64,000 bases of DNA. It comes from Acidobacteriota bacterium (GTDB taxonomy: Bacteria; Acidobacteriota; Terriglobia; Bryobacterales; Bryobacteraceae). The position numbers were made by a program, and so were the translations under genes. The stretch spans positions 62,001 to 126,000 of the forward strand of contig JANXRE010000175.1 of NCBI GenBank assembly GCA_025353165.1, read 5' to 3'. Positions 1 to 64,000 of the stretch are shown here, piece after piece. The notes beneath the pieces are model-generated. The model was not told where the DNA came from and ran no database searches. It worked only from the letters and a program-made list of their open reading frames with translations. Each line of letters starts with the position of its first letter. Positions within the stretch are counted from its first letter, which is position 1.

Positions 1-722
1 ATGAGCACGGGCGCTTTCACTTTCACCACCGGCGACGTATCTTCCTTGTACGGTTCGCGCGGGTAGTTGCGCTTGTAGTAATTCAGCATCGCCTCGAAGT
101 CCGAGTTCTTGAACGCCGCGATGTACTTCGGCTTGGCGGCTTCGTCCGTCACCCAGAAGGTGAGCGCCTCGGGCGTCAGCTTCGACGCCGCATCCGGCTT
201 CTGGAAATCGCGCGCGTACTGGCTGTTCTTCTGCTGCTGCGGATTATTGGCGAGTTCCCGCGACAGCCCGCGCAGATGAGGCAGGTTCAGAATGATCAGC
301 TTATCGACGGAGTCCGGCGCGTACATGGCCGTGGTCCAGGCGACCGCCCCGCCCCAATCGTGCCCCACGACGATAGCTTTCTGCTTCCCAAAGTGCTTGA
401 TAACAGCGAGGACATCCCCGACCAGCAGCCTCATGTCATAGTTCTCGACACCCTTGGGCTTGTCGCTCAGGTTGTACCCGCGCTGGTCGATGGCCACCAC
501 TTGGAACTTGTCGGCGAGTCCCTCCATCTGCTTGCGCCACGTGTACCAGTAATCGGGAAACCCGTGGATCATGACCACGAGCGGACCGCTGCCCATCGTG
601 GCGTAATGAATCTTGACGCCGTTCGAATCGGCGTATCCGTGTGTGACCTGCGCGTCGAAATCTGCCGCCATGGATGTCCCCGCAATGAGTGATGTCGCCA
701 GCAAAAGCCCGATGAACCTCAT
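1..722 (-). CDS. Epoxide hydrolase-like alpha/beta hydrolase, secreted (3' end outside window)
   Basis: This is the first 240 residues of a minus-strand gene whose 3' end lies beyond base 1. The protein opens with a signal-peptide-like stretch ending in SMAA. It then shows the alpha/beta-hydrolase marks of the soluble epoxide hydrolase / haloalkane dehalogenase group: the oxyanion-hole motif [11 protein letters not shown] and the nucleophile elbow GHDWGG, whose Asp would attack the substrate. The third catalytic residue (His) would fall in the missing part. A TATACT box lies only 8 nt before the ATG with no Shine-Dalgarno sequence, so the mRNA may be leaderless. The neighbouring esterase diverges from the same 24-bp gap. 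The hydrolase class is clear; the substrate is not. Confidence 0.85.
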
Positions 723-746
723 AGCATTGCAGTATAGTCGAATCGA
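723..746. promoter_or_regulatory. 24-bp divergent promoter gap with face-to-face -10 boxes
   Basis: The two start codons are 24 bp apart. On the minus strand TATACT (731-736) is followed by 8 nt and the ATG at 722. On the plus strand TATAGT (733-738) is followed by 8 nt and the ATG at 747. The -10 boxes overlap, so the promoters should exclude each other and both transcripts would start at or next to the AUG. No SD sequence fits in the gap. Confidence 0.5.
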
Positions 747-1562
747 ATGAGACTTCCTGCTCTGCTCCTTTTCGGCGGCCTGATTCTCGCCGCCCAGACC
801 CGCACCGAAGCCCTTTGGCCGGGCACGCCCGACGCCGATCAGACGGCGCTCACGTTCTATCTGGCGAACCCCGCGAAAGCCAGCGGAACCGCGGTGGTCG
901 TCTGCCCGGGAGGCGGTTACGGCGCGCTCGCGATGGACCACGAGGGCAAGCAGATCGCGCAGTGGCTGAACGGCTACGGCGTGTCGGCCTTCGTCCTGAA
1001 ATACCGGCTCGGGCCGCGCTATCACCATCCGGTGATGATGCAGGATGTGCAGCAGGCCCTGCGCACCGTGCGTTCGCGCGCGGGCGAATTCAAAATCCGG
1101 CCGGACCGCATCGGCGTGTGGGGATTCTCGGCGGGCGGCCACCTGGCTTCGACGGCCGCGACCCATTTCGAAACGAAGGAGGGAGTGAGCAGCCGGCCCG
1201 ACTTCGCGATCCTGGCATACCCCGTGATCACCATGAAGGACCCCTACGCGCACAAAGGCTCGCGCCAGAACCTACTGGGCGACAATCCGGATCCCGCGCT
1301 GGTAGAGCTGATGTCGAACGAGACGCAGGTGACGGCCGAGACGCCGCCCACGTTCATCTTCTTTACGGCCGACGATTCCGGCGTGCCGGTGGAGAACGGC
1401 CTGCTGTTTTTCCAGGCGCTGCGCAAGGCCGGAGTGCCCGCGGAGATGCACATCTTCCGTTCGGGGCCGCACGGCGTCGGACTCGCGCCCGATGATCCCG
1501 ATCTCTCCTGGTGGCCGAAGCTGCTGGCGGAGTGGATGCGCGGATTAAACCTGATCCCCTGA
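747..1562 (+). CDS. Secreted alpha/beta hydrolase (acetyl-xylan-esterase-like)
   Basis: A 271-residue protein with an N-terminal signal peptide (about residues 1-17) and a BD-FAE/peptidase S9-like esterase fold. Visible marks are the oxyanion-hole segment CPGGGYGAL (about 53-61), the nucleophile elbow GFSAGGH with Ser128, an acidic FFTADDSG segment near 207 and a late His in SGPHGVG (about 242). Close relatives are annotated as xylanase or acetylxylan esterase and remove acyl groups from plant polysaccharides outside the cytoplasm. That fits the other glycan enzymes here (GH59, GH3 remnant, xylulokinase). The start lies 8 nt after a -10-like box, so the transcript is probably leaderless. Substrate is inferred only from family. 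Confidence 0.85.
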
Positions 1563-1584
1563 AGATCGCCCCTTGCCATTTCAA

Positions 1585-1630
1585 CGTGGCGCACGCACTG
1601 GTGCGTGCCGCGTCGCCACTCCTGGCGACG
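1585..1630 (+). repeat. Double-hairpin dispersed repeat, copy A
   Basis: A 46-bp unit made of two small palindromes: GCACGCA/TGCGTGC with a 4-nt loop, then CGTCGCCA/TGGCGACG with a 4-nt loop. A nearly identical unit lies at 9086-9131, an inverted one at 34487-34532 and diverged or partial ones at 42482-42524 and 48135-48150. It sits just after the esterase stop. The layout resembles REP/BIME-like elements. The rest of 1563-1801 holds no gene. Confidence 0.8.
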
Positions 1631-1753
1631 CCGTGCGGAATTCATCAAAGTGAATTGAGACACATGGCGCATCTGATTTGCCGGGTTCGGGGTTTCAATA
1701 TTGTCGCACCGTACACCGTGCTCATCCGCTTTCGCGATCACACGCAACTGTAA

Positions 1754-1790
1754 CCGCCCAGGCATGGGAAGGCGTGAAGCCTGGTTGCGG
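1754..1790. terminator. Hairpin between converging genes
   Basis: CCGC-CCAGGC and GCCTGG-TT-GCGG pair across about 15 nt, giving a 10-bp stem with a 2-nt bulge. It lies between the esterase (plus) and the aminotransferase (minus), which converge here. There is no T tract, so a terminator role is only plausible. Confidence 0.35.
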
Positions 1791-1801
1791 ACGGGTCAGA
1801 A

Positions 1802-2923
1802 TCAAGGAAGCGCAGCCAGAGCCGCGCCTATGTCTTCCGGGCTGACGTAAAAATGCGGCGACATCCGCACCCAGCCATTCCGCGCCGCCGCCAGAATGTT
1901 CTTGTCCTTAAGCTCCCGGACGACCAGACGCGACTCAACGCCCGGCTTTCGAATGCTGACGATGCCCGCTCCCGTGGAGGGCGTCCGAACGCCAAGGACG
2001 TCGTACCCCTTTGCGCCCGCGCCGGAGCAGATACTGTCTCCCAGGGATTGAACGTGGGGAGCAATACGATCGATTCCGACTTCCATCACGAACTCTACCG
2101 CTGCTCGCAACCCGAAACACCCAATCGTATTTAACGTCCCGCACTCATACCGGCCTGCATCGGATCGCAGGCTGATCTTCTCGCGCACCGAATAATCGTT
2201 GTAGCCCGCGACATTGGTCCAGCCAAACTCGGCGGGCTCGATCTCCTCCAGCCGGCTCTTCCGCACGTACAAGATGCCGCAACCCTCCGGTCCCAGCAGC
2301 CATTTATGTCCGTCGGCGGCCAGCGCATCGATATGGCTCGCCTCCACGTCCAGCGGAAAAGCGCCGAGCCCCTGGATGGCGTCCACGAAGTAGAAACACC
2401 CGCGCCGACGGCAGATCTCGCCGATCGCTTCCAGGTCGGCCCGGTATCCCGAGAGGTATTGCACAAACGATACGGCCAGCAGCCGGGCACCCCGGGCGGC
2501 CTCATCGATCCGGTCCAAAGGATCGGTTATCGACAGCTCATCGACAACCACTCCCTGCCGTTCAAGCCTCTTCCAAGGCAATAGGTTAGCTGGAAATTCT
2601 CCAGTGAAACATACGATCCGATCGCCGGCCTTCCAGTCGATGCCCAGAGCCACCGTCGCCACCCCTTCCGAGGTGTTCTTTACAATCGCGATCTCCTCCG
2701 CGGACGATCCGATCAGCCGGGCGGCCGCCTTCCGAACGCCGTCGTAAGCGCCCAGCCAGGCATCGTAGTGATAAGACCCAAACTGCCATACGTCGTCCGC
2801 CAGCCCTTTCATCGCATCGGCTGCCGGCTTGCACAAGGGCGCAACTCCGGCGTGGTTCAAGTAGACGAATTTCGACGCAACCGGAAACTGGTCGCGATAT
2901 TCTTCGTGAACGGGGAAACCCAT
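1802..2923 (-). CDS. Class V aminotransferase (PLP, NifS/isopenicillin-epimerase-like)
   Basis: A 373-residue fold-type-I PLP enzyme. ADGHKWLLGPEG carries the Schiff-base lysine (Lys207), Asp181 in FVDAIQG should contact the pyridine nitrogen and Gln184 follows it. The family includes cysteine desulfurases, isopenicillin N epimerase and kynureninase-like enzymes, and the reaction cannot be chosen from sequence alone. No catalytic Cys loop typical of IscS is evident, so cysteine desulfurase is less likely. The reading frame stays open far upstream, but homology begins at MGFPVHEE. A TATACT box (2931-2936) sits 7 nt before that ATG, suggesting a leaderless mRNA. The M48 protease gene diverges from it. 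Confidence 0.85.
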   Translation of the reverse strand: MGFPVHEEYRDQFPVASKFVYLNHAGVAPLCKPAADAMKGLADDVWQFGSYHYDAWLGAYDGVRKAAARLIGSSAEEIAIVKNTSEGVATVALGIDWKAGDRIVCFTGEFPANLLPWKRLERQGVVVDELSITDPLDRIDEAARGARLLAVSFVQYLSGYRADLEAIGEICRRRGCFYFVDAIQGLGAFPLDVEASHIDALAADGHKWLLGPEGCGILYVRKSRLEEIEPAEFGWTNVAGYNDYSVREKISLRSDAGRYECGTLNTIGCFGLRAAVEFVMEVGIDRIAPHVQSLGDSICSGAGAKGYDVLGVRTPSTGAGIVSIRKPGVESRLVVRELKDKNILAAARNGWVRMSPHFYVSPEDIGAALAALP

Positions 2924-2983
2924 GAACCAAAGTATACGTTTAACCAGTGAAGGACTATACTCGCGGTAGTACCGGGAGATTCC
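2924..2983. promoter_or_regulatory. Divergent promoter region, aminotransferase / M48 protease
   Basis: This 60-bp gap has one TATACT box per strand: 2931-2936 (minus, 7 nt from the aminotransferase ATG) and 2956-2961 (plus, 22 nt from the protease ATG). Only the protease also has a GGGAG Shine-Dalgarno-like sequence. No convincing -35 boxes are visible. Confidence 0.45.
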
Positions 2984-3982
2984 ATGAAGCGTACATTCAC
3001 TGCTCGGATGGGCTTGGCTTTGATGCTGGCTCTCGCGGTCCCGTTCGCCGGGATCGCAAGCGACAAAAAGAAAGACCCGGATGCCATCGGCGATCGGGAC
3101 GTCGGCAAGGGCGTCAACTTCTACTCCTTGGAGAAGGAGATTGGCCTCGGCAAGGGACTGGCCCAGGAAGTCGAGCGCCAAGCCAGAATCATCGACGATC
3201 CGGTGATCGCGGAATACGTGAACCGCATCGGCCAGAACCTCGTCCGCAACTCCGACGCCAAGGTTCCGTTCACCATCAAAGTGATCGACAGCGAAGAGGT
3301 GAATGCTTTCGCGCTGCCCGGCGGCTTCTTCTTCGTCAACACGGGGCTGATCCTCAAAGCGGATACCGAAGCGGAGCTGGCCGGCGTGATGGCGCATGAA
3401 ATCGCCCACGTCGCCGCCCGGCACGGAACACGCCAGGCCACCCGCGGCCAGATCGCCAACCTCGCCACCATCCCGCTGATTTTCATGGGCGGCTGGACGG
3501 GCTACGGCATCCGGCAGGCCGCGAGCATTCTGGTACCGGTCGGATTCCTGAAGTTCTCCCGCGCCTTCGAATCGGAAGCGGACATGCTTGGCCTCGAGTA
3601 CATGTACAAGACCGGCTACGATCCCACGGCATTCGTGGACTTCTTCGAGAAGATCCAATCGCTGGAAAAGAAGAAACCTGGGACTATCTCCAAGGTGTTC
3701 TCCACCCACCCGTTGACCGACGATCGCATTCAGAACGCGCAGAAGAACATCCAGGAGATCCTCAAAGCGAAGCCGGAATACGTGGTCACGACCTCCGAGT
3801 TTAACGATGTAAAGTTTCGGCTCGCGTCGGTGCTGAATCATCGCAAGATCGACGACAAGGACCTGAACCGGCCCAAGCTGCGCAAGGCGCCCGGCGCCGG
3901 CACGACGGTGGACGGCGACGACACCAAGGACAAGAAAGCGGACGACAGCGACGAGCGCCCGACGCTGAAGCGCCGCCCGTAA
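2984..3982 (+). CDS. M48 family zinc metalloprotease, exported
   Basis: A 332-residue protein with a signal peptide (about 1-25). HEIAHVAARHG holds the zinc-binding HExxH (about 138-142) and ESEADMLG supplies the third zinc ligand about 60 residues later. The family signature LPGGFFFVNTGL precedes the active site. This is the periplasmic BepA/LoiP-like branch, which degrades or refolds outer-membrane proteins. The tail after about residue 295 is Lys/Asp-rich and low complexity. A second M48 protease lies at 41066-42454. The start follows a GGGAG ribosome-binding site. Confidence 0.9.
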   Translation: MKRTFTARMGLALMLALAVPFAGIASDKKKDPDAIGDRDVGKGVNFYSLEKEIGLGKGLAQEVERQARIIDDPVIAEYVNRIGQNLVRNSDAKVPFTIKVIDSEEVNAFALPGGFFFVNTGLILKADTEAELAGVMAHEIAHVAARHGTRQATRGQIANLATIPLIFMGGWTGYGIRQAASILVPVGFLKFSRAFESEADMLGLEYMYKTGYDPTAFVDFFEKIQSLEKKKPGTISKVFSTHPLTDDRIQNAQKNIQEILKAKPEYVVTTSEFNDVKFRLASVLNHRKIDDKDLNRPKLRKAPGAGTTVDGDDTKDKKADDSDERPTLKRRP

Positions 3983-4036
3983 TTTCAGTGGGGCGATCCC
4001 CCCGGATCGCGGCCCCCCTTGGCCGGCCTCTAACTT

Positions 4037-4434
4037 ATGGGCAACGAAACCACGGCCATCTCGCCAATGCTGTCCGTTCGAAACGGAGCGCGAGCCGTCG
4101 ATTTCTACAAGGCAGCCTTCGGCGCCGGCGAGCTATTTCGCATCGACGCCCCCGATGGAGCGGTGGTCGCCCGCCTGTCTGTCGGGAACGCAGAATTCTG
4201 GGTGGCCGACGAATCCCCGGAGCATTTGAATTTCAGCCCCGAGACGCTGGGCGGCGGTTCCGCGCGGATGGTGATGTCGTAAGCGACCCGGACGCCGCTT
4301 TCGACCGGGCCGTCACTGCGGGCGCCACGGTGGCTCACCCCGTTCACAACGACTACGGATGGCGTCTGGGACGAATCGTCGACCCCTTCGGACACCACTG
4401 GGAGATCGGTAAGCCCTTGCCGGAAGGCGAGTGA
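4037..4434 (+). pseudogene. VOC/glyoxalase-like (PhnB type) protein, frameshifted
   Basis: The N-terminal half (MLSVRNGARAVDFYKAAFG to GGGSARMVM) reads in one frame and stops at 4280-4282. The C-terminal half (VVSDPDAAFDRAVTAGA to DPFGHHWEIG) continues in another frame to 4434. Together they give a normal PhnB-like vicinal-oxygen-chelate protein of about 132 residues. Losing one base near 4269-4276 explains the break exactly. Such proteins act in glyoxalase, dioxygenase or antibiotic-binding roles; none can be assigned here. Either the gene is newly broken or the sequence has an error, and the well-preserved second half favours a recent or artificial break. Confidence 0.75.
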
Positions 4435-4435
4435 G

Positions 4436-5314
4436 TTACGCGAGCGCGAGATTCAAGTTCTCGATCGCCTCGTCAATCTCCGCCGTATTCTTGTAACCCA
4501 CCGTCACCGCCTGCACGCCGGCTTTTCGGAACGCGAAGCGCATAGCCGCCTGGCGATCTTCCCGCGTGGTGAACGCACCCTCGCCAATCAGCTTCATCCC
4601 GATTACGCCGACCCCTTGCTTGCCGACCTTGGTGACGTGCGACAGCACTTCCGGGACGTCGCCGGGGCCGTTGGTGTTGAAATCCTCCGCGTCCATATGG
4701 GCACCCGCGTGATTCGTGCGGAACAGCGCGACCTGCAGCCACTCGTTCCCAGGAAAGCGGCGCAGCGCGGGCAACCCGTGAACCGATGCCCCATGCGCGA
4801 TGACAGCCTTCCGGACTTCGGCTTCCTGAAGCCCATCCTGCCAGCGCACGGTGTCCGCCGGCCAGGAGGCCGTATGCTGCCAGTGGAGCAGCGCGATGTC
4901 GAAGTAATCTGTGTTGGCGAGCTTGCGCAGCTCGTCGATCTTCTCCTGCGGATTCACGCCCTCGCGTGTCGTGACCTTGGTCATCAACCGGTAACTGTCC
5001 CGCGGAATTCCTTTGAGCGCGATCCCCAGCATCTGATGCATCTCTCGATAGGATTCGGCGGTCTCAAAGAACCGGATGCCCCGGTCGTAAGCGTGCCTCA
5101 CCAGCCGCGTGAATTCGTCCTGGCCCAACTGGCGCTGCACGCGTCCCCCGACGCTGCCGGTGCCAAAAGCGAGCCGCGTTACTTTGACGCCGGACTTGCC
5201 GAGCGTCACCCATTCCGTGGCGGAGTTCGCCCCACCTCTCAGCGGGAAGGCCCCCGCCATCGCGCCGGCCGCGAACCCGGCTCTCAGAAAGTCGCGTCTG
5301 GAAACGTTGCGCAT
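4436..5314 (-). CDS. Aldo/keto reductase with Tat signal
   Basis: About 292 residues. The N-terminus carries the twin-arginine motif SRRDFLRAG followed by a hydrophobic segment, so the enzyme is probably exported folded with its NADPH-type cofactor. The AKR tetrad is mostly recognisable: Tyr in FETAESY, Lys in LMTKV and His in ALLHWQH. The usual first Asp of DTAxxY is Glu here, which may affect activity. The ATG at 5312-5314 is preferred over an in-frame TTG 15 nt upstream because GGAGG sits 8 nt before it. The family reduces carbonyls; the substrate is unknown. The adjacent minus-strand lipoprotein may be cotranscribed. Confidence 0.85.
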   Translation of the reverse strand: MRNVSRRDFLRAGFAAGAMAGAFPLRGGANSATEWVTLGKSGVKVTRLAFGTGSVGGRVQRQLGQDEFTRLVRHAYDRGIRFFETAESYREMHQMLGIALKGIPRDSYRLMTKVTTREGVNPQEKIDELRKLANTDYFDIALLHWQHTASWPADTVRWQDGLQEAEVRKAVIAHGASVHGLPALRRFPGNEWLQVALFRTNHAGAHMDAEDFNTNGPGDVPEVLSHVTKVGKQGVGVIGMKLIGEGAFTTREDRQAAMRFAFRKAGVQAVTVGYKNTAEIDEAIENLNLALA

Positions 5315-5351
5315 CCGATCGTCCTCCAATGCGCAAATGTTATCACGAGTC

Positions 5352-6164
5352 TTACTTTCGCGCGTCGAACCGCACCTCGACCTCCGTCCTCACGTTGACG
5401 GATTTGCCGCCCTTGACCGTGGGTTGAAAACGAAACTGGTGCCACGGCACCATCTCACAAAGCTGCGCGCCGGTTTCCAGCTTCAAGATCTTCCCATCCT
5501 TGCCGATGACGACTTTGCAGCGAGCCGTTCCCGCGTCGGGCGCCCACAGCGGCGCGCTTTGAACAACCGGGCCCTCAATCAGAAGAGCGCGTTCTTTATC
5601 CGCCGGGACAGCGACCGCCTCGATCTCCTCATCCCCGGCTCCGTCTTTCTTGGACTTCGCGGCGTCGCCCTCCTTGGCCGGAACCGGCTGTATCTTCGTG
5701 ACCAGGAATATGGCCCTCGCGGGAAAGCGTTTCACCTTGGCGCACAAGACCCCCGAATGCGCGTCCGTCACATCGAAGGCCAGCCCGGGCCAGGCCATCC
5801 GGACGACATGATCGCAGCTCGATTGGAGCGGATAGCCATTCTTGCCCCGGTCGGGATCGCCTATCTCGTCGATGGCCTTTTGCGCATAGATGCCCTCAGC
5901 CATATACTCCTTCCCTGCTTCCACCTGATAGGGCGCCTTCAGGAACAGGCGGTAACGGCGCGGGCCCTCCAAAAGGTAAACGGCGGGTCCACCGGCGCTC
6001 AGCGCGGAATCGGTCCCGGTCGATTCGGCCACCACGATTTCGGCTTTGCCCTGGATCTTGTCCGTTCCGACCCCGGCCTTCTTGGCATCTTTGTCGGATG
6101 GCCCGCTGGAGCATCCGGCTAAAGCCAGCAGGAGAAAAGAGGAAAGGTATGCGTTACGCTTCAC
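5352..6164 (-). CDS. Lipoprotein with TonB-C-like tail
   Basis: A 270-residue protein starting at GTG (6162-6164), which has GAGG 8 nt upstream. A type II signal peptide ends in the lipobox LALAGC, so it should be lipid-anchored. A middle segment is rich in Lys/Asp/Glu (KEGDAAKSKKDGAGDEE). The C-terminus (AGTARCKVVIGKDGKILKL and HQFRFQPTVKGGKSV) resembles the energy-transducer TonB C-terminal fold common in acidobacterial orphans, without a TonB transmembrane anchor. No enzymatic motif is visible. Function unknown; an envelope role is inferred from the lipobox. Confidence 0.7.
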   Translation of the reverse strand: MKRNAYLSSFLLLALAGCSSGPSDKDAKKAGVGTDKIQGKAEIVVAESTGTDSALSAGGPAVYLLEGPRRYRLFLKAPYQVEAGKEYMAEGIYAQKAIDEIGDPDRGKNGYPLQSSCDHVVRMAWPGLAFDVTDAHSGVLCAKVKRFPARAIFLVTKIQPVPAKEGDAAKSKKDGAGDEEIEAVAVPADKERALLIEGPVVQSAPLWAPDAGTARCKVVIGKDGKILKLETGAQLCEMVPWHQFRFQPTVKGGKSVNVRTEVEVRFDARK

Positions 6165-6219
6165 CGTCGTGCCCTCGCTTTCAAGATGTTTTCGTCCGAA
6201 TCGTATCACAGTCCGTCAG

Positions 6220-6248
6220 CAGATATACTGCCCCACAGATATACTGCC
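6220..6248 (+). repeat. Tandem 13-bp repeat carrying TATACT
   Basis: CAGATATACTGCC occurs twice, separated by CCA (6220-6232 and 6236-6248), directly before the ATG of the TIR fragment. Each unit contains TATACT, the -10-like hexamer seen before several genes here, so the repeat may duplicate a promoter element. Confidence 0.6.
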
Positions 6249-6249
6249 A

Positions 6250-6465
6250 ATGAAGCCGTCGGTCTTCCTCTCATACGCCCGCGCCGACGGAGAGACCCGC
6301 GCGGAACAACTGCGTAAACGTCTGAAGCCCGAGTCCGACATCGAAATTAAACAGGACCGCCTGATCCTCGAAGGCGGCGTGGGCTGGTGGAGACAGATCA
6401 CCGGCGCCATCGATTCAGTCGAATTCCTGATCCTCCTAATCACCCCCGCCGGCCGCCATCTTTGA
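6250..6465 (+). pseudogene. TIR domain N-terminal fragment
   Basis: The 71-residue product begins MKPSVFLSYARADG, the betaA/box-1 signature of bacterial TIR domains. It continues through a helix and the WWRQITGAIDSVEFLILLITP strand, then ends abruptly. A TIR domain needs about 130-150 residues, so the NADase active-site half is missing. The next sequence, in another frame, belongs to a DUF433 protein. This suggests a deletion fused the two genes near 6440-6460. Bacterial TIR domains are often NAD-consuming defence effectors; this fragment should be inactive. Confidence 0.7.
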
Positions 6466-6592
6466 AAATCTAAAAACCTCGCCGATCGAAGAGGTTCTCG
6501 AGAACTTCCACGTTACCCGCGAGCAGGTTCAGACCGTGCTGGACTTTGCGGCCCAGAGCGCACAGACACCGCTGGAATCCTCGCACGTCTGA
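6440..6592 (+). pseudogene. DUF433 antitoxin-like C-terminal fragment
   Basis: From about 6458 the frame reads IFENLKTSPIEEVLENF and HVTREQVQTVLDFAAQS. That is the C-terminal helical half of DUF433 proteins (small HTH-like antitoxins), ending with TGA at 6590-6592. The N-terminal half (normally about 30 residues with a GxPxIxGTR-like motif) is absent and no start codon fits. The stop overlaps the ATG of the DUF5615 gene as TGATG, the usual coupling of this toxin-antitoxin pair. Confidence 0.65.
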
Positions 6593-6920
6593 TGAGAATT
6601 ATCCTCGATGAAAGCGTCCCGCAAAACCTGCGGCTGCTGATCGAGGGAGACCACACGGTTGTAACGACGTGGTTTCAAGGCTGGTCGGGACTGAAGAACG
6701 GGGCGTTGCTGGACGCGTCGGAAAGAGCTGGCTTCGATCTGTTCGTTACAGCGGATCAGGCGTTGAGCTATCAGCAAACCTGTCCGGCCGCAAGATAGCG
6801 GTAGTGGTGTTGAGTACGAATAATTGGAGCCTGCTCAGAGCGCACATAGTCGAAATCATGGCCGCGATCGACGCAGTGACACCGGGCAGCTATACCGAAG
6901 TCGCCATCCCTTTCGAGTAG
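6592..6920 (+). pseudogene. DUF5615 PIN-like toxin, frameshifted
   Basis: MRIILDESVP, GLKNGALL and FDLFVTADQALSYQQ are the signature segments of DUF5615 (Mut7-C/PIN-like) proteins, normally paired with DUF433. The frame then breaks. The remainder (LSGRKIAVVVLSTNNWSLL onward to the stop at 6920) is read one frame over. Adding one A to the AAA run at 6776-6778 restores a full product of about 109 residues. The acidic residues of the PIN-like site (Asp in LDES and TADQ) are kept. With its antitoxin gene truncated as well, the module is probably dead, though a one-base error in an A run could also be technical. Confidence 0.75.
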
Positions 6921-7048
6921 CACGAATTTCTGATCCCTTAATATCAGTCCTAACCCCTGCCCCATCAACCCCAGTCAGAACATAACCTCACGGAACAGCC
7001 TGCCATGAAGTTCGTTTTCGGACTTTCAGGTGATAATCTCAAGATGGA

Positions 7049-9085
7049 ATGAGAACCCCATATGTCAGCGGCCCGATGCACCCTCGAAAAACAAAAATTA
7101 CGAAACGAACCCACCGAGGGGTTAAACCCAATGGGTTCAATCAATTGAAACTGGTATTTTTGGCCCTCGCAAGCGCTCTTTGCCTGGTGGCCGAGCAACA
7201 CACCATCGTCGTCGACGGCAAGTCCCCCGGGCGCGCCTTCGAAGGTGTTGGCGCACTGAGCGCGGGCGCATCCTCGCGCCTGCTGTACGACTACCCCGAA
7301 CCGCAGCGCAGCCAGATTCTCGATTACCTCTTCAACCCCGGCTTCGGGGCGAGTCTGCACCACCTCAAAGTAGAAATCGGCGGCGATGTGAACTCGACTG
7401 ATGGCTCGGAACCGAGCCACGCCGTGACCAGGGAAGAATTCGAGCATCCGAAGGAAGCCTACTTCCAGCGGGGCTACGAGTGGTGGCTGATGGAAGAGGC
7501 CAAAAAGCGGAATCCCAAAATCATGATCGAGGGACTGCAATGGGGCGCGCCGGGATGGATCGGCAATGGCAAGTTTTATTCGCGCGACAACGCGGAGTTC
7601 GTCGCCTCATTCATCAAGGGCGCCAAGAACTACCACGGCGTGGACATGGATTACGTCGGCATCTGGAACGAGCGCCATCACGACGTGGAGTACATCAAGC
7701 TCCTGCGCCGAGTCCTCGACGAAAACGGACTCCAGCGCGTGAAGATCGTTGCCTCCGACCTGTGGGAGATGCAGGAGCTATGGGATGTCGCCAAGGACAT
7801 GGAGAAAGATCCGGAACTCAAGAAAGCGGTAGCGGTGCTGAACGCTCACGTCACCGAGGCGTACGGCTACTACACCACGCCCAGCGTGAAACGCCTGGGG
7901 ATTCCCGTGTGGGATGGCGAAGTGCACTCCTACGGCGGCAACTGGTACGCCGCCATGGGCCACGCCCGCCAGAACCGCGCCTACCCCACGGCGAAGATCA
8001 CTAAGCTGATCTCCTGGAGTCTCATCACCTCCTACCACGATTTTCTGGTTGTGCCGGACTCTGGCATGATGAAGGCCAACACGCCCTGGTCGGGCCACTA
8101 CGACGTGCAGCCGTCGCTGTGGGTGCTGGCCCATTTCAACCAGTTCGCGAAGCTCGGCTGGAAGTATCTCGACAGCAGCTGCCAGGCCTGGACCGGGGAG
8201 TCCAATCATGAGGGCTGGTCTGTCTGTGCGATGAAGGCCCCGGACACGAACGACTACAGCGTCATCGTCGAGACCATGGACGCCAGGGAGAATCAGGCGC
8301 TGACCTTCGAAGTCTCCAGCGACTTGGCCACGGGTGCGCTGGCCGTGTGGCGATCGGCCTTCAAGCGCGAATCGTTCCTCCGGCTTGCCGACGTCACGGT
8401 GAAGAAAGGCAAGTTCACCTTCGTCGCCGAGCCCGGCGCAATCTACACGCTGACTACGACTCGCGGGCAGCACAAAGGCGAAGCGGCCACGCCGGTTCCA
8501 GCGCCCTCGAAATTCCCGCTGCAGTACGTCAGCGCCTTCGACGCGCAGCCGGTTGGTCATCCGGGCAAATTCTTCAGCGATCAGCACGGCGCTTTTGAGG
8601 TGGCTCCGAGGCCCGACGGCAAGGGGCAATGCCTAAAGCAGTTGGCGACGCAGCAGGGCATCCGTTGGCGCGAAGACTACGACTTCCCGCAAACAATTCT
8701 GGGCGACATCGACTGGAAGGACTACCGCCTGTCGGTGGACGTGATGCTTCCGCAGGCGGGCAGCGTCAAGGTGCAAGGGCGAGCGCGCGGATTCTCCTGG
8801 GGCGGCAAAATCCCCTTTTCGACTTACGAGCTCGAATGGAACCGCGATGGCGCGTGGGCGCTGCGGGCAGGGGAAAAGGTGCTGGCGTCGGGGCGCACCG
8901 AGCCTTTAGGAAACAAGTGGCACACAGTATCCCTCACCCTCAACAAAGACCTGATCCAGACGCAACTGGACAATAAGAAGGTGTCCGAATTGCACGACGC
9001 CACCAATCCGAACGGCGTGATCGGGCTGGGCTCCGGCTGGAACACAGCCCTGTTCGACAACGTGCGGATCGACCCGGTGAACTGA
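7049..9085 (+). CDS. GH59 galactocerebrosidase-like glycoside hydrolase, secreted
   Basis: The product (up to 678 residues) follows the animal galactosylceramidase plan along its length. An (alpha/beta)8 barrel carries FEGVGALSAGA, YPEPQRSQILDYLF, LHHLKVEIGGD and RGYEWWLMEEAKKRNP. Acid/base Glu208 lies in IGIWNER and nucleophile Glu291 in VWDGEVHS. A beta-sandwich and a C-terminal lectin-like domain (LQYVSAFDAQP to TALFDNVRID) follow. Family enzymes hydrolyse beta-galactosides such as galactosylceramide. A hydrophobic segment LKLVFLALASALCLVA looks like a signal peptide, so the true start may be the ATG at 7076 or the TTG at 7145 rather than 7049. No partner genes are nearby. The bacterial substrate is unknown. 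Confidence 0.85.
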   Translation: MRTPYVSGPMHPRKTKITKRTHRGVKPNGFNQLKLVFLALASALCLVAEQHTIVVDGKSPGRAFEGVGALSAGASSRLLYDYPEPQRSQILDYLFNPGFGASLHHLKVEIGGDVNSTDGSEPSHAVTREEFEHPKEAYFQRGYEWWLMEEAKKRNPKIMIEGLQWGAPGWIGNGKFYSRDNAEFVASFIKGAKNYHGVDMDYVGIWNERHHDVEYIKLLRRVLDENGLQRVKIVASDLWEMQELWDVAKDMEKDPELKKAVAVLNAHVTEAYGYYTTPSVKRLGIPVWDGEVHSYGGNWYAAMGHARQNRAYPTAKITKLISWSLITSYHDFLVVPDSGMMKANTPWSGHYDVQPSLWVLAHFNQFAKLGWKYLDSSCQAWTGESNHEGWSVCAMKAPDTNDYSVIVETMDARENQALTFEVSSDLATGALAVWRSAFKRESFLRLADVTVKKGKFTFVAEPGAIYTLTTTRGQHKGEAATPVPAPSKFPLQYVSAFDAQPVGHPGKFFSDQHGAFEVAPRPDGKGQCLKQLATQQGIRWREDYDFPQTILGDIDWKDYRLSVDVMLPQAGSVKVQGRARGFSWGGKIPFSTYELEWNRDGAWALRAGEKVLASGRTEPLGNKWHTVSLTLNKDLIQTQLDNKKVSELHDATNPNGVIGLGSGWNTALFDNVRIDPVN

Positions 9086-9131
9086 CGTGGCGCACGCACT
9101 CGTGCGTGCCGCGTCGCCACTCCTGGCGACG
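9086..9131 (+). repeat. Double-hairpin dispersed repeat, copy B
   Basis: The same 46-bp double palindrome as 1585-1630, differing at about two positions in the first loop. It begins immediately after the GH59 stop codon and may protect or terminate that transcript. Confidence 0.8.
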
Positions 9132-9214
9132 CTCGTCTTCGATACACCACCGTCCAGTGGGTAGACATCGGATATACGGATCTCAAGACCTGTATATTGT
9201 GCTTTAATAGAGAC

Positions 9215-10147
9215 ATGAGCCCCACTCAAGCGTCTATTCTCCGCGAAAAACTGAACCTCCGGCAGGCCCTTGTGGTCCCCGGCTGCCACGACGCCCTCTC
9301 CGCCCGAATCATCGAAGACTGCGGCTTCCAAGCCACCCAGATCTCAGGCTTCGGCCTCGCCGGCAGTTTGCTTGGCGCTGCGGACGTAGGACTGGTCGAG
9401 ATGAAGGACGTTCTCGATCATACCTGGAACATCGCCCGCGCCGTACGGATCCCGGTGATGGCGGATATCGATACCGGCGGAGGCAACGCGCTGAACGCCG
9501 CGGCGATCACCCAGAAGCTGATCGCCATGGACGTAGCGGGCGTAAACATCGAAGATCAAGTGTTCCCCAAGCGATGCGGGCACATGGAAGGCAAGCAGGT
9601 GATCCCGGCCGAGGAAATGGCGGGCAAGGTTCGCGCGATGGCGGATGTACGACGGCGGCTGCACGCCGATATCGTCATCAACGCGCGCACCGACTCGTAT
9701 GCGGTCCACGGACTCGACGAAGCGATTCGGCGGGCGAACCTGTACCTGCGTTCCGGCGCCGATCTCGTGTTCCTGGACGGCATCCGCACGCGCCGCGAGA
9801 TCGAGCGGGCCGTTCAAGAGATTGACGGCCTGCTCTCCGTGAACCTGATGGACGGCGTCACCGGCGTGAAGACCGAATTGATCCCGATCCCCGAACTCGC
9901 GCGCATGGGCGTGGCGCGCGTAAGCATTCCGGTGGCCTCCATCATGGTGATGCACCGGGCGCTGAAGGAGTTCTTCGATGCGCTGCAGTCCTCTCCAACA
10001 GGGCTGCTCGAGGGCCAGACGAACTGGCTCACCGGCTTCAAGGAGTACACGGCATTCGTGGGTCTGAACGAATACCAGAGCAAGGAAAACGAGTACCTGC
10101 CCGAATCCGTGGTCGCCGACAAGTACGGGAGCGCTTTATGCCGATGA
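9215..10147 (+). CDS. PEP mutase/isocitrate lyase superfamily lyase
   Basis: A 310-residue (alpha/beta)8 enzyme. PKRCGHMEGK carries the superfamily's catalytic loop with Cys121. VMADIDTGGGN and NIEDQ supply the Mg-binding acids, and ARTDSYAVHGLDEAI is typical of the methylisocitrate / dimethylmalate / oxaloacetate-cleaving branch. Enzymes of this branch split 2-hydroxy diacids into pyruvate or a related 2-oxoacid plus a carboxylate. It overlaps the next gene by 10 nt, and the whole operon is translationally coupled. Prpc-like citrate synthase is absent nearby, so a simple methylcitrate-cycle role is doubtful. ATG 9215 is chosen over an upstream in-frame ATG because homology begins there. Confidence 0.85.
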   Translation: MSPTQASILREKLNLRQALVVPGCHDALSARIIEDCGFQATQISGFGLAGSLLGAADVGLVEMKDVLDHTWNIARAVRIPVMADIDTGGGNALNAAAITQKLIAMDVAGVNIEDQVFPKRCGHMEGKQVIPAEEMAGKVRAMADVRRRLHADIVINARTDSYAVHGLDEAIRRANLYLRSGADLVFLDGIRTRREIERAVQEIDGLLSVNLMDGVTGVKTELIPIPELARMGVARVSIPVASIMVMHRALKEFFDALQSSPTGLLEGQTNWLTGFKEYTAFVGLNEYQSKENEYLPESVVADKYGSALCR

Positions 10148-11436
10148 CGCTGGCCGAGAAAATACTTGCACGGGCGTCCGGGCGAGTGTCGGTTGAACCG
10201 GAAGAGATCGTGGTTGCGAATGTCGACGTGGCGCTGTCGCACGAGAACGCCGACCTGGTCAGGAAGAGCTTCGCGGAGATCGGCGCGGCTCACGTATGGG
10301 ATCCCTCCAAGATCGTCATCATCCTCGATCACCGCGTGCCCGCCGAATCGGAACGCACGGCGGAGACGCACAAGGCCATCCGCGAGTTCGTCGCGGCGCA
10401 GGACATTCGTAATTTCTACGATGTGGGCCGCGGGGGTATTTGCCACCAGGTGCTCGCCGAGCGCGGCCACGTGCTGCCCGGCATGGTGGTGGTAGGGACC
10501 GACTCGCACACCACGACGCACGGCGCGTTCGGCGCATTCGCGACCGGCATCGGCGCCACCGAAATGGCGGGCGTGTGGACCACCGGCAAGCTGTGGTTCA
10601 AAGTGCCGGCGACTCTGCGCGTCGAAGTGGAGGGCAGTCTGGGACCGTGGATCTCTGCGAAGGACCTGATCCTCTATGTGATCGGCAAACTCGGCTCGGA
10701 CGGCGCGGACTACCGGGCGGTGGAGTTCGACGGCCCGGCGATCCGCAACATGTCCGTCGCGTCGCGCATGGTCCTGGCGAACCTGTCCATGGAGATGGGC
10801 GCGAAGGTGGCGTTCACTCCGGTGGATGCGGCCGTGCTCCGTTACTTGAGCGTCCGCTCGGGGCGCGACATCGTAGATTCGGCGGACTACCACGCCGACG
10901 AAGGCGCGAAATACGAAGCCGTGATCCGGATCGACGCGAGCGTTGAGTTGAACGAGCCGCGCATCGCGTGCCCGCACTCGGTCGATAATGTTCGTCCCAT
11001 CTCGGAATTAGCGGGGCTGCCCGTGAACCAGGCGGTGCTGGGAAGCTGTACGAACGGCCGGCTGGAGGACTTCGAGATTGCCGCCCGCATCCTGGTTGGC
11101 CGCACGGTGCACCCGCGCACCCGCCTGATCGTGATTCCGGCATCGCAGGAGATCTACCTGGAAGCGATGGAGCTGGGGTACATCAAGGCGATGGTCCAAG
11201 CGGGGGCGATGGTGAATCCGCCCGGCTGCGGGCCCTGCGTCGGCGTACACCAGGGGATTTTGGCCGCAGGTGAGATCTGCATTTCCACCACCAATCGCAA
11301 TTTCATTGGCCGCATGGGCTCCAAGGATTCCAAGGTCTATCTAGCGTCGCCCGCCGTCGTGGCGGCGTCCGCGATTGCGGGCTGCATCGCGCATCCCCAG
11401 GTTGTAGTCGAGGAGGCGCTCGCATGCTCCGCATAA
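10138..11436 (+). CDS. Aconitase-family hydro-lyase, large subunit
   Basis: A 432-residue LeuC/HacA/DmdA-type subunit. LGSCTNGR and PPGCGPCVG provide the three cysteines that hold a [4Fe-4S] cluster, and GTDSHTTTHGAFGAFATGIG and STTNRNFIGRMG form the substrate pocket. It would pair with the next gene to move a hydroxyl by dehydration and rehydration of a 2- or 3-hydroxy diacid. At 432 residues it matches the shorter archaeal-type isopropylmalate isomerase/homoaconitase group, which also contains dimethylmaleate hydratase. Overlaps of 10 and 13 nt with its neighbours indicate one operon. Leucine synthesis is possible, but the upstream lyase is not a LeuA-type synthase. Confidence 0.88.
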   Translation: MPMTLAEKILARASGRVSVEPEEIVVANVDVALSHENADLVRKSFAEIGAAHVWDPSKIVIILDHRVPAESERTAETHKAIREFVAAQDIRNFYDVGRGGICHQVLAERGHVLPGMVVVGTDSHTTTHGAFGAFATGIGATEMAGVWTTGKLWFKVPATLRVEVEGSLGPWISAKDLILYVIGKLGSDGADYRAVEFDGPAIRNMSVASRMVLANLSMEMGAKVAFTPVDAAVLRYLSVRSGRDIVDSADYHADEGAKYEAVIRIDASVELNEPRIACPHSVDNVRPISELAGLPVNQAVLGSCTNGRLEDFEIAARILVGRTVHPRTRLIVIPASQEIYLEAMELGYIKAMVQAGAMVNPPGCGPCVGVHQGILAAGEICISTTNRNFIGRMGSKDSKVYLASPAVVAASAIAGCIAHPQVVVEEALACSA

Positions 11437-11927
11437 AAGGCCGTGTGGCCGCCGTGCTGCCGGATAATATCGACACCGATATCATCTATCCCGGAAGATA
11501 CCTGAACATAACCGATCGGGAGAAGACACCCGAACATTTGTTCGAGCTCTCGTATCCGGAGATTCGCGAGACGCTGCACCCCGGCGACTTGATGGTGGGC
11601 GGAAGGAATTTTGGTTGCGGATCCAGCCGGGAGCAAGCGGCGGCAGCCATCAAGTTCGCGGGAGCGGGCGCAGTGATCGCGTCCAGCTTCGCGAGAATCT
11701 TCTACCGCAATGCGATCAACCTCGGCCTGCCGCTCATCATCGCGCCCGCCGCCACCGGCCGCATTCAGCCGGGCGATGAGCTGGAGATAGATCTCGCCGC
11801 CGGACAGATCCTAAACCAAACCAGGAACGAAACCTATCCCGCCGCGAAGCTCGACGTCCGCGCCATCGAACTGCTCGAAGCCGGCGGCCTGATTCCATAC
11901 CTGAAGGCGTCGCATGTCCAGATATAG
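11424..11927 (+). CDS. Aconitase-family hydro-lyase, small subunit
   Basis: A 167-residue LeuD/HacB-type swivel-domain subunit. NIDTDIIYPGRYL and GGRNFGCGSSREQA are the classic signatures; the latter contacts the substrate carboxylates. YRNAINLGLPLI follows at the usual distance. Its short length matches the archaeal-type small subunits that pair with the large subunit encoded just upstream. The residues following YLN that steer chain-length specificity (NITDRE here) do not clearly match isopropylmalate or homoaconitate enzymes. It overlaps the dehydrogenase gene by 14 nt. Confidence 0.88.
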   Translation: MLRIKGRVAAVLPDNIDTDIIYPGRYLNITDREKTPEHLFELSYPEIRETLHPGDLMVGGRNFGCGSSREQAAAAIKFAGAGAVIASSFARIFYRNAINLGLPLIIAPAATGRIQPGDELEIDLAAGQILNQTRNETYPAAKLDVRAIELLEAGGLIPYLKASHVQI

Positions 11928-13038
11928 GATTGCCTGGCTGCCCGGAGACGGCATCGGCGGCGAGTGTTGTGAAGCTGCGAGAACCGTGCTCGACGCCGTC
12001 GGATTCCAAGCCGAATACATCCACGGCGACATCGGATGGGAATTCTGGCGCACGGAAGGCGACCCTCTTCCGCAGCGCACCCTCGACCTTCTGAGATCAA
12101 CGGACTGCGCGTTCTTTGGAGCCATCACCTCCAAACCGGCGAGCGTCGCCAACACCGAACTCGCGCCGGAGTTGCAGGGCAAGGGTTTCGTGTACCGCAG
12201 CCCGATAGTCCAGATGCGCCAACTGCTCGACCTTTACGTGTGCCTGCGCCCCTGCAAAGCCTTCCCCGGCAATCCGCTGAACTACCAGCCGGACATCGAT
12301 ATCGCCGTATTCCGCGAGAACACCGAAGGGATGTACATCGGCGTCGAGTTCCCGAAGGTTCCCGAGTCCTTCTACGCCGAGCCCGGAATGAAGCGGATTC
12401 CGCGCGACGCCGCCATCTCAATCCGCAGCGTCACGCGCGAAGGATCTCGGCGGATAGTCCAGTCGGCATTCGAATACGCCGCAAAGAACGGGCGCAGTAA
12501 AGTGACTGCGGTCCACAAAGCTAACGTATTGCGGGCGACGTGTGGCGTGTTTCTAGAGGAGGCCGAAAAAGTTGCGAAGGAATACCCGAACATCCAGTTC
12601 GACACTGCCAACGTCGACGCCATCTGCATGTGGCTGCTGAAGAATCCGAACAACTATGAAGTGATCGTTACGACGAATTTGTTCGGCGATATCCTGTCGG
12701 ACCTGTGCGCGCAGATGGTGGGCGGAATGGGCTTCGGCTATAGCGGGAACATCGGTGACAAATACGCCGTGTTCGAGCCCACGCATGGCTCCGCGCCGAA
12801 GTACGCCGGGATGAATAAGGTGAACCCGATTGCGACAATCCTGGCGGCCAAGATGATGCTCGAGTGGCTGGGCGAGAACGCCCAGGCCGCCGAAATTGAA
12901 CGTGCCGTCGCGCAAGTCATCGCCGAGGGCAAGACCAGGACCTACGATCTCGGCGGAGCGCACAAAACCTCGCAGATGGCCGAAGCCATCGCCTGCACTG
13001 TGGGAAAGAGCGCCTATGTCACATCCGGCGTGCCATGA
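11914..13038 (+). CDS. Isocitrate/isopropylmalate-family beta-decarboxylating dehydrogenase
   Basis: A 374-residue enzyme. Family marks are LPGDGIGGE at the N-terminus, FRENTEGMYIG (catalytic Tyr), TAVHKANVLR (catalytic Lys) and NLFGDILSDLCAQMVGG (metal-binding Asp). EPTHGSAPKYAG with NP downstream is the coenzyme loop and looks NAD-type. It should oxidise and decarboxylate a 2-hydroxy-3-carboxy acid produced by the upstream hydro-lyase. Substrate choice among isocitrate, isopropylmalate, homoisocitrate, tartrate or another acid cannot be read with confidence. It is the fourth gene of a coupled operon and overlaps the next gene by 4 nt (ATGA). Confidence 0.88.
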   Translation: MSRYRIAWLPGDGIGGECCEAARTVLDAVGFQAEYIHGDIGWEFWRTEGDPLPQRTLDLLRSTDCAFFGAITSKPASVANTELAPELQGKGFVYRSPIVQMRQLLDLYVCLRPCKAFPGNPLNYQPDIDIAVFRENTEGMYIGVEFPKVPESFYAEPGMKRIPRDAAISIRSVTREGSRRIVQSAFEYAAKNGRSKVTAVHKANVLRATCGVFLEEAEKVAKEYPNIQFDTANVDAICMWLLKNPNNYEVIVTTNLFGDILSDLCAQMVGGMGFGYSGNIGDKYAVFEPTHGSAPKYAGMNKVNPIATILAAKMMLEWLGENAQAAEIERAVAQVIAEGKTRTYDLGGAHKTSQMAEAIACTVGKSAYVTSGVP

Positions 13039-13433
13039 AACCGCTAGCTGTTGCACTTGGAGCTCTTGAACTCTTTGTCGGTCTGGGCGCTCTGTACGGC
13101 GGAGGGGCACTCGCGCTGCGGCCGGACGGAAGTCTGCTGAGTATGCCGGTATCGCTGCTTCACCGCTCGCCATTTGCCACGTATCTGATCCCCGGCCTGA
13201 TCCTTTTCGGCATCGTTGGCGGCGCAAATACGCTGGCCGGCATCCTCACGCTGCGCGGCGGCAGATCCGGGGGGACCGCGTCGCTGCTCGCCGCATCCAT
13301 CCTCATCATCTGGATTGCGGCACAAGTCATGCTCATCGGGTACCAGCACTGGGCGCAAACCCTGTACCTCGGCTTCGGCCTGCTCATGTTGATCCTGGCG
13401 CCCTTCCTGCCCAAACCGGCAAGGTTCTCGTAA
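13035..13433 (+). CDS. Small four-helix membrane protein
   Basis: A 132-residue hydrophobic protein with four predicted transmembrane segments (about 5-25, 50-70, 80-103 and 107-127) and no recognisable catalytic motif. Its ATG overlaps the dehydrogenase stop (ATGA), so it is probably translated from the same mRNA. A transport or membrane-anchoring role for the operon is possible but nothing in the sequence shows it. Confidence 0.65.
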   Translation: MKPLAVALGALELFVGLGALYGGGALALRPDGSLLSMPVSLLHRSPFATYLIPGLILFGIVGGANTLAGILTLRGGRSGGTASLLAASILIIWIAAQVMLIGYQHWAQTLYLGFGLLMLILAPFLPKPARFS

Positions 13434-13444
13434 TCTGGAAGTAG

Positions 13445-14338
13445 ATGCGATCGCTCCCGCTCGTCTTGACATCGGTTTTTCTGACTTTCTCCTGCTCACA
13501 CCCGCCGCAGGCTGTCCTGATAGACCCGGCGCTCGCCACGCTGACGCCGCCCGATACGACGGTGCTCGCCGGCGCGCGGATCGACAAGTTGAGAGAGACT
13601 ACCACCTATCAGCGCCACTTTGCGGGCGCCCACTTCACCGCTCTCGACCGGTTTATCGAGGAGACCGGTCTGGATCCACAGAGGGACCTCTGGGAGATCC
13701 TGTATGCGGCGAATGGGTCGAAGTCCGTCCTGATGGTGCGCGGGAGATTCAGCCCGACCGATCTCGAGCCCAGAATTCAGCGGGAAGGCGTGACGCACAC
13801 CGCCTATCGGGGATACACGCTCATCGGCAATGAGAACTCGTCGATCTTCTTCATGAACCAGACGACGGCGCTGTCGGGCTCGACCCCGGTTCTCATGCGC
13901 ATCATCGACCGCCAGAACGGCGGCCTGTCTTACGGGATTCCCGCTGCGTTGATGACTCTGGTGCGCACCTTGCCCCAGGATTCGCAATTCTGGGCCGTCT
14001 TCCTTGGGAACACCGCCCGGCTGCCTGTCGCGGATTCGTCGAACCTGGGGAATCTGAATTCGTTGCTTCAGACCGTCGCCAGCGGAACGCTTTCGGCGAA
14101 CCTGCGGCAAGGCCTGAACGCGCGCGCCGTTGTGACTTACGGGACCGACGCGGAGGCGAAGCAGACGTCGGATTCACTGCGGGGCCTGCTCGCGATCGGC
14201 CGGACCGCTTCGTCAAAGAAGCCGGATGTCGCTCGCGTGTTCGACACGATCCGCGTCAGCGTGAATCAGCGCGAAGTAGAACTCGCCGTCAACGTGCCCC
14301 AGGATCTGGTGGACCGTGTCGTCGGCACTTTCAAGTAA
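13445..14338 (+). CDS. Putative lipoprotein, paralogue of the 20084-20986 gene
   Basis: A 297-residue protein with a type II-like signal ending FLTFSC, suggesting a lipid anchor at about Cys17. The following pattern (PPDTTVLAGARIDKL, then FIEETGLDPQRDLWEIL, then SVLMVRGRFS) is mirrored in the minus-strand gene at 20084-20986 (FVDATGFEYTRDLESV, then FFVVRGKFDW). Both look like members of one lineage-typical envelope family related to DUF3352-like proteins. No catalytic residues are evident. GGAAG 5-6 nt before the ATG is a possible ribosome-binding site. Function unknown. Confidence 0.65.
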   Translation: MRSLPLVLTSVFLTFSCSHPPQAVLIDPALATLTPPDTTVLAGARIDKLRETTTYQRHFAGAHFTALDRFIEETGLDPQRDLWEILYAANGSKSVLMVRGRFSPTDLEPRIQREGVTHTAYRGYTLIGNENSSIFFMNQTTALSGSTPVLMRIIDRQNGGLSYGIPAALMTLVRTLPQDSQFWAVFLGNTARLPVADSSNLGNLNSLLQTVASGTLSANLRQGLNARAVVTYGTDAEAKQTSDSLRGLLAIGRTASSKKPDVARVFDTIRVSVNQREVELAVNVPQDLVDRVVGTFK

Positions 14339-14395
14339 TCGGAAGCGATACCTCGTGTTATATTCGGGACATTGCCGTGACGGGAGAAGTTCGAT

Positions 14396-16303
14396 TTGTG
14401 CGGGATTGCCGGCTTCACACACTTAGGCCGTAGCACCGATCCGGCTCGCATTCGCCAAGCTACAGACTCGCTGGTCCACCGTGGACCCGATCAGCAGGGA
14501 GTCTTCGAAACAGAGTCGGTGTCCCTGGGCGCAGTGCGCCTCAAGATCATCGACCTGGAGCACGGGCAGCAGCCCATGCACAGCGACGATGGCAATGTCA
14601 CCGTCGTTTTCAACGGCGAGATTTACAATCACGCCGAACTCCGCGCCGAACTGGAATCGCTGGGCCATCGCTTTAACTCCCGCTGCGATACCGAGGTTGT
14701 ACTGCGCGGGTTTCTCCAATGGGACACCCGTTGTTTCGAGAAGCTCCGCGGCATGTTCGCCTTCGCTCTGTGGACTCAGTCGGAGCGCCGACTCATCCTG
14801 GTCCGCGACCGCATGGGGATCAAGCCGCTGTACGTGCATCGCCGGGGCCGCGATCTTTACTTCGGCTCCGAACTGAAAGCGATCCTGGTGCATCCCGAGA
14901 TCGATCGAAACATCTGCTCCGAGGGGCTGCACCATTTCCTATCGCTCAATTACGTCCCCGGCCCTTACACTTTGATGGATGGCATCCGGAAGCTCCGCCC
15001 GGGCACGTTCCTGGAATGGCGCGAAGGCGTCGAGCGGACCGAAGAGTACTGGACGCTTCAGTTCCGGCCCGACAAGCGCATCACTCTCGAAGACGCGAAG
15101 GACGAATTGGACGCGCTGCTGCGGGACTCGGTTCGCGAGCATCTGATCGCGGATGTCCCCCTGGGTATTTGGGCGAGCGGCGGCGTCGATTCTTCCGCCA
15201 TCCTACACTACGCGAGCCAACAGAGTGCGTCGCAACTGAAGACCTTCTCAGTCTCGTTCCGCGGGCGGTCGTTCGACGAGAGCCCGTATTTCCGCTCGAT
15301 GGCGGAACGGTACGGAACCGACCATCACGAATTCGATCTCAACCCGAGCGAATCGCTGGCGGACGCGGTCCAGGAGATCGCCTATTACTCGGACGAACCC
15401 AGCGCGGACGCCGGCGCGCTGCCCGTGTGGTTCCTGTCGCGCATGACGCGGCGCCATGTCACGGTAGCCTTGTCGGGCGAAGGCGCCGACGAGGTGTTCG
15501 GCGGGTATAACACCTACCTTGCCGACCGATACGCTCGCACGTTTCACCGCTTGCCGGAGAGCGCCCGGAAACTCGCGGCGCGGCTCGCGCGGCTTTTGCC
15601 TGTCTCGGATGAGAAGATCGGCCTGGATTACAAACTCACGCGCTTCCTGGAAGGCTGCCTTCTGCCGGAAACGGAGGCCCACTTCTTCTGGAACGGCACA
15701 TTCACCCCGGCCGAGAAGAACCGGCTGCGAGTGGTGAGCGGGCAACTGCCGGCGGCTCTCGATTCGCCGCTAGCAGGCGGGAATCTGAACCGGTTTCTCT
15801 GGCTTGACCAGAACTACTACCTTCCCGACGACATCCTGTATAAGTGCGACCGCATGAGCATGGCGCATTCGCTCGAGGTGCGGCCGCCGTTCCTCGATCA
15901 TCGCATCGTCGAGTTCGCGGCGCGCGTTCCCGAATCGCTTAAAATCCGCGGCGGGAAACTGAAGTTTCTGCTCAAGGAGTTGATGCGCGACAAGCTGCCC
16001 GCCGCCATTCTGGACCGCCGCAAGGAAGGGTTCGACATCCCCGCGCACCAGTGGTTGCGGACCACTTTGAAGCCGCTACTGCTCGATACGGTCACCCGGC
16101 GCAGCGTCGAAGAATCCGGACTTTTCCACTGGCCGGAGGTCGACCGATTGATTCGCAGGCATATGGAACGGCGTGCTAATCTCGGATATCACCTATGGGG
16201 GTTGCTGGTCCTGTTCCTGTGGATTCGGCGATGGAAAGTTCAGGCTCCGCCGCTGAAGCCAGAGCGACTGGGAGCCCCTACTATCGAACCGGTTACGAAC
16301 TGA
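14396..16303 (+). CDS. asnB: Asparagine synthase, glutamine-hydrolysing
   Basis: A 635-residue two-domain enzyme. The N-terminal glutaminase starts with Cys directly after the initiator (MCGIAGF), the nucleophile exposed once Met is removed. That forces the start at a TTG codon, supported by GGAGAAG about 6 nt upstream. The C-terminal synthetase domain has the ATP pyrophosphatase loop ASGGVDSS and ALSGEGADEVFGGYNTY. It makes asparagine, or amidates another carboxylate, using glutamine. The two glycosyltransferases that follow and overlap suggest a role in a glycan or lipid-linked saccharide cluster, where AsnB-like amidotransferases are common. Free asparagine synthesis remains possible. Confidence 0.9.
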   Translation: MCGIAGFTHLGRSTDPARIRQATDSLVHRGPDQQGVFETESVSLGAVRLKIIDLEHGQQPMHSDDGNVTVVFNGEIYNHAELRAELESLGHRFNSRCDTEVVLRGFLQWDTRCFEKLRGMFAFALWTQSERRLILVRDRMGIKPLYVHRRGRDLYFGSELKAILVHPEIDRNICSEGLHHFLSLNYVPGPYTLMDGIRKLRPGTFLEWREGVERTEEYWTLQFRPDKRITLEDAKDELDALLRDSVREHLIADVPLGIWASGGVDSSAILHYASQQSASQLKTFSVSFRGRSFDESPYFRSMAERYGTDHHEFDLNPSESLADAVQEIAYYSDEPSADAGALPVWFLSRMTRRHVTVALSGEGADEVFGGYNTYLADRYARTFHRLPESARKLAARLARLLPVSDEKIGLDYKLTRFLEGCLLPETEAHFFWNGTFTPAEKNRLRVVSGQLPAALDSPLAGGNLNRFLWLDQNYYLPDDILYKCDRMSMAHSLEVRPPFLDHRIVEFAARVPESLKIRGGKLKFLLKELMRDKLPAAILDRRKEGFDIPAHQWLRTTLKPLLLDTVTRRSVEESGLFHWPEVDRLIRRHMERRANLGYHLWGLLVLFLWIRRWKVQAPPLKPERLGAPTIEPVTN

Positions 16304-18057
16304 TCGTAATCCTTTTTGCCATCTTGGTTTTCGCCGGGACAATGGTGAGCCCGCCATCCCTGCTGGATGACGTGGATTCCGTGCAAGCGCAAATCGCCCG
16401 CAACATGCTGGATTCCGGTGACTGGGTGACCGCGCGCTTGGACGGCGTCAAGTACCTCGAGAAACCTCCTCTCAAGTACTGGCTGATCGCGATCTCCTAC
16501 CGGATTTTCGGAGTTCACGACTGGGCGGCCCGTATTCCGGTGGTTCTTTCCGCGATTCTGCTGTGCTGGCTTGCCGCGCGATTTGGGGCCTGGGCCTTCT
16601 CGCCCGTGGCCGGGCTGCTCTCGGGCCTTGTGCTGGCCACTTCTATCGGCATGTGGCTGTTCACTCGCGTACAGATCCCGGATATCACGCTGACGCTGAC
16701 GATCACTCTCGCGATGTGGGCATTCCTTCGTGCGGTGAACGAGGAGGAAGCGCGGCCTCGCGTCTGGGCGTGGACCTGCGCCGCCGCGATCGGTACGGGT
16801 CTGCTGCTGAAGGGTCTCATCGCCGCTGTGTTTCCTATCGCGGCGGCGATCCTCTACCTGTTATTCACTCGCCGCCTCCTCCGGAAGCAAACATGGCGGC
16901 GTCTGTACCCGATCTCGGGTTTGACGATCGCGCTCGCGATTGCCGCGCCCTGGCACGTACTGGCCACGCTTCGCAATCCACCGTACTTCTACTGGTCCTT
17001 GACTGCCGGACCGGGCCAGTATCACGGGTTCTTCTGGTTCTATTTCTTCAACGAACATATCCTGCGGTTTCTGAATGCGCGCTATCCTCGCGATTACAAT
17101 ACGGTCCCGCGTTTGTGGTTCTGGCTGTTCCACCTGCTGTGGCTGTTCCCCTGGAGTGTTTACTTCCCAGCGGTGGTCCGCTCCTTCCGGGAGGGAGACG
17201 CGCGGGCCTCGCGCGGGCGATTGCTGGCGCTCTGTTGGATTGGATTCATCCTGGTGTTCTTCTCGTTCTCCACATCGCAGGAATACTACTCGATGCCGGC
17301 ATACCCGGCGCTGGCGCTGTTGATCGGCGCGGCCCTTACAAACGAGAACGCATGGATTCGCGGAGGACGCCGGACGCTGGCTGTCGTCACGACCTTGGCC
17401 GTGTTTGCCGTGACCGCAATCCTGGTTGCCGTTCAGGGGCTTCCGTCGCCCGGCGATATCTCCAGCGCACTGGCGCACAACCCCGAGCTGTACACTCTCT
17501 CCTTGGGGCACATGGGCGATCTGACGCTGAAATCCTTCGCGTACCTTCGTGTTCCGCTGGCACTGGCCGGCGTTGCTTTCGCGATCGGCTCGGCCGCGTC
17601 GTGGGCGTGGCGCGGAATCCGGTCCTACGTTGGGGTCGCGGTCATGATGGTGCTGTTCTTTCACGCGGCCCGGATCGCGCTGGTCGCGTTCGATCCGTAC
17701 TTGTCGTCGCGGCCGCTCGCCGATGCTTTGATGGCTGCGCCGAAAGGCGAACTGATTGCGGACGATCAATACTACGCGTGGTCGTCGGTGTTCTTTTACG
17801 CGAACCGCCGCGCGTACCTGCTGAACGGAAGAGTAAACAACCTGGAGTATGGATCGAACGCGCCGGACGCGCCCCAGGACGTGTTCATCGACGACCGCCA
17901 GTTTGCGCGGATGTGGTCCGGTGCGGGCACGCGCTACTACCTGCTCGCTGACAGCACCGCGGTTCCCCGCTTCGACGCGATGGTGGGACATGCCGCGCTT
18001 TACACCGTCTACGCCGCCGGGGGGAAATACCTGTTTACGAATCGGCCGCTCCCATGA
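16231..18057 (+). CDS. PMT/ArnT-type membrane glycosyltransferase
   Basis: About 608 residues with roughly a dozen transmembrane helices. The periplasmic loop after the first helix reads LDDVDSVQAQIARNML and then GVKYLEKPPLKYW, the acidic and KPP motifs of the dolichyl-phosphomannose / ArnT superfamily. These enzymes move a sugar from a polyprenyl-phosphate donor onto lipid or protein on the outer face of the membrane. A soluble tail domain follows about residue 460. The ATG at 16231 is preferred; it overlaps asnB by 73 nt, and the 3' end overlaps the next gene by 4 nt. Acceptor unknown. Confidence 0.85.
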   Translation: MESSGSAAEARATGSPYYRTGYELIVILFAILVFAGTMVSPPSLLDDVDSVQAQIARNMLDSGDWVTARLDGVKYLEKPPLKYWLIAISYRIFGVHDWAARIPVVLSAILLCWLAARFGAWAFSPVAGLLSGLVLATSIGMWLFTRVQIPDITLTLTITLAMWAFLRAVNEEEARPRVWAWTCAAAIGTGLLLKGLIAAVFPIAAAILYLLFTRRLLRKQTWRRLYPISGLTIALAIAAPWHVLATLRNPPYFYWSLTAGPGQYHGFFWFYFFNEHILRFLNARYPRDYNTVPRLWFWLFHLLWLFPWSVYFPAVVRSFREGDARASRGRLLALCWIGFILVFFSFSTSQEYYSMPAYPALALLIGAALTNENAWIRGGRRTLAVVTTLAVFAVTAILVAVQGLPSPGDISSALAHNPELYTLSLGHMGDLTLKSFAYLRVPLALAGVAFAIGSAASWAWRGIRSYVGVAVMMVLFFHAARIALVAFDPYLSSRPLADALMAAPKGELIADDQYYAWSSVFFYANRRAYLLNGRVNNLEYGSNAPDAPQDVFIDDRQFARMWSGAGTRYYLLADSTAVPRFDAMVGHAALYTVYAAGGKYLFTNRPLP

Positions 18058-19136
18058 AGATCCTGGTCGACGCTACTTCGCTGCTCCTGCGTAGCGCCGG
18101 TATCAAGAACCACGTCTGGCACTGGCTCCGGGCCATGCGCGCCGCGGGAGGTCACGAGATTGCGGCGTTCCCGCTACTGCGCGACCTCGGAGAGCTGGAT
18201 CATTCCAGCAGCCTTTACTCGCCCGCCGGAACCTGGCCGCGGCTCGGCCTGCTCGCGTTTCTCAATCTGTCCGGCAATCCGTGCATGAATTTAGCGGCCG
18301 GCGCGGCGGACGTGTTTCACGCGTCCAACATGGTGCGGAACGCGCCCTCGAACGCCGCGCTCACGGCCACCATTTACGACTTGACCTGCCGTCTGATGCC
18401 GGAGTTTCACACCGCAGGCAATGTCCGGGCCGATGAGCTCTATGTCGATCGCATCCTGAAACGGGCGCGCGGCCTGATCGCCATTTCGGAGTCTTCCAAG
18501 TGCGACGCCGTGCGCGAATTGAGGATAAATCCCGATCGGATCGAAGTGATCTACTCCGGCATCGATCGACGATTTTTCGACGCGATCCCGGAGGCCGCGC
18601 CGAAGCCGTACGTTTTGTCGGTGGGCACCATCGAGCCGAGGAAGAACCTGGACACGTTGCTGGACGCGTGGGCTCAATTGCCGGCCGATCTTCGGGAGCA
18701 ATACGACCTGGTGTTCGCGGGGCTGGCCGGGTGGAAGAGCGCCGCGACGATGGCGCGCATTCAGTCCACCGTTGGCGTGCGATTTCTCGGCTACGTGGAA
18801 GAAAGCCGCCTTCCCGGGCTGACGGCCGGAGCTACGGTTTTCGTCTTCCCCTCGCTGTACGAGGGGTTCGGCTTTCCTCCTGCGCAGGCGATGGCGGCGG
18901 GGGTGGCGACGATTGTGTCGAACGTGTCGTCGCTGCCCGAAGTGGCGGGAGACGCCGCGCTGCTGATTGACCCGCGGAGTCCGACCGATCTGGCCGCGGC
19001 GATGAGCCGTCTGTTGACCTCGCCGAGCCTGCGCGCCGAGCTCGGACCGAGGTCGCGGACGCAGGCCGCGCGTTTCAACTGGAGCGATTGCGCGCGCCGT
19101 TCGTTAGCTTTCTTCGAGCGGATTGCCGGGCGCTGA
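18054..19136 (+). CDS. GT4-family glycosyltransferase
   Basis: A 360-residue GT-B enzyme. The C-terminal nucleotide-sugar domain shows SVGTIEPRKNLDTLLDAW and SLYEGFGFPPAQAMAAG, containing the conserved EX7E glutamates of family 4. The N-terminal acceptor domain has ADVFHASNMV and TIYDL. These retaining transferases extend polysaccharide or glycolipid chains in the cytoplasm. It overlaps the membrane glycosyltransferase gene by ATGA and closes the asnB cluster. A hairpin starts at its stop codon. Confidence 0.88.
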   Translation: MKILVDATSLLLRSAGIKNHVWHWLRAMRAAGGHEIAAFPLLRDLGELDHSSSLYSPAGTWPRLGLLAFLNLSGNPCMNLAAGAADVFHASNMVRNAPSNAALTATIYDLTCRLMPEFHTAGNVRADELYVDRILKRARGLIAISESSKCDAVRELRINPDRIEVIYSGIDRRFFDAIPEAAPKPYVLSVGTIEPRKNLDTLLDAWAQLPADLREQYDLVFAGLAGWKSAATMARIQSTVGVRFLGYVEESRLPGLTAGATVFVFPSLYEGFGFPPAQAMAAGVATIVSNVSSLPEVAGDAALLIDPRSPTDLAAAMSRLLTSPSLRAELGPRSRTQAARFNWSDCARRSLAFFERIAGR

Positions 19137-19165
19137 CGTGGCGCGTACGAGCACGTACGCCACGT
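19136..19165 (+). terminator. Near-palindromic hairpin after the glycosyltransferase
   Basis: ACGTGGCG...TACG pairs with CGTA...CGCCACGT, giving a strong stem with a 2-nt bulge and a small loop. It begins on the last base of the stop codon. The outer GTGGCGC resembles the core of the dispersed repeats. No T tract follows, so it may stabilise the mRNA rather than end it. Confidence 0.5.
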
Positions 19166-19178
19166 AGAACCGGCATGT

Positions 19179-20087
19179 CTATTTCCCGGCGAGCCATTCC
19201 CTTGTTTGCTCGAACGAGAGCACACCGCCCACCGAACCGAGGTGCTGCACATTTAACGCGCCTACCGCGTTCGCGAACCGCGCGGCCTCCGCAATTGTCA
19301 TTTCGCGCGCTAGGGCCGCAAGGAAGCCTCCCGCAAAACAATCTCCCGCGCCGGTTGTATCCACCACACTCACCGGGAACCCCGGCACCGCTACGCGCTC
19401 GCCGGCCGAGTAGATGGCACAGCCAGCCGCGCCGAGCTTCGCGACGACCATCCGCACTCCACGCTGGAGGAAATAGTCAGGATCCTCCCCGCCCGAAAGC
19501 CGGAACGCTTCGTCGCGATTCACAAACAATATGTCCGTATTCGCGAGCGCCGGATCGATCACCTTCGCCCACTCGCCCCGTGAATCCCAGCCAGCGTCGA
19601 GAGAAGTCGTAAATCCGGCCTTCCGCGCGTTGGCCATGATCTCGCCGGCACGCGAGCGGAACAACGGCAGCGCGAATATGTTGCCGAAGTGGAAGTGTGA
19701 ATATCCGGCGGGAAACTCGATGGGAAAATCCGCGCCCGCGCTCCCGGGCCGGTGGAAGAACGCCCGCGCGCCGTCGGAGCGAACCAGAACGACGGTCGTC
19801 GCGGTCGGCAATTCCGAACGCATGACGCTCGAAACGTCGACGCCTGCTTCGCTCAAGATCGCGAGTACCTGGTCGCCCCATTCATCCTTACCGGCGATGC
19901 TGGCCAGGCGGGTTTTCACTCCCAGCCGCGCCAGAACAAAGGATGTGTTCGCGCCGTTTCCTCCCAGCGACGCGTGGATATCGTCCACCCAGACGGTCTG
20001 GTCGAAGATCAACGTGTCCACGGGCCGGACCAGGATGTCATGAACAGTGTTCCCGGCGCACAGAACGCCGCCGCCGATGCGGATCAC
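19179..20087 (-). CDS. PfkB-family carbohydrate kinase
   Basis: A 302-residue ribokinase-fold enzyme. Signatures are HASLGGNGANTSFVLARLG near the N-terminus and VDTTGAGDCFAGGFLAAL near the C-terminus, whose Asp is the catalytic base. The substrate sugar is not predictable. GTG 20085-20087 is the start: it overlaps the stop of the upstream gene as GTGA, although the frame stays open further upstream. The gene is third in an apparent operon with DAHP synthase and the anchored protein. If the attenuator upstream of DAHP synthase is active, this kinase would respond to aromatic amino acid supply too, which would be unusual. Confidence 0.87.
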   Translation of the reverse strand: MIRIGGGVLCAGNTVHDILVRPVDTLIFDQTVWVDDIHASLGGNGANTSFVLARLGVKTRLASIAGKDEWGDQVLAILSEAGVDVSSVMRSELPTATTVVLVRSDGARAFFHRPGSAGADFPIEFPAGYSHFHFGNIFALPLFRSRAGEIMANARKAGFTTSLDAGWDSRGEWAKVIDPALANTDILFVNRDEAFRLSGGEDPDYFLQRGVRMVVAKLGAAGCAIYSAGERVAVPGFPVSVVDTTGAGDCFAGGFLAALAREMTIAEAARFANAVGALNVQHLGSVGGVLSFEQTREWLAGK

Positions 20088-20986
20088 CTGAGGCGGCCTC
20101 CGGCGACCGACTCCAGTAACTTTTTGTACAGCGGCCATTCGCCGTAGACGCGCCGGCCCTCCCGCCGGAACGCGCCGCCGGCGAGCAATCCGGTCATGTC
20201 CGCTTCGTTCGCCGGGGCCTTCTTGAGAAGCTCCGTCGCGTTCTGGAGTTGCTTCCGGAGTTCCTCGGCGCCCGCTTCCGACTCGCTCGTCACATCCAGG
20301 TACAACCGCAACTGCCCGCCCGCCGTGCCGGCGGAAAACACGACGCGTTCCGAGTGAACCAGCGGCGAGGCAAACGAACGCGCGCCAGCGGGCAAGGTCT
20401 TCATATCCGCTAGTGCCGATGGCGGCACCGAGATCCAAATTGGGCGGTCGGGCGCGGCGGCCGGGAGCCTGCGCAGTGCGATATCGAGCGCGGCCGACTC
20501 GCTCTGGCTCGACGCCAGCGCCATCCACCCCGCGCCCATTTGCCAGAACGAAACCCACCGCCCCGGCTCGCTTCCTGGAGCCCGGCAGAGTTCATCGCGG
20601 CAGACGCCGTCGTGCGTCTGCGCATAGGACCGCAGGCGCGGCCAGTCGAATTTACCGCGCACCACAAAGAAGTTGCCCGAACCAGTGAAGGACGCGGCGA
20701 CTGACTCCAGGTCGCGCGTGTACTCGAACCCGGTGGCATCGACAAACGATTTGTAATCGGCGTCCTGAACCGTTTTTGCGCTGGCCACCAGATCCAGCAG
20801 GCCGGCCTTTTGCACCGCGTCGATATCGATGTAGACGAGCGTGGCTCCCGCCTGCGGAAGGGACGCGATCATTTCGGCGGGAGTCCGCGGGAACGACGAA
20901 CGGGCCAGATAGAGCCACGCCGCGACGCCGCCGCAGAGGACGCCGCCAAGCGCGATCAGCGGCCAGCGGGCCTGTGAAAACGACAT
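20084..20986 (-). CDS. Membrane-anchored orphan, paralogue of 13445-14338
   Basis: A 300-residue protein with one N-terminal hydrophobic helix (about residues 8-28) as signal anchor, followed by an exported domain. LPQAGATLVYIDIDAV, FVDATGFEYTRDLESV and FFVVRGKFDWPRLRSYA align in order with the lipoprotein at 13445-14338, so the two are paralogues in an envelope family of unknown function. It lies 1 nt after the DAHP synthase stop and overlaps the PfkB kinase by 4 nt (GTGA), so all three should share a transcript. Confidence 0.65.
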   Translation of the reverse strand: MSFSQARWPLIALGGVLCGGVAAWLYLARSSFPRTPAEMIASLPQAGATLVYIDIDAVQKAGLLDLVASAKTVQDADYKSFVDATGFEYTRDLESVAASFTGSGNFFVVRGKFDWPRLRSYAQTHDGVCRDELCRAPGSEPGRWVSFWQMGAGWMALASSQSESAALDIALRRLPAAAPDRPIWISVPPSALADMKTLPAGARSFASPLVHSERVVFSAGTAGGQLRLYLDVTSESEAGAEELRKQLQNATELLKKAPANEADMTGLLAGGAFRREGRRVYGEWPLYKKLLESVAGGRLR

Positions 20987-20987
20987 G

Positions 20988-22025
20988 CTAGGCGAGGGCC
21001 GCGGCGGGCGTGCGAGACTGCCGCCACAGTTCGATGTACGGCTCCAGATCGTGCATCATCCGCTGGAACTGCGGAATGTCGAGCGACTGCGCGCCGTCGC
21101 TGACCGCCTTCTCGGGGCACGGGTGGACTTCGACGATCACGCCATCCGCGCCGATGGCGACCGCGGCTCGCGTGAGCGCTGGAACCAGGCTGCGCTTTCC
21201 GGTCGCGTGGCTTGGGTCCAGAACGACTGGCAAGTGCGTCAGTTCGTTCAGCACCGGCACAGCGGTGATGTCGCAGGTGTTTCGCGTGGCGGTTTCGAAC
21301 GTCCGAATGCCGCGCTCGCAAAGGATCACGTTTGGATTCCCGTGGGCGACGATGTACTCGGCGCTCATCAGCAGTTCCTTGATCGTGCTGCTCATGCCCC
21401 GCTTCAGGAGGATCGGCTTGGTCACCTTGCCGAGCGCCTTCAGAAGCGCAAAATTCTGCATATTGCGCGCGCCGATCTGAAGCACGTCCGCGTATTCCGC
21501 GACGAGCTCGACGTCGCCGTTGCTCATCACTTCGGTAACGATGCCGAGGCCGGTTGCCTGCTTGGCCTTGCGCAGCAGCTTCAGCCCTTCTTCCGCCATC
21601 CCCTGAAAATCGTAGGGCGAGGTGCGAGGCTTGAACGCGCCGCCGCGCAGCAGATGGGCGCCGGCCGCCGCTACTTCCACCGCGGTACGCATGATCTGCT
21701 TTTCGTCCTCCACCGCGCAAGGACCGGCCATCACAATGAAGGTGTCGCCGCCGATTTCGTGGCCATTGACCTTGATCTGCGTTTTCTCCCTCCGGAACTC
21801 GCGGCTGACGAACTTGTAGGGCGCGGAGATGCGGACAGCGTTTTCGACCTGCGGCATGGCTTCCACCGACTCCAGGCAGTTCGTCACGTCGCCGACTCCG
21901 ACGACGCCGATGACGACGCGTTCCTCGCCTTCAATGGAGTGAATCTTGTATCCAAAATCGCGGACACGCTCGCAAACCTGGTCAATCTGTTCGCGGCTGG
22001 CATGCCGTTTTATCGAGATAATCAT
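20988..22025 (-). CDS. aroF: 3-deoxy-7-phosphoheptulonate synthase (type I-beta DAHP synthase)
   Basis: A 345-residue enzyme that condenses phosphoenolpyruvate and erythrose 4-phosphate as the first step of the shikimate pathway. The barrel shows [44 protein letters not shown] and EVHPCPEKA, with Cys, His, Glu and Asp positions for the metal. The first 70 residues form the extra ferredoxin-like regulatory domain known from Thermotoga-type enzymes, where Tyr/Phe inhibit. The ATG at 22023-22025 follows GAGGAAGG. Upstream lies a leader peptide with seven aromatic residues plus mutually exclusive hairpins, so expression is probably attenuated by charged aromatic tRNAs. Confidence 0.93.
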
Positions 22026-22053
22026 TTCAACCTTCCTCGGGCACAAAATGGAA

Positions 22054-22080
22054 GCGGCCCACTCTTTTCGAGTGGGCCGC
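22054..22080 (-). terminator. Attenuator terminator hairpin before DAHP synthase
   Basis: On the minus strand GCGGCCCACTC and GAGTGGGCCGC form a perfect 11-bp stem with a GAAAA loop, followed by the U-containing tail UUCCAUUUUGU. It sits between the aromatic leader peptide and the gene's ribosome-binding site. It is the 3:4 structure of a classical attenuator, because its 5' arm can instead pair with 22107-22114. Confidence 0.8.
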
Positions 22081-22162
22081 TGGAAGTCTTTCCGTTTGCA
22101 GGTACGCCACTCGACGGCTCAGGTCGAAAACCCGAACCAAAATCCAAACGAACTGGCGTACG
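22068..22162 (-). promoter_or_regulatory. Competing leader segments 1:2 and 2:3 (antiterminator)
   Basis: Segment 1 (GTACGCCA, within 22154-22162 inside the leader peptide gene) pairs over 8 bp with segment 2 (TGGCGTAC, within 22101-22109). Segment 2 can instead use TCGAGTGG (22107-22114) to pair over 8 bp with CCACTCGA (22068-22075) in the terminator's 5' arm. The 2:3 pairing would block the terminator. A ribosome stalled on the aromatic codons would cover segment 1 and favour 2:3, as in trp and phe attenuators. All pairings are visible in sequence; their function is inferred. Confidence 0.7.
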
Positions 22163-22172
22163 AGTAAGACAT
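22119..22172 (-). CDS. Aromatic leader peptide for DAHP synthase attenuation
   Basis: A 17-codon reading frame reads MSYSYASSFGFWFGFST and stops with TGA at 22119-22121. Seven residues are aromatic (two Tyr, four Phe, one Trp), and five of these fall within seven codons late in the peptide. It ends 38 nt before the terminator hairpin, and its 5' part contains segment 1 of the alternative folds. Such a peptide senses charged tRNA-Phe, tRNA-Tyr and tRNA-Trp, matching the three end products of the pathway that DAHP synthase starts. A -10-like TACACT lies 10 nt before the ATG and there is no clear SD, so initiation may be nearly leaderless. Confidence 0.75.
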   Translation of the reverse strand: MSYSYASSFGFWFGFST

Positions 22173-22182
22173 CGAAACCACT

Positions 22183-22212
22183 AGTGTATGCTCCGGCGCG
22201 AGGGCAATGCAA
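22183..22212 (-). promoter_or_regulatory. Promoter of the DAHP synthase leader
   Basis: On the minus strand TTGCAT (22207-22212) and TACACT (22183-22188) are separated by 18 bp, resembling a sigma-70-type promoter. Transcription would begin near 22175-22177, only a few nt before the leader peptide ATG. The 129 bp further on to 22341 hold no gene. Confidence 0.5.
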
Positions 22213-22341
22213 GTTGCGTCACCGCCGGATCCGGGTTCCCCCTCCAAGCGGATTCCTCGACCGACAAGGTCCCGTGCAACAGAAACCCAGTCTGGCACGG
22301 ATGAGCCAGCCTCATGATTTGGCGTGCGAGAACTCCCTTCG

Positions 22342-23127
22342 TTACATCTCGCTCAGTATCTCGGCGCGTTTTTTGTCGTATTCCGGCTTAGCAATCAGGC
22401 CTTTCTTGAGCAGATCGTTGAGTTTCTTCAGCCGATCTTCAGCAGTCACAGGTCTCGCTGCCGCTGGGTGAAGTATCTCCTCTTTGCGCGTCTCGTAATC
22501 CGCCTTTTGGATAAGGCGTTTCGCCAGAAGGGCGTCCAGTTTTTTCAACCGCTCCTCGTTCGGGTCCGGTTCCTTCGGCACCGGCGGCGCTCCCGCCGAG
22601 GGCGGATCCTGAGACGCGACGGCGTCGGGTTCGACCCCGAAAAGGTATGCCAGATTGGAGTCGCCAAAGGTCAAGAGGTACTCTCCGGGACGCAACGGAG
22701 CCGCTGGACGGATCCGGTAAGAGGACTGACCGAACTTCTTGTATTCGAGCGGTACGAGCTTGCCGGGCATGGGTTGGGTCAATCCCCCGGGGCCAATTGA
22801 CGCGAGCGCGGTTCGCTTGCCAGTGACAACATCCAGGATCATCATCATGTCGCGATCCAGCCTTGGCGCGACGGCCAGTCTCGCTATGAATGTCGGCTGC
22901 GTCTCGGAGATTCGCAACGGAGAGCGTTCCGGCGCGAAATCCAGTGTCACCATCTTACGTGAGACACGCAGTTTGGCCATGATCTTCTCGAGAGGGACCG
23001 CCTGCGACGCCCCTGGCTGAAGGTAGAAAGCGACTCCCGCTTCAGCCGGTTCGGCGGGATCCTGGGCGAAGCTGGGGATTAACATCGACACGCCTGCCAG
23101 AACAAGTGGAAAGCAGCAGCGGCTCAT
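22342..23127 (-). CDS. Secreted protein with two C-terminal SHOCT domains
   Basis: A 261-residue protein with a signal peptide ending about PSFAQ. The middle is a beta-rich domain of unknown role (VPLEKIMAKLRVSRKMVTLDF to LRPGEYLLTFGDSNLAYLFGV). Two short SHOCT-like helical repeats follow (LKKLDALLAKRLIQKADYE and LKKLNDLLKKGLIAKPEYD, about residues 195-220 and 233-258). SHOCT motifs usually sit at protein ends and are thought to mediate oligomerisation or anchoring. It starts 2 nt after the stop of the CsgG-like gene, whose product also ends in a SHOCT motif, so the two probably form an operon and may interact. Confidence 0.7.
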   Translation of the reverse strand: MSRCCFPLVLAGVSMLIPSFAQDPAEPAEAGVAFYLQPGASQAVPLEKIMAKLRVSRKMVTLDFAPERSPLRISETQPTFIARLAVAPRLDRDMMMILDVVTGKRTALASIGPGGLTQPMPGKLVPLEYKKFGQSSYRIRPAAPLRPGEYLLTFGDSNLAYLFGVEPDAVASQDPPSAGAPPVPKEPDPNEERLKKLDALLAKRLIQKADYETRKEEILHPAAARPVTAEDRLKKLNDLLKKGLIAKPEYDKKRAEILSEM

Positions 23128-23129
23128 GG

Positions 23130-24324
23130 CTAAATGTCCTTCAATATTTCGGTCTTCTTAGCCTCGAACTCCTGCTTTGTAATTAGCCCTTTCTTGAAGA
23201 GCCCATCCAGCTTCTTCAAGCGCTCCTCAACCGACTCTAAAGCAGGCCTCGCGCCAGTGGGTCCGGAGGGGCCCGGTGCTTGCGGAGCGCGGGCTTTCAT
23301 CTCGGCCTGTGCCTGTTCAAACTTCTCCGTCTTCTCGGTAACGCTCTGCATCTCGACGGCGAGCTTTGCCGACCTGTTCGCCTGAATAATCGTCTGGGTT
23401 ACGATGTCGCCCCCCTTCAGCCTCTCCGATTCGGTCAGGTATGAGATCGCCTTTGCATGCTCATTGACAAGCATGTACGAGAGACCGGCGTTGTAGTAAG
23501 CATGGGCCACATTGCTATCCTTCACTTTGGGCCACGATTTGCACGCACCGACATTTTCCTCCGACTGGCGAACAGTACCCTCGATGTCGCCGGCCTTGAG
23601 CATTGCGAAAGCGCGATTCAAATTGCACTCCTTACCATTGAAGAAATAAAGGCGCTTCTGCTCTGCCCACTTGACGAAGAATGTCGAGGCCTCGTGGGCA
23701 GCGGCATTAATGGCCGCATCCCGCACGAGTTCCTGCGAGGGAAATTCGGGTATGCCGTCATCGGAATGATTTTGAGCGTCACGCGTCACCTCGATCAGGT
23801 GCGCCGAGAAGATCCTCCCGGTAGTGAGATCGATGGTCTGTAGCGATCCTCGGATGTGAACCTCCACAATGGCGTTGTTGGTTCGCACTATGCCCTTGTT
23901 CGTCTTGCGGTCCGAGTAATTCCTTCGCTGCTCCTCATTACACCGCGAGATTTTGACGAATATCAGCGCTGTGGGGCCGAGCAACTTACCCATCTGCACG
24001 GCGCTCTGCTTAGTCCATGTAGCCGGACAGGCTTAGGTGTTGTTCGGCCAGCACCGTTTGCAGGTTCTGCCGGTCCATCACCTCGACTCCACCTGAAACC
24101 AACGTTCCGGCCAGCCGATCGAGAATTTCATCCGAGCACTGCCCGTTCGAAGGCCCGAACGCAACCTTCTTAATGTTCAATCCCAGGCGGGGCGGATGGG
24201 TTAGGTCCACTGTAATCTGGGGCTTGGTCAATTTGTCCAAAAACTGCGCTTGCAGGGGAGTGCTTAGCAGGGCACCCAGACAGCCAATGCAGATAAAAAG
24301 ACAAATTTTTCTTATTCGCATCAT
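23130..24324 (-). pseudogene. CsgG/LpoB-like secreted protein with SHOCT tail, frameshifted
   Basis: The N-terminal part (signal peptide MMRIRKICLFICIG..., then LTHPPRLGLNIKKVAFGPS and LQTVLAEQHLSLSGYMD) stops at 24010-24012. The rest (KQSAVQMGKLLGPTALIFVKI onward, TPR-like AYYNAGLSYMLVNEHAKAI, and SHOCT LKKLDGLFKKGLITKQEFE) reads in the next frame down to 23130. Skipping the single T at 24012 joins them into one product of about 397 residues. The first domain resembles CsgG/LpoB-like proteins that bind at the outer membrane. Because both halves are intact, this is either a very recent lesion or a sequencing error. Function is inferred only from fold resemblance. Confidence 0.65.
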
Positions 24325-24535
24325 GGTCAAGAGTGCATCAAGAAACCGCGAAACCGGAGGCACCGCCGGATATCTGGAGGTCTGGCTTCACTCACGCAGT
24401 CAGGACTTTACGCCAAGCCGCTTGAGGAACGACATCATCGGGCACCAATCGGTTAACCCCGACTGGAACAAATTCAGGGCCACAAACGCCGTGAACAGAA
24501 ACCAGGCCGGGTGAACGTAGTAGCCCAGCGCCAGG

Positions 24536-27738
<3,203 letters not shown>

Positions 27739-27742
<4 letters not shown>

Positions 27743-28884
27743 GGGCGTACCTCCACCCGCGCGCCGTCGCGCAAAGAGCCAGACACAGGGAAGATCAGCC
27801 GGTCTCCCTCCGACAAACCAGAGAGCACCTCGACACGATCGGCGACGCGGTCGCCCAGGGTCACCATCCGCGTTCTTGCACGGCCGCCCTCGACGGCGTA
27901 GACCCACTGAATCTGCCCGCGCTCCTGAATCGCTCCGGCGGGAACCACCACCACGGATCGCCGGCCGATTTCGAAACGCGCCCGCCCGAACTGCCCGCTG
28001 CGCAACTGCGGCGACGCGGGTAAATCGATCTTCACCGTGAACGATCGCGCGGCCGGATCGACCGTCGGCACGATCTCCCCGACGCGTCCCGCAAGTTCGC
28101 TGGAATCGAGCTGAACCGCCACACTCTGGCCGGGTTTCACCTTCGATAGATTGGACTCCTCGACGGCGGCTTCCAGCCGGTATCCACCGCCCTGCTCGAT
28201 GGTCATGAGCGCCGCTCCGGGCATCGCCAGGATGCCGGGCTCAACCGGTTTGTCGGTCACCACGCCCGCGAAGGGAGCGGCAACGACGGAGTATCCGGTC
28301 ATGATCTCGGCGGATTTCACATCCTCGTCGGCCTGGGCAATCTTGGCCGTCACCTGCTGCCGCCGCGACTGCGCCATATCGAAATTGGCGCGCGCCAGCT
28401 TCACCCGAGTGGTCGCTTCGTCGAACTCCTGATCGGAAATCGATTTCTTGTCGTACAGGTCCTTCATGCGCTTGAAGGTCGATTCCGCGAGTTCCAGATT
28501 CGCGCGCGCCGACGCGATTGCATTCTCCGCTTCGCCGGCGGCCGAGCGCGATTCGGTCCGGCCGGCTTCGGCCTGACGCTTCCGGGCATCCAGATCTCTC
28601 GCATCGAGCGTGACGAGGATCTGCCCGGCACGCACGCGATCGCCCACCCGAACCCGAACTTCGCGCACGTAGGCCATCAGACGACTGGTGATCTGCACGC
28701 TGGTACGAGCGCGCACGGTGCCGGTAACTTCATATACCGTGGGCCATTCGGCTTTTTGGACGGCTATCGTGCTCACCGCGATCGCCGGCCCCTCATCGGC
28801 TTTCGCGGTCCGCGGTTCCTGCGAACCGCAACCAGCTAGAGCGACAAGCAACGCAGGCAGACAGAAACGCGTACAGAACCGCAT
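27739..28884 (-). CDS. RND efflux periplasmic adaptor (membrane fusion protein), lipoprotein
   Basis: A 381-residue protein with lipobox LVALAGC. It has the MFP layout: a first biotinyl-lipoyl-like half ([22 protein letters not shown]), a coiled-coil hairpin (about 95-180) containing [15 protein letters not shown], the second lipoyl half ([18 protein letters not shown]) and beta-barrel domains. It bridges the RND pump and the TolC-like channel. The gene lies 3 nt after the channel gene and overlaps the pump gene by 4 nt, so the three proteins should be made together. Cargo unknown. Confidence 0.92.
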
Positions 28885-28887
28885 GAA

Positions 28888-30228
28888 TTACTCCACCACC
28901 ACGGAAGATTTTTCGTTCAAACGGCCCGTGGCAAGCTCCACTTGCATCACCGCCAGCCGCTGGTCTTGCACCGCCTCGAGATAGTGCGTGCGGGTTTCGA
29001 GCAATGCCGTCTCACTGCGCAGAAGCTCCGTGACGTCGTTGAGGCCGGCTTCGTATCGGTTCTTGACAATGCGGAGGTTTTCCTCGGCCATGGCGACAGC
29101 GCTTTGCGCGACGCCAATCCGGCTTTGCGCGGAGTTCAAATCGAGCCAAGCGCGGCGAGCGTCCAGCCGCGCGGCGGAATCGACGTAGCGCTGTTGCGCA
29201 GCGGCGGCCAGGACCGCATGCTCGGACTCCTGAATTCGAGCCCGATCGCTAAAACCGGTAAAGAGATTCCAACGCAGCCCGGCGCTGGCAGTCCAGTTGG
29301 CTCCGCCTTTGTCGTAGAAACGCTGGCGGTCGGCTTCGAAGCCGGCCCGAAGAAAGGCCTCGGGCCAGAGGGCGGAACGCGCCGCCGTGCGCTGAGTCTC
29401 GGCCACTTGTCCCGCCAGCAGGGCCTGTCGAGTTTCGGGGCGCGTGCTGGAAGCGTCCCGTTCGGCGTTCTCGATGCCGCCTTCGGGCATCGAAGCGGCC
29501 TTCAGCGTGGTTTCCAGGCCGTACTTCGAATCGAGGGAAACTCCCATCGCCTGGTTGAGCGCCGCGCGCGAGATATCGAGGTCGGCCTGCCGCCGGATGC
29601 GCCTTTCCTGCATCGACGCCAGATGCACGCGAATGGAGAGGACGTCGGCGTCGGTCGACACTCCGGCCTGGCGGCGGTGTTGGGCGCGGGTCAGATCGGC
29701 TTCGGCGGACTTGAGCGCCTCTTCGGCAACTGCAAGAGTTTCGTTCGCGAGCAGGGCATTGTAGTAGGCGCGCACCACCGCCGCCACCGTCTGCATGCGG
29801 ACCCGCCGTTCCTCTTCGGCGGACATGCCCCTTCCGAGCTCGGCGGCCTTGATCTGGGAACCGCGATAACCGTTGTCCCACAGGCTCTGGTCCACCCAGA
29901 CTTGGGATTGGAAGTTGTTCAGAAAGGAAGGCCGGTTCAGCGGGTCGATGGCGAAGTTCTCCGGCCCGAACTGATGCTCGGTGAGCAGCGAGCCGAAGAC
30001 GAATACCGGGTTGTTGGAGCGCTGCCACGATTCCGTGTACTGCACCCGTGGCAGCCTCGTCCCGCGGGCCTCGCCGATCCGCGATCCAGCGGCTTTGGTG
30101 CCTTCGCGCGAAGCCTCCACCGCGCCGTTCTTAGCGAGCGCCAGTTCCACGGCCTGCCCGACCGTGAGGGATTCCTGGGCCGGCGAGGGAGACACTCCCA
30201 GCACAACCAAGACGAGGAGATAACGCAT
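28888..30228 (-). CDS. TolC-family outer-membrane efflux protein
   Basis: A 446-residue protein with a signal peptide (about 1-17, ending SPAQ). The internal duplication of long helical hairpins expected for TolC/OprM folds is visible; for example AYYNALLANETLAVAEEAL and AWLDLNSAQSRIGVAQSAV occupy equivalent places. NRYEAGLNDVTELLRSETALL is the conserved motif before the last helix. It forms the outer-membrane tunnel of the RND operon it leads. The 219 bp upstream to the divergent cytochrome gene should hold its promoter, but no clear box stands out. Confidence 0.9.
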   Translation of the reverse strand: MRYLLVLVVLGVSPSPAQESLTVGQAVELALAKNGAVEASREGTKAAGSRIGEARGTRLPRVQYTESWQRSNNPVFVFGSLLTEHQFGPENFAIDPLNRPSFLNNFQSQVWVDQSLWDNGYRGSQIKAAELGRGMSAEEERRVRMQTVAAVVRAYYNALLANETLAVAEEALKSAEADLTRAQHRRQAGVSTDADVLSIRVHLASMQERRIRRQADLDISRAALNQAMGVSLDSKYGLETTLKAASMPEGGIENAERDASSTRPETRQALLAGQVAETQRTAARSALWPEAFLRAGFEADRQRFYDKGGANWTASAGLRWNLFTGFSDRARIQESEHAVLAAAAQQRYVDSAARLDARRAWLDLNSAQSRIGVAQSAVAMAEENLRIVKNRYEAGLNDVTELLRSETALLETRTHYLEAVQDQRLAVMQVELATGRLNEKSSVVVE

Positions 30229-30447
30229 AGGTTCACTGTCGAAGATACATTTGCGTAGCGCAAGGTGACGTGGCCCCTCGGGTTGGGATGGGTGAGGTTC
30301 CCCAAACGCAGATCGAGTTTACCGGCTCACGGCTTGTGTTTTGATCGACTTACATCGTGGAAGGATAATTGCACCATTTCACTGCGGATTAAATACAAAC
30401 GATCGGGCGCGGCCCACGTAGACTTGCTGACGCTCGAGGAGGTATCC

Positions 30448-30873
30448 ATGTTGACTCGTGTTCTCGTCGCGCTAGTCGCTCTGGTAGTGGCTTTCGCGAT
30501 ACTCGGCGCGGACAATCCGCCCGTCATCAAAAAAGTTTCCCCCGTCCATACGTCGCCGGCGTCCGGCAAAGACATGTTCACCAATTACTGCGCTGTCTGC
30601 CACGGCAAGGACGGCAAAGGCGGCGGACCCGCCGTGTCCGCTCTGAAGATGCAGCCTCCCGACCTTACGACGCTGACCCATCGCAGCAACGGCAAATTCC
30701 CCGAACTGCGCGTCTACGCCGCGATTCACGGTGACGTCGAAATGCCGGCCCACGGGTCGAAAGATATGCCGGTGTGGGGGACCGTGTTCCAATCCATGGA
30801 CCGCGATAGCGGCGCTCAGCAAATGCGCGTTTCGAATCTCACGAAATACATCCAATCGATTCAGGCGAAGTAG
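30448..30873 (+). CDS. Monohaem cytochrome c, periplasmic
   Basis: A 141-residue protein with a signal peptide (about 1-21). The haem-binding motif is CAVCHGKDGKGGG (Cys48, Cys51, His52). MPAHGSKDMPVWG supplies the distal Met typical of class I cytochromes found with respiratory or alternative complexes. It probably carries single electrons in the periplasm; no redox partner gene is adjacent. The ATG at 30448 follows GGAGGT, deciding against longer upstream frames. A terminator-like hairpin follows. Confidence 0.88.
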   Translation: MLTRVLVALVALVVAFAILGADNPPVIKKVSPVHTSPASGKDMFTNYCAVCHGKDGKGGGPAVSALKMQPPDLTTLTHRSNGKFPELRVYAAIHGDVEMPAHGSKDMPVWGTVFQSMDRDSGAQQMRVSNLTKYIQSIQAK

Positions 30874-30909
30874 CGGTCGAAGCCCGACTCCCTTACGGTC
30901 GCGGCTCGG

Positions 30910-30947
30910 AACCGCTTTCTGAGCCGCCCGCGTCAGCAAGCGGTTTT
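30910..30947 (+). terminator. Rho-independent terminator after cytochrome c
   Basis: AACCGCTT (30910-30917) pairs with AAGCGGTT (30938-30945) and runs into TTTT. An alternative 7-bp stem GCGGCTC/GAGCCGC (30901-30907 with 30921-30927) overlaps it. The site separates the cytochrome gene from the converging small gene. Confidence 0.6.
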
Positions 30948-30948
30948 G

Positions 30949-31260
30949 TCAATCCCAGTCGATGTCCCGCTTCGGCGGAGGCTCGTCCGGGTTTTCCTTG
31001 GCCTTCTTGAACAGCTCGTCGAATTTCCGGTCCAGCACCTTCTGGTGATCCTTCTGCTCCGACACGGACTTCTGGTACGCCTCTTCGCGCCGTCCCGCTT
31101 CGCCCTTGAAGCGCGAAACCGCGGCTTCCATGTCGGAGAAGGTCTTGGGTTTCTCCGCTTCTTTGTGGCTGATCACCGCTCTGGTATCGGGATCGATCTG
31201 CAATTCAGCCTTACAGCACGGGCATTGTACGGCGAAGAGTTCCGTGTTCTTGCTTGCCAT
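30949..31260 (-). CDS. Small Cys-containing coiled protein, unknown function
   Basis: A 103-residue acidic/basic protein. An N-terminal CPCCKAEL knuckle could bind zinc, although only one Cys cluster is present and a four-ligand site would need a dimer. The rest is highly charged and helical (about 35-85), and the C-terminus ends in a Pro/Asp-rich PPPKRDIDWD tail. Proteins of this kind are found as orphans in Acidobacteriota. It is 9 nt downstream of the SDR gene on the same strand and may be cotranscribed. No function is assigned. Confidence 0.7.
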   Translation of the reverse strand: MASKNTELFAVQCPCCKAELQIDPDTRAVISHKEAEKPKTFSDMEAAVSRFKGEAGRREEAYQKSVSEQKDHQKVLDRKFDELFKKAKENPDEPPPKRDIDWD

Positions 31261-31269
31261 AGTTGAATG

Positions 31270-31989
31270 CTACCGCTGGCTGAGGCCGCCGTCCACCGCT
31301 AGTATTTGCCCGGTCACGAAATTCGAGGCTGTCAGAAAAAACACCACGGCATCGGCGATCTCGTCCGCGGTTCCGGCGCGGCAGGCGGGTGTGCGGGCGA
31401 TCAACCGCTCGATGCGCGCGTCCACATCGCCAAACGGAATCACGCCGGGCGCGACGGAGTTCACGGTGATGTCCGGCGCGAGGGCCTTAGCCAGAGCGCG
31501 CGTCAGCATGATCACGCCGGCTTTCGATGCGCAATAGTGCGCGTGATGGGACCAGGGCATAAGACCGCCGAGGGAACTCAGATTGACGATGCGGCCTCCG
31601 CCGGATTTGCGCATGAGCCGGGCACCCTGCTGGCAGCAGAAAAAGGTCGCCTTGAGGTTCACCGAATGGATGAAGTCCCAGTCGGATTCGGTAATCTCCA
31701 ACGGGTCGATGGCGGTGAAACGCCCGGCGTTGTTGACCAGCCCGTCCAGTCGGCCGAACGCGCTTTCCACCGCTTGAAAAAGCCGCACGATATCGGGAAC
31801 GCGCTCGAGGTCCGCGCGAAACACAGGGGCATTTCCGCAGTCTGAGGCGGTGGCCCGCGCCGCCTCCTCCGACTCATGGTAGTGGATGGCGACGCGCGCC
31901 CCTTCGGCGGCCAGGCGAAGTGCGATGCCGCGTCCGATGCGCTTCGCCGCCCCTGTCACGAGGATTACTTTGTTTTGAAGATTTGTCAT
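31270..31989 (-). CDS. Short-chain dehydrogenase/reductase (pteridine-reductase-like)
   Basis: A 239-residue classical SDR. TGAAKRIGRGIALRLA is the NAD(P) loop with the TGxxxRxG arrangement of pteridine reductases and FolM-like proteins. NNAG, the Ser in NLSSLGG and YCASK give the catalytic set. The C-terminus ends ILAVDGGLSQ, as is usual for the family. A dihydromonapterin/pteridine or 3-oxoacyl substrate is possible; sequence alone does not decide. The start lies 34 nt from the diverging zinc-finger gene. Confidence 0.85.
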   Translation of the reverse strand: MTNLQNKVILVTGAAKRIGRGIALRLAAEGARVAIHYHESEEAARATASDCGNAPVFRADLERVPDIVRLFQAVESAFGRLDGLVNNAGRFTAIDPLEITESDWDFIHSVNLKATFFCCQQGARLMRKSGGGRIVNLSSLGGLMPWSHHAHYCASKAGVIMLTRALAKALAPDITVNSVAPGVIPFGDVDARIERLIARTPACRAGTADEIADAVVFFLTASNFVTGQILAVDGGLSQR

Positions 31990-32023
31990 TGCCTATGCAG
32001 TTTCTACCATTGTCGTCCGATCA

Positions 32024-32371
32024 ATGGTGCAGATGGCGCATGAAATATTAGACAAATCTCCCTCCGAGGCGGCCGAGGCGTACGTGCTGGGCAGACTTGC
32101 GGAGGAGCAGCGGGAGGAGTACGAAGAGCACCTTCTGGTGTGCGGCGTCTGCCGCCAAGAGGTGGAGCGGCTATCGGAATTCATCAAAACGCTTCGTCTG
32201 GCGGTGGACGGAATCGATCCCCTGCCGCTGTGGGCGGCCCTGGCACCGAACGTTAGACTGTCGGGTCGCCGTGGACCTCCATTTCCGCCAAGCCGGTGCC
32301 GTCGCCGGGCGGCTCGGGAAGCCTGCCGGTCCAGTTCGCCCACGCCCAGAACAGAGCCGTCGTGCTGCTGA
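32024..32371 (+). CDS. Putative zinc-finger (anti-sigma-like) protein
   Basis: A 115-residue frame. The first 80 residues look genuine: EAAEAYVLGRLAEEQREEYEEH followed by HLLVCGVCRQEVERL, the H-x3-C-x2-C pattern of the zf-HC2/ZAS fold found in anti-sigma factors. After about residue 77 the sequence is Arg/Pro/Cys-rich and antisense to the MFS gene, which it overlaps by 119 nt. The native C-terminus may therefore have been lost when the two genes came to converge. No sigma factor gene is adjacent, and there is no transmembrane segment. An ATG at 32033 is an alternative start. Confidence 0.55.
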   Translation: MVQMAHEILDKSPSEAAEAYVLGRLAEEQREEYEEHLLVCGVCRQEVERLSEFIKTLRLAVDGIDPLPLWAALAPNVRLSGRRGPPFPPSRCRRRAAREACRSSSPTPRTEPSCC

Positions 32372-33548
32372 GAATTCCGGAGACGACGCCGATTTCCCGA
32401 GGCGAGTGGTGCTGAGATGCAATTCCGGCGCCCATCATGGACAGCATCATGGTCGACCATACGAGCGTTTCGGAGGTGGCAAATACCCGCCCCCGGTACT
32501 CGCCGGCGACATGGCGGAGCAACTGCGAGAAGTTCAGAACCGAACTGACAGCCACCGCGGCGCGCGATAGCGCGATGAAGAACAGCGCCGCACCGTAGTT
32601 CTGCATCAGGCTGAAGATTACGTACGAGCCGCCGTGAATGACGTAGCAGATGGAAACGCTCCGCTTATAGTTCGCGAAACTCAGCCTGGGGCCGATCCGG
32701 TGGGCCACCACCGCGCCGAGCACCAGCCCCAGCCCGGCAGCGCCCCAAATCTCGCCGATGCCGCCCGCGCCGCGGTGAAACACGAGTCCTCCGAAGAGGC
32801 TGAACAGGATCTGCGCCGCGCCCCCGCCGGTGGCCCATCCCACGCCAACCAGGGCGATGGCCAGGATCAACGGCGACGACCGCATGTATCGCAGGCCCTC
32901 GGCGTATTCGTGCCAGGGCCGCACCACCTGATTTTCCGTCAAATGGGTTCGTTCAGCGCGAAACCGCCCGTCCGCCGCACGCAGCCGCCAGATGCAGAAA
33001 GCGGAGACGACGAACGATAAAGCATTAAAAACAAACGCTGCTTTGTAGCCGAACTGCATCACCGCGGTGCCGCCGAGGAACGCTCCCACGGCGGTCGTCG
33101 TCCACTGGGTTCCCTGGGTCAGCGAGCTCGCCGTGTGCAGTTGGTCCTTGGTGGCGATAGCCGGCAGAATCGCCGCTCTTCCGCTGGTAAAGAAGGGCGA
33201 AGCGAACATCAGCGCGGCGCTGAGCAGGTAGAGCAGCCAGGTGTCAGGCCGCCCAACGCACCAGATAAACCCGAGCGCGACGATCGCGCGCACCAGGTCG
33301 CTGGCGATCATGATCCGGCGGCGGTCGACGCGGTCCAGGACGACTCCCGCGATCGGCCCCGAGACGATCATCGGCAGAGCCCGCGCCAGCATCACCCCGG
33401 TCACCACCAAACCGGAGCCCGTGGCTTGCAGGGCGAGGCTGAATACCGCGATGTTGTTAAAGTGGTCGCCAACTTCGCTTACAACTTGCCCGGCCCAGGT
33501 GTAACGGTAGTTCCGGTTCTCGCGCAGGAGATCTAGGAAGCCTGCCAT
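32253..33548 (-). CDS. MFS transporter (EntS/MFS_3-like exporter)
   Basis: A 431-residue protein with twelve predicted transmembrane helices. GPIAGVVLDRVDRRRIMIASDL is the loop 2-3 motif of the major facilitator superfamily, in the form typical of the enterobactin-exporter-like group. Such proteins export siderophores, drugs or metabolites using the proton gradient. The ATG at 33546-33548 overlaps the stop of the DMT transporter gene as TGATG, deciding against the longer frame. Substrate unknown. Confidence 0.87.
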   Translation of the reverse strand: MAGFLDLLRENRNYRYTWAGQVVSEVGDHFNNIAVFSLALQATGSGLVVTGVMLARALPMIVSGPIAGVVLDRVDRRRIMIASDLVRAIVALGFIWCVGRPDTWLLYLLSAALMFASPFFTSGRAAILPAIATKDQLHTASSLTQGTQWTTTAVGAFLGGTAVMQFGYKAAFVFNALSFVVSAFCIWRLRAADGRFRAERTHLTENQVVRPWHEYAEGLRYMRSSPLILAIALVGVGWATGGGAAQILFSLFGGLVFHRGAGGIGEIWGAAGLGLVLGAVVAHRIGPRLSFANYKRSVSICYVIHGGSYVIFSLMQNYGAALFFIALSRAAVAVSSVLNFSQLLRHVAGEYRGRVFATSETLVWSTMMLSMMGAGIASQHHSPREIGVVSGILSSTTALFWAWANWTGRLPEPPGDGTGLAEMEVHGDPTV

Positions 33549-34531
33549 CAGCCTCGCTCGGTCACGAAGACTCCGATCAGAACCAGCGCGCACGCGACGG
33601 CGAAACCGGCGCCTGGAATTTCTCCGAGAATCAGCGCCGCCAGGATGGTCGCGAGCACCGGCTGCAGGTAGGAAAGCGCGGAAACGCGGGACGCAGGCAG
33701 CCGCTGGAGAGCGTAGTAGAAGATCAAGTAAGCCAGGACGGCGGAGAACACCGCCATGTAGGCAACCGAAGCCCAAGCCGCGGCACTGACGCGCGAGAAA
33801 TCGAACGCCGTGGACTGCCAAAGGACCAGCGGCAACATGATCGCCGCTCCGCCAGTGTAGGCGAACGTATTCGCGGTGAGGCTTCCGAACCGGGCCGTCA
33901 GACTCTTGCCGAAGACGGCGTACAACGCGAACACCGACCCGGACAGAAGCACGATCAGATCGCCCGCGAGGGTCGGGCCTCTGCCGCCCGTGCGTCCCAG
34001 TTGGAGGGCGGCGATTCCTGCAAGAGCTACCAGCATTCCTACCACCTTGCGCCCGGTGATCGTTTCCTGTCCGGCCAGCGCGGCGATGACCAAAACGGTG
34101 ATCGGGCTGATGGCGACCGCAACCGATGCGTGGGCCACGCTGGTCCGGGACAGGCCGATTACGAACAGCACCTGATTGCCGACCGCCCCGAGTATCCCCA
34201 ACCCAAGCAGCGCCGCAACGTCGCGCGCCGGCCAGGATCGCCGCTTACCGCGCGTGCGCCACAGAAAAATCGGCAGGATGAAGATGCCCGCGAAGACGGT
34301 GCGCACGCTGGCCACCACCATCGGCGGGATTTCTCGCAGGGCGACCTTCGCGATGACAAAGTTCAGGCCCCAGGCGACGACCATGAACGCCAGCAGGGAG
34401 TATAGCCACGCCGTGCTCAGGTCCGGCCGCCGGTGTGATGGTGCAGCAATCTCCGCCGCGGCCACGCTCAACTCGGCATCCTCAGGCGTCGCCAAGAGTG
34501 GCGGCGCGGCACGCAGGAGTGCGTGCGCCAC
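33548..34531 (-). CDS. EamA/DMT-family transporter with repeat-encoded N-terminus
   Basis: A protein of up to 327 residues with ten transmembrane helices in two EamA repeats (about 43-180 and 190-325; YALQRLPASRVSALSYLQPV is typical). The family exports amino acids and related metabolites. The first 16 codons of the longest frame (MAHALLRAAPPLLATP) are the translation of the dispersed repeat at 34487-34532, so the annotated GTG start lies inside that element. Homology starts only near residue 40. The true start is more likely the GTG at 34465 or a nearby TTG. It lies 20 nt after menC and may export products of that pathway. Confidence 0.8.
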   Translation of the reverse strand: MAHALLRAAPPLLATPEDAELSVAAAEIAAPSHRRPDLSTAWLYSLLAFMVVAWGLNFVIAKVALREIPPMVVASVRTVFAGIFILPIFLWRTRGKRRSWPARDVAALLGLGILGAVGNQVLFVIGLSRTSVAHASVAVAISPITVLVIAALAGQETITGRKVVGMLVALAGIAALQLGRTGGRGPTLAGDLIVLLSGSVFALYAVFGKSLTARFGSLTANTFAYTGGAAIMLPLVLWQSTAFDFSRVSAAAWASVAYMAVFSAVLAYLIFYYALQRLPASRVSALSYLQPVLATILAALILGEIPGAGFAVACALVLIGVFVTERG

Positions 34532-34532
34532 G
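34487..34532 (-). repeat. Double-hairpin dispersed repeat, copy C (inverted)
   Basis: Reverse-strand copy of the 46-bp unit at 1585-1630, with a few substitutions. It lies between menC and the DMT transporter and is open in the transporter's frame, adding an apparent N-terminal extension. Confidence 0.8.
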
Positions 34533-34550
34533 AAAATCTTGCCCGGCTGG

Positions 34551-35672
34551 TCACGTTATGTTTAGGGTCTCCTCCCGCACTGTGATTTCACGGATGCGGG
34601 CGCGATCGACTTCGTAGCCGAACCCCGGCTCATCGCAGATTTCGATGGTGCCTCGCGGCGTCACTTCTACGGCCGGTTGGATAATGTCGCGCTCCCAATA
34701 CCGCTTGCTGGCGGAGACGTCGCCCGGCAGCACGAAGCCCGGCAGCGTGGAAAGCGCGATGTTGTGGGCGCGTCCCACTCCCGCCTCCAGCATTCCTCCG
34801 CACCACACCGGAACATTATGTTCGCGCGCCACATCGTGCACGCGCTTGGCTTCGGTGAACCCGCCGACGCGGCCCAGCTTAATGTTGATGATGCGGCACG
34901 CGCCCATGCGGATGGCCTGCTCGGCCTGGTGCGCCGACCGGATGCACTCGTCGAGACAGACCGGCGTCTGCAGAGCGGCTTGCAGCTTGACGTGATCGAT
35001 GATCTCGTCGTGCGCCAACGGCTGCTCAATCATCATCAGGTAGAATTCGTCGAGCGCGCGAAGCCGGTCGATGTCGGCCAGCGTGTACGCCGAGTTTGCG
35101 TCCGCCATCAGCTTGATGGCGGGAAAACGCTTGCGCACCTGGCGGATGATGTCGAGGTCCCAGCCAGGCTTGATCTTGATCTTGATTCGCTGATAGCCGG
35201 CCTTCAACTCGGTGTCGATCTTGCCGAGCAACTGGTCCACGGAATCCTGGATCCCGATGGAGACCCCGCACGGAATCTCACGACGGTCGCCGCCGCCGAT
35301 GTGCTTCCACAGCGGAACACCGAGCATTCGCGCCTCGAGATCCCACACGGCCGCTTCCAGGCCGCCGCGCGCCATGTTGTGGCCGCGAATGTGCGCGGAT
35401 CGCGACGCAACATCGGCCGCCGCGGCAAACTCGAACCCGAGCACTCGCGGCGCAACAAAGTCGCGCAGGATCAGCCACGCCGAGTCGGTCCACTCCTCGT
35501 TGTAGAAGGGGTTCTCGCCCGCGACTACTTCTCCCCATCCGGAAATGCCGCCCGACTCGACTTCCACCAGGATGATGTCGCGCGAGTAGGTTCGGCCGAA
35601 GCTGGTTTCGAAGAACTGGACCAGCGGCATGCAAATCTGCCGTAGCGTGATTCTGTCTATTCGGATTGCCAT
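34551..35672 (-). CDS. menC: Enolase-superfamily o-succinylbenzoate synthase / N-succinylamino acid racemase
   Basis: A 373-residue enzyme. The KxK base is in RIKIKIKPGWD, metal ligands are Asp in MADANSAY, Glu in MIEQPL and Asp in CLDECI, and the second lysine lies in NIKLGRVGG. These mark the MenC/NSAR family. The family both dehydrates SHCHC to o-succinylbenzoate for menaquinone and racemises N-succinylamino acids. No other men genes are present. The gene overlaps a GNAT gene by 16 nt, the pairing known from Geobacillus, where GNAT plus NSAR plus a hydrolase converts D- to L-amino acids. NSAR activity is therefore favoured by context. Confidence 0.88.
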   Translation of the reverse strand: MAIRIDRITLRQICMPLVQFFETSFGRTYSRDIILVEVESGGISGWGEVVAGENPFYNEEWTDSAWLILRDFVAPRVLGFEFAAAADVASRSAHIRGHNMARGGLEAAVWDLEARMLGVPLWKHIGGGDRREIPCGVSIGIQDSVDQLLGKIDTELKAGYQRIKIKIKPGWDLDIIRQVRKRFPAIKLMADANSAYTLADIDRLRALDEFYLMMIEQPLAHDEIIDHVKLQAALQTPVCLDECIRSAHQAEQAIRMGACRIINIKLGRVGGFTEAKRVHDVAREHNVPVWCGGMLEAGVGRAHNIALSTLPGFVLPGDVSASKRYWERDIIQPAVEVTPRGTIEICDEPGFGYEVDRARIREITVREETLNIT

Positions 35673-36388
35673 GGACCTATCAGGTATGTTCCGGCCTCGA
35701 CCGAGCGCTCAAAGCCAATCACGGCGAGGCCGCGCGCGAAGCTCTGTTGGAATTGTTCGCCGATCGCGCGCTGAATCTCGCGGGCGCGCGCGGGATCATC
35801 CGATCGAATTTGGGCAATGGCGGACGGAACCGGAACGCGCACCTCCTCGAGTGGTCGTTGGAACGGATGCCCCGCGACGATGGCTTCCGTGCGCGGGCTG
35901 TCGAGGCGCCACTCGGCAACCAGGCGATCGGTGGGAAGGCCGCCGTGCAGACGACTGGATGTGGTGCCGTATTGATTGGGATTGAAGCGCCGGACCACCG
36001 CGCCGAGGCGTTCGATATTGAAGAATGCGTTCTTCAGTTCCAGCGGATCGAACGTCCACTCCACCATGCGGATTCCGCGCGACAGCGCCTCGCGCCGCTG
36101 CTCGAGCTTCATCCGGCGGCCGACGCCGCGATCGCGATACTCGGGCCGGACGCCGAGCATGTGGCTGTGCAGATAATGATCGTCGCCCCGAATGCCGGGA
36201 ATGGCGAGCAGGAACGCCACCATGCGGCCTCCGTCGAAAGCGCCCAGGGTTTGCCCGCCGACCTTGCTGGCCACAACGAACAAGCGGACCGGCAGCAGTT
36301 CGATCTCTTCAAAGCCCCAAATTTCCTGTTGCAACCGCACCGCGTTTTCAAATTCGGCTGCGCCCTCCAGTGTCCGGATCTCGATCAC
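35657..36388 (-). CDS. GNAT acyltransferase (probable amino acid N-succinyltransferase)
   Basis: A 243-residue protein of the COG3375-like GNAT group. LHSHMLGVRPEYRDRGVGRRM is the acyl-CoA binding motif (R/Q-x2-G-x-G/A). EWTFDPLELKNAFFNIERLG is characteristic of this subgroup, which is often encoded beside menC/NSAR. It would succinylate an amino acid, probably the D-form, for the racemase made from the overlapping gene. The GTG start overlaps the mazG stop as GTGA, although a longer frame is open. The deacylating third enzyme of the known D-to-L route is not visible here. Confidence 0.8.
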   Translation of the reverse strand: MIEIRTLEGAAEFENAVRLQQEIWGFEEIELLPVRLFVVASKVGGQTLGAFDGGRMVAFLLAIPGIRGDDHYLHSHMLGVRPEYRDRGVGRRMKLEQRREALSRGIRMVEWTFDPLELKNAFFNIERLGAVVRRFNPNQYGTTSSRLHGGLPTDRLVAEWRLDSPRTEAIVAGHPFQRPLEEVRVPVPSAIAQIRSDDPARAREIQRAIGEQFQQSFARGLAVIGFERSVEAGTYLIGPWQSE

Positions 36389-37191
36389 TCCGCCCGCTTG
36401 GCTTCCTGCCAAAGAGCCTCCATTTCGTCGAGGTTCGAGTCAGGTAAGCGCTTTCCGCGCTCGCGCAACTGCGTTTCGACATAGCCGAAGCGTTGGCGGA
36501 ACTTCGCGTTCGTCCGCCGCAACGCCTGTTCGGGATCCACCTTCAGGAATCGCGCCACGTTGACGAGCACGAACAGCAGATCGCCCATCTCGTCCTCGAC
36601 CGCGGCCTGGTCGCCCGACTGACGGGCGCGCGCGAGCTCGTCGAGCTCTTCCTGCATCTTGTCGAAGACCCGATCGACGTGGTCCCAATCGAATCCGGCC
36701 CCGGCCGCGCGCGACGCGATCTGCTGTGCCTCGACCAGCGCCGGCAACGCGCGGGACACGCCCTCCAGCAGCAGTTTGTCGCCGTCGCCCTGCTTCTTTT
36801 TCTCCTCCGCCTTGATCTCGTCCCAGCGCTTCTTGACGTCTTCGGCCGAGTCCGCCACCGCACCGGCGAAAATGTGCGGGTGGCGGCGAATCAGCTTGTC
36901 GTTGATGGCATCCAGCGAGTCGTCGATGCGGAACAGGTTCTCCTCGGCGGCCATTTGCGCGAAGAAGACGCACTGCAAAAGCAGGTCTCCGAGTTCTTCC
37001 GACAGGTGGGCCCAATCGCGCCGGTCGATCGCATCCAGAACCTCGTACGTTTCTTCGATGGTGTACGGTTTGATCGTGTCGAACGTCTGCTCGCGATCCC
37101 ACGGGCACCCGCCGGGCGCGCGTAGGCGGGCCATGATTTCGACCAGCTTTTGAAATTTCTGGCCGGCGCTGGAATGGGATTCCGATGACAT
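36385..37191 (-). CDS. mazG: Nucleoside triphosphate pyrophosphohydrolase
   Basis: A 268-residue protein with two MazG domains. The first has GCPWDREQTFDTIKPYTIEE and LSEELGDLLLQ (about 27-75), and the second EDEMGDLLFVLVNVARFL (about 197-215). The EExxD-type acids bind Mg. The enzyme hydrolyses NTPs, including aberrant or (d)NTPs, to NMP and pyrophosphate in the cytoplasm for pool cleaning. It is first of a coupled set with the GNAT and menC genes, though no functional link to them is evident. Confidence 0.92.
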   Translation of the reverse strand: MSSESHSSAGQKFQKLVEIMARLRAPGGCPWDREQTFDTIKPYTIEETYEVLDAIDRRDWAHLSEELGDLLLQCVFFAQMAAEENLFRIDDSLDAINDKLIRRHPHIFAGAVADSAEDVKKRWDEIKAEEKKKQGDGDKLLLEGVSRALPALVEAQQIASRAAGAGFDWDHVDRVFDKMQEELDELARARQSGDQAAVEDEMGDLLFVLVNVARFLKVDPEQALRRTNAKFRQRFGYVETQLRERGKRLPDSNLDEMEALWQEAKRAE

Positions 37192-37198
37192 GAGGACA

Positions 37199-37222
37199 GG
37201 CTGAAACCCGGTACTTTCAGCC
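37199..37222. promoter_or_regulatory. 8-bp palindrome between mazG and mscS
   Basis: GGCTGAAA (37199-37206) and TTTCAGCC (37215-37222) are perfect inverted arms with an 8-nt spacer, in the 88-bp gap between diverging genes. It could be an operator or an mRNA hairpin in the mazG leader, 8 nt before its ATG. No T tract follows on either strand. Confidence 0.4.
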
Positions 37223-37279
37223 TATCATGGCCTCATCCCGCCACCGGAAATCCATTAAAGTTGAAGTACACGGAATCGA

Positions 37280-38971
37280 ATGAAGCGTTTGAAGAAGAAT
37301 CTCCTATTCATCGTTGTGGCGTGTCTTCTGGTCGGCTTTTTGGCCGCCGGGTATCTGACGCGAGACACGAACTCCGAGCCGGCCCGCAAGAAATCCGCTG
37401 CCGCGCGGGAGACAGCCATGGTCGACGACAGCCTGCTGCAAACCGCGCGGCAGCTTATGCCGTCGGCCGAGACCAGCGAGGAACAGGGGCTGTGGAACCA
37501 GGCCGCTCTCCTGGCCGATCACGAACTGGACCAGGAATTCGCCAGCGCCATCCGGCAAGCGGAGGCCGCCGGGCCGCCCAAGACCGGTCCCTTGAAGCAG
37601 TTGTCGGATCAGATCGGCAACATCAAGGACCGCCTGCGGAAGGACCAGGCTCTTGTCGACAAGCACTCGAAGGACCCGGCGACCGATCAATTCGACGTCG
37701 CGAAGGCGCAACTGACGCTCGATCAGGACGAACTGGATGACGCGCAGGAGGATCTGGCCCGCCAGGGCGGCGACCAGCACGCCCGGCTGGAACAGTTGCT
37801 CGAAGCCCATAAGGCCCAGGACCAGGTTTCTCAATCGCAGAAGTTCGGATGGGCCGGACCGCTCGACACATTGGCCGACCAGGTCCGCGCCTGGTTTGGC
37901 GTCCGCGCCAATCGGAAAAGAGTGGAATCCGCCGGCAAGCTGGCGCTGGCGAAGGCCGGAGCGCTGGGCGAAGCCCACGACGCCATCCAGAATCTGCTCC
38001 AGCACCGTCCGGCGCCGGCCGCCCTGCTGGCGGAGCTTCGCCAGTCGTCCGACCAGAGGAAGGTGCTGGCGTCGCTGGACAAGCGGATGCAGGACTGCCA
38101 GCAACTCGGCATCGTCTACAGACGCTGGAGCGCGGCGCAGGATTTGCGTTTGCTCAACATAGAACACCGGATGCTGATCTTTGGCGCGATCATCCTCGTC
38201 ATGGTGCTGGCCGTGCTCGCAATCGACCGGGCGATCCGGCGCGCATTCGCGGCGCACGCGGACCGGCGGCGGCTGCAACCGACGAAAGTGCTGGTCACCA
38301 TCGTGGTCCAGTTCCTGGGCGCCATGCTGGTTCTCCTGGTGATCTTCGGGCCGCCCAGTCAGATCTCCTCCATTATCGGATTGACTACGGCAGGCCTTAC
38401 CATCGCGCTCAAGGACTTCATCGTGGCCTTCTTCGGCTGGTTCTTCCTGCTGGGCAAGAACGGCATTCGCATCGGCGATTGGGTGGAAATCGAAGGGGTC
38501 GGCGGCGAGGTCGTCGAAATTGGAATGCTCCGAACGATTCTGCTGGAAATGGGCGAGTGGAATCACACCGGCCATGCCACCGGACGGCGCGTCTCGTTCG
38601 TCAACAAGTTCGCGCTGGAGAATCATTATTTCAATTTCTCCACGGAGGGCCGCTGGCTATGGGACCGGTTGGACATGACGCTTCCCACCACAGGGGACCC
38701 GTACCGGATGGCGATGCAGATCCGCGAACATGTCGAGCGGGCGACGCAGGAAGACGCCGCAGCGGCGGAATCCGAATGGGAGCGGGTTACGCACCTGTAC
38801 GGCTCGCGGCCTTTCTCCGCGAAACCCTCCGTCGATTTGCGGCCCTCGGTGAACGGCCTCGAGGTGAGCGTGCGGTACATCACTCGCGCGCCGCGCCGGT
38901 ACGAGGTGAAAACGCGTCTCTTCGCGGACATCGTGGATCTCATCCACAGTCCCGCCGCTGAACTAAAATGA
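37280..38971 (+). CDS. MscS-type mechanosensitive channel with large N-terminal domain
   Basis: A 563-residue protein. A hydrophobic N-terminal helix is followed by about 250 residues of periplasmic, mostly coiled-coil sequence. Three transmembrane helices (about 295-320, 335-358, 365-390) and the MscS beta and alpha/beta domains come next. The pore-like helix GLTTAGLTIALKDFIVAFFGW and the beta-domain signature IRIGDWVEIEGVGGEVVEIG identify the family. It should release solutes on hypo-osmotic shock. The N-terminal domain is unlike that of E. coli MscS and may sense the envelope. Confidence 0.87.
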   Translation: MKRLKKNLLFIVVACLLVGFLAAGYLTRDTNSEPARKKSAAARETAMVDDSLLQTARQLMPSAETSEEQGLWNQAALLADHELDQEFASAIRQAEAAGPPKTGPLKQLSDQIGNIKDRLRKDQALVDKHSKDPATDQFDVAKAQLTLDQDELDDAQEDLARQGGDQHARLEQLLEAHKAQDQVSQSQKFGWAGPLDTLADQVRAWFGVRANRKRVESAGKLALAKAGALGEAHDAIQNLLQHRPAPAALLAELRQSSDQRKVLASLDKRMQDCQQLGIVYRRWSAAQDLRLLNIEHRMLIFGAIILVMVLAVLAIDRAIRRAFAAHADRRRLQPTKVLVTIVVQFLGAMLVLLVIFGPPSQISSIIGLTTAGLTIALKDFIVAFFGWFFLLGKNGIRIGDWVEIEGVGGEVVEIGMLRTILLEMGEWNHTGHATGRRVSFVNKFALENHYFNFSTEGRWLWDRLDMTLPTTGDPYRMAMQIREHVERATQEDAAAAESEWERVTHLYGSRPFSAKPSVDLRPSVNGLEVSVRYITRAPRRYEVKTRLFADIVDLIHSPAAELK

Positions 38972-38977
38972 TGAAGT

Positions 38978-39313
38978 ATGAGCGACACGGCCACCCCCCA
39001 GCCCATGGATGCCACCGGCGAGTACCCAATGCCCCCGGCCAGTTTCGAATTCCTGGTGATTTCGTTGAAGACGCAATCCGAGATGCAGCTCGGCCTCCTT
39101 CGATTCGATGAGAACCAGCCGCCGGAGCCCGATCTGCGTCTGGCCCGGCACACCATCGACATGCTGGCGATGATCCAGGAGAAGACCCGGGGAAATCTCG
39201 GCATGGAAGAGCAGCGCCTGATCGACAACTCGCTGACGGAGCTGCGCTTCCGCTATATCCAGGCAGTCGACGAATTGAAGAAGCCCAAGGCGGAAGAACA
39301 GGCCCAGGATTGA
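38978..39313 (+). CDS. DUF1844 protein
   Basis: A 111-residue cytoplasmic protein. ASFEFLVISLKTQSEMQLG and ARHTIDMLAMIQEKTRGNL are the signature of DUF1844, a small all-helical family of unknown function conserved in Acidobacteriota and Deltaproteobacteria. TAAAAT lies 8 nt before the ATG with no SD, so the transcript is probably leaderless. The stop overlaps the TTG start of the MBL hydrolase gene, implying translational coupling. Confidence 0.85.
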   Translation: MSDTATPQPMDATGEYPMPPASFEFLVISLKTQSEMQLGLLRFDENQPPEPDLRLARHTIDMLAMIQEKTRGNLGMEEQRLIDNSLTELRFRYIQAVDELKKPKAEEQAQD

Positions 39314-40083
39314 TCAACATCGTTGTCCTCGGTTCCGGTACCAGCGTCGGCATTCCAACCATTGGCTGCGACTGCAAGGTTTGCACCTCCGGCGATCCTC
39401 GCGACTCGCGCCTGCGGCCGTCGATTCTGGTGCAATACGGCGGGAGGAATGTGCTGATCGACACGTCGCCGGACTTCCGCCAGCAGGCGCTGCGAACGCG
39501 CATCCGCCGCCTGGATGCCATTCTCTACACGCATGCCCACGCCGATCACATCATGGGCCTGGACGACGTACGCCCCTTCAATTTCGTCCAACGGGAGGGC
39601 ATCCCGATTTTCGCGTCGGCCGAATCGATGCAGGTGATTCAGGGCTGTTTTTCCTACATCTTCGACAGCCGCCCCACGGAGTCTTCCAAACCAAAGATTG
39701 TGCCGCATGTTTTCGGGGCGGATCCGATTCCGTTGTTCGATCTCGCGTTCGTCCCCATCCGCCTGAATCACGGCAGGGGAACCAGCTACGGGTTCCGCTT
39801 CGGCAACGCCGCGTATCTCACCGATCACAGCGATATTCCCGAGGAATCGGCCGAAAAGCTGCGGGGCTTGGACGTGCTGTTTCTTGACGCGTTGCGGTAC
39901 AAACCGCATCCGACGCACACCACCGTGGACCGCGCGGTTCAGTGGGTGGACCATCTGAAACCGAAGCGCGCGTTTCTTACGCATATCTGCCACGACGTCG
40001 CCCACGCTCGAACCGAGGAGCGGCTTCCCTCGAACGTGCGTCTGGCTTACGACGGGCTCGAGATTGCCGTGGAGGGCGAGTGA
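39310..40083 (+). CDS. MBL-fold metallo-hydrolase (PhnP/RNase Z-like)
   Basis: A 257-residue metallo-beta-lactamase-fold enzyme. THAHADHIMGLDD is the HxHxDH metal motif, with later ligands His in LNHGRGTSYGF, Asp in YLTDHSDI and His in FLTHICHD. GCDCKVCTSGD near the N-terminus resembles the structural zinc knuckle of PhnP, a phosphodiesterase that opens cyclic ribosyl phosphates. A tRNA-lipid or cyclic-phosphate substrate cannot be excluded. Initiation is at TTG overlapping the DUF1844 stop. Its own stop overlaps the ribF start as GTGA. Confidence 0.87.
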   Translation: MINIVVLGSGTSVGIPTIGCDCKVCTSGDPRDSRLRPSILVQYGGRNVLIDTSPDFRQQALRTRIRRLDAILYTHAHADHIMGLDDVRPFNFVQREGIPIFASAESMQVIQGCFSYIFDSRPTESSKPKIVPHVFGADPIPLFDLAFVPIRLNHGRGTSYGFRFGNAAYLTDHSDIPEESAEKLRGLDVLFLDALRYKPHPTHTTVDRAVQWVDHLKPKRAFLTHICHDVAHARTEERLPSNVRLAYDGLEIAVEGE

Positions 40084-41057
40084 GCGAATTCCGCGTTCTT
40101 CATGGTCTCGAGGAAGTGCCGCCGGATTTCGGCCCGTGCGCAATCACAATCGGAAATTTCGATGGCCTGCACGCCGGACACCGGCGGATCATGCGGCGCG
40201 TGATCGAGATCGCGAACGAGCGCGGCTGGAAACCGAGCGTTCTGACATTCGATCCCCACCCCGCAAAGATTGTGGCGCCCGATCGCGCCCCGCGGCTCCT
40301 CAGCACCACAAGCCAGCGCGCCCGTTCGATGGCTGAAGAAGGCATACGGCAAATCCTCATCCTTCCGTTCACGCACGAGTTATCGCGGCTGACGCCGGAG
40401 CAATTCGTTTCGCAAATCCTTCACGACAGGCTACAGGCGCGCGCCGTTCTGGTCGGCGACAATTTCCGGTTCGGGCACGGGCACTCGGGCGACGTGGATA
40501 CCTTGCGGGAACTGGGAACGCGATACGGATTCACCACGGAGATCATCCACGCGATCCGGCTCCGCGGCTGCGTCGTGTCGAGCAGCGAGGCGAGGCGCCG
40601 CATCGATACGGGCGACGTCGCATCCGCCGCCCGGCTGCTGGAACAACCCTATGGCGTCGAAGGAGAGATCGTAGCCGGGCATGGAGTCGGCAAGAAACAG
40701 ACCGTGCCGACGTTAAACCTGGCAACCTCGGCGGAGATTCTGCCGCGGACAGGAGTGTACGTAACGTCGACGCACGACCTCGATTCGGACTGGCGATGGG
40801 ACTCGGTCACGAACGTCGGATACCGGCCGACGTTCGGCGGCAACGAGGGCATCTCGATCGAGTGTTATCTGTTGAGCGAATACGATGGCATCCCGCCCCG
40901 GCGAATCCGCCTGGACTTTCTGCACCGGCTCAGAGACGAACGGAAATTCGATACTCCGGAGGCGCTGAAGTCGCAAATCATGCAGGACGTCAAGCGGACC
41001 CTGGCTTGGTTTCGGCGCGCCCGAAGGTGGGTCCGAAACGCTCGCCTCCGGCTGTAA
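40080..41057 (+). CDS. ribF: Bifunctional riboflavin kinase / FAD synthetase
   Basis: A 325-residue protein. The N-terminal adenylyltransferase has TIGNFDGLHAGH, the HxGH-type nucleotidyltransferase motif, and SSSEARRRIDTGDV. The C-terminal kinase domain begins about residue 185 and carries VPTLNL, the equivalent of the conserved PTxN metal/phosphate motif. The preceding loop (HGVGKKQT) is less canonical. It makes FMN and then FAD from riboflavin in the cytoplasm. The GTG at 40080 overlaps the upstream stop as GTGA; a longer in-frame extension is unlikely. Confidence 0.92.
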   Translation: MSEFRVLHGLEEVPPDFGPCAITIGNFDGLHAGHRRIMRRVIEIANERGWKPSVLTFDPHPAKIVAPDRAPRLLSTTSQRARSMAEEGIRQILILPFTHELSRLTPEQFVSQILHDRLQARAVLVGDNFRFGHGHSGDVDTLRELGTRYGFTTEIIHAIRLRGCVVSSSEARRRIDTGDVASAARLLEQPYGVEGEIVAGHGVGKKQTVPTLNLATSAEILPRTGVYVTSTHDLDSDWRWDSVTNVGYRPTFGGNEGISIECYLLSEYDGIPPRRIRLDFLHRLRDERKFDTPEALKSQIMQDVKRTLAWFRRARRWVRNARLRL

Positions 41058-41065
41058 ACTGAGTT

Positions 41066-42454
41066 ATGCACGGGAGAGTCTTGGTCATCGCATTGATGCT
41101 TCCGTTGGCGGCGTTGCCGTTTGCCAAGAAGCAAAAAAGTCCACAGCAGAAAGAAGTGAAGGTTCAGAAGACTTCACTCAGCCGGGAACAGGAGCTCCAG
41201 CTCGGGAAGCAAGCGGCTGCCGATGTCGAGCGGACGCTGGAAGTTGTCCACGACCCCGCCGTCGAAGCCTGGCTGAACCACATCGGGCAGCAACTTGCGA
41301 AGCAGCCCCAGGCGAATGCATATCCGTACTACTTCAAGCTCGTCAACGACGAATCGATTAACGCGTTTGCGCTGCCCGGCGGACCGATGTACGTGCACAC
41401 CGGTTTGATCCGGTCGGCCGACGACGAGTCTCAGGTGGCCGGCGTGCTCGCCCACGAGATGTCGCACGTGGCCCTGCGTCACGGCGCGGCTCAGATGGGC
41501 AAGGCGCAGACTTGGCAGACCATCGCCGGACTGGCCGGTGCGGCCGCGGGCATGACCGGGAGTGGGATCCTCACCGAAGCAGTGCAGATGGGCGGCGGAC
41601 TGGGAGTCGGCTCGCTGCTGTCGAGATTCTCTCGCGGCTACGAACAGGATGCGGACCTGAACGGCGCCCGGATGATGGCCTCCGCCGGATACAACCCGCT
41701 GGACCTGGCCGGATTCTTCGAGAAACTGGAAGCTCAAATGGGCACGGCCGCCAGCCCCAAGGGGTTGGAGAAATTCTTCGCCGATCACCCCGCGCCCGGC
41801 CGTCGAAGGGACTACATCGAACAGGACATCACGTTCTATCCGAAGAAGACCTACAACTCGGCCACTGGGGAATTCGCGATGGTGCAGAAGGCCGTCGCAT
41901 CGATGCCGCCTCCGAAGAAGAAGCCGGGTGCGGCGCTATCCGCCGCGCAATCGAAACCGCGCGAAGGGATTCCGCAAGGTTTCCGGGATCTGCAGACGAA
42001 AGGCTTCGCAGTCGCGTACCCGGGGGATTGGAAAGCGGCTCAGACGAAATCGGGAGGCACTGTCTACCTCGTCCCGGAAGGCGGCGCCGTTCAGCGGCAG
42101 AGCGGGGGCGTGGAGTTGATCGCCGGCGCCATGATCGACTACTACGAGCCGCAAGGTGGGAGCGCGAATCTTCAGACGGCCACCAGCGAGTACTTACAGA
42201 GCTTGCAGCAGGGCGATCGGAACATGCATGTCGAGAACACGCAGAACGCGCAGATCGGCGGGAGGCCGGCGCTGGTTACAAGACTGACGACGCGGACTTC
42301 GTTCCAGCAGGATCCGGGCCAGGTGGTTACCGTCTACACCGTCGCGCGGGAGGAAGGGCTCTGGAACCTCGCGCTGGCGGCGCCGCAATCGAAGTGGAGC
42401 GAGGCGGAACCCGTGCTCCAGCAGATCGCGAAGACCGTGCAGTTCCCGGATTGA
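41066..42454 (+). CDS. M48 family metalloprotease with C-terminal extension
   Basis: A 462-residue exported protein (signal peptide about 1-20). LPGGPMYVHTGLIRSADDESQVAGVLAHEMSHVALRHG is split here as the motifs LPGGPMYVHTGL and HEMSHVALRHG (zinc site about His130-His134), with the third ligand in YEQDADLNGARMM. After about residue 300 comes a second beta-rich domain (AVAYPGDWKAAQ to SKWSEAEPVLQQIA) not present in the other M48 protein of this window. BepA-like outer-membrane protein quality control is the usual role. TAAACT 5 nt before the ATG could be a -10 box. Confidence 0.88.
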   Translation: MHGRVLVIALMLPLAALPFAKKQKSPQQKEVKVQKTSLSREQELQLGKQAAADVERTLEVVHDPAVEAWLNHIGQQLAKQPQANAYPYYFKLVNDESINAFALPGGPMYVHTGLIRSADDESQVAGVLAHEMSHVALRHGAAQMGKAQTWQTIAGLAGAAAGMTGSGILTEAVQMGGGLGVGSLLSRFSRGYEQDADLNGARMMASAGYNPLDLAGFFEKLEAQMGTAASPKGLEKFFADHPAPGRRRDYIEQDITFYPKKTYNSATGEFAMVQKAVASMPPPKKKPGAALSAAQSKPREGIPQGFRDLQTKGFAVAYPGDWKAAQTKSGGTVYLVPEGGAVQRQSGGVELIAGAMIDYYEPQGGSANLQTATSEYLQSLQQGDRNMHVENTQNAQIGGRPALVTRLTTRTSFQQDPGQVVTVYTVAREEGLWNLALAAPQSKWSEAEPVLQQIAKTVQFPD

Positions 42455-42481
42455 ATATATGCGAATGGAAAAACCTGGCGT

Positions 42482-42524
42482 CGGCGTTAGTGCCGACGCG
42501 GCACGCAAGAGTGCGTGCGCTACG
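42482..42524 (-). repeat. Double-hairpin dispersed repeat, copy D (diverged, inverted)
   Basis: CGGCACGCAAGAGTGCGTGCG matches one palindrome of the 46-bp unit as GCACGCA/TGCGTGC-type arms, while the other palindrome is degenerate. It lies between the M48 and DUF423 genes. Confidence 0.6.
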
Positions 42525-42540
42525 TCTGGAGGGAATTGAC

Positions 42541-42924
42541 ATGTACTGGACTGCCACGGGCGCTGTTTTGATGGCTCTAGCCGTAATGCTGGGCGCGTTC
42601 GGATCACACGCTCTCCAGTCGCGGCTGGACCCATATCGGATGTCCGTGTACGAGCGCGCGGCGTTCTATCACTTCATCCACGCGCTCGGATTGCTGATCG
42701 TGTCGGTGTTGCCGCGCATCGGCGTTCTCACCGCGAATGCGGGAGCATGGGTTTGCGGATTGCTGCTGGTGGGAGTTATCTTCTTCTCGGGCAGTCTATA
42801 CCTGCTGGCGCTGACCGGCGTGCGCACCTTCGGCGCGATCACGCCCATCGGCGGACTCTCCTTCATCGCCGCCTGGATTTTGCTGGCAGTCGCGCTTATT
42901 CGAAGCGCTTCGGGTCGCCCGTAA
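42541..42924 (+). CDS. DUF423 membrane protein
   Basis: A 127-residue protein with four transmembrane helices. LGAFGSHAL and YHFIHALGLL are the DUF423 (YgdD/ SPW-like) signatures, and FSGSLYLLALTG and FGAITPIGG follow. The family is widespread in bacterial inner membranes without an established function. GGAGG sits 8 nt before the ATG, deciding the start within a longer open frame. Confidence 0.87.
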   Translation: MYWTATGAVLMALAVMLGAFGSHALQSRLDPYRMSVYERAAFYHFIHALGLLIVSVLPRIGVLTANAGAWVCGLLLVGVIFFSGSLYLLALTGVRTFGAITPIGGLSFIAAWILLAVALIRSASGRP

Positions 42925-42949
42925 CTGGAACGGTCCCCGACAGCCCGCT

Positions 42950-43182
42950 GCGTTCTCCACCTCGACGGCCGCGCGCGCCTCGACCGAGATGGCCGTTGCG
43001 ACCCGGAAACCTAAATCGAGGTCCCAGGTAGCAGCCATTCCGATGGGCTCCGGAAATACCGTCGCGAGAACAGCCCGCGCGACGCCATGCAGACATTCGT
43101 TCCACCAGTCGTAGGCTGGCACGCCCAACCGCTCGATAGCGGGCGAGGCGTTCTCATGGCTGTTTGACACGATTTTATAGGC
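42950..43182 (-). pseudogene. GH3 beta-glucosidase fragment
   Basis: On the minus strand about 75 codons read SHENASPAIERLGVPAYDWW, NECLHGVARAVLATVFPEP and IGMAATWDLDLGFRVATAIS. This is the N-terminal barrel segment of GH3 beta-glucosidases/xylosidases. There is no signal peptide, no catalytic domain end and no partner fragment. It is a remnant of a once larger gene (GH3 enzymes are usually over 700 residues). It explains the otherwise empty stretch 42925-43258. Confidence 0.7.
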
Positions 43183-43258
43183 CCGTAGGCCGCCGGATTT
43201 GGAACCGTCGTTTCCGGTAACGAACGCGCCGCTTCGCCCGTCCACAGAACATAGCCGA

Positions 43259-44620
43259 ATGTCTGCTACGACGACCTCCATTCCCGTAAGCGAGCTTTAT
43301 TCCGCGCACGTAAACCCGCAATGGGTCCGGCTCTTGAACCTGCTGGAAATGAACGTCCGCTACGAGTGGTGCGCCGGCGCGGAGTTGTACGCCGAAGGCG
43401 GGCGCCGCTTTCTCGACTTCTTGTCGGGCTACTGCGTTCACAATACGGGTCACAATCACCCCGGCATCGTGCGCGCGCTGAAGGATGAACTGGACCGCAG
43501 CGGTCCGGCGATGCTGCAGAGTCACGTGCCCGAGCTCGCCGGGCAGCTTGCCGCGCGGCTCTGCGATCGAGCCGGCGGGAAACTGACGAAAGCGTTCTTC
43601 TGCAGCTCGGGTAGCGAAGGCGTCGAAGCGGCGATCAAGTTCTCTCGAGCCCACACCCGGCGGTCCAACTTGCTGTATGCGGAATCCGCATTCCACGGCC
43701 TCACGTGCGGCGCGCTCTCGCTGATGAGCGATGGATTCTGGCGCGACGGCTTCGGCCCGCTGCTGCCGGGAACCGAGGGCGTCCCGTTCGGGAACCTGGA
43801 GACCTTGGAGAAGAAGCTGGCCACGAAGAAGTTCGCCGCGTTCATCGTCGAACCGGTGCAATCGGAGGCCGGCATCCGGGTGCCGCAGCCGGAGTACCTG
43901 CGGGGCGCGCAAGCCCTCTGCCGCAAATACGGCTCGCTTTTCGTGCTCGACGAAGTGCAGACGGGCCTGTACCGCACGGGAAACTTCCTCGCGGCGCACC
44001 ACTTCGGCGTGGAGCCGGACATTGCGATCCTGGCGAAGGCTCTGAGCGGTGGCCTGATCCCCGTGGGCGCGGTCCTGATGTCGGACGCAATCTACGGTTC
44101 CGTTTACGACTCATTGAAGCGCTCCATCGTTCACACCTCAACCTTCAGCGAAAACGGACTCGCGATGCGGGCCGGGCTTGCAACGCTGGACGTTCTCGAG
44201 GGCGAGGGTCTCGGCGCGCGGGCGGGCGTGCTGGGCGAGTACATTCGAACGCGGCTTCGCGATGCGCTGGCAAATTACGAAATGGTGGCGGAGGTGCGCG
44301 GGCTCGGGCTTCTTTCCGGCATCGAGTTCCGAACGCCCCGATCGCTGAAACTCAGACTCCCGTTTGAGGCCTTCCGGGCCATCCACGACGGAATGTTCGG
44401 GCAGGTTGTCGTGATGCGGATGTTCCGCGACCAAGGGTTTCTCACGCAGATGTGCGGAAACAATTTCATGGTGCTGAAGGTTGCGCCTCCGCTGGTCGTC
44501 ACCGAATCGCAACTCGATGAGTTTGTCCTGGCTATCCGCGAAGTAGTGGAAGCGATGCACACGTCGAGTTCATTTTGGTCGGAGGCGCTCGGGCTGGCGC
44601 GCCGGATCATGAATGTTTAG
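43259..44620 (+). CDS. Class III aminotransferase (acetylornithine/ornithine-like)
   Basis: A 453-residue PLP enzyme. CSSGSEGVEAAIKFSR binds the cofactor phosphate, VLDEVQTGLYRTG holds the Asp that contacts PLP and ILAKALSGGLIPVGA carries the Schiff-base lysine. GYCVHNTGHNHPGIVRAL is the N-terminal signature. The family transaminates omega-amino or other terminal amines. Here it heads a coupled set with a TPR-like protein, a type III polyketide synthase and a flavoprotein, so its product may feed or decorate their product. That link is context only. The ATG at 43259 is preferred over an upstream in-frame ATG. Confidence 0.87.
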   Translation: MSATTTSIPVSELYSAHVNPQWVRLLNLLEMNVRYEWCAGAELYAEGGRRFLDFLSGYCVHNTGHNHPGIVRALKDELDRSGPAMLQSHVPELAGQLAARLCDRAGGKLTKAFFCSSGSEGVEAAIKFSRAHTRRSNLLYAESAFHGLTCGALSLMSDGFWRDGFGPLLPGTEGVPFGNLETLEKKLATKKFAAFIVEPVQSEAGIRVPQPEYLRGAQALCRKYGSLFVLDEVQTGLYRTGNFLAAHHFGVEPDIAILAKALSGGLIPVGAVLMSDAIYGSVYDSLKRSIVHTSTFSENGLAMRAGLATLDVLEGEGLGARAGVLGEYIRTRLRDALANYEMVAEVRGLGLLSGIEFRTPRSLKLRLPFEAFRAIHDGMFGQVVVMRMFRDQGFLTQMCGNNFMVLKVAPPLVVTESQLDEFVLAIREVVEAMHTSSSFWSEALGLARRIMNV

Positions 44621-45452
44621 ACTCTCGCTGTCCGCCGCCCTGCTTGCTCTCGCGTCGATGGCGCAGTCCCTCGCCGGTTCTACGCCGCTGGACGATGCGT
44701 ACCGGTTCATGTACAACCTGCAGTTCGAAAATGCCCACAGCACTTTGCGGGATTATCAACGGTTGTACCCGAACGATCCGATGGGACCGGTGTCGGACGC
44801 CGCGGCGTACCTGTTCGCCGAATTCGACCGTTTGCACATACTGCAGGCGGAGTTTTTCACGGAGGACAACAGCTTCCGGCATGCCGCCAAGCTGAATCCC
44901 GATCCAACGGTGAAGCGCGAATTCGAGGCGGCCATGAATAGAGCCCAGCAACTCTCGGCGCGGGCGCTGGCGAAATCTCCAAATGACAGGAACGCACAGT
45001 TCGCGGACATTCTGCGGCTGGGACTACATTCGGATTACCTGGCGCTGGCCGAGAAAAGCTATGTGGCCGCGCTGAGCGAAATGAAACAGGGGCGCGCGCT
45101 GGCCGAATCGCTGCTGGCCGCGGATCCGAGCTACTACGACGCCTATGTGGCCATCGGCGCCGAGAACTACATCCTCAGCCAGAAGCCGGCCCCGGTGCGA
45201 TGGCTTCTGCATATGACCGGGTCCGCGACGGACAAGTCGGAGGGGATCGGAAAACTCCGTTTGACAGCGGAAAAAGGCCACTATCTCATGCCCTACGCGC
45301 GCTTGCTGCTGGCCGTTGCGGCATTACGCGACAAGGACTTGGGGCAGGCCAAGCGCCTCTTACAGGGACTCGCTCGCGAGTATCCCAGCAACCCACTCTA
45401 CAGCCAGCAACTGGCGCGCATTGCGATGCCGGATCAGGGAAACAATCCATGA
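44613..45452 (+). CDS. Secreted helical-repeat (TPR-like) protein
   Basis: A 279-residue protein with a signal peptide (about 1-21, ending SLAG). The rest is helical with TPR-like spacing (FENAHSTLRDYQRLYPNDP near the start, ALRDKDLGQAKRLLQGLAREYPSNPLY near the end, quoted here only as region marks). No catalytic motif. Its ATG overlaps the aminotransferase stop, and its own stop overlaps the polyketide synthase start as ATGA. It is therefore translated with them and may hold or export the product at the envelope. Confidence 0.72.
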   Translation: MFRLSLSAALLALASMAQSLAGSTPLDDAYRFMYNLQFENAHSTLRDYQRLYPNDPMGPVSDAAAYLFAEFDRLHILQAEFFTEDNSFRHAAKLNPDPTVKREFEAAMNRAQQLSARALAKSPNDRNAQFADILRLGLHSDYLALAEKSYVAALSEMKQGRALAESLLAADPSYYDAYVAIGAENYILSQKPAPVRWLLHMTGSATDKSEGIGKLRLTAEKGHYLMPYARLLLAVAALRDKDLGQAKRLLQGLAREYPSNPLYSQQLARIAMPDQGNNP

Positions 45453-46498
45453 GAATCGCCAGCGCCGCCACCGCGCTTCCAAGACATTACTACCCGCAAG
45501 ACATCCTGATGCGCGCCCTGCAGCAACACTGGAACGGGCGATTGCAGAATCCCAGCTCAATCGAGCGCTTCTTTTCGAATGTCTCGGTAGGCGGGCGGTT
45601 CCTCGCTTACCCGTTGGAGAAGTACCTGGAGCTGGACACGTTCGGCAAATGCAACACGCACTGGATCAGCGCGGCCGAAGAGCTGGGGCAGCAGGCCATC
45701 TGCCGCGCCACGGCCCGCGCCGGAGTTCAGCCCAGCGATATCCACGCGCTGTTCTTCGTCTCCGTCACCGGAGTGGCGAGCCCTTCCATCGATGCGCGGC
45801 TGATCAATCGCATGGGGCTCTCGCCGAACCTCAAGCGCATCCCGATCTTCGGACTGGGCTGCGTTGCGGGCGCCGCGGGCATCGCGCGCGCGGCCGATTA
45901 CGTGCGGGCTTTCCCCAATCACGTCGCCGCGCTGGTGTCGGTGGAATTGTGTTCGCTTACGCTGCAGCGCGGCGATCTCTCGGTGGCCAACATCATCTCC
46001 GCCGGATTGTTCGGCGACGGCGCGGCTTGCGCCATCGTGGCCGGCGCGGATTGCGAGCTCGCCGGTCCCAGCATCCTCGCCACCCGCTCGGTGTTCTATC
46101 CCGACACGGAGGACGTGATGGGGTGGGATATCTCGGAGGAGGGTTTCCGGATCGTGCTGTCGGCCGACGTTCCCAAAGTAGTGCAGGAAAATCTGGGGCG
46201 CGATGTCGACGCCTTCCTGGGGAGCGAAGGACTGAGCCGCCGCGACATCGGCAGTTGGATTCTGCATACTGGCGGCCCGAAGGTGCTCGAAGCGACCGCG
46301 GCGGCCTTGGATCTGCCGGAAGGCGCTCTGGATGCCTCGTGGCACTGTCTGCAAAAAACCGGTAACCTGTCGTCCGCGTCGGTGCTGTTCGTTCTCGAAG
46401 AAGTCATGATGCGGCGCCGGCCTGCGCCCGGCACGTACAGCGTGCTGGCCGCCATGGGTCCGGGCTTTTGCTCTGAACTGGTTCTGCTTCGCTGGTGA
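45449..46498 (+). CDS. Type III polyketide synthase
   Basis: A 349-residue thiolase-fold enzyme of the chalcone/alkylresorcinol synthase family. The catalytic triad is readable: Cys138 in FGLGCVAGAAG, His273 in ILHTGGPKVL and Asn306 in KTGNLSSASV. FGDGAACAIVAG and AMGPGFCSELVLL are further family marks. It would load a fatty acyl or other starter, extend it with malonyl-CoA and cyclise it to a resorcinol or pyrone. A flavoprotein lies immediately downstream, as in Streptomyces srs loci (synthase, methyltransferase, hydroxylase), but no methyltransferase is present. The starter and ring type cannot be read. Confidence 0.9.
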   Translation: MRIASAATALPRHYYPQDILMRALQQHWNGRLQNPSSIERFFSNVSVGGRFLAYPLEKYLELDTFGKCNTHWISAAEELGQQAICRATARAGVQPSDIHALFFVSVTGVASPSIDARLINRMGLSPNLKRIPIFGLGCVAGAAGIARAADYVRAFPNHVAALVSVELCSLTLQRGDLSVANIISAGLFGDGAACAIVAGADCELAGPSILATRSVFYPDTEDVMGWDISEEGFRIVLSADVPKVVQENLGRDVDAFLGSEGLSRRDIGSWILHTGGPKVLEATAAALDLPEGALDASWHCLQKTGNLSSASVLFVLEEVMMRRRPAPGTYSVLAAMGPGFCSELVLLRW

Positions 46499-46501
46499 TG
46501 C

Positions 46502-47584
46502 TTGCTACCAAATACTGACCTTTTCGTGATTGGAGGCGGTCCCGCCGGATTGGCGGTTGGCATCGCGGCGCGCAGGAAAGGAATGCGTGTTGTCGTGGCG
46601 GATTGCGACCGGCCGCCGGTGGACAAAGCCTGCGGAGAAGGCCTAATGCCCGACGCCGTCGCAGCGCTGAGCGCGCTGGGTGTCGATGTCAACCCGGAAG
46701 ATGCGTTCCCGTTTCGCGGCATCCGGTTTCTTCATGGGGAACACTCCGTTGCGGCGTCGTTCCCGAACGGATCGGCGCTCGGAGTCCGGCGAACAACGCT
46801 CCACCGGATTCTGATCGAGCGCGCCGAAAGCGCAGGCGTGGATTTGCGGTGGGGAACTCCTGTCACCGGACTCGGCCAGGTCATACCGTGCCGCTGGATT
46901 GTCGGTGCGGACGGAGGCAATTCGCGCGTTCGGGGTTGGGCAGATCTCGGCAGTGCGAGCCGCGACAGTCGGCGATTCGCGTTCCGGCGGCATTACCGCG
47001 TCGCGCCCTGGACCGACTGCATGGAGATTTATTGGGGACCGAAATTCCAGATCTACGTGACGCCGGTCGGAGCGGAGGAGGTGTGCGTCGTCCTGATGTC
47101 GCGGAATCCCCATCTTCGACTCGATGACGCGCTCCCAAACATACCCGGGATTGTAAACCGGTTGAAGGGCGCCAAGGCCGTCACCAGCGAGCGCGGCGCG
47201 GTGTCCGCTTGCCGCCGCTTGCGGTCGGTGTACGCGGGGAACGTGGCCCTGGCCGGGGACGCATCCGGATCGGTCGACGCGATCACCGGCGAGGGGCTCT
47301 GCCTTGCGTTCAAACAGGCCGCCATGCTCGCCGATGCGCTTGCCGCCGGCGACTTGCAGCCTTACCAGACCGCGCACCGGCGGCTCGCACGGCGTCCGAA
47401 TCTCATGGCCGATTTGATGTTGTCCCTGGACCTTAGCACGCGGATGCGCTGCCGCGCGATCCGCGCGCTTGCGGCCGCGCCCCGCATCTTTACGGATATG
47501 CTGGCTATGCATGTCGGCGAACTTTCACCCTGGGATTTCGCGGGGAGCGGACTGGCGCTCGCCTGGCGGATGCTTTCGACATAA
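46502..47584 (+). CDS. FAD-dependent oxidoreductase (geranylgeranyl reductase / UbiH-like)
   Basis: A 360-residue flavoprotein. FVIGGGPAGLAVGIAAR is the dinucleotide fold, IVGADGGNSRVR the DG motif, and ALAGDASGSVDAITGEGL the GD motif contacting the ribityl chain. Such enzymes hydroxylate aromatic rings or reduce isoprenoid double bonds. Next to a type III polyketide synthase, ring hydroxylation towards a quinone is the likeliest role. The TTG at 46502 is the only start that keeps the whole Rossmann motif. An ATG overlapping the upstream stop (TGATG at 46496) is out of frame and stops after six codons, so a small indel here is possible. Confidence 0.82.
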   Translation: MLPNTDLFVIGGGPAGLAVGIAARRKGMRVVVADCDRPPVDKACGEGLMPDAVAALSALGVDVNPEDAFPFRGIRFLHGEHSVAASFPNGSALGVRRTTLHRILIERAESAGVDLRWGTPVTGLGQVIPCRWIVGADGGNSRVRGWADLGSASRDSRRFAFRRHYRVAPWTDCMEIYWGPKFQIYVTPVGAEEVCVVLMSRNPHLRLDDALPNIPGIVNRLKGAKAVTSERGAVSACRRLRSVYAGNVALAGDASGSVDAITGEGLCLAFKQAAMLADALAAGDLQPYQTAHRRLARRPNLMADLMLSLDLSTRMRCRAIRALAAAPRIFTDMLAMHVGELSPWDFAGSGLALAWRMLST

Positions 47585-48358
47585 ATGATTAGAACCACAC
47601 TGCTCGCTCTTGCCGTCTTCTCCGTTCCTGTCGCGGCGCAGGAGATAATGCCGCAGTTCGATCCCGCGCAGTCTCGCGTCGAGTGGACACTCGGCGCCGT
47701 TCTCCACACGGTCCACGGAACATTCAAATTGAAACGGGGGGCGATCCGGTTCGATCCGGCGACCGGCGCAGCCAGCGGGGAATTCGTGGTGGATGCAACC
47801 AGCGGTGAGAGCGGCAACGGCGATCGAGACAGCCGTATGCACAAGAACATTCTGGAGAGCCGCAAATACCCGGAGATCGTCTTCCGCCCGCGGCAGGTGG
47901 ACGGAAAAGTGGCACCCGAGGGAGCGTCGCAGGTACTCATTCACGGCCTGTTAGAAATCCACGGAGCGGCGCATGAGATCGCGATACCGACCCAGGTGCG
48001 GATGTCGGGCGGCCGGATGACCGTGACGCTCCAGTTCCCCGTCCCCTATGTGAAGTGGGGGATGAACAACCCGAGCACGCTGTTCCTTCGCGTGGATGAG
48101 AAAGTCGACATCAAGATCGAGGCGACCGCTTCTCAGTGCGTGCGCCACGCTTCGTCCCCGCCACCGCATGAGTCTCAGTTGCTGAAACCGACGCGACTTG
48201 CGCAAGTTGTGGCGCCGCTAGTACCTTCACGAGCACCGCGTCGCCGCGATCCACGCCGCAATGGACGTGGCAGTCCGAAACCCGGACGGAGGCGGGTCTT
48301 GTATGCGGGCAGCAGGGATGCGTGTAAAATTCAGCTACCCAGCTATCCTAATAAATGA
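47585..48358 (+). CDS. YceI-family periplasmic protein with repeat-extended tail
   Basis: A 257-residue frame. The first 185 residues form a normal YceI lipocalin-like domain after a signal peptide (ending VAAQ). QSRVEWTLGAVLHTVHGTF and SGNGDRDSRMHKNILE are the marks, and the domain ends about VDIKIEATA. YceI proteins bind polyisoprenoids or isoprenoid quinones, which suits the polyketide/flavoprotein neighbours. The following 75 residues are Arg/Pro-rich and begin within a fragment of the dispersed repeat (48135-48150). The original stop was probably lost when that element arrived. The ATG abuts the flavoprotein stop. Confidence 0.8.
   Translation: MIRTTLLALAVFSVPVAAQEIMPQFDPAQSRVEWTLGAVLHTVHGTFKLKRGAIRFDPATGAASGEFVVDATSGESGNGDRDSRMHKNILESRKYPEIVFRPRQVDGKVAPEGASQVLIHGLLEIHGAAHEIAIPTQVRMSGGRMTVTLQFPVPYVKWGMNNPSTLFLRVDEKVDIKIEATASQCVRHASSPPPHESQLLKPTRLAQVVAPLVPSRAPRRRDPRRNGRGSPKPGRRRVLYAGSRDACKIQLPSYPNK
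48135..48150 (-). repeat. Dispersed repeat, partial copy E
   Basis: AGTGCGTGCGCCACGC is the reverse of the conserved edge of the 46-bp repeat (GCGTGGCGCACGCACT). It marks the place where the YceI reading frame leaves its family homology. Confidence 0.5.
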
Positions 48359-49186
48359 ATGGTCGTTGAAATCTCGGGGGTACCTCTTCATCTCGCGCAT
48401 CCGGACGAACTGCCGGTCCGATGGGTGGGGCAGGAGGAGGTGATGCGGCAGCTTCTAGCGGCCTGGCTGGTCGTCGACGAGCAGGATCTGCCGATGAATC
48501 CGCGGTTGCTCGGGAAACCCGGAGTTGGAAAAACCACCCTCGCGTACGCCGCGGCGCGAAGACTCGGACGCGAGGTATACATCCTTCAAGCCACGGTGGA
48601 CACGCGTCCCGAAGATCTCCTCGTGACACCGGTGATCGAGGGTGAGGCGCGGCTGCGCTATGTTGCGTCTCCCCTGGTGACGGCCATGCTCCGGGGCGGT
48701 ATCGCGATCGTGGATGAAGGCAACCGCATGAGCGAGAAGAGCTGGGCCAGTCTCGCGCCGCTGCTCGATAACCGCCGCTATGTCGAGTCGATTGTCGCGG
48801 GAATCAAGATCAAGGCTCACCCCATGTTCCGGTTGGTGGCGACGATGAACGACGACGCGTCGACTTTCGATCTTCCCGAATACATCCATTCGCGCCTTCA
48901 GCCACAGATTCTCGTCGACTTCCCGGAACGCGACGAGGAATTCGCGATCCTGAAAGAGAACCTTCCATTTTCCGACGAGGCCCTTCTCACTTACGTGACC
49001 GATTTTCTACAGCAGGCGCACGCCGCCGACGAGCGATACACGGTGCGCGACGGCATCAACATCGCGCGGTTCGTCTGCAAGCTGGAGCGCGTGGACGAAC
49101 TGCCGGTGCGGCGGCAGGACGCGCTGCGGCTTTCCATCCTGCAGATTCTGGGCGAGGAAGCTCTGCGGTATGCCCCAGGGCTTTGA
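48359..49186 (+). CDS. MoxR-type AAA+ ATPase
   Basis: A 275-residue AAA+ protein. Walker A is GKPGVGKTT (about 52-60), Walker B GGIAIVDEGNR (about 113-123), sensor 1 LVATMNDD and an arginine in IHSRLQ. A C-terminal lid helix domain follows. The arrangement fits the MoxR/AAA_5 group, which remodels partner proteins and is nearly always encoded with its client. Here it overlaps by 17 nt a 605-residue gene of unknown function, so that protein is the likely client. No VWA-domain gene, the usual MoxR partner, is present. No SD is evident before the ATG. Confidence 0.85.
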   Translation: MVVEISGVPLHLAHPDELPVRWVGQEEVMRQLLAAWLVVDEQDLPMNPRLLGKPGVGKTTLAYAAARRLGREVYILQATVDTRPEDLLVTPVIEGEARLRYVASPLVTAMLRGGIAIVDEGNRMSEKSWASLAPLLDNRRYVESIVAGIKIKAHPMFRLVATMNDDASTFDLPEYIHSRLQPQILVDFPERDEEFAILKENLPFSDEALLTYVTDFLQQAHAADERYTVRDGINIARFVCKLERVDELPVRRQDALRLSILQILGEEALRYAPGL

Positions 49187-50987
49187 TCCGGCCAGCCTGA
49201 GCCGGGGACGAATCACATACCTTCCGGTGGTGCCGGGACGCGTGGAGTTCGCGGCCGAAGTGCGCCGCGTCGTCCTGGATTTGAAGCCACGGGTCGTGGC
49301 CGTCGAACTGCCAGGGAAACTGAAGAAATCGTTTCTTCGGGCGGTCGGGAGACTACCCGAGATGAGCGTGGTCATGTACCCCGACCCCGCGGATGACGAC
49401 CGCGTCATTTACATTCCGGTGGAACCCGCCGATCCGTTCACCGAAGCGGTGCGCTCGGCCCTGGAGATCGAAGTCGAAGTCCTGTTCATCGAACCGGACC
49501 ACGTAGACCGGCCGCACATTTCCGATTCGTATCCCGACACGTATTCGATCCAGCGCATTGGCTTCGAGCCCTACGTCGAGGCCTACCGCTTGCACCGCGG
49601 CGCACCGTCCGACGAGGTGAGCCGTCATGCGGCGGCGATGGCCTGGAAGCTCCAGGGCACGGATCCCGAAGCATCGATGCTCGTGGTGGTTGCGCTGAAC
49701 ATGCTGCACCCGCTGCTCGACGCGATGGAGGTTCCACAGGACGAGCCCGCTCCTCCGCGCATGACGGGCGCAGTCGAATTGATCAACCCGCATCCCGAGT
49801 GTCTGGTCGAGATCTGCACCGAGTACCCGTATCTACAGGATCGGTACGAGTTCCATCGCCTGGGCGCGGGCAACCAGGGACTGATCGACAAGCCGCGAGT
49901 GCAGATGGCGCTCCTGCGCGATGCCGAAAAGAAGTACACCGAAAGCACCGGCGACAAAATTGTGTACTGGCAGCGGCGGCTCATCGCCAAGTACTCGCGG
50001 AATCTGGCATCCAGCAGCGCCTCGCTGGTGTGCGGCGCATTCGATCTGGCGGTGGCGGCGCGTTCCATCGTGGATGACAACTACGGCTATGAAGTCTGGC
50101 AGACGGCGAACCGGTACCCCGCTCAGCAAACAGACTGTGAATTAGAAACGGTCAACCTGTCGGGCGAGGAGATCTGGCTGAACACGAAGAAGGTCCGGAT
50201 CCGCCGGCGTCTGCCCCGCCCCAAGCAACGGCTGAAATCCACCGGGATCAAGCCGCGTAAGAAAGAGAAATTCGCGGGGGAATGGGCCATGCAAACCAGT
50301 GGCCTGATGATGTGTTCCTATCCACCTGAGGATCTGGTCATCGAGGATTACGGCCGCTTCCTCAAGCGCAAGGCGAAATCTCTGCTCTCGGAGGATCGGG
50401 CTCGCGTCGAGCCCTTCACGACATCGATTCTAGACGGCATCGATATCCGGGAAACCATCCGCAACTGGCACCAGCGGAAGATCTACGTCCGCCAGTTGGA
50501 CCGCGTGGCCAGCGACGTCGGCGCGGTGGCCGTCATATTCGACGAGGACAAGGAGAACCGGTACAACTACATGACGACGTGGCTCGGAGAGCACCAGAAC
50601 GAATCCGACATGGCGTTCTACTCGACCGATCCCTTTGACAACGTCGTCGGGCCGGGCATCGGCCGTGGGGAGTACGGAGGTTTTCTGCTGACGCTTCCGC
50701 CGCGGCGAATGATAGACGTGTGGACGGACCCGGATTACGAATTCGCCGAGACGAAACCGGAGCGGTTGCTGCTGGCGGCGCTGGATTATTCCGTGGAGCG
50801 ATATGTGGTTTATGTCGCGGCCCGGGCCCCGCGATCCGTGTTTCGTTCTTTGGCGAACCGGATGAACCGGACCATCGTTTTCATCCCCCTGGGGCAGCTA
50901 TCGCCCACGAGGTTGAAACGGCTGCGCGCGGTCCACGTGCTCGACAGTTACGAGCGGCGTGACACCGCGAAAGACTACATCTGGTGA
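49170..50987 (+). CDS. 605-residue protein of unknown function, MoxR partner
   Basis: Not recognised as a named family. The N-terminus (ITYLPVVPGRVEFAAEVRRV, LKPRVVAVELPG) and the later EVLFIEPD resemble the EreA/ChaN/TraB and DUF5682-like alpha/beta fold, in which VxVELP-type strands line the active site. This is a distant resemblance and the catalytic His/Glu set is not certain. The centre is basic (RIRRRLPRPKQRLKSTGIKP, about 345-370). The C-terminal half has LDGIDIRETIRNWHQRKIYV and VAVIFDEDKENRYNYMTTWL. No transmembrane helix or signal peptide. The 17-nt overlap with the MoxR ATPase gene implies a two-component unit. DUF5682-MoxR operons are known as putative conflict systems; membership is an inference. 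Confidence 0.6.
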   Translation: MPQGFDPASLSRGRITYLPVVPGRVEFAAEVRRVVLDLKPRVVAVELPGKLKKSFLRAVGRLPEMSVVMYPDPADDDRVIYIPVEPADPFTEAVRSALEIEVEVLFIEPDHVDRPHISDSYPDTYSIQRIGFEPYVEAYRLHRGAPSDEVSRHAAAMAWKLQGTDPEASMLVVVALNMLHPLLDAMEVPQDEPAPPRMTGAVELINPHPECLVEICTEYPYLQDRYEFHRLGAGNQGLIDKPRVQMALLRDAEKKYTESTGDKIVYWQRRLIAKYSRNLASSSASLVCGAFDLAVAARSIVDDNYGYEVWQTANRYPAQQTDCELETVNLSGEEIWLNTKKVRIRRRLPRPKQRLKSTGIKPRKKEKFAGEWAMQTSGLMMCSYPPEDLVIEDYGRFLKRKAKSLLSEDRARVEPFTTSILDGIDIRETIRNWHQRKIYVRQLDRVASDVGAVAVIFDEDKENRYNYMTTWLGEHQNESDMAFYSTDPFDNVVGPGIGRGEYGGFLLTLPPRRMIDVWTDPDYEFAETKPERLLLAALDYSVERYVVYVAARAPRSVFRSLANRMNRTIVFIPLGQLSPTRLKRLRAVHVLDSYERRDTAKDYIW

Positions 50988-53344
50988 AACCGCGGACGGG
51001 CGAAGAGATATGCCGCCAGCGCGGCCAGATAGAACAACCCACCGACGATCAGCGTGGCTCGCAGGCCAATGTAGATGGCCAGAAAGATCGCCGACGCGGA
51101 ACCTAACACGCTGGACGCGGCGTTCAGCGACCACGCCCACCTTACCGATTCGTGATGCGCGCGTTCCAGCAGCCGCAACCCGGCCGGGAACGGCATGCCC
51201 ATCAGAAAAGCGGCCGGCGCGATCATCCCGATCGTCAGCAGCGCCTTGATCCACAAAGGCAAGCCGACCAGACTTCCCGTGATCGGGGCAGAAACGAAGG
51301 CCAGAATAATGACCAGGATCGTCACGCCGGGAAAGACCCAGCGCAACCGCTGGTCCTGCTCGCCAATCATCCGCCGGCTCCAGTAAGAACCGAGCCCACT
51401 GGCGACGAGCATCGAAAAAATAATCACGGTCAGCGCGTACGTCGGATGGCCGAGGAACAGCACGAACTTCTGAATGAGTGCCACCTGGATCAGAATGTAT
51501 CCGGCGCCGATGAACAGGAAATACCACAGAAACGTCAGGATGGACCGATCTGCGGGCAGCCGGCTTCCGAGCAGCAGACGCGGTAGCAGCAAGATTAGCG
51601 CAGTGGCCAAAATGCTCACGCCGAAAACCCCGAAAAGCATGGGTACCGCGCGATTCACCTTGTAATCGGCGCTCAGCCTCGACGCATTCCGAACAAAGTT
51701 CCACACATCGCGGGTCTGGACTGTGTAAAAGAAAAAAGGATTGTCGTCGCTGACCGGCGCGACGTTGTATGCGTACTGCCGCGAGAATTTACGCGGATCG
51801 CCGCTCGCCAGAATCTGACCGAATTCGTTCACGGGGTTGTCCCCCGGCGCGTAGACCACCTGCATCCCGGCAGTCGCCGCGGCCTGACGCGCCCGCGCGA
51901 CATCGGCATCCGCAAACGGCTTCCTCGATATCAGAACGGTGTCCTGCGCCCCCCATTCCTGAATGCGTTCTTTTTGCCCTCGCAGCACGATGACGTGGAG
52001 GGCCGGATCGTGCTCGCCCAAACGATCCATCGCCACCATGGCAAGCGACAGCAGCCGCAGCGATTCCCTCGGCGGTTGGAAGCCCCAACGCGTAAAGACC
52101 ATCAGGCCGTCGTCGGTGAGGTGAGTCAGATAATCTTCAAACGCGTCCGTCGTGTAGAGATTGTTCTCGGATAGAGCGAACGCTCCCGCGGCGGTGGAGG
52201 CCCAGGTGTCCACCAGGGTGGCCTGCAGCACCTGATACTTGTCCGTCGACCGTCGAATGAAACTGCGGCCATCCTCGACTTCGATGTGAACCTCCGGCCG
52301 GAAGTACAGCCGGTGGTTCAGGTCAGGGTATTTCCGGCGAAGAATCGTGGTCGCGATGATCGGATTGATCTCGACTCCAGTGATGTCCTTGCTACCGGAA
52401 GCGAAACTGCGGGCAATGTCCCAGCCGCCTCCCGGGCCGATCACCAGCGTCTTGGCGCCCGGCTTCAGGATATACGGTATCCCCGGACCGTCGTAGAGCA
52501 GATCGTGTCGTGTCTTTTCGTCGAGGTGATCCCAATCGTACGGTGGAATGCCGGTGGAGGCATCGGCGTCGATGTAAATCAGGTTGACCCCCGGATTGCC
52601 TTGCTCCGGCGCAATCCCGATGCGTGAAAAGCTATTCCAGTGGACGAAGAACTCCTTGGGGAGTTCCTTGCCCTTTGCCCATTTCACGTCCAGGATGTGG
52701 AGCGCGCCGTTGGCCACCATGAGAACCACCAGGCAGAGCGCGGCCACCACCGCCAGCACGCGCCGGACGCTCGAGCCGGCCATGTTGAACCAGATCGCCG
52801 CGGACACGGCGTACAGGACACCCGCCGCTACAACGGTGTTCGGGCCGCCGAAGTAATTCAGCATCGGGATCAAGGCCAGGCACCCGCCTGCCGCGCCGAG
52901 CAGATCGAAGAAATACACGCGATCCACGCGCTCGATGGTCTCCCCAATCGCCAGCGACACGACTGCGCCCGCGATGAAGAATGGCAGCGCCGACGCGAAA
53001 TAAACCACGATCAGCGCGGCGCCGCCGGGCCGCACGAACGGCGACATGATGTACGCCAGCGCAACCACTACCGCCGCCGAATTGGCCAGTGCCAGTCCAC
53101 CCAATTTCGCGAAGGTGTCGCCCTTCCAGCGCGCCACGACATAGGAAAACACGCCGCCCGCGCCGAGGCCGAACAGCGCGATGGAGATCGCGAGAAATGC
53201 AAAATGATAATAGAAAACAACCGAGAAGATGCGGGTGAGCGAAAGCTCCAGCACCAACGTCGCAAGCGTCGTCAGGCCAACGCCCGTATACACCCGCGCC
53301 CAACTGGCGCGACCCTCAAGAGGAACCGAACTTACTCGTGACAA
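50975..53344 (-). CDS. Membrane protein with embedded spermidine-synthase-like domain
   Basis: A 789-residue protein. About eight N-terminal helices (18-225), a soluble domain with a Rossmann methyltransferase fold (LVIGPGGGWDIARSFA and ITGVEINP, about 300-420), and a C-terminal bundle of helices (about 565-780). The centre resembles polyamine synthases, but the polyamine-binding acidic set is not obvious, so the transferred group is uncertain. Related multi-pass spermidine-synthase-like proteins are common in Acidobacteriota without known function. It converges with the MoxR partner gene, the 3' ends overlapping by 13 nt. The start is a TTG and is only moderately certain. Confidence 0.78.
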   Translation of the reverse strand: MSRVSSVPLEGRASWARVYTGVGLTTLATLVLELSLTRIFSVVFYYHFAFLAISIALFGLGAGGVFSYVVARWKGDTFAKLGGLALANSAAVVVALAYIMSPFVRPGGAALIVVYFASALPFFIAGAVVSLAIGETIERVDRVYFFDLLGAAGGCLALIPMLNYFGGPNTVVAAGVLYAVSAAIWFNMAGSSVRRVLAVVAALCLVVLMVANGALHILDVKWAKGKELPKEFFVHWNSFSRIGIAPEQGNPGVNLIYIDADASTGIPPYDWDHLDEKTRHDLLYDGPGIPYILKPGAKTLVIGPGGGWDIARSFASGSKDITGVEINPIIATTILRRKYPDLNHRLYFRPEVHIEVEDGRSFIRRSTDKYQVLQATLVDTWASTAAGAFALSENNLYTTDAFEDYLTHLTDDGLMVFTRWGFQPPRESLRLLSLAMVAMDRLGEHDPALHVIVLRGQKERIQEWGAQDTVLISRKPFADADVARARQAAATAGMQVVYAPGDNPVNEFGQILASGDPRKFSRQYAYNVAPVSDDNPFFFYTVQTRDVWNFVRNASRLSADYKVNRAVPMLFGVFGVSILATALILLLPRLLLGSRLPADRSILTFLWYFLFIGAGYILIQVALIQKFVLFLGHPTYALTVIIFSMLVASGLGSYWSRRMIGEQDQRLRWVFPGVTILVIILAFVSAPITGSLVGLPLWIKALLTIGMIAPAAFLMGMPFPAGLRLLERAHHESVRWAWSLNAASSVLGSASAIFLAIYIGLRATLIVGGLFYLAALAAYLFARPRFHQM

Positions 53345-53348
53345 TCAC

Positions 53349-54075
53349 CTATGGTATCGAGAGATCGTCCCGCAACGCGAATTTCACTCCCAGCGCGGCG
53401 CGATCCAGGGAGCGATTTTCGCCGCCCGCCGCGCCGGAGCCCAGCACGCCACGCCCGTCGCGGCGAGCAATGGCAGCGGCACCGCGATGTACACCAACGG
53501 GTCCGTTCCCGCGCCGGAACCGAAGGAGTCTGCCAACGCCGGCGCAAACAGAAGCGATAGCCCTACCCCGAGAGCGACTCCGATCATAGCCAGCCCGAAG
53601 CCCTGGCCCAGCACCATCCTCAGCACGCCTTGCAATCGCCATGCGAATCCCGATCTCGCGAGTGCGGCGGCTGACTGCGTATGCAATGACCCCATACAGG
53701 CCGACCATCGTCAGCGAAATACGGGGCGCGCCGAGCCCGGAAACTATGCCCGAAAGGGATTCGCGGAGGAGCCAGTGCGATTGACGATCAGCACGGGCTG
53801 CGATTGCGCCGCGTCGCGGGCGTCAAACGCCCGGCCTCGCACCATCTTGATTTTCACGGCCCGAAGTGATGCCGCTTTCGTACTCGTGAAGAGACTGACC
53901 AACTCCTCCGCGCGCGGCACGGACATGGGCCGGAACATGAGCGCGTCCGCAAAACTGAAAATCGCGGAATGGGCGCCGATTCTGAACGCCTAGGATCGCG
54001 ATAGCTGCGAACTCGGGATTATTGCGTACCGTACGTCCTGCATAAACGATGTCCTGCCAAAAGGAACGAATGCGT
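53349..54075 (-). pseudogene. Wrecked ADOP/MacB-FtsX family permease
   Basis: Three minus-strand pieces of one permease remain in different frames. The N-terminal piece reads RSFWQDIVYAGRTVRNNPEF (about 54073-53985). The first periplasmic region reads MFRPMSVPRAEELVSLF and joins directly to KIKMVRGRAFDARDAAQ (53744-53938). The C-terminal membrane part reads VIAYAVSRRTREIGIRMA and then MVLGQGFGLAMIGVALGVG in a shifted frame (53384-53708). Most of the roughly 800-residue original is deleted. This family of orphan permeases is strongly expanded in Acidobacteriota. The remnant fills the 780-bp stretch between 53345 and 54123, which holds no intact gene. Confidence 0.75.
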
Positions 54076-54123
54076 TCCTCCCTGAAATAAGTACTGCGTT
54101 CCTTACAGCCCGGTAGTTCAAGC

Positions 54124-55236
54124 TCACTGGGCCACGGCGACGAAACGGATGCAGACCGGCGCGACGGCGCTGAGGGCCTGTCCGGTAAACGTCAGGCGGC
54201 CATCGTCGCCGACGCGGAAAAGCGCGATGCTGTTGGTCTTCTGGTTGGCTGCGAACAGGAATTTCCCAGTTGGATCGAGGGCGAAGTTGCGCGGCTCCTT
54301 GCCCTGTGTCGGCACATACTCCACAAAGGTCAGTTTCCCCGTCCGCGGGTGGATGGAAAACACAGCGATGGAATCTTGCCCTCGGTTGGAGGCGTACAAA
54401 GTCCGGCCGTTCGGGTGAACCACGACCTCCGCTGTCGAGTTCTCGCCGTGAAAATCCTTCGGCAGAGTCGAGAGCGATTCGATGGTGCGCAATTTGCCGG
54501 CGCCGTTGTAGGAATAGGCGGTCACCGTCGAGTTGAGTTCATTAATCGCGTAGCCGTACTTGCCGTTCGGATGGAATGCGAAGTGTCGCGGGCCGGCTGC
54601 CGGGGCCGTCTGTACGGTGAGGCGATCTTCGCGGGTAAGTTCGCCCTGGGCGGCATCGAACCGGTAAACGTAGAGCTGATCCGTTCCCAAATCGGCGGCA
54701 ACGGCAAAATGCCCGTCCGGCGCGAAGTTGATGGAGTGCGCGTGGGGACCTTCCTGCGATCCCTTGTTCGGACCGGTGCCCTTGTGCTGATCCTCGGACC
54801 CGACTGCGCCCAGCGTTCCGTCGCCGTTGACGCGGACCAGCGCGACTGTCCCGCTGCCATAGTTCGCCGTCACTATGGCACGCGCCGACTTGTCGATGGA
54901 CAGGTGGCAGGGGCCCGAACCGCCCGACCCCGCCGTATTCAGAGCCTTGAGCTTCCCTGTCATGGCGTCCACGGCGAAGGCCGAAACCGTGCCCTTGTCA
55001 ACCTCGTTCACCGCATAGAGGTACTTGCCCAAAGGGTGAATCGCGAGAAAAGTGGGATTCTCCGTTTCGGCAACGAGTCCGATCTCCTGGGCCTTTCCGG
55101 TAGCCGCGTCGAAGCGCCAGGCGTAGATTCCACGGCTCCCATGACCCGTATAGGTACCGACGTAAACGTTGTAAACGGGGTCGGCCGCCGCGGGAACCGC
55201 CAACGCGAGCGTGGCAAGAAGCGAAAAAGTGAGCAT
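54124..55236 (-). CDS. Secreted lactonase-family seven-bladed beta-propeller (Pgl/YbhE-like)
   Basis: A 370-residue protein with a signal peptide (about 1-18). It shows repeated blades with the family rhythm HPxGKYLYxxNE (IHPLGKYLYAVNEVD, FHPNGKYGYAINELN, VHPNGRTLYASNRG, LDPTGKFLFAANQK). GPHAHSINFAPDG and GPRHFAFHP supply the His/Arg residues of the central pocket. Cytoplasmic relatives are 6-phosphogluconolactonases; this exported one probably opens sugar or other lactones in the periplasm. It diverges over only 23 bp from the next gene. Confidence 0.87.
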   Translation of the reverse strand: MLTFSLLATLALAVPAAADPVYNVYVGTYTGHGSRGIYAWRFDAATGKAQEIGLVAETENPTFLAIHPLGKYLYAVNEVDKGTVSAFAVDAMTGKLKALNTAGSGGSGPCHLSIDKSARAIVTANYGSGTVALVRVNGDGTLGAVGSEDQHKGTGPNKGSQEGPHAHSINFAPDGHFAVAADLGTDQLYVYRFDAAQGELTREDRLTVQTAPAAGPRHFAFHPNGKYGYAINELNSTVTAYSYNGAGKLRTIESLSTLPKDFHGENSTAEVVVHPNGRTLYASNRGQDSIAVFSIHPRTGKLTFVEYVPTQGKEPRNFALDPTGKFLFAANQKTNSIALFRVGDDGRLTFTGQALSAVAPVCIRFVAVAQ

Positions 55237-55259
55237 CCGTTAGATATATACTGCGGAAC
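55237..55259. promoter_or_regulatory. 23-bp divergent gap with shared -10 region
   Basis: The gap holds TATATACT-like sequence. For the plus-strand gene TATACT (55247-55252) is 7 nt before GTG 55260. The same AT-rich core, read on the other strand, lies 6-13 nt before the lactonase ATG but lacks a perfect hexamer. Neither side has room for an SD leader, so both mRNAs should begin at the start codon. Confidence 0.45.
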
Positions 55260-56777
55260 GTGAGAATGCTACCGGCAACCGCAATCATTCTGTTCGCTGC
55301 CACCACGTGCGGGGCGGCGGAGACGTTCGGATACCATGAGGTTCAACTCGACCAGAAGGGGCGGATCGTGTCCTGGGCGGGGCCGCCGTCGGTCGCCTAC
55401 GACAAGGTCGTGCGCCTGACGTGGAACTTCTGGCGCGAGATGAAGCCTTGTCCAAACGGGGTCTCGTACTATCTTCAGCACCAGGTCTGGAAGCCGGAGG
55501 AAGACGCGCGCGGCATCGGCGGGGACCAGATCCCGATGGCGCTCTCGTCGTGGAATCTGCTGTACGGTTACCTGGGCGACGAATCGGTCAAGGCGAACAT
55601 GGTTCACATGGCGGACTACTGGCTCGACCACGGGCTTGCCCCGGCGACCGCGTATTGGGCGAGTCTTCCCTACCCGTACAACACCGATTTGCACTCCGGC
55701 GCCTACGACGGCGACATGCGGGCCGGAAAAGGCGGCGTCCAACCCGACAAAGCTGCCAGTTTCGCGGCGGAACTGATCGTGCTTTACAAGATCACCGGCA
55801 ACGCGAGATATCTCGACGCGGCGCAGCAGATGGCGGACACACTCGCGGTGCATATCGCTCCCGGCGACGCTGAAAACTCGCCCTGGCCATACCGCGTGGA
55901 TGCGGTCGGCAACCAGGTCCACACGCAACTGAAGGACGGGCGGACCCTCAAGGCGTCGTACACCTCCAACTACACCGGCGCCCTGCGCATGTTCGCAGAC
56001 CTGCGGACGCTGGGCAGAGGGGACGCGAAGAAGTACGCGGCAGCGTCGGCGATTCTGGTGAGCTGGCTGAAGAGCTATCCCCTGACGACGAACAGGTGGG
56101 GGCCTTTTTTCGAGGACATCCCGACCGCCGACTGGTCGGATACAGAGCATAACGCCGATACCCTGGCAATGTACATCCTGGAGCGCCGGGAGAACTGGGA
56201 CCCGAAGTGGCGCGAGCAAGCCAAAAGCGCCCTGGACTGGTCTTATCGCACCTTCGCCAATCACGAATTTGACAAATGGGGCGTCGTCGTGGTCAATGAA
56301 CAGACCGTGTACCAGGTGCCAGGCAACAGTCATACCTCGCGGCACGCCGCGGTCGAAATCCTGTATTGCGAACAAACCGGCGACTGCTCGAACAAGGAAG
56401 ACGCTATTCGCCGCCTGGACTGGGCGACCTACACGGTGGACAACGACGGCAAGAACCGTTATCCTCGCGACGAAATCTGGCTTACGGACGGGTACGGCGA
56501 CTACATCCGGCACTACCTGCGCGCCATGGCATCCGCCCCGGAACTCGCTCCGGACGGCCAGGACCATTTGCTTCGAACCAACTCAGTTATTCAGAACATA
56601 CGCTACGCGGCCGGAAATATCGAATACACGAAATTCGATGCCAATTCGGTCGAACGCTTCAAACTCGGTGGGTTTGTTCCGTTGAAAGTGGTGGGCGGCG
56701 AATTGAGCTGGAATCCGAAGACACGCGTCGCGCAGATCCGGGCTCGGGCGAAGCAGGTAACGATTACCGGCCGGTAG
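55260..56777 (+). CDS. Secreted (alpha/alpha)6-barrel-like protein, putative glycoside hydrolase
   Basis: A 505-residue protein with a signal peptide (ending about CGAAE). Regular helical segments around ASFAAELIVLYKITGNARYLDAAQ, quoted here only as its core ELIVLYKITGNARYLDAA, and TSRHAAVEILYCEQTG resemble the (alpha/alpha)6 toroids of lyases, epimerases and glycosidases. EHNADTLAMYILE and the Trp/Tyr-rich loops would line a sugar-binding cleft. No family can be named with confidence and catalytic acids are not proven. Start is GTG 55260, 7 nt after a -10 box; an in-frame ATG lies at 55266. The shared gap with a lactonase suggests a joint role in carbohydrate use. Confidence 0.7.
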   Translation: MRMLPATAIILFAATTCGAAETFGYHEVQLDQKGRIVSWAGPPSVAYDKVVRLTWNFWREMKPCPNGVSYYLQHQVWKPEEDARGIGGDQIPMALSSWNLLYGYLGDESVKANMVHMADYWLDHGLAPATAYWASLPYPYNTDLHSGAYDGDMRAGKGGVQPDKAASFAAELIVLYKITGNARYLDAAQQMADTLAVHIAPGDAENSPWPYRVDAVGNQVHTQLKDGRTLKASYTSNYTGALRMFADLRTLGRGDAKKYAAASAILVSWLKSYPLTTNRWGPFFEDIPTADWSDTEHNADTLAMYILERRENWDPKWREQAKSALDWSYRTFANHEFDKWGVVVVNEQTVYQVPGNSHTSRHAAVEILYCEQTGDCSNKEDAIRRLDWATYTVDNDGKNRYPRDEIWLTDGYGDYIRHYLRAMASAPELAPDGQDHLLRTNSVIQNIRYAAGNIEYTKFDANSVERFKLGGFVPLKVVGGELSWNPKTRVAQIRARAKQVTITGR

Positions 56778-56791
56778 AATTTGCGCGGTAA

Positions 56792-56811
56792 ATCATTCGA
56801 TATCATTCGAT
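56792..56811 (+). repeat. Perfect tandem 10-mer
   Basis: ATCATTCGAT occurs twice head to tail in the 84-bp gap before the next gene, about 40 nt upstream of its -10 box. It is followed by AACGAAT, an inverted echo of ATTCG. This position would suit a regulator's operator. No regulator is encoded nearby. Confidence 0.45.
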
Positions 56812-56861
56812 TTAACGAATTTCGTACGACAAACTCACGATTTTCAGGCTAGAATTCAGTC

Positions 56862-57647
56862 ATGGACCTCCAAGCGGCCGAGACCGGGCTCAAATTCGCT
56901 ACCCCGGTCCTGTCGCTGCTTCTTTTGAATAAGATGTGGTCCCAACGCCTGCACATCGAATACCGATTCTTGGCCCTGTATCTGATTTGGGATGTGATCG
57001 GTGCCGTCGCCCTTCTTGCGACTCCTCACGATGATCGGTATTTTCAGTTGTTTATGGCCCTGCGATTCGTGCAATGGATTCTGGACGTGCTCGTGACGCT
57101 CGATCTGGTATCGGTGATCACCAAGCGTTACGCGGGAATAACAACCATGGCGCGGATCGCGGTGTCTGCATGCCTGGCGATCGCCACGGTTGGGGCGCTT
57201 TTGTCGGCCCTGATCGACCTCAACAGAGCGCCGTCGGAATCCCAGATTCTCAAGGCAGCGATGCTCGCGGATCGAACCATTTCGTTTAGCGTGCTCGCGT
57301 TCCTGGGACTCATGTTGGTCTTCCTGCTCTGGTTCCCCATCAAATTGAGCCTCAACACAGTCGCTTATGCGGCAGGGTTCATCGTGATGTTTGCCGCCCG
57401 GTTCTCGGCGGACCTGCTCGGCAATCTCCTGGGGCCTTCCGCCTACCAGGCGCTAGGCACCGCCGATCTTGCCGTCTTTAGCCTGGTGCTGATCTACTGG
57501 TCGGTGCGCATCACGGTCCGGAATGAAACCGCGGACACAGTAGTGGGGCATTCCTGGGACCGCTCTGCGGAACTGCGGCTAGTTAGTCAGCTAGAATCCA
57601 TAAACCAGTCCCTCCTCCGTACCAGCAGCAAAGCCAATCCGAGATAA
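56862..57647 (+). CDS. Multi-pass membrane protein, unknown function
   Basis: A 261-residue protein with about six to seven transmembrane helices (first about 12-25, last about 205-220) and a short hydrophilic C-terminal tail of 40 residues. No motif is recognised. Proteins with this layout are frequent orphans in Acidobacteriota. TAGAAT ends 6 nt before the ATG (56850-56855) and there is no SD, so the mRNA is probably leaderless. A terminator-like hairpin follows the stop. Confidence 0.65.
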   Translation: MDLQAAETGLKFATPVLSLLLLNKMWSQRLHIEYRFLALYLIWDVIGAVALLATPHDDRYFQLFMALRFVQWILDVLVTLDLVSVITKRYAGITTMARIAVSACLAIATVGALLSALIDLNRAPSESQILKAAMLADRTISFSVLAFLGLMLVFLLWFPIKLSLNTVAYAAGFIVMFAARFSADLLGNLLGPSAYQALGTADLAVFSLVLIYWSVRITVRNETADTVVGHSWDRSAELRLVSQLESINQSLLRTSSKANPR

Positions 57648-57653
57648 GGTTAA

Positions 57654-57695
57654 ATTACCGTTGCATTCAACTGTAATGTTCGGTAATCTATTTTT
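57654..57695 (+). terminator. Rho-independent terminator
   Basis: ATTACCG (57654-57660) pairs with CGGTAAT (57681-57687), and CATT/AATG extends the stem inward past a small internal loop. CTATTTTTG follows. It lies between the membrane protein stop and the ribosome-binding site of the next gene. Confidence 0.6.
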
Positions 57696-57718
57696 GAACG
57701 ATTAGGAGGTTTGACCGG

Positions 57719-58240
57719 ATGAATTCAGTCATGGTGGCGATTTTCATAATCGCCTTGGCGATTTTCGGGGTAGGTATTGTCGGTCTTCGGCTGCGAAGTC
57801 GTTCGCAACGGCCGGCCGTTGCGGCTTGGAATGGGAATTTCGATGTCCGCCGGTATCGGCCCATGGAGAGGCTCCTGGCGGAAGACGATCTGGCCTATCT
57901 GACGGTTTCCGGTCTCGACCAGCAAACGTTGAGACAGTTCCGCAAGGAGCGGAGGCGTCTGTTCGTGCGCTATCTGCGCAATCTTGAATCGGATTTTTGG
58001 AACCTTCACGCCGGAGCAAGGGCATTGCTGATCGACGCGCCTTCGGATCGTCCGGAACTGGCAGCCGACATCCTGCGGCAGCAACTTGCGTTCCAGCGGA
58101 CTGTTTGGATGATCCGGGTGGGACTGCTGGTGCCCGGATTCAGCGGTGCAACCGCCGGAGTCGCCCGCTTGCTGGATCTCGCCGAGGGCATGGGGGCCAG
58201 CGCGAAGCTGGTTAGGGCGAGTGCGGTGGTGGGCGCGTAA
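57719..58240 (+). CDS. Membrane-anchored orphan protein
   Basis: A 173-residue protein with one N-terminal transmembrane helix (about 4-23) and a cytoplasmic helical domain. That domain includes a charged segment (QTLRQFRKERRRLFVRYL, about 68-85) and a hydrophobic patch near 150 that may touch the membrane. No family is recognised. The ATG follows a strong AGGAGG by 9 nt, unlike the leaderless-looking genes around it, so it is probably well translated. A strong terminator follows 38 nt after the stop. Confidence 0.65.
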   Translation: MNSVMVAIFIIALAIFGVGIVGLRLRSRSQRPAVAAWNGNFDVRRYRPMERLLAEDDLAYLTVSGLDQQTLRQFRKERRRLFVRYLRNLESDFWNLHAGARALLIDAPSDRPELAADILRQQLAFQRTVWMIRVGLLVPGFSGATAGVARLLDLAEGMGASAKLVRASAVVGA

Positions 58241-58277
58241 GCCCGGCCTACCAGTAAGTAAATTCTTGTAAAACCAA

Positions 58278-58309
58278 GCCGAGCCGCTCACGAGTGGCTC
58301 GGCATTTTC
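58278..58309 (+). terminator. Rho-independent terminator
   Basis: GCCGAGCC (58278-58285) and GGCTCGGC (58296-58303) form an 8-bp GC-rich stem with a 10-nt loop, followed by ATTTTCTTGTTT. This is the clearest classical terminator in the window. Confidence 0.85.
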
Positions 58310-58365
58310 TTGTTTAGCGCCGTTTATCGCCACCCGCCTTCTCTCCACGGACATACAATGGCCTA

Positions 58366-59772
58366 GTGTCCCCCCGGAGCTTCTCGCCCTTGGCCAAGGC
58401 AGCCGAAAAGCCGGCGCTTTTGCGCCAGCTTGGCATCATAAGCGCCACGGCGCTCGTGATCTCGAATATGGTCGGCCAGGGAATCTTCACCTCCACGGGA
58501 TTTCTGGCCGCCGACCTGGGTTCTCCGAAACTCATCCTGCTGATCTGGCTGGTGGGAGCCCTCTGCGCGCTGGGGGGCGCATTCTGCTATTCCGAACTGG
58601 GTGTCAACTTCCCCAGCTCCGGCGGCGAATACGTGTACCTGACTGAGGCTTACGGACCGACCTGGGGGTTCATGACCGGCTGGATCTCCTTTTTCGCGGG
58701 ATTTTCAGCTCCGATCGCCGCCGCCGCTCTCGCTTTTTCGGATTACCTCGGATACTTTATCCCGGCCACAAAGCAGGCGAACTCCCAGTTCACCGTCGGA
58801 TCGGGCGCTTGGGCCTGGCACTTCGGTCTGGCGCAACTCGTCGCTTGTTCGCTGGTGGCGGTCTTTACGGTCTTGAATTTTTTCGGCGTTCAGCGGGTGG
58901 CCAGAGTGCAGAACCTGCTCACCGGGCTCAAGGTGGCCATGATCTGCACGTTTCTCGCACTAGCGTTTACGGCCGGCAAGGGCAATTGGAGCAACTTCGG
59001 CGTGAGCGCGGTTCGGGATCATCCCGCAACCCCGCTGCCGGCCCAGTTTGCAATCAGCCTTTTTTGGATTTACGTCGCTTACAGCGGGTGGAACGCCGCT
59101 ACGTACGTCGCCGAGGAACTGGAGCAGCCCGCCCGCACCCTACCGCTGGCCCTTGCGGTGGGCACAGGGTTGGTGGCGGTGCTGTTCGTGGCCCTCAACG
59201 TCGCTTTCATTTATGCCGTCCCCTTGCAGGAAATGAAGGGTGTGCTCGCGATAGGTTCCCTGGCGGCATCCAGGCTCTTCGGACCGGAGATTGCCGGCCT
59301 GTTCAGCGGTCTGATGGCGCTCGGTCTCATGTCTACTGTCAACGCAATGGTGACCGTGGGACCGCGCGTGTACTATGCGATGGCCAAGAACCGCGCATTC
59401 TTCCTGTCCGCCGCCCGAGTGCATCCGCGCTGGCACACTCCCGTTGTGGCCATCGTTGCGCAGGGCATCTGTACGATGATCATGGCATTCGCGCCTTTCC
59501 GCGAGCTGATCTCGTACATCGGAATCCTGCTCAATCTCTTCGCGGTAATGTCAGTCGCCTCAATCTTCTTCTTCCGGCGCCGAACCGGATGGCAGAAACT
59601 GCGTGTCGTAAGTTTCCTTTATCCGCTGATCCCGCTGCTGTTCGTGGCGATCGGCCTCTGGATGACTTACCAGGGTATTCGCCAAAAGCCCTGGGTTTCC
59701 GCGGCGGCGGCGTTGACCATTGCGACCGGAGCGCTATTCTACCGCATGCGCATCCACAAAAAGAAAATTTAG
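58366..59772 (+). CDS. APC-family amino acid permease
   Basis: A 468-residue transporter with twelve transmembrane helices. ISATALVISNMVGQGIFTS in helix 1 is the unwound Gly-rich substrate site of the amino acid-polyamine-organocation superfamily, and YSELGVNFPSSGGEYVYL belongs to helix 2-3. It probably imports an amino acid by proton symport or exchange; the substrate is not predictable. GTG 58366 lies 6 nt after TACAAT (58354-58359) and has no SD, so the transcript is probably leaderless. Confidence 0.88.
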   Translation: MSPRSFSPLAKAAEKPALLRQLGIISATALVISNMVGQGIFTSTGFLAADLGSPKLILLIWLVGALCALGGAFCYSELGVNFPSSGGEYVYLTEAYGPTWGFMTGWISFFAGFSAPIAAAALAFSDYLGYFIPATKQANSQFTVGSGAWAWHFGLAQLVACSLVAVFTVLNFFGVQRVARVQNLLTGLKVAMICTFLALAFTAGKGNWSNFGVSAVRDHPATPLPAQFAISLFWIYVAYSGWNAATYVAEELEQPARTLPLALAVGTGLVAVLFVALNVAFIYAVPLQEMKGVLAIGSLAASRLFGPEIAGLFSGLMALGLMSTVNAMVTVGPRVYYAMAKNRAFFLSAARVHPRWHTPVVAIVAQGICTMIMAFAPFRELISYIGILLNLFAVMSVASIFFFRRRTGWQKLRVVSFLYPLIPLLFVAIGLWMTYQGIRQKPWVSAAAALTIATGALFYRMRIHKKKI

Positions 59773-59804
59773 CGCACGCGCGAAGTCGCTAGAATCCAAA
59801 AGGT

Positions 59805-60278
59805 ATGCGATTTCTGAAAACCTCGTTAATGATCGGAGGGCTGGCGCTGCTTTCGTTCAGCGCCCGTGCCCAAGAAAAAGACATTGTAGACACCGCTGTC
59901 GCCGCCGGCAGCTTCAACACCCTCGTGAAAGCCATCCAGGCCGCTGGATTGGTGGACACTCTCAAAGGCCCCGGGCCTTTCACCGTTTTCGCACCCACGG
60001 ACGAGGCTTTTGCAAAGCTGCCCGCAGGCGCTCTCGATAGCCTGCTCGCAAACCCAAAGAAGCTGAAGTCCGTTCTCACCTATCACGTGGTCGCCGGCAA
60101 AGTCATGGCCGCTGACGTAAAGCCCGGCAAAGTGAAGACCGTGGAAGGTGCGTCCGCCACCATCAAGGCCATGCACGGAAAGCTGACGATCGACAAGGCC
60201 CACATCGTCAAGACCGACATCATGTGCTCCAACGGCGTGATTCATGTGATCGACGCCGTGATCATGCCTAAGATGTAG
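59805..60278 (+). CDS. Secreted fasciclin-domain protein
   Basis: A 157-residue protein with a signal peptide (about 1-22, ending ARAQ) and a single FAS1 domain. [17 protein letters not shown] is the H1 motif, and [13 protein letters not shown] leads to the H2-like [14 protein letters not shown]. Bacterial fasciclin proteins mediate adhesion or bind ligands at the cell surface. A TAGAAT box lies 9 nt upstream, with AAAGGT as a weak ribosome-binding site. The gene converges with the xylulokinase gene 11 nt away. Confidence 0.9.
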
Positions 60279-60289
60279 ACTCCCCGCAT

Positions 60290-61786
60290 CTAGCCGCCAT
60301 TCTGAATCAAGCGATAAACAGGTTTTAGAGTGGGGTACAGGGTGGTATAAATTTTGTGCCCGCGCGCGTACACGTTGGTTTCGTGGGGGCGCGGGTATAC
60401 GCATTTCACTTCGTGGACTACCGCGTGGCACGCTTCGGTTACGGTACCGAACACGCCACTTCCAACCAACGCCAGGATAGCCGCTCCGTAGGCGGAACCC
60501 TCCTGCATGTCGAGGGTCACCACCGGCTTCGCGAATACATCGGATAGCATCTGGCGCCAGAACGGGCTCTGCGCGCCGCCGCCGGAAACGCGAACGCTGT
60601 TCACCGGCACTCGCATCCCTTCGATGACGTCCAGGCAGTCTTTCTGGCTATACGACACCCCTTCGAGTACCGAACGGATCAAATCCGCGCGAGTGTGTTT
60701 GGCCGTGATGCCAATCCATCCGCCACGGGCGGCAGCGTCCAGATGCGGAGTCCGCTCGCCCATCAGGTAAGGCATCCAGTACAGGCCCTGCGAGCAAGGC
60801 GCGGCCGTCGCCGCTTCCGCCGTGAGCGAGTCGTACGGGACGCCGGGCGCAAGTTGATTGCGGAACCATTGCAGGCTGAGCCCGGCTCCCTGGGTTACTC
60901 CCATGACGTGCCAAGCGCCGCGGACCGCGTGGCAGAACGTGTGTACGCGCCCTTCCGGGTCGTATGCCGGTTTGCTGGTATGCGCAAACACCACGCCGGA
61001 AGTGCCAATCGTACACGAAACGATCCCGGATTCCACGATCCCGTTACCGACGGCGCCGGCCGCCTGATCGCCTCCGCCTCCCACCACCGGAGTGCCTTCC
61101 TGAAGGCCGGTTGCGTGCGCCGCCGCGCCGGTCAGCCGGCCCGATATGTCTTGCGATTCGTAGACGTAAGGCAGTATGGAACGATTCAAGCCGACGGCGT
61201 CGACGAGCTCGTTCGACCAGCGTCGATTCACGACATCGAACATGGCCGTGCCGCTGGCGTCGGAAACGTCGCTCGCGTACTCGCCCGTCAGCCGGAAACG
61301 CACATAGTCCTTCGGCAGCAAAACCTTGCGCATGCGCTCGAAGGACTTCGGTTCGTTGTCGCGGACCCACAGCAATTTGGGCAGAGTGAAGCCCGTGAGC
61401 ACGGGATTTGCTATGCAGTCCAGCACTTTCTTCTTGCCGACCTTGAGGTTGATCCAGTCCACCTGCGCCTGGCTGCGCTGGTCGCACCAGATGAGGGCCG
61501 GGCGGATCACTTCATCCCGTTCATCCAACAGCGTCAGCCCGTGCATCTGCCCGCTTAGCCCGATGGCGCGAACCGATTCCCCGGTCGCGCCCGCCTGCGC
61601 CAACACGCCGCGGATGGCCTGTTGAGCGGCGTCCCACCAGTTCTCGGGACGCTGCTCGGCCCACAGCGGGCGCTGCATGGTCATTTCTTCGTGAGGCGCC
61701 GTGCAGGCGTGGTGTACTCGCCCTTTTTCGTCGATGAGGAGGGCGCGGCTGCCGCCGGTGCCGATGTCAATCCCTAGCCAAAACAT
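60290..61786 (-). CDS. xylB: Xylulokinase
   Basis: A 498-residue FGGY kinase. WLGIDIGTGGSRALLID is the first ATP-site motif and GLSGQMHGLTLLDE the xylulokinase-type substrate strand. GGGGDQAAGAVGNGI follows, and VRVSGGGAQSPFWRQML is the FGGY signature 2 near the C-terminus. It phosphorylates D-xylulose for the pentose phosphate pathway. It lies 2 nt downstream of an ROK sugar kinase gene on the same strand, so the two form an operon. No xylose isomerase or transporter is in the window. Confidence 0.92.
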   Translation of the reverse strand: MFWLGIDIGTGGSRALLIDEKGRVHHACTAPHEEMTMQRPLWAEQRPENWWDAAQQAIRGVLAQAGATGESVRAIGLSGQMHGLTLLDERDEVIRPALIWCDQRSQAQVDWINLKVGKKKVLDCIANPVLTGFTLPKLLWVRDNEPKSFERMRKVLLPKDYVRFRLTGEYASDVSDASGTAMFDVVNRRWSNELVDAVGLNRSILPYVYESQDISGRLTGAAAHATGLQEGTPVVGGGGDQAAGAVGNGIVESGIVSCTIGTSGVVFAHTSKPAYDPEGRVHTFCHAVRGAWHVMGVTQGAGLSLQWFRNQLAPGVPYDSLTAEAATAAPCSQGLYWMPYLMGERTPHLDAAARGGWIGITAKHTRADLIRSVLEGVSYSQKDCLDVIEGMRVPVNSVRVSGGGAQSPFWRQMLSDVFAKPVVTLDMQEGSAYGAAILALVGSGVFGTVTEACHAVVHEVKCVYPRPHETNVYARGHKIYTTLYPTLKPVYRLIQNGG

Positions 61787-61788
61787 AT

Positions 61789-62715
61789 CTAGGAGTCCGC
61801 TCTCTGTTGGAGGAAGGGCAAATAGGCTGCGCCGAATAAGCCGGCTTCGTTTCCTAGTGTGGCCTTCTCCACTCGAGTATGAACGTTACGGTAAGTGAAC
61901 GATCTTAACTCAATCTGCTCCATCATTGGAGGAGCGAATAGATCCCACGCGGCCAGCACGCCCCCGCTCAGCAGGAATAGCGGGAAGTTGAACACGTTGA
62001 TGAGATTCGCGAGCGCGATCCCCAGCGCCTCTCCCATCGCGCGGAAACACATTTTGGCCTTCGCGTTCCCGGCTTCCGCAAGCTGGTAAACGGCCTCGGA
62101 GGTCAGATCCTCGCCCAAGCTGAGCATTCTGGCCATCGCGACAATTGCCGTAGCCGAGGCGTGCTTCTCCAGGCATCCGTAGTTCCCGCATCCGCAAGGG
62201 TTGCCGTTCGGAACCACGGTCATGTGGCCGAACTCGCCGGCCATGCCGACGAACCCGTGCAGGATGCGCCCTCCGGAAATAATGCCGCCGCCGATACCGG
62301 TGCCCAGCGTCAGCAACACCAGGTCCTGCACTTCCCTGCCCGCGCCGATCCACTTCTCGCCCATTGCCGCGGCGTTCGCGTCGTTCTCCAGAATCACCCG
62401 CGTGCCGAGGTGTTTTTCAATCTCGTCCCGCACCGGAAATCCGTCGAAACCCGGCAGGTTGTTGGAGCCGACGATGAGTCCTTTCTCGATCTCGATAAAT
62501 CCGGGTACTCCGATGCCCACGCCCATCAGCCGAGCGCCTCCCGCCTTATCCCGCATCGTCCGAATGGCGCCCACGATATCGGCCACGACCGCATCGCGCC
62601 CGGCGGACAGGTGCGTGCTCCCGCCGATCTTGTCGAGCATCGCGCCGTCGCGGCTAATCGCCGCCGCCCTGAGGTTGGTACCCCCAAGATCCACCCCTAT
62701 CGAGTATTCAGTCAT
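61789..62715 (-). CDS. ROK-family sugar kinase (glucokinase-like)
   Basis: A 308-residue kinase. YSIGVDLGGTNLRAAAI binds ATP phosphate. LENDANAAAMGE holds the catalytic Asp, TLGTGIGGGIISGG the second glycine-rich strand, and GEFGHMTV with CGCGNYGCLE the ROK zinc site (one His and three Cys). Members phosphorylate glucose, N-acetylglucosamine/mannosamine or fructose; glucose is the default guess. No DNA-binding domain is present, so it is an enzyme and not a repressor. The ATG at 62713-62715 is chosen within a longer open frame. Confidence 0.9.
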   Translation of the reverse strand: MTEYSIGVDLGGTNLRAAAISRDGAMLDKIGGSTHLSAGRDAVVADIVGAIRTMRDKAGGARLMGVGIGVPGFIEIEKGLIVGSNNLPGFDGFPVRDEIEKHLGTRVILENDANAAAMGEKWIGAGREVQDLVLLTLGTGIGGGIISGGRILHGFVGMAGEFGHMTVVPNGNPCGCGNYGCLEKHASATAIVAMARMLSLGEDLTSEAVYQLAEAGNAKAKMCFRAMGEALGIALANLINVFNFPLFLLSGGVLAAWDLFAPPMMEQIELRSFTYRNVHTRVEKATLGNEAGLFGAAYLPFLQQRADS

Positions 62716-62839
62716 CGCCGCAGCAATCATAACAGACCTTCCCGCCGCACCCGCAACACAAGAAACTTGCTTTGTTCCGGCTGCGTCCCGTGTACTGCCG
62801 GGAACGTCAGGTTTCTCGACCCTGTTGTCGAAATGGCGA

Positions 62840-63378
62840 AAAGGGGCTATACGGACGAGGCGGCTCGATAAGGTGGTCGGCATGGTCACGAACATCATCG
62901 AGACCAGGACATGATCCCGGCCTGCCCGGTGGACGATCGACAGCTCGGCCAGCGCCGTATGGATCTCGCTCTCAATCTGGTCGATCAGTACGCCGCATTT
63001 CTCTGGGATTGGTCGTGGGGCGACAGCATCCTCGAATAAATCCACCAATACGAGATGACGTTTGAGATGCGCCCCGATTTGCGCCTGCTGCTGCGGGCCG
63101 ACATCTGGCCGCACGCCGGACGAACCAGCTTTATTCACCTGCTCCGCGACAAGGACGCCGATACCGGCGGCGTGACTTTCGAAAAAGCGGTCGGCATGCG
63201 GCTGACGTTCCGGCAGCCGCCGCCCATCCAATGCTTCTCGAATCAGTTCCTTTTTTATCTGAATTCCAGCGTCGCGTCCAGCGCGTACGCAACCTGGGCC
63301 GCGATGAACGTCGCGCCGATCTCGGCTTTGCCCCCGGAGCGGTTCACATTTCAGGTCGTCAACATGTCGCTTGAGTAG
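62840..63378 (+). pseudogene. Remnant of an unknown gene
   Basis: The 689-bp stretch 62716-63404 has no intact gene. On the plus strand the pieces RLDKVVGMVTNIIETR, then RMDLALNLVDQYAAFLWDW in a second frame up to a stop near 63029, and MTFEMRPDLRLLLRADIWPH to FTFQVVNMSLE (63055-63378) look like protein sequence with natural composition. They could be parts of one gene broken by a stop and a frameshift. No family is recognised. It may equally be a real short gene at 63055-63378 (107 residues). Confidence 0.35.
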
Positions 63379-63404
63379 CGCCCGCCGCGATACACTAGCG
63401 GCGT

Positions 63405-64000
63405 ATGAAGATAGCCGTACTCGGTCTGGGGTTTATGGGCAGCACGCACCTCAAAGCCCTGCAGGCTCTCCCGGACGTCGAAATCGCGGCCGTGTGCAGC
63501 GCGACCCCATCGAAGCTCACCGGCGATCTCAGTGGGGTTCAAGGGAATATCGGAGGTCCGGGCGAGCGCTACGATTTCTCGCGCATCAAGACCTCGGCCG
63601 ACCCCGAGCCGATCCTGGCCGATCCCGAAATCGACGCCGTCGACATCTGCCTGCCGACGGACATGCATGCCGCCGTGGCCATCGAGGCTTTGCGCGCGGG
63701 CAAGCACGTTCTGGTCGAGAAGCCGATTGCGCTCGACGGCGATGCCGCGGATCGCGTACTGCGGGAAGCGGATCGGGCCGGAAAGATTCTCATGGCCGCG
63801 CAGGTGCTCCGCTTCATGCCGCCGTACGTCGGACTGCGTGGCGCGATGGCCGGCGGCGCGCTTGGCCTGATGAGATCGGCCCTGTTCCGCCGGCGCTGCG
63901 CCGCTCCTTTTTGGAGCTCGTGGCTGGCCGATCCGTCCAGGAGCGGCGGAGGCGTCTTCGACCTGCTGATCCACGATATCGACATGACGATCCATCTGTT
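63405..64000 (+). CDS. Gfo/Idh/MocA-family oxidoreductase (3' end outside window)
   Basis: The first 198 residues of an NAD(P)-dependent sugar or inositol dehydrogenase-like protein. KIAVLGLGFMGSTHLKAL is the nucleotide loop, DAVDICLPTDMHA the next strand, and HVLVEKPIAL contains the EKP lysine. GGGVFDLLIHDIDM begins the catalytic His/Asp segment just before the window ends. Family members oxidise or reduce a cyclic sugar hydroxyl. TACACT (63391-63396) lies 8 nt before the ATG and there is no SD, so the mRNA is probably leaderless. Confidence 0.88.
   Translation, partial: MKIAVLGLGFMGSTHLKALQALPDVEIAAVCSATPSKLTGDLSGVQGNIGGPGERYDFSRIKTSADPEPILADPEIDAVDICLPTDMHAAVAIEALRAGKHVLVEKPIALDGDAADRVLREADRAGKILMAAQVLRFMPPYVGLRGAMAGGALGLMRSALFRRRCAAPFWSSWLADPSRSGGGVFDLLIHDIDMTIHL

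Follow-up and report, generated by a model that had tools for sequence, protein, structure and literature searches.

In E. coli trpL and pheL, three mutually exclusive pairings are available to the leader RNA, the sensor codons lie in the segment 1 hairpin and the stop codon lies near segment 2; each leader reads a single amino acid through a peptide led by a Shine-Dalgarno sequence. T-boxes control aromatic genes in some Firmicutes, and mycobacterial polycysteine leaderless ORFs are reportedly amino-acid-responsive attenuators. For DAHP synthase, the C. glutamicum aroR-aroF system is described as one in which an aromatic leader peptide attenuates the gene (PMC11802643; PMC4046766), with a reported response to Phe limitation and none to Tyr (PMC11802643). 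Attenuation of E. coli aroF by an aromatic leader peptide was proposed long ago, according to a study that also describes uORFC-13-1 before Acholeplasma aroF, a uORF with at least one Phe codon, a terminator and possible -10/-35 boxes, whose mechanism is only suggested (PMC8632094). The S. meliloti trpL leader (rnTrpL/peTrpL) is described as leaderless, its RNA starting at the ATG, and both RNA and peptide as acting in trans (PMC7298713). An earlier survey predicted attenuators in Acidobacteria that are almost all without an assigned function (PMC2965389), and our literature search returned no paper on DAHP synthase attenuation in Acidobacteriota, although Lopatovskaya 2010 and Vitreschak 2004 may hold predictions. 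Here we describe an element upstream of a DAHP synthase gene in a 64,000-nt stretch of an Acidobacteriota genome (hereafter the window). Comparative sequence analysis and folding models indicate that it is very probably a ribosome-mediated transcription attenuator.

The leader and its gene in the window

The regulated gene (20988-22025, minus strand, as are all features of the locus) encodes a DAHP synthase with DAHP_synth_1 and ferredoxin-like FXD (DAHP_snth_FXD) domains (PRK08673). A sequence-only reading of this DNA had placed a promoter-like TTGCAT-18-TACACT (22212-22183) and a 17-codon aromatic peptide gene upstream of it, and both are present. The -35-like hexamer TTGCAT (22207-22212) and the -10-like hexamer TACACT (22183-22188), with an 18-nt spacer, match only 7 of 12 consensus bases, which is why a simple promoter scan listed nothing for the window leader; the putative promoter is supported by conservation in relatives, where CTTGCA-like boxes recur. 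The leader start codon lies 10 nt downstream of the -10-like hexamer, and the peptide gene (22172-22119) encodes MSYSYASSFGFWFGFST, 7 of whose 17 residues are Phe, Tyr or Trp. No Shine-Dalgarno sequence is seen before it, and its predicted 5' UTR is about 4 nt long.

The same reading had proposed three mutually exclusive pairings, which the locus can form with some changes in their extent. Segment 1 (22149-22161) is partnered by segment 2 (22102-22114), which begins 4-5 nt past the leader stop codon and can pair with either segment 1 or segment 3; the 1:2 pairing is supported by the fold, by covariation and by the own-versus-cross and synonymous-codon tests described below. The 8 bp originally recognised between GTACGCCA (22161-22154) and segment 2 (22109-22102) hold, and beyond one bulged base the stem gains four further pairs (22152-22149/22113-22110). 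An inner hairpin within this stem (22115-22139), identified by folding, contains the late sensor codons and the stop codon. In the alternative pairing, 8 bp are possible between TCGAGTGG of segment 2 (22114-22107) and CCACTCGA (22075-22068), as proposed. Segment 3 (22068-22081) consists of the terminator 5' arm and the first loop bases, and segment 4 (22053-22064) is the 3' arm. The terminator stem is perfect, as claimed, with 12 pairs (22081-22070/22064-22053) rather than the 11 counted earlier, and the U-rich tail (22044-22053) exists in an interrupted form, TTCCATTTTG, weaker than the TTTTTT of many relatives. Because of this interruption, termination in the window may be partial. The minimum free energy fold of the leader combines a 12-bp 1:2 stem, an 11-bp inner hairpin (22139-22115) and the terminator, at -60.8 kcal/mol against -38.6 +/- 4.1 for shuffled sequences (z -5.41; 0 of 200 shuffles as good).

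Directly after the DAHP synthase stop begins a second gene (20084-20986, minus strand) with no Pfam or NCBIfam match, a relative of which, about 29-41% identical, is present in 24 of 40 DAHP synthase loci. Elsewhere in the window's genome no aromatic leader was found before pheA, which sits close behind an upstream reading frame, or within 350 nt upstream of the first ATG of the frame of an anthranilate-synthase-like gene.

Conservation, pairing and translation start in relatives

Orthologue searches with the protein covered 61 genomes plus named genome contigs and returned DAHP synthases of up to 81% identity, the nearest named ones from Bryobacterales, Candidatus Sulfopaludibacter, Terriglobia and Acidobacteria gp2. 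Upstream of 32 close orthologues (L004-L033, L114, L115) the leader is intact in 22, a relic in 3 and absent in 7, so the element is not essential. The relics retain, respectively, a single Phe (L025), the terminator only (L028) and an ORF without a terminator (L029). In family f3 the leader is absent from all 10 fetched g38 genomes and present in 5 genomes of g40, g41 and g42.

A covariance model (R1), built from 25 aligned leaders with gene sequence excluded, matches 172 of 399 genomes of the class (E up to 0.01) and, even with E-values up to 10 allowed, finds a single match in the genome that holds the window. Among the 110 matches checked, 96 are directly upstream of DAHP synthase: 29 of the best 30, the locus of the other (L153) ending too early, and 67 of 80 chosen below these. 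The remaining 13 of the 80 are L228, which precedes pheA, L169 at a contig edge, and the false matches, ten from family f11 and one from f7 (L237). Family f11 supplies 26 of the 172 matching genomes, and we reject the element there, since all 10 fetched matches have neither DAHP synthase nor an aromatic leader and resemble plain terminators; 146 matching genomes lie outside f11, the weakest of them checked only in part. In a draw of 396 genomes across the phylum R1 matches 13 (three f1, six f11 and four of other families), and of the 12 loci from this draw (L246-L257) only L253 has a DAHP synthase nearby. There, in a genome inside the phylum and outside the class, a Trp-rich leader, MMRNQKADIRITSCANWFWWSWRFAEAAWVSHRPL, precedes the gene (L253, 1460-1567). 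These sequence comparisons show an element retained across many families within one class of Acidobacteriota. A variant layout occurs in L021, L030, L037, L044, L125 and L132, where segment 2 lies inside the leader ORF and not past its stop codon.

The sequence-only reading had looked to relatives for conserved aromatic codons together with covarying 1:2, 2:3 and 3:4 stems, and both are found. With no structure supplied, RNAalifold on 25 leaders returned only the cores of the 1:2 and 3:4 stems. Column covariation, scored on an alignment (A2) that includes five spurious opposite-strand or repeat rows, was 0.203 for 1:2 (0.144 in shuffles), 0.152 for 2:3 (0.116) and 0.194 for 3:4 (0.122), with 0 of 500 shuffles as high in each case, and shifting the partner by 1-3 columns sharply lowered pairing for all three stems. 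In the same alignment neither the pairing nor the covariation score of the inner hairpin rose above column shuffles. The five spurious rows were removed from the own-versus-cross, promoter, switching and sensor analyses. Among 83 leaders left after a similarity filter, own partners paired better than permuted ones both for 1:2 (-19.40 vs -16.21 +/- 0.28) and for 2:3 (-18.36 vs -16.17 +/- 0.26), with 0 of 5000 permutations as good, and the own 2:3 partner surpassed the median foreign partner in 67 leaders; these permutations, like the shuffles, remove relatedness only in part. When the leaders were resampled with synonymous codons, the native 1:2 stem surpassed the resampled mean in strength in 75 of the 83, and the native inner hairpin region was the more stable in 63. 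Because own partners outdo permuted ones and both structures outdo synonymous resamplings, the nucleotides appear to be under selection beyond the peptide that they encode. What this comparative sequence analysis establishes is the ORF and its richness in aromatic residues, the placement of the promoter and the covariation of the helices.

How translation of the leader begins was addressed with 95 distinct leaders having 70 nt upstream and with 93 gene starts. Of the 95, 85 have a TANNNT box that ends 7-11 nt upstream of the leader start, compared with 1-7 in eight control windows further upstream, and 65 of these 85 have TTG in the -35 region, a count made without a control. Shine-Dalgarno-like 4-mers precede 6 of 95 leader ORFs as against 77 of 93 DAHP synthase starts. 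As a -10 box usually lies 6-8 nt from the start site, this spacing predicts that the leader RNA would begin about 0-4 nt from the ATG in most leaders, and the peptide gene looks leaderless or near-leaderless. The near-leaderless start with no Shine-Dalgarno sequence, the inner hairpin, the class-wide spread, the disappearance of the element from some relatives, with relics left in others, and the change to Phe at pheA (below) are additions to the sequence-only reading.

Switching and the amino acids sensed

Some 125 leader loci were available, and R1 was run on 100 of them. All but L118 gave a main match; of the resulting 99 leaders 25 had trained R1, and two rows duplicate others. For each of the 99 a ribosome mask spanning A-16 to A+12 was set at every position and the RNA folded to just past segment 3. 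The mean expected number of 2:3 pairs was 9.60 when the A site held an aromatic codon and 8.31 when it held any other, falling to 1.56 at the stop codon; with no ribosome it was 5.29. The aromatic stall exceeded the stop in 97 leaders, the ribosome-free state in 81 (it was not above it in 18) and the other codons in 78. None of 1000 codon relabellings reached the aromatic mean, a modest gain over the relabelled mean of 8.70, and stalls on non-aromatic codons in the first half of the ORF release segment 2 in the model as well. For the window leader the model predicts 9.7-11.5 pairs when the ribosome stalls at Tyr3, Tyr5, Phe9, Phe11, Trp12 and Phe13, compared with 2.5 at Phe15 and 2.2 at the stop. 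Without a ribosome its truncated fold already favours 2:3, with 8.9 pairs against 11.5 at best, so that the untranslated state is not clearly off and the default is less clear than in many relatives. The trp/phe type of attenuation logic attributed to this leader is thus favoured by the conserved aromatic ORF, the covarying exclusive pairings and the switch seen on mask folding.

We infer a leaderless start, ribosome stalling, termination and a starvation response, arranged as follows. RNA polymerase would initiate a few bases upstream of the leader ATG, giving a leaderless or near-leaderless message on which a ribosome would load. With ample charged Phe, Tyr and Trp tRNAs it would reach the stop codon and mask segment 2, the 3:4 terminator would form and transcription would end upstream of the gene. 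Were one of the three amino acids scarce, the ribosome would stall on that codon over segment 1, leaving segment 2 to pair with segment 3 while the polymerase continued into DAHP synthase. If no ribosome translated the leader, segment 2 would be contested by the 1:2 hairpin, in which sensor codons lie, and termination would be favoured in many relatives.

The mixed Phe/Tyr/Trp sensor first noticed in the window turns out to be conserved: every one of the 99 leaders encodes Phe, 95 encode Tyr and 90 Trp, and 87 have all three. Together the three make up 624 of 1927 residues (Phe 300, Tyr 192, Trp 132), counts that are biased upward by an ORF picker favouring aromatic-rich ORFs with an ATG at the model position. 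Phe codons in the 99 leaders are TTT 220 times and TTC 80 times, and in the window's DAHP synthase 3 and 6 times, a comparison that offers a hint only. We think it rather likely that the leader responds separately to each of Phe, Tyr and Trp. A doubtful reading, and the strongest competitor, is a real attenuator that senses mainly Phe, its Tyr and Trp codons being held mostly by the constraints of the RNA stem and of the aromatic pattern. Phe is indeed the one aromatic residue found in every leader and the most frequent in the sensor (300 of 624), and the descriptions of C. glutamicum aroR, with a Phe-Tyr-Phe sensor that answers to Phe limitation and not to Tyr (PMC11802643), and of uORFC-13-1, interpreted as a Phe sensor before Acholeplasma aroF (PMC8632094), point the same way. 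However, Tyr and Trp are retained in 95 and 90 of the 99 leaders, and the model responds alike to Phe, Tyr and Trp codons (9.61, 9.79 and 9.10 pairs).

A further argument for sensing of all three comes from pheA. In family f10 all 3 genomes examined carry a Phe-rich leader before this prephenate dehydratase gene (MHRTGFSFAFRFFTGGAG, MHRLSCPFIFFFNFSPAAWEVG and MRRLSCPDVFIFNFSPAAWEVG), with 5, 5 and 3 Phe, no Tyr and a single late Trp in two of them, as selection on the end product predicts. R1 matched only the first of these leaders (genome G063), the other two being found by reading upstream of pheA; terminator-like hairpins accompany the leader ORFs at all three loci (L258, L259, which is the same place as L228, and L260). 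At L228 the switching model fits the first Phe codons and less so the last two, and the ribosome-free RNA already sequesters the arm. Because the f10 leaders before pheA are dominated by Phe, sensor composition appears to follow the product of the downstream gene. For trpE, no convincing Trp attenuator was seen in the 360 nt upstream of the domain match at 30 loci of the class (one incomplete); an ORF with at least two Trp occurs at 7 of the 30, only L279 also having a weak terminator, and since none of the 30 loci is from f1 or f6 this says little on element-bearing genomes.

Short peptide motifs, YASSF and RFW among them, appear repeatedly in the leaders, and the peptides are otherwise very different between families. 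The recurrence would suit an attenuated leader RNA (about 130 nt) or peptide acting in trans, besides or instead of in cis, as would the form of the locus, a leaderless peptide gene with a terminator like rnTrpL as described in S. meliloti (PMC7298713). Yet segment 1 pairing and the sensor codons can account for the recurring residues, the great differences between families are a further point against it, and we consider action in trans quite improbable. That an ordinary terminator merely adjoins a chance aromatic ORF, the gene being constitutive or repressor-controlled, is very improbable: several relatives do live without the element and the fetched f11 matches do look like plain terminators, but promoter spacing, aromatic ORF, pairings and gene are jointly conserved in 95-99 leaders, 96 of 110 checked matches precede DAHP synthase, and the covariation, mask folding and genomic context contradict it. 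A riboswitch or T-box sensing tRNA or amino acid directly, without translation, is suggested by the T-boxes of aromatic genes in some Firmicutes and is hardly credible here, given that no Rfam 15 model (Trp, Phe and other leaders and T-box included) reaches its gathering score in the window, or matches the leader when E-values up to 1 are allowed, and that the sensor sits within an ORF with conserved start, aromatic content and promoter spacing.

Returning to the attenuator with a mixed sensor, we also looked beyond the class, at 79 DAHP synthase loci from named contigs with enough upstream DNA. An aromatic ORF precedes the gene at 21 of these, against 8 in the reverse control, and an aromatic ORF with a terminator at 14 against 0; 7 of the 14 come from records whose titles place them outside Acidobacteriota. 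These seven (L094, L095, L096, L046, L049, L050 and L069) are titled Ruminococcaceae, Clostridiales, Clostridia, Syntrophaceae, Calditrichota, delta proteobacterium and Lentisphaerae, and the ORF of L094 reads MFKNIFAYAYYFYYYYFQNTKVRVVCA. The switching model fits L094, L095 and L253, gives no clear switch for L046, L050 and L069 and the opposite for L049, and we treat aromatic leaders outside the phylum as leads only. At L046 and L050 two consecutive terminator-like hairpins with CCATGG-containing arms follow the leader ORF. An Armatimonadetes record (L053) has MPICFNFYFAFYFWRR, aromatic at 8 of 16 residues, before DAHP synthase, with no terminator found by a simple scan.

These observations can be joined in one tentative proposal, on which we are almost evenly divided and lean slightly against: that, in many families of the class, entry into the shikimate pathway is governed by a single leaderless ORF working as a three-input OR gate, lack of any one amino acid opening DAHP synthase; that the same device, placed before pheA, was retuned to Phe in one family; and that aromatic leaders before DAHP synthase arose several times in other phyla. 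Acidobacteriota are among the commonest phyla in soil. If the proposal is right, the leaders would form an RNA family recognisable from sequence, whose target is clear in many families of one class, and would offer a natural example of simultaneous sensing of three amino acids. The large leader set would allow study of how one ribosome-reading device weighs several inputs, and would also bear on translation start without a Shine-Dalgarno sequence and on the retuning of specificity for another gene.

Comparison with described attenuators

Like E. coli trpL and pheL, the window leader has exclusive 1:2, 2:3 and 3:4 pairings with its sensor codons in the segment 1 hairpin; those leaders differ in reading one amino acid and in having a Shine-Dalgarno sequence, and the window leader has no Rfam match to them. 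The closest functional counterpart on paper is C. glutamicum aroR, where an aromatic-codon leader peptide before DAHP synthase is likewise described as governing ribosome-mediated attenuation. It belongs to another phylum and, in the papers' descriptions on which the likeness rests, has a Phe-Tyr-Phe sensor with a Phe-only response. As far as its description goes, uORFC-13-1 is also a proposed aromatic uORF with a terminator before DAHP synthase, whereas it has a ribosome-binding site and its 24 examples come from one genus and environmental sequences. The S. meliloti trpL leader, as described, shares the leaderless peptide gene predicted here and differs in its Trp-only sensor, its trpE target and its place in the Alphaproteobacteria. 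The mycobacterial polycysteine ORFs, also said to be leaderless attenuators, differ in sensing cysteine, in the genes that they precede and in phylum. Attenuation of DAHP synthase is itself already known, and the present system is a trp/phe-like mechanism in a new variant. What the sequences point to as new is an element outside any Rfam family, with an apparently leaderless ORF that carries codons for all three aromatic amino acids.
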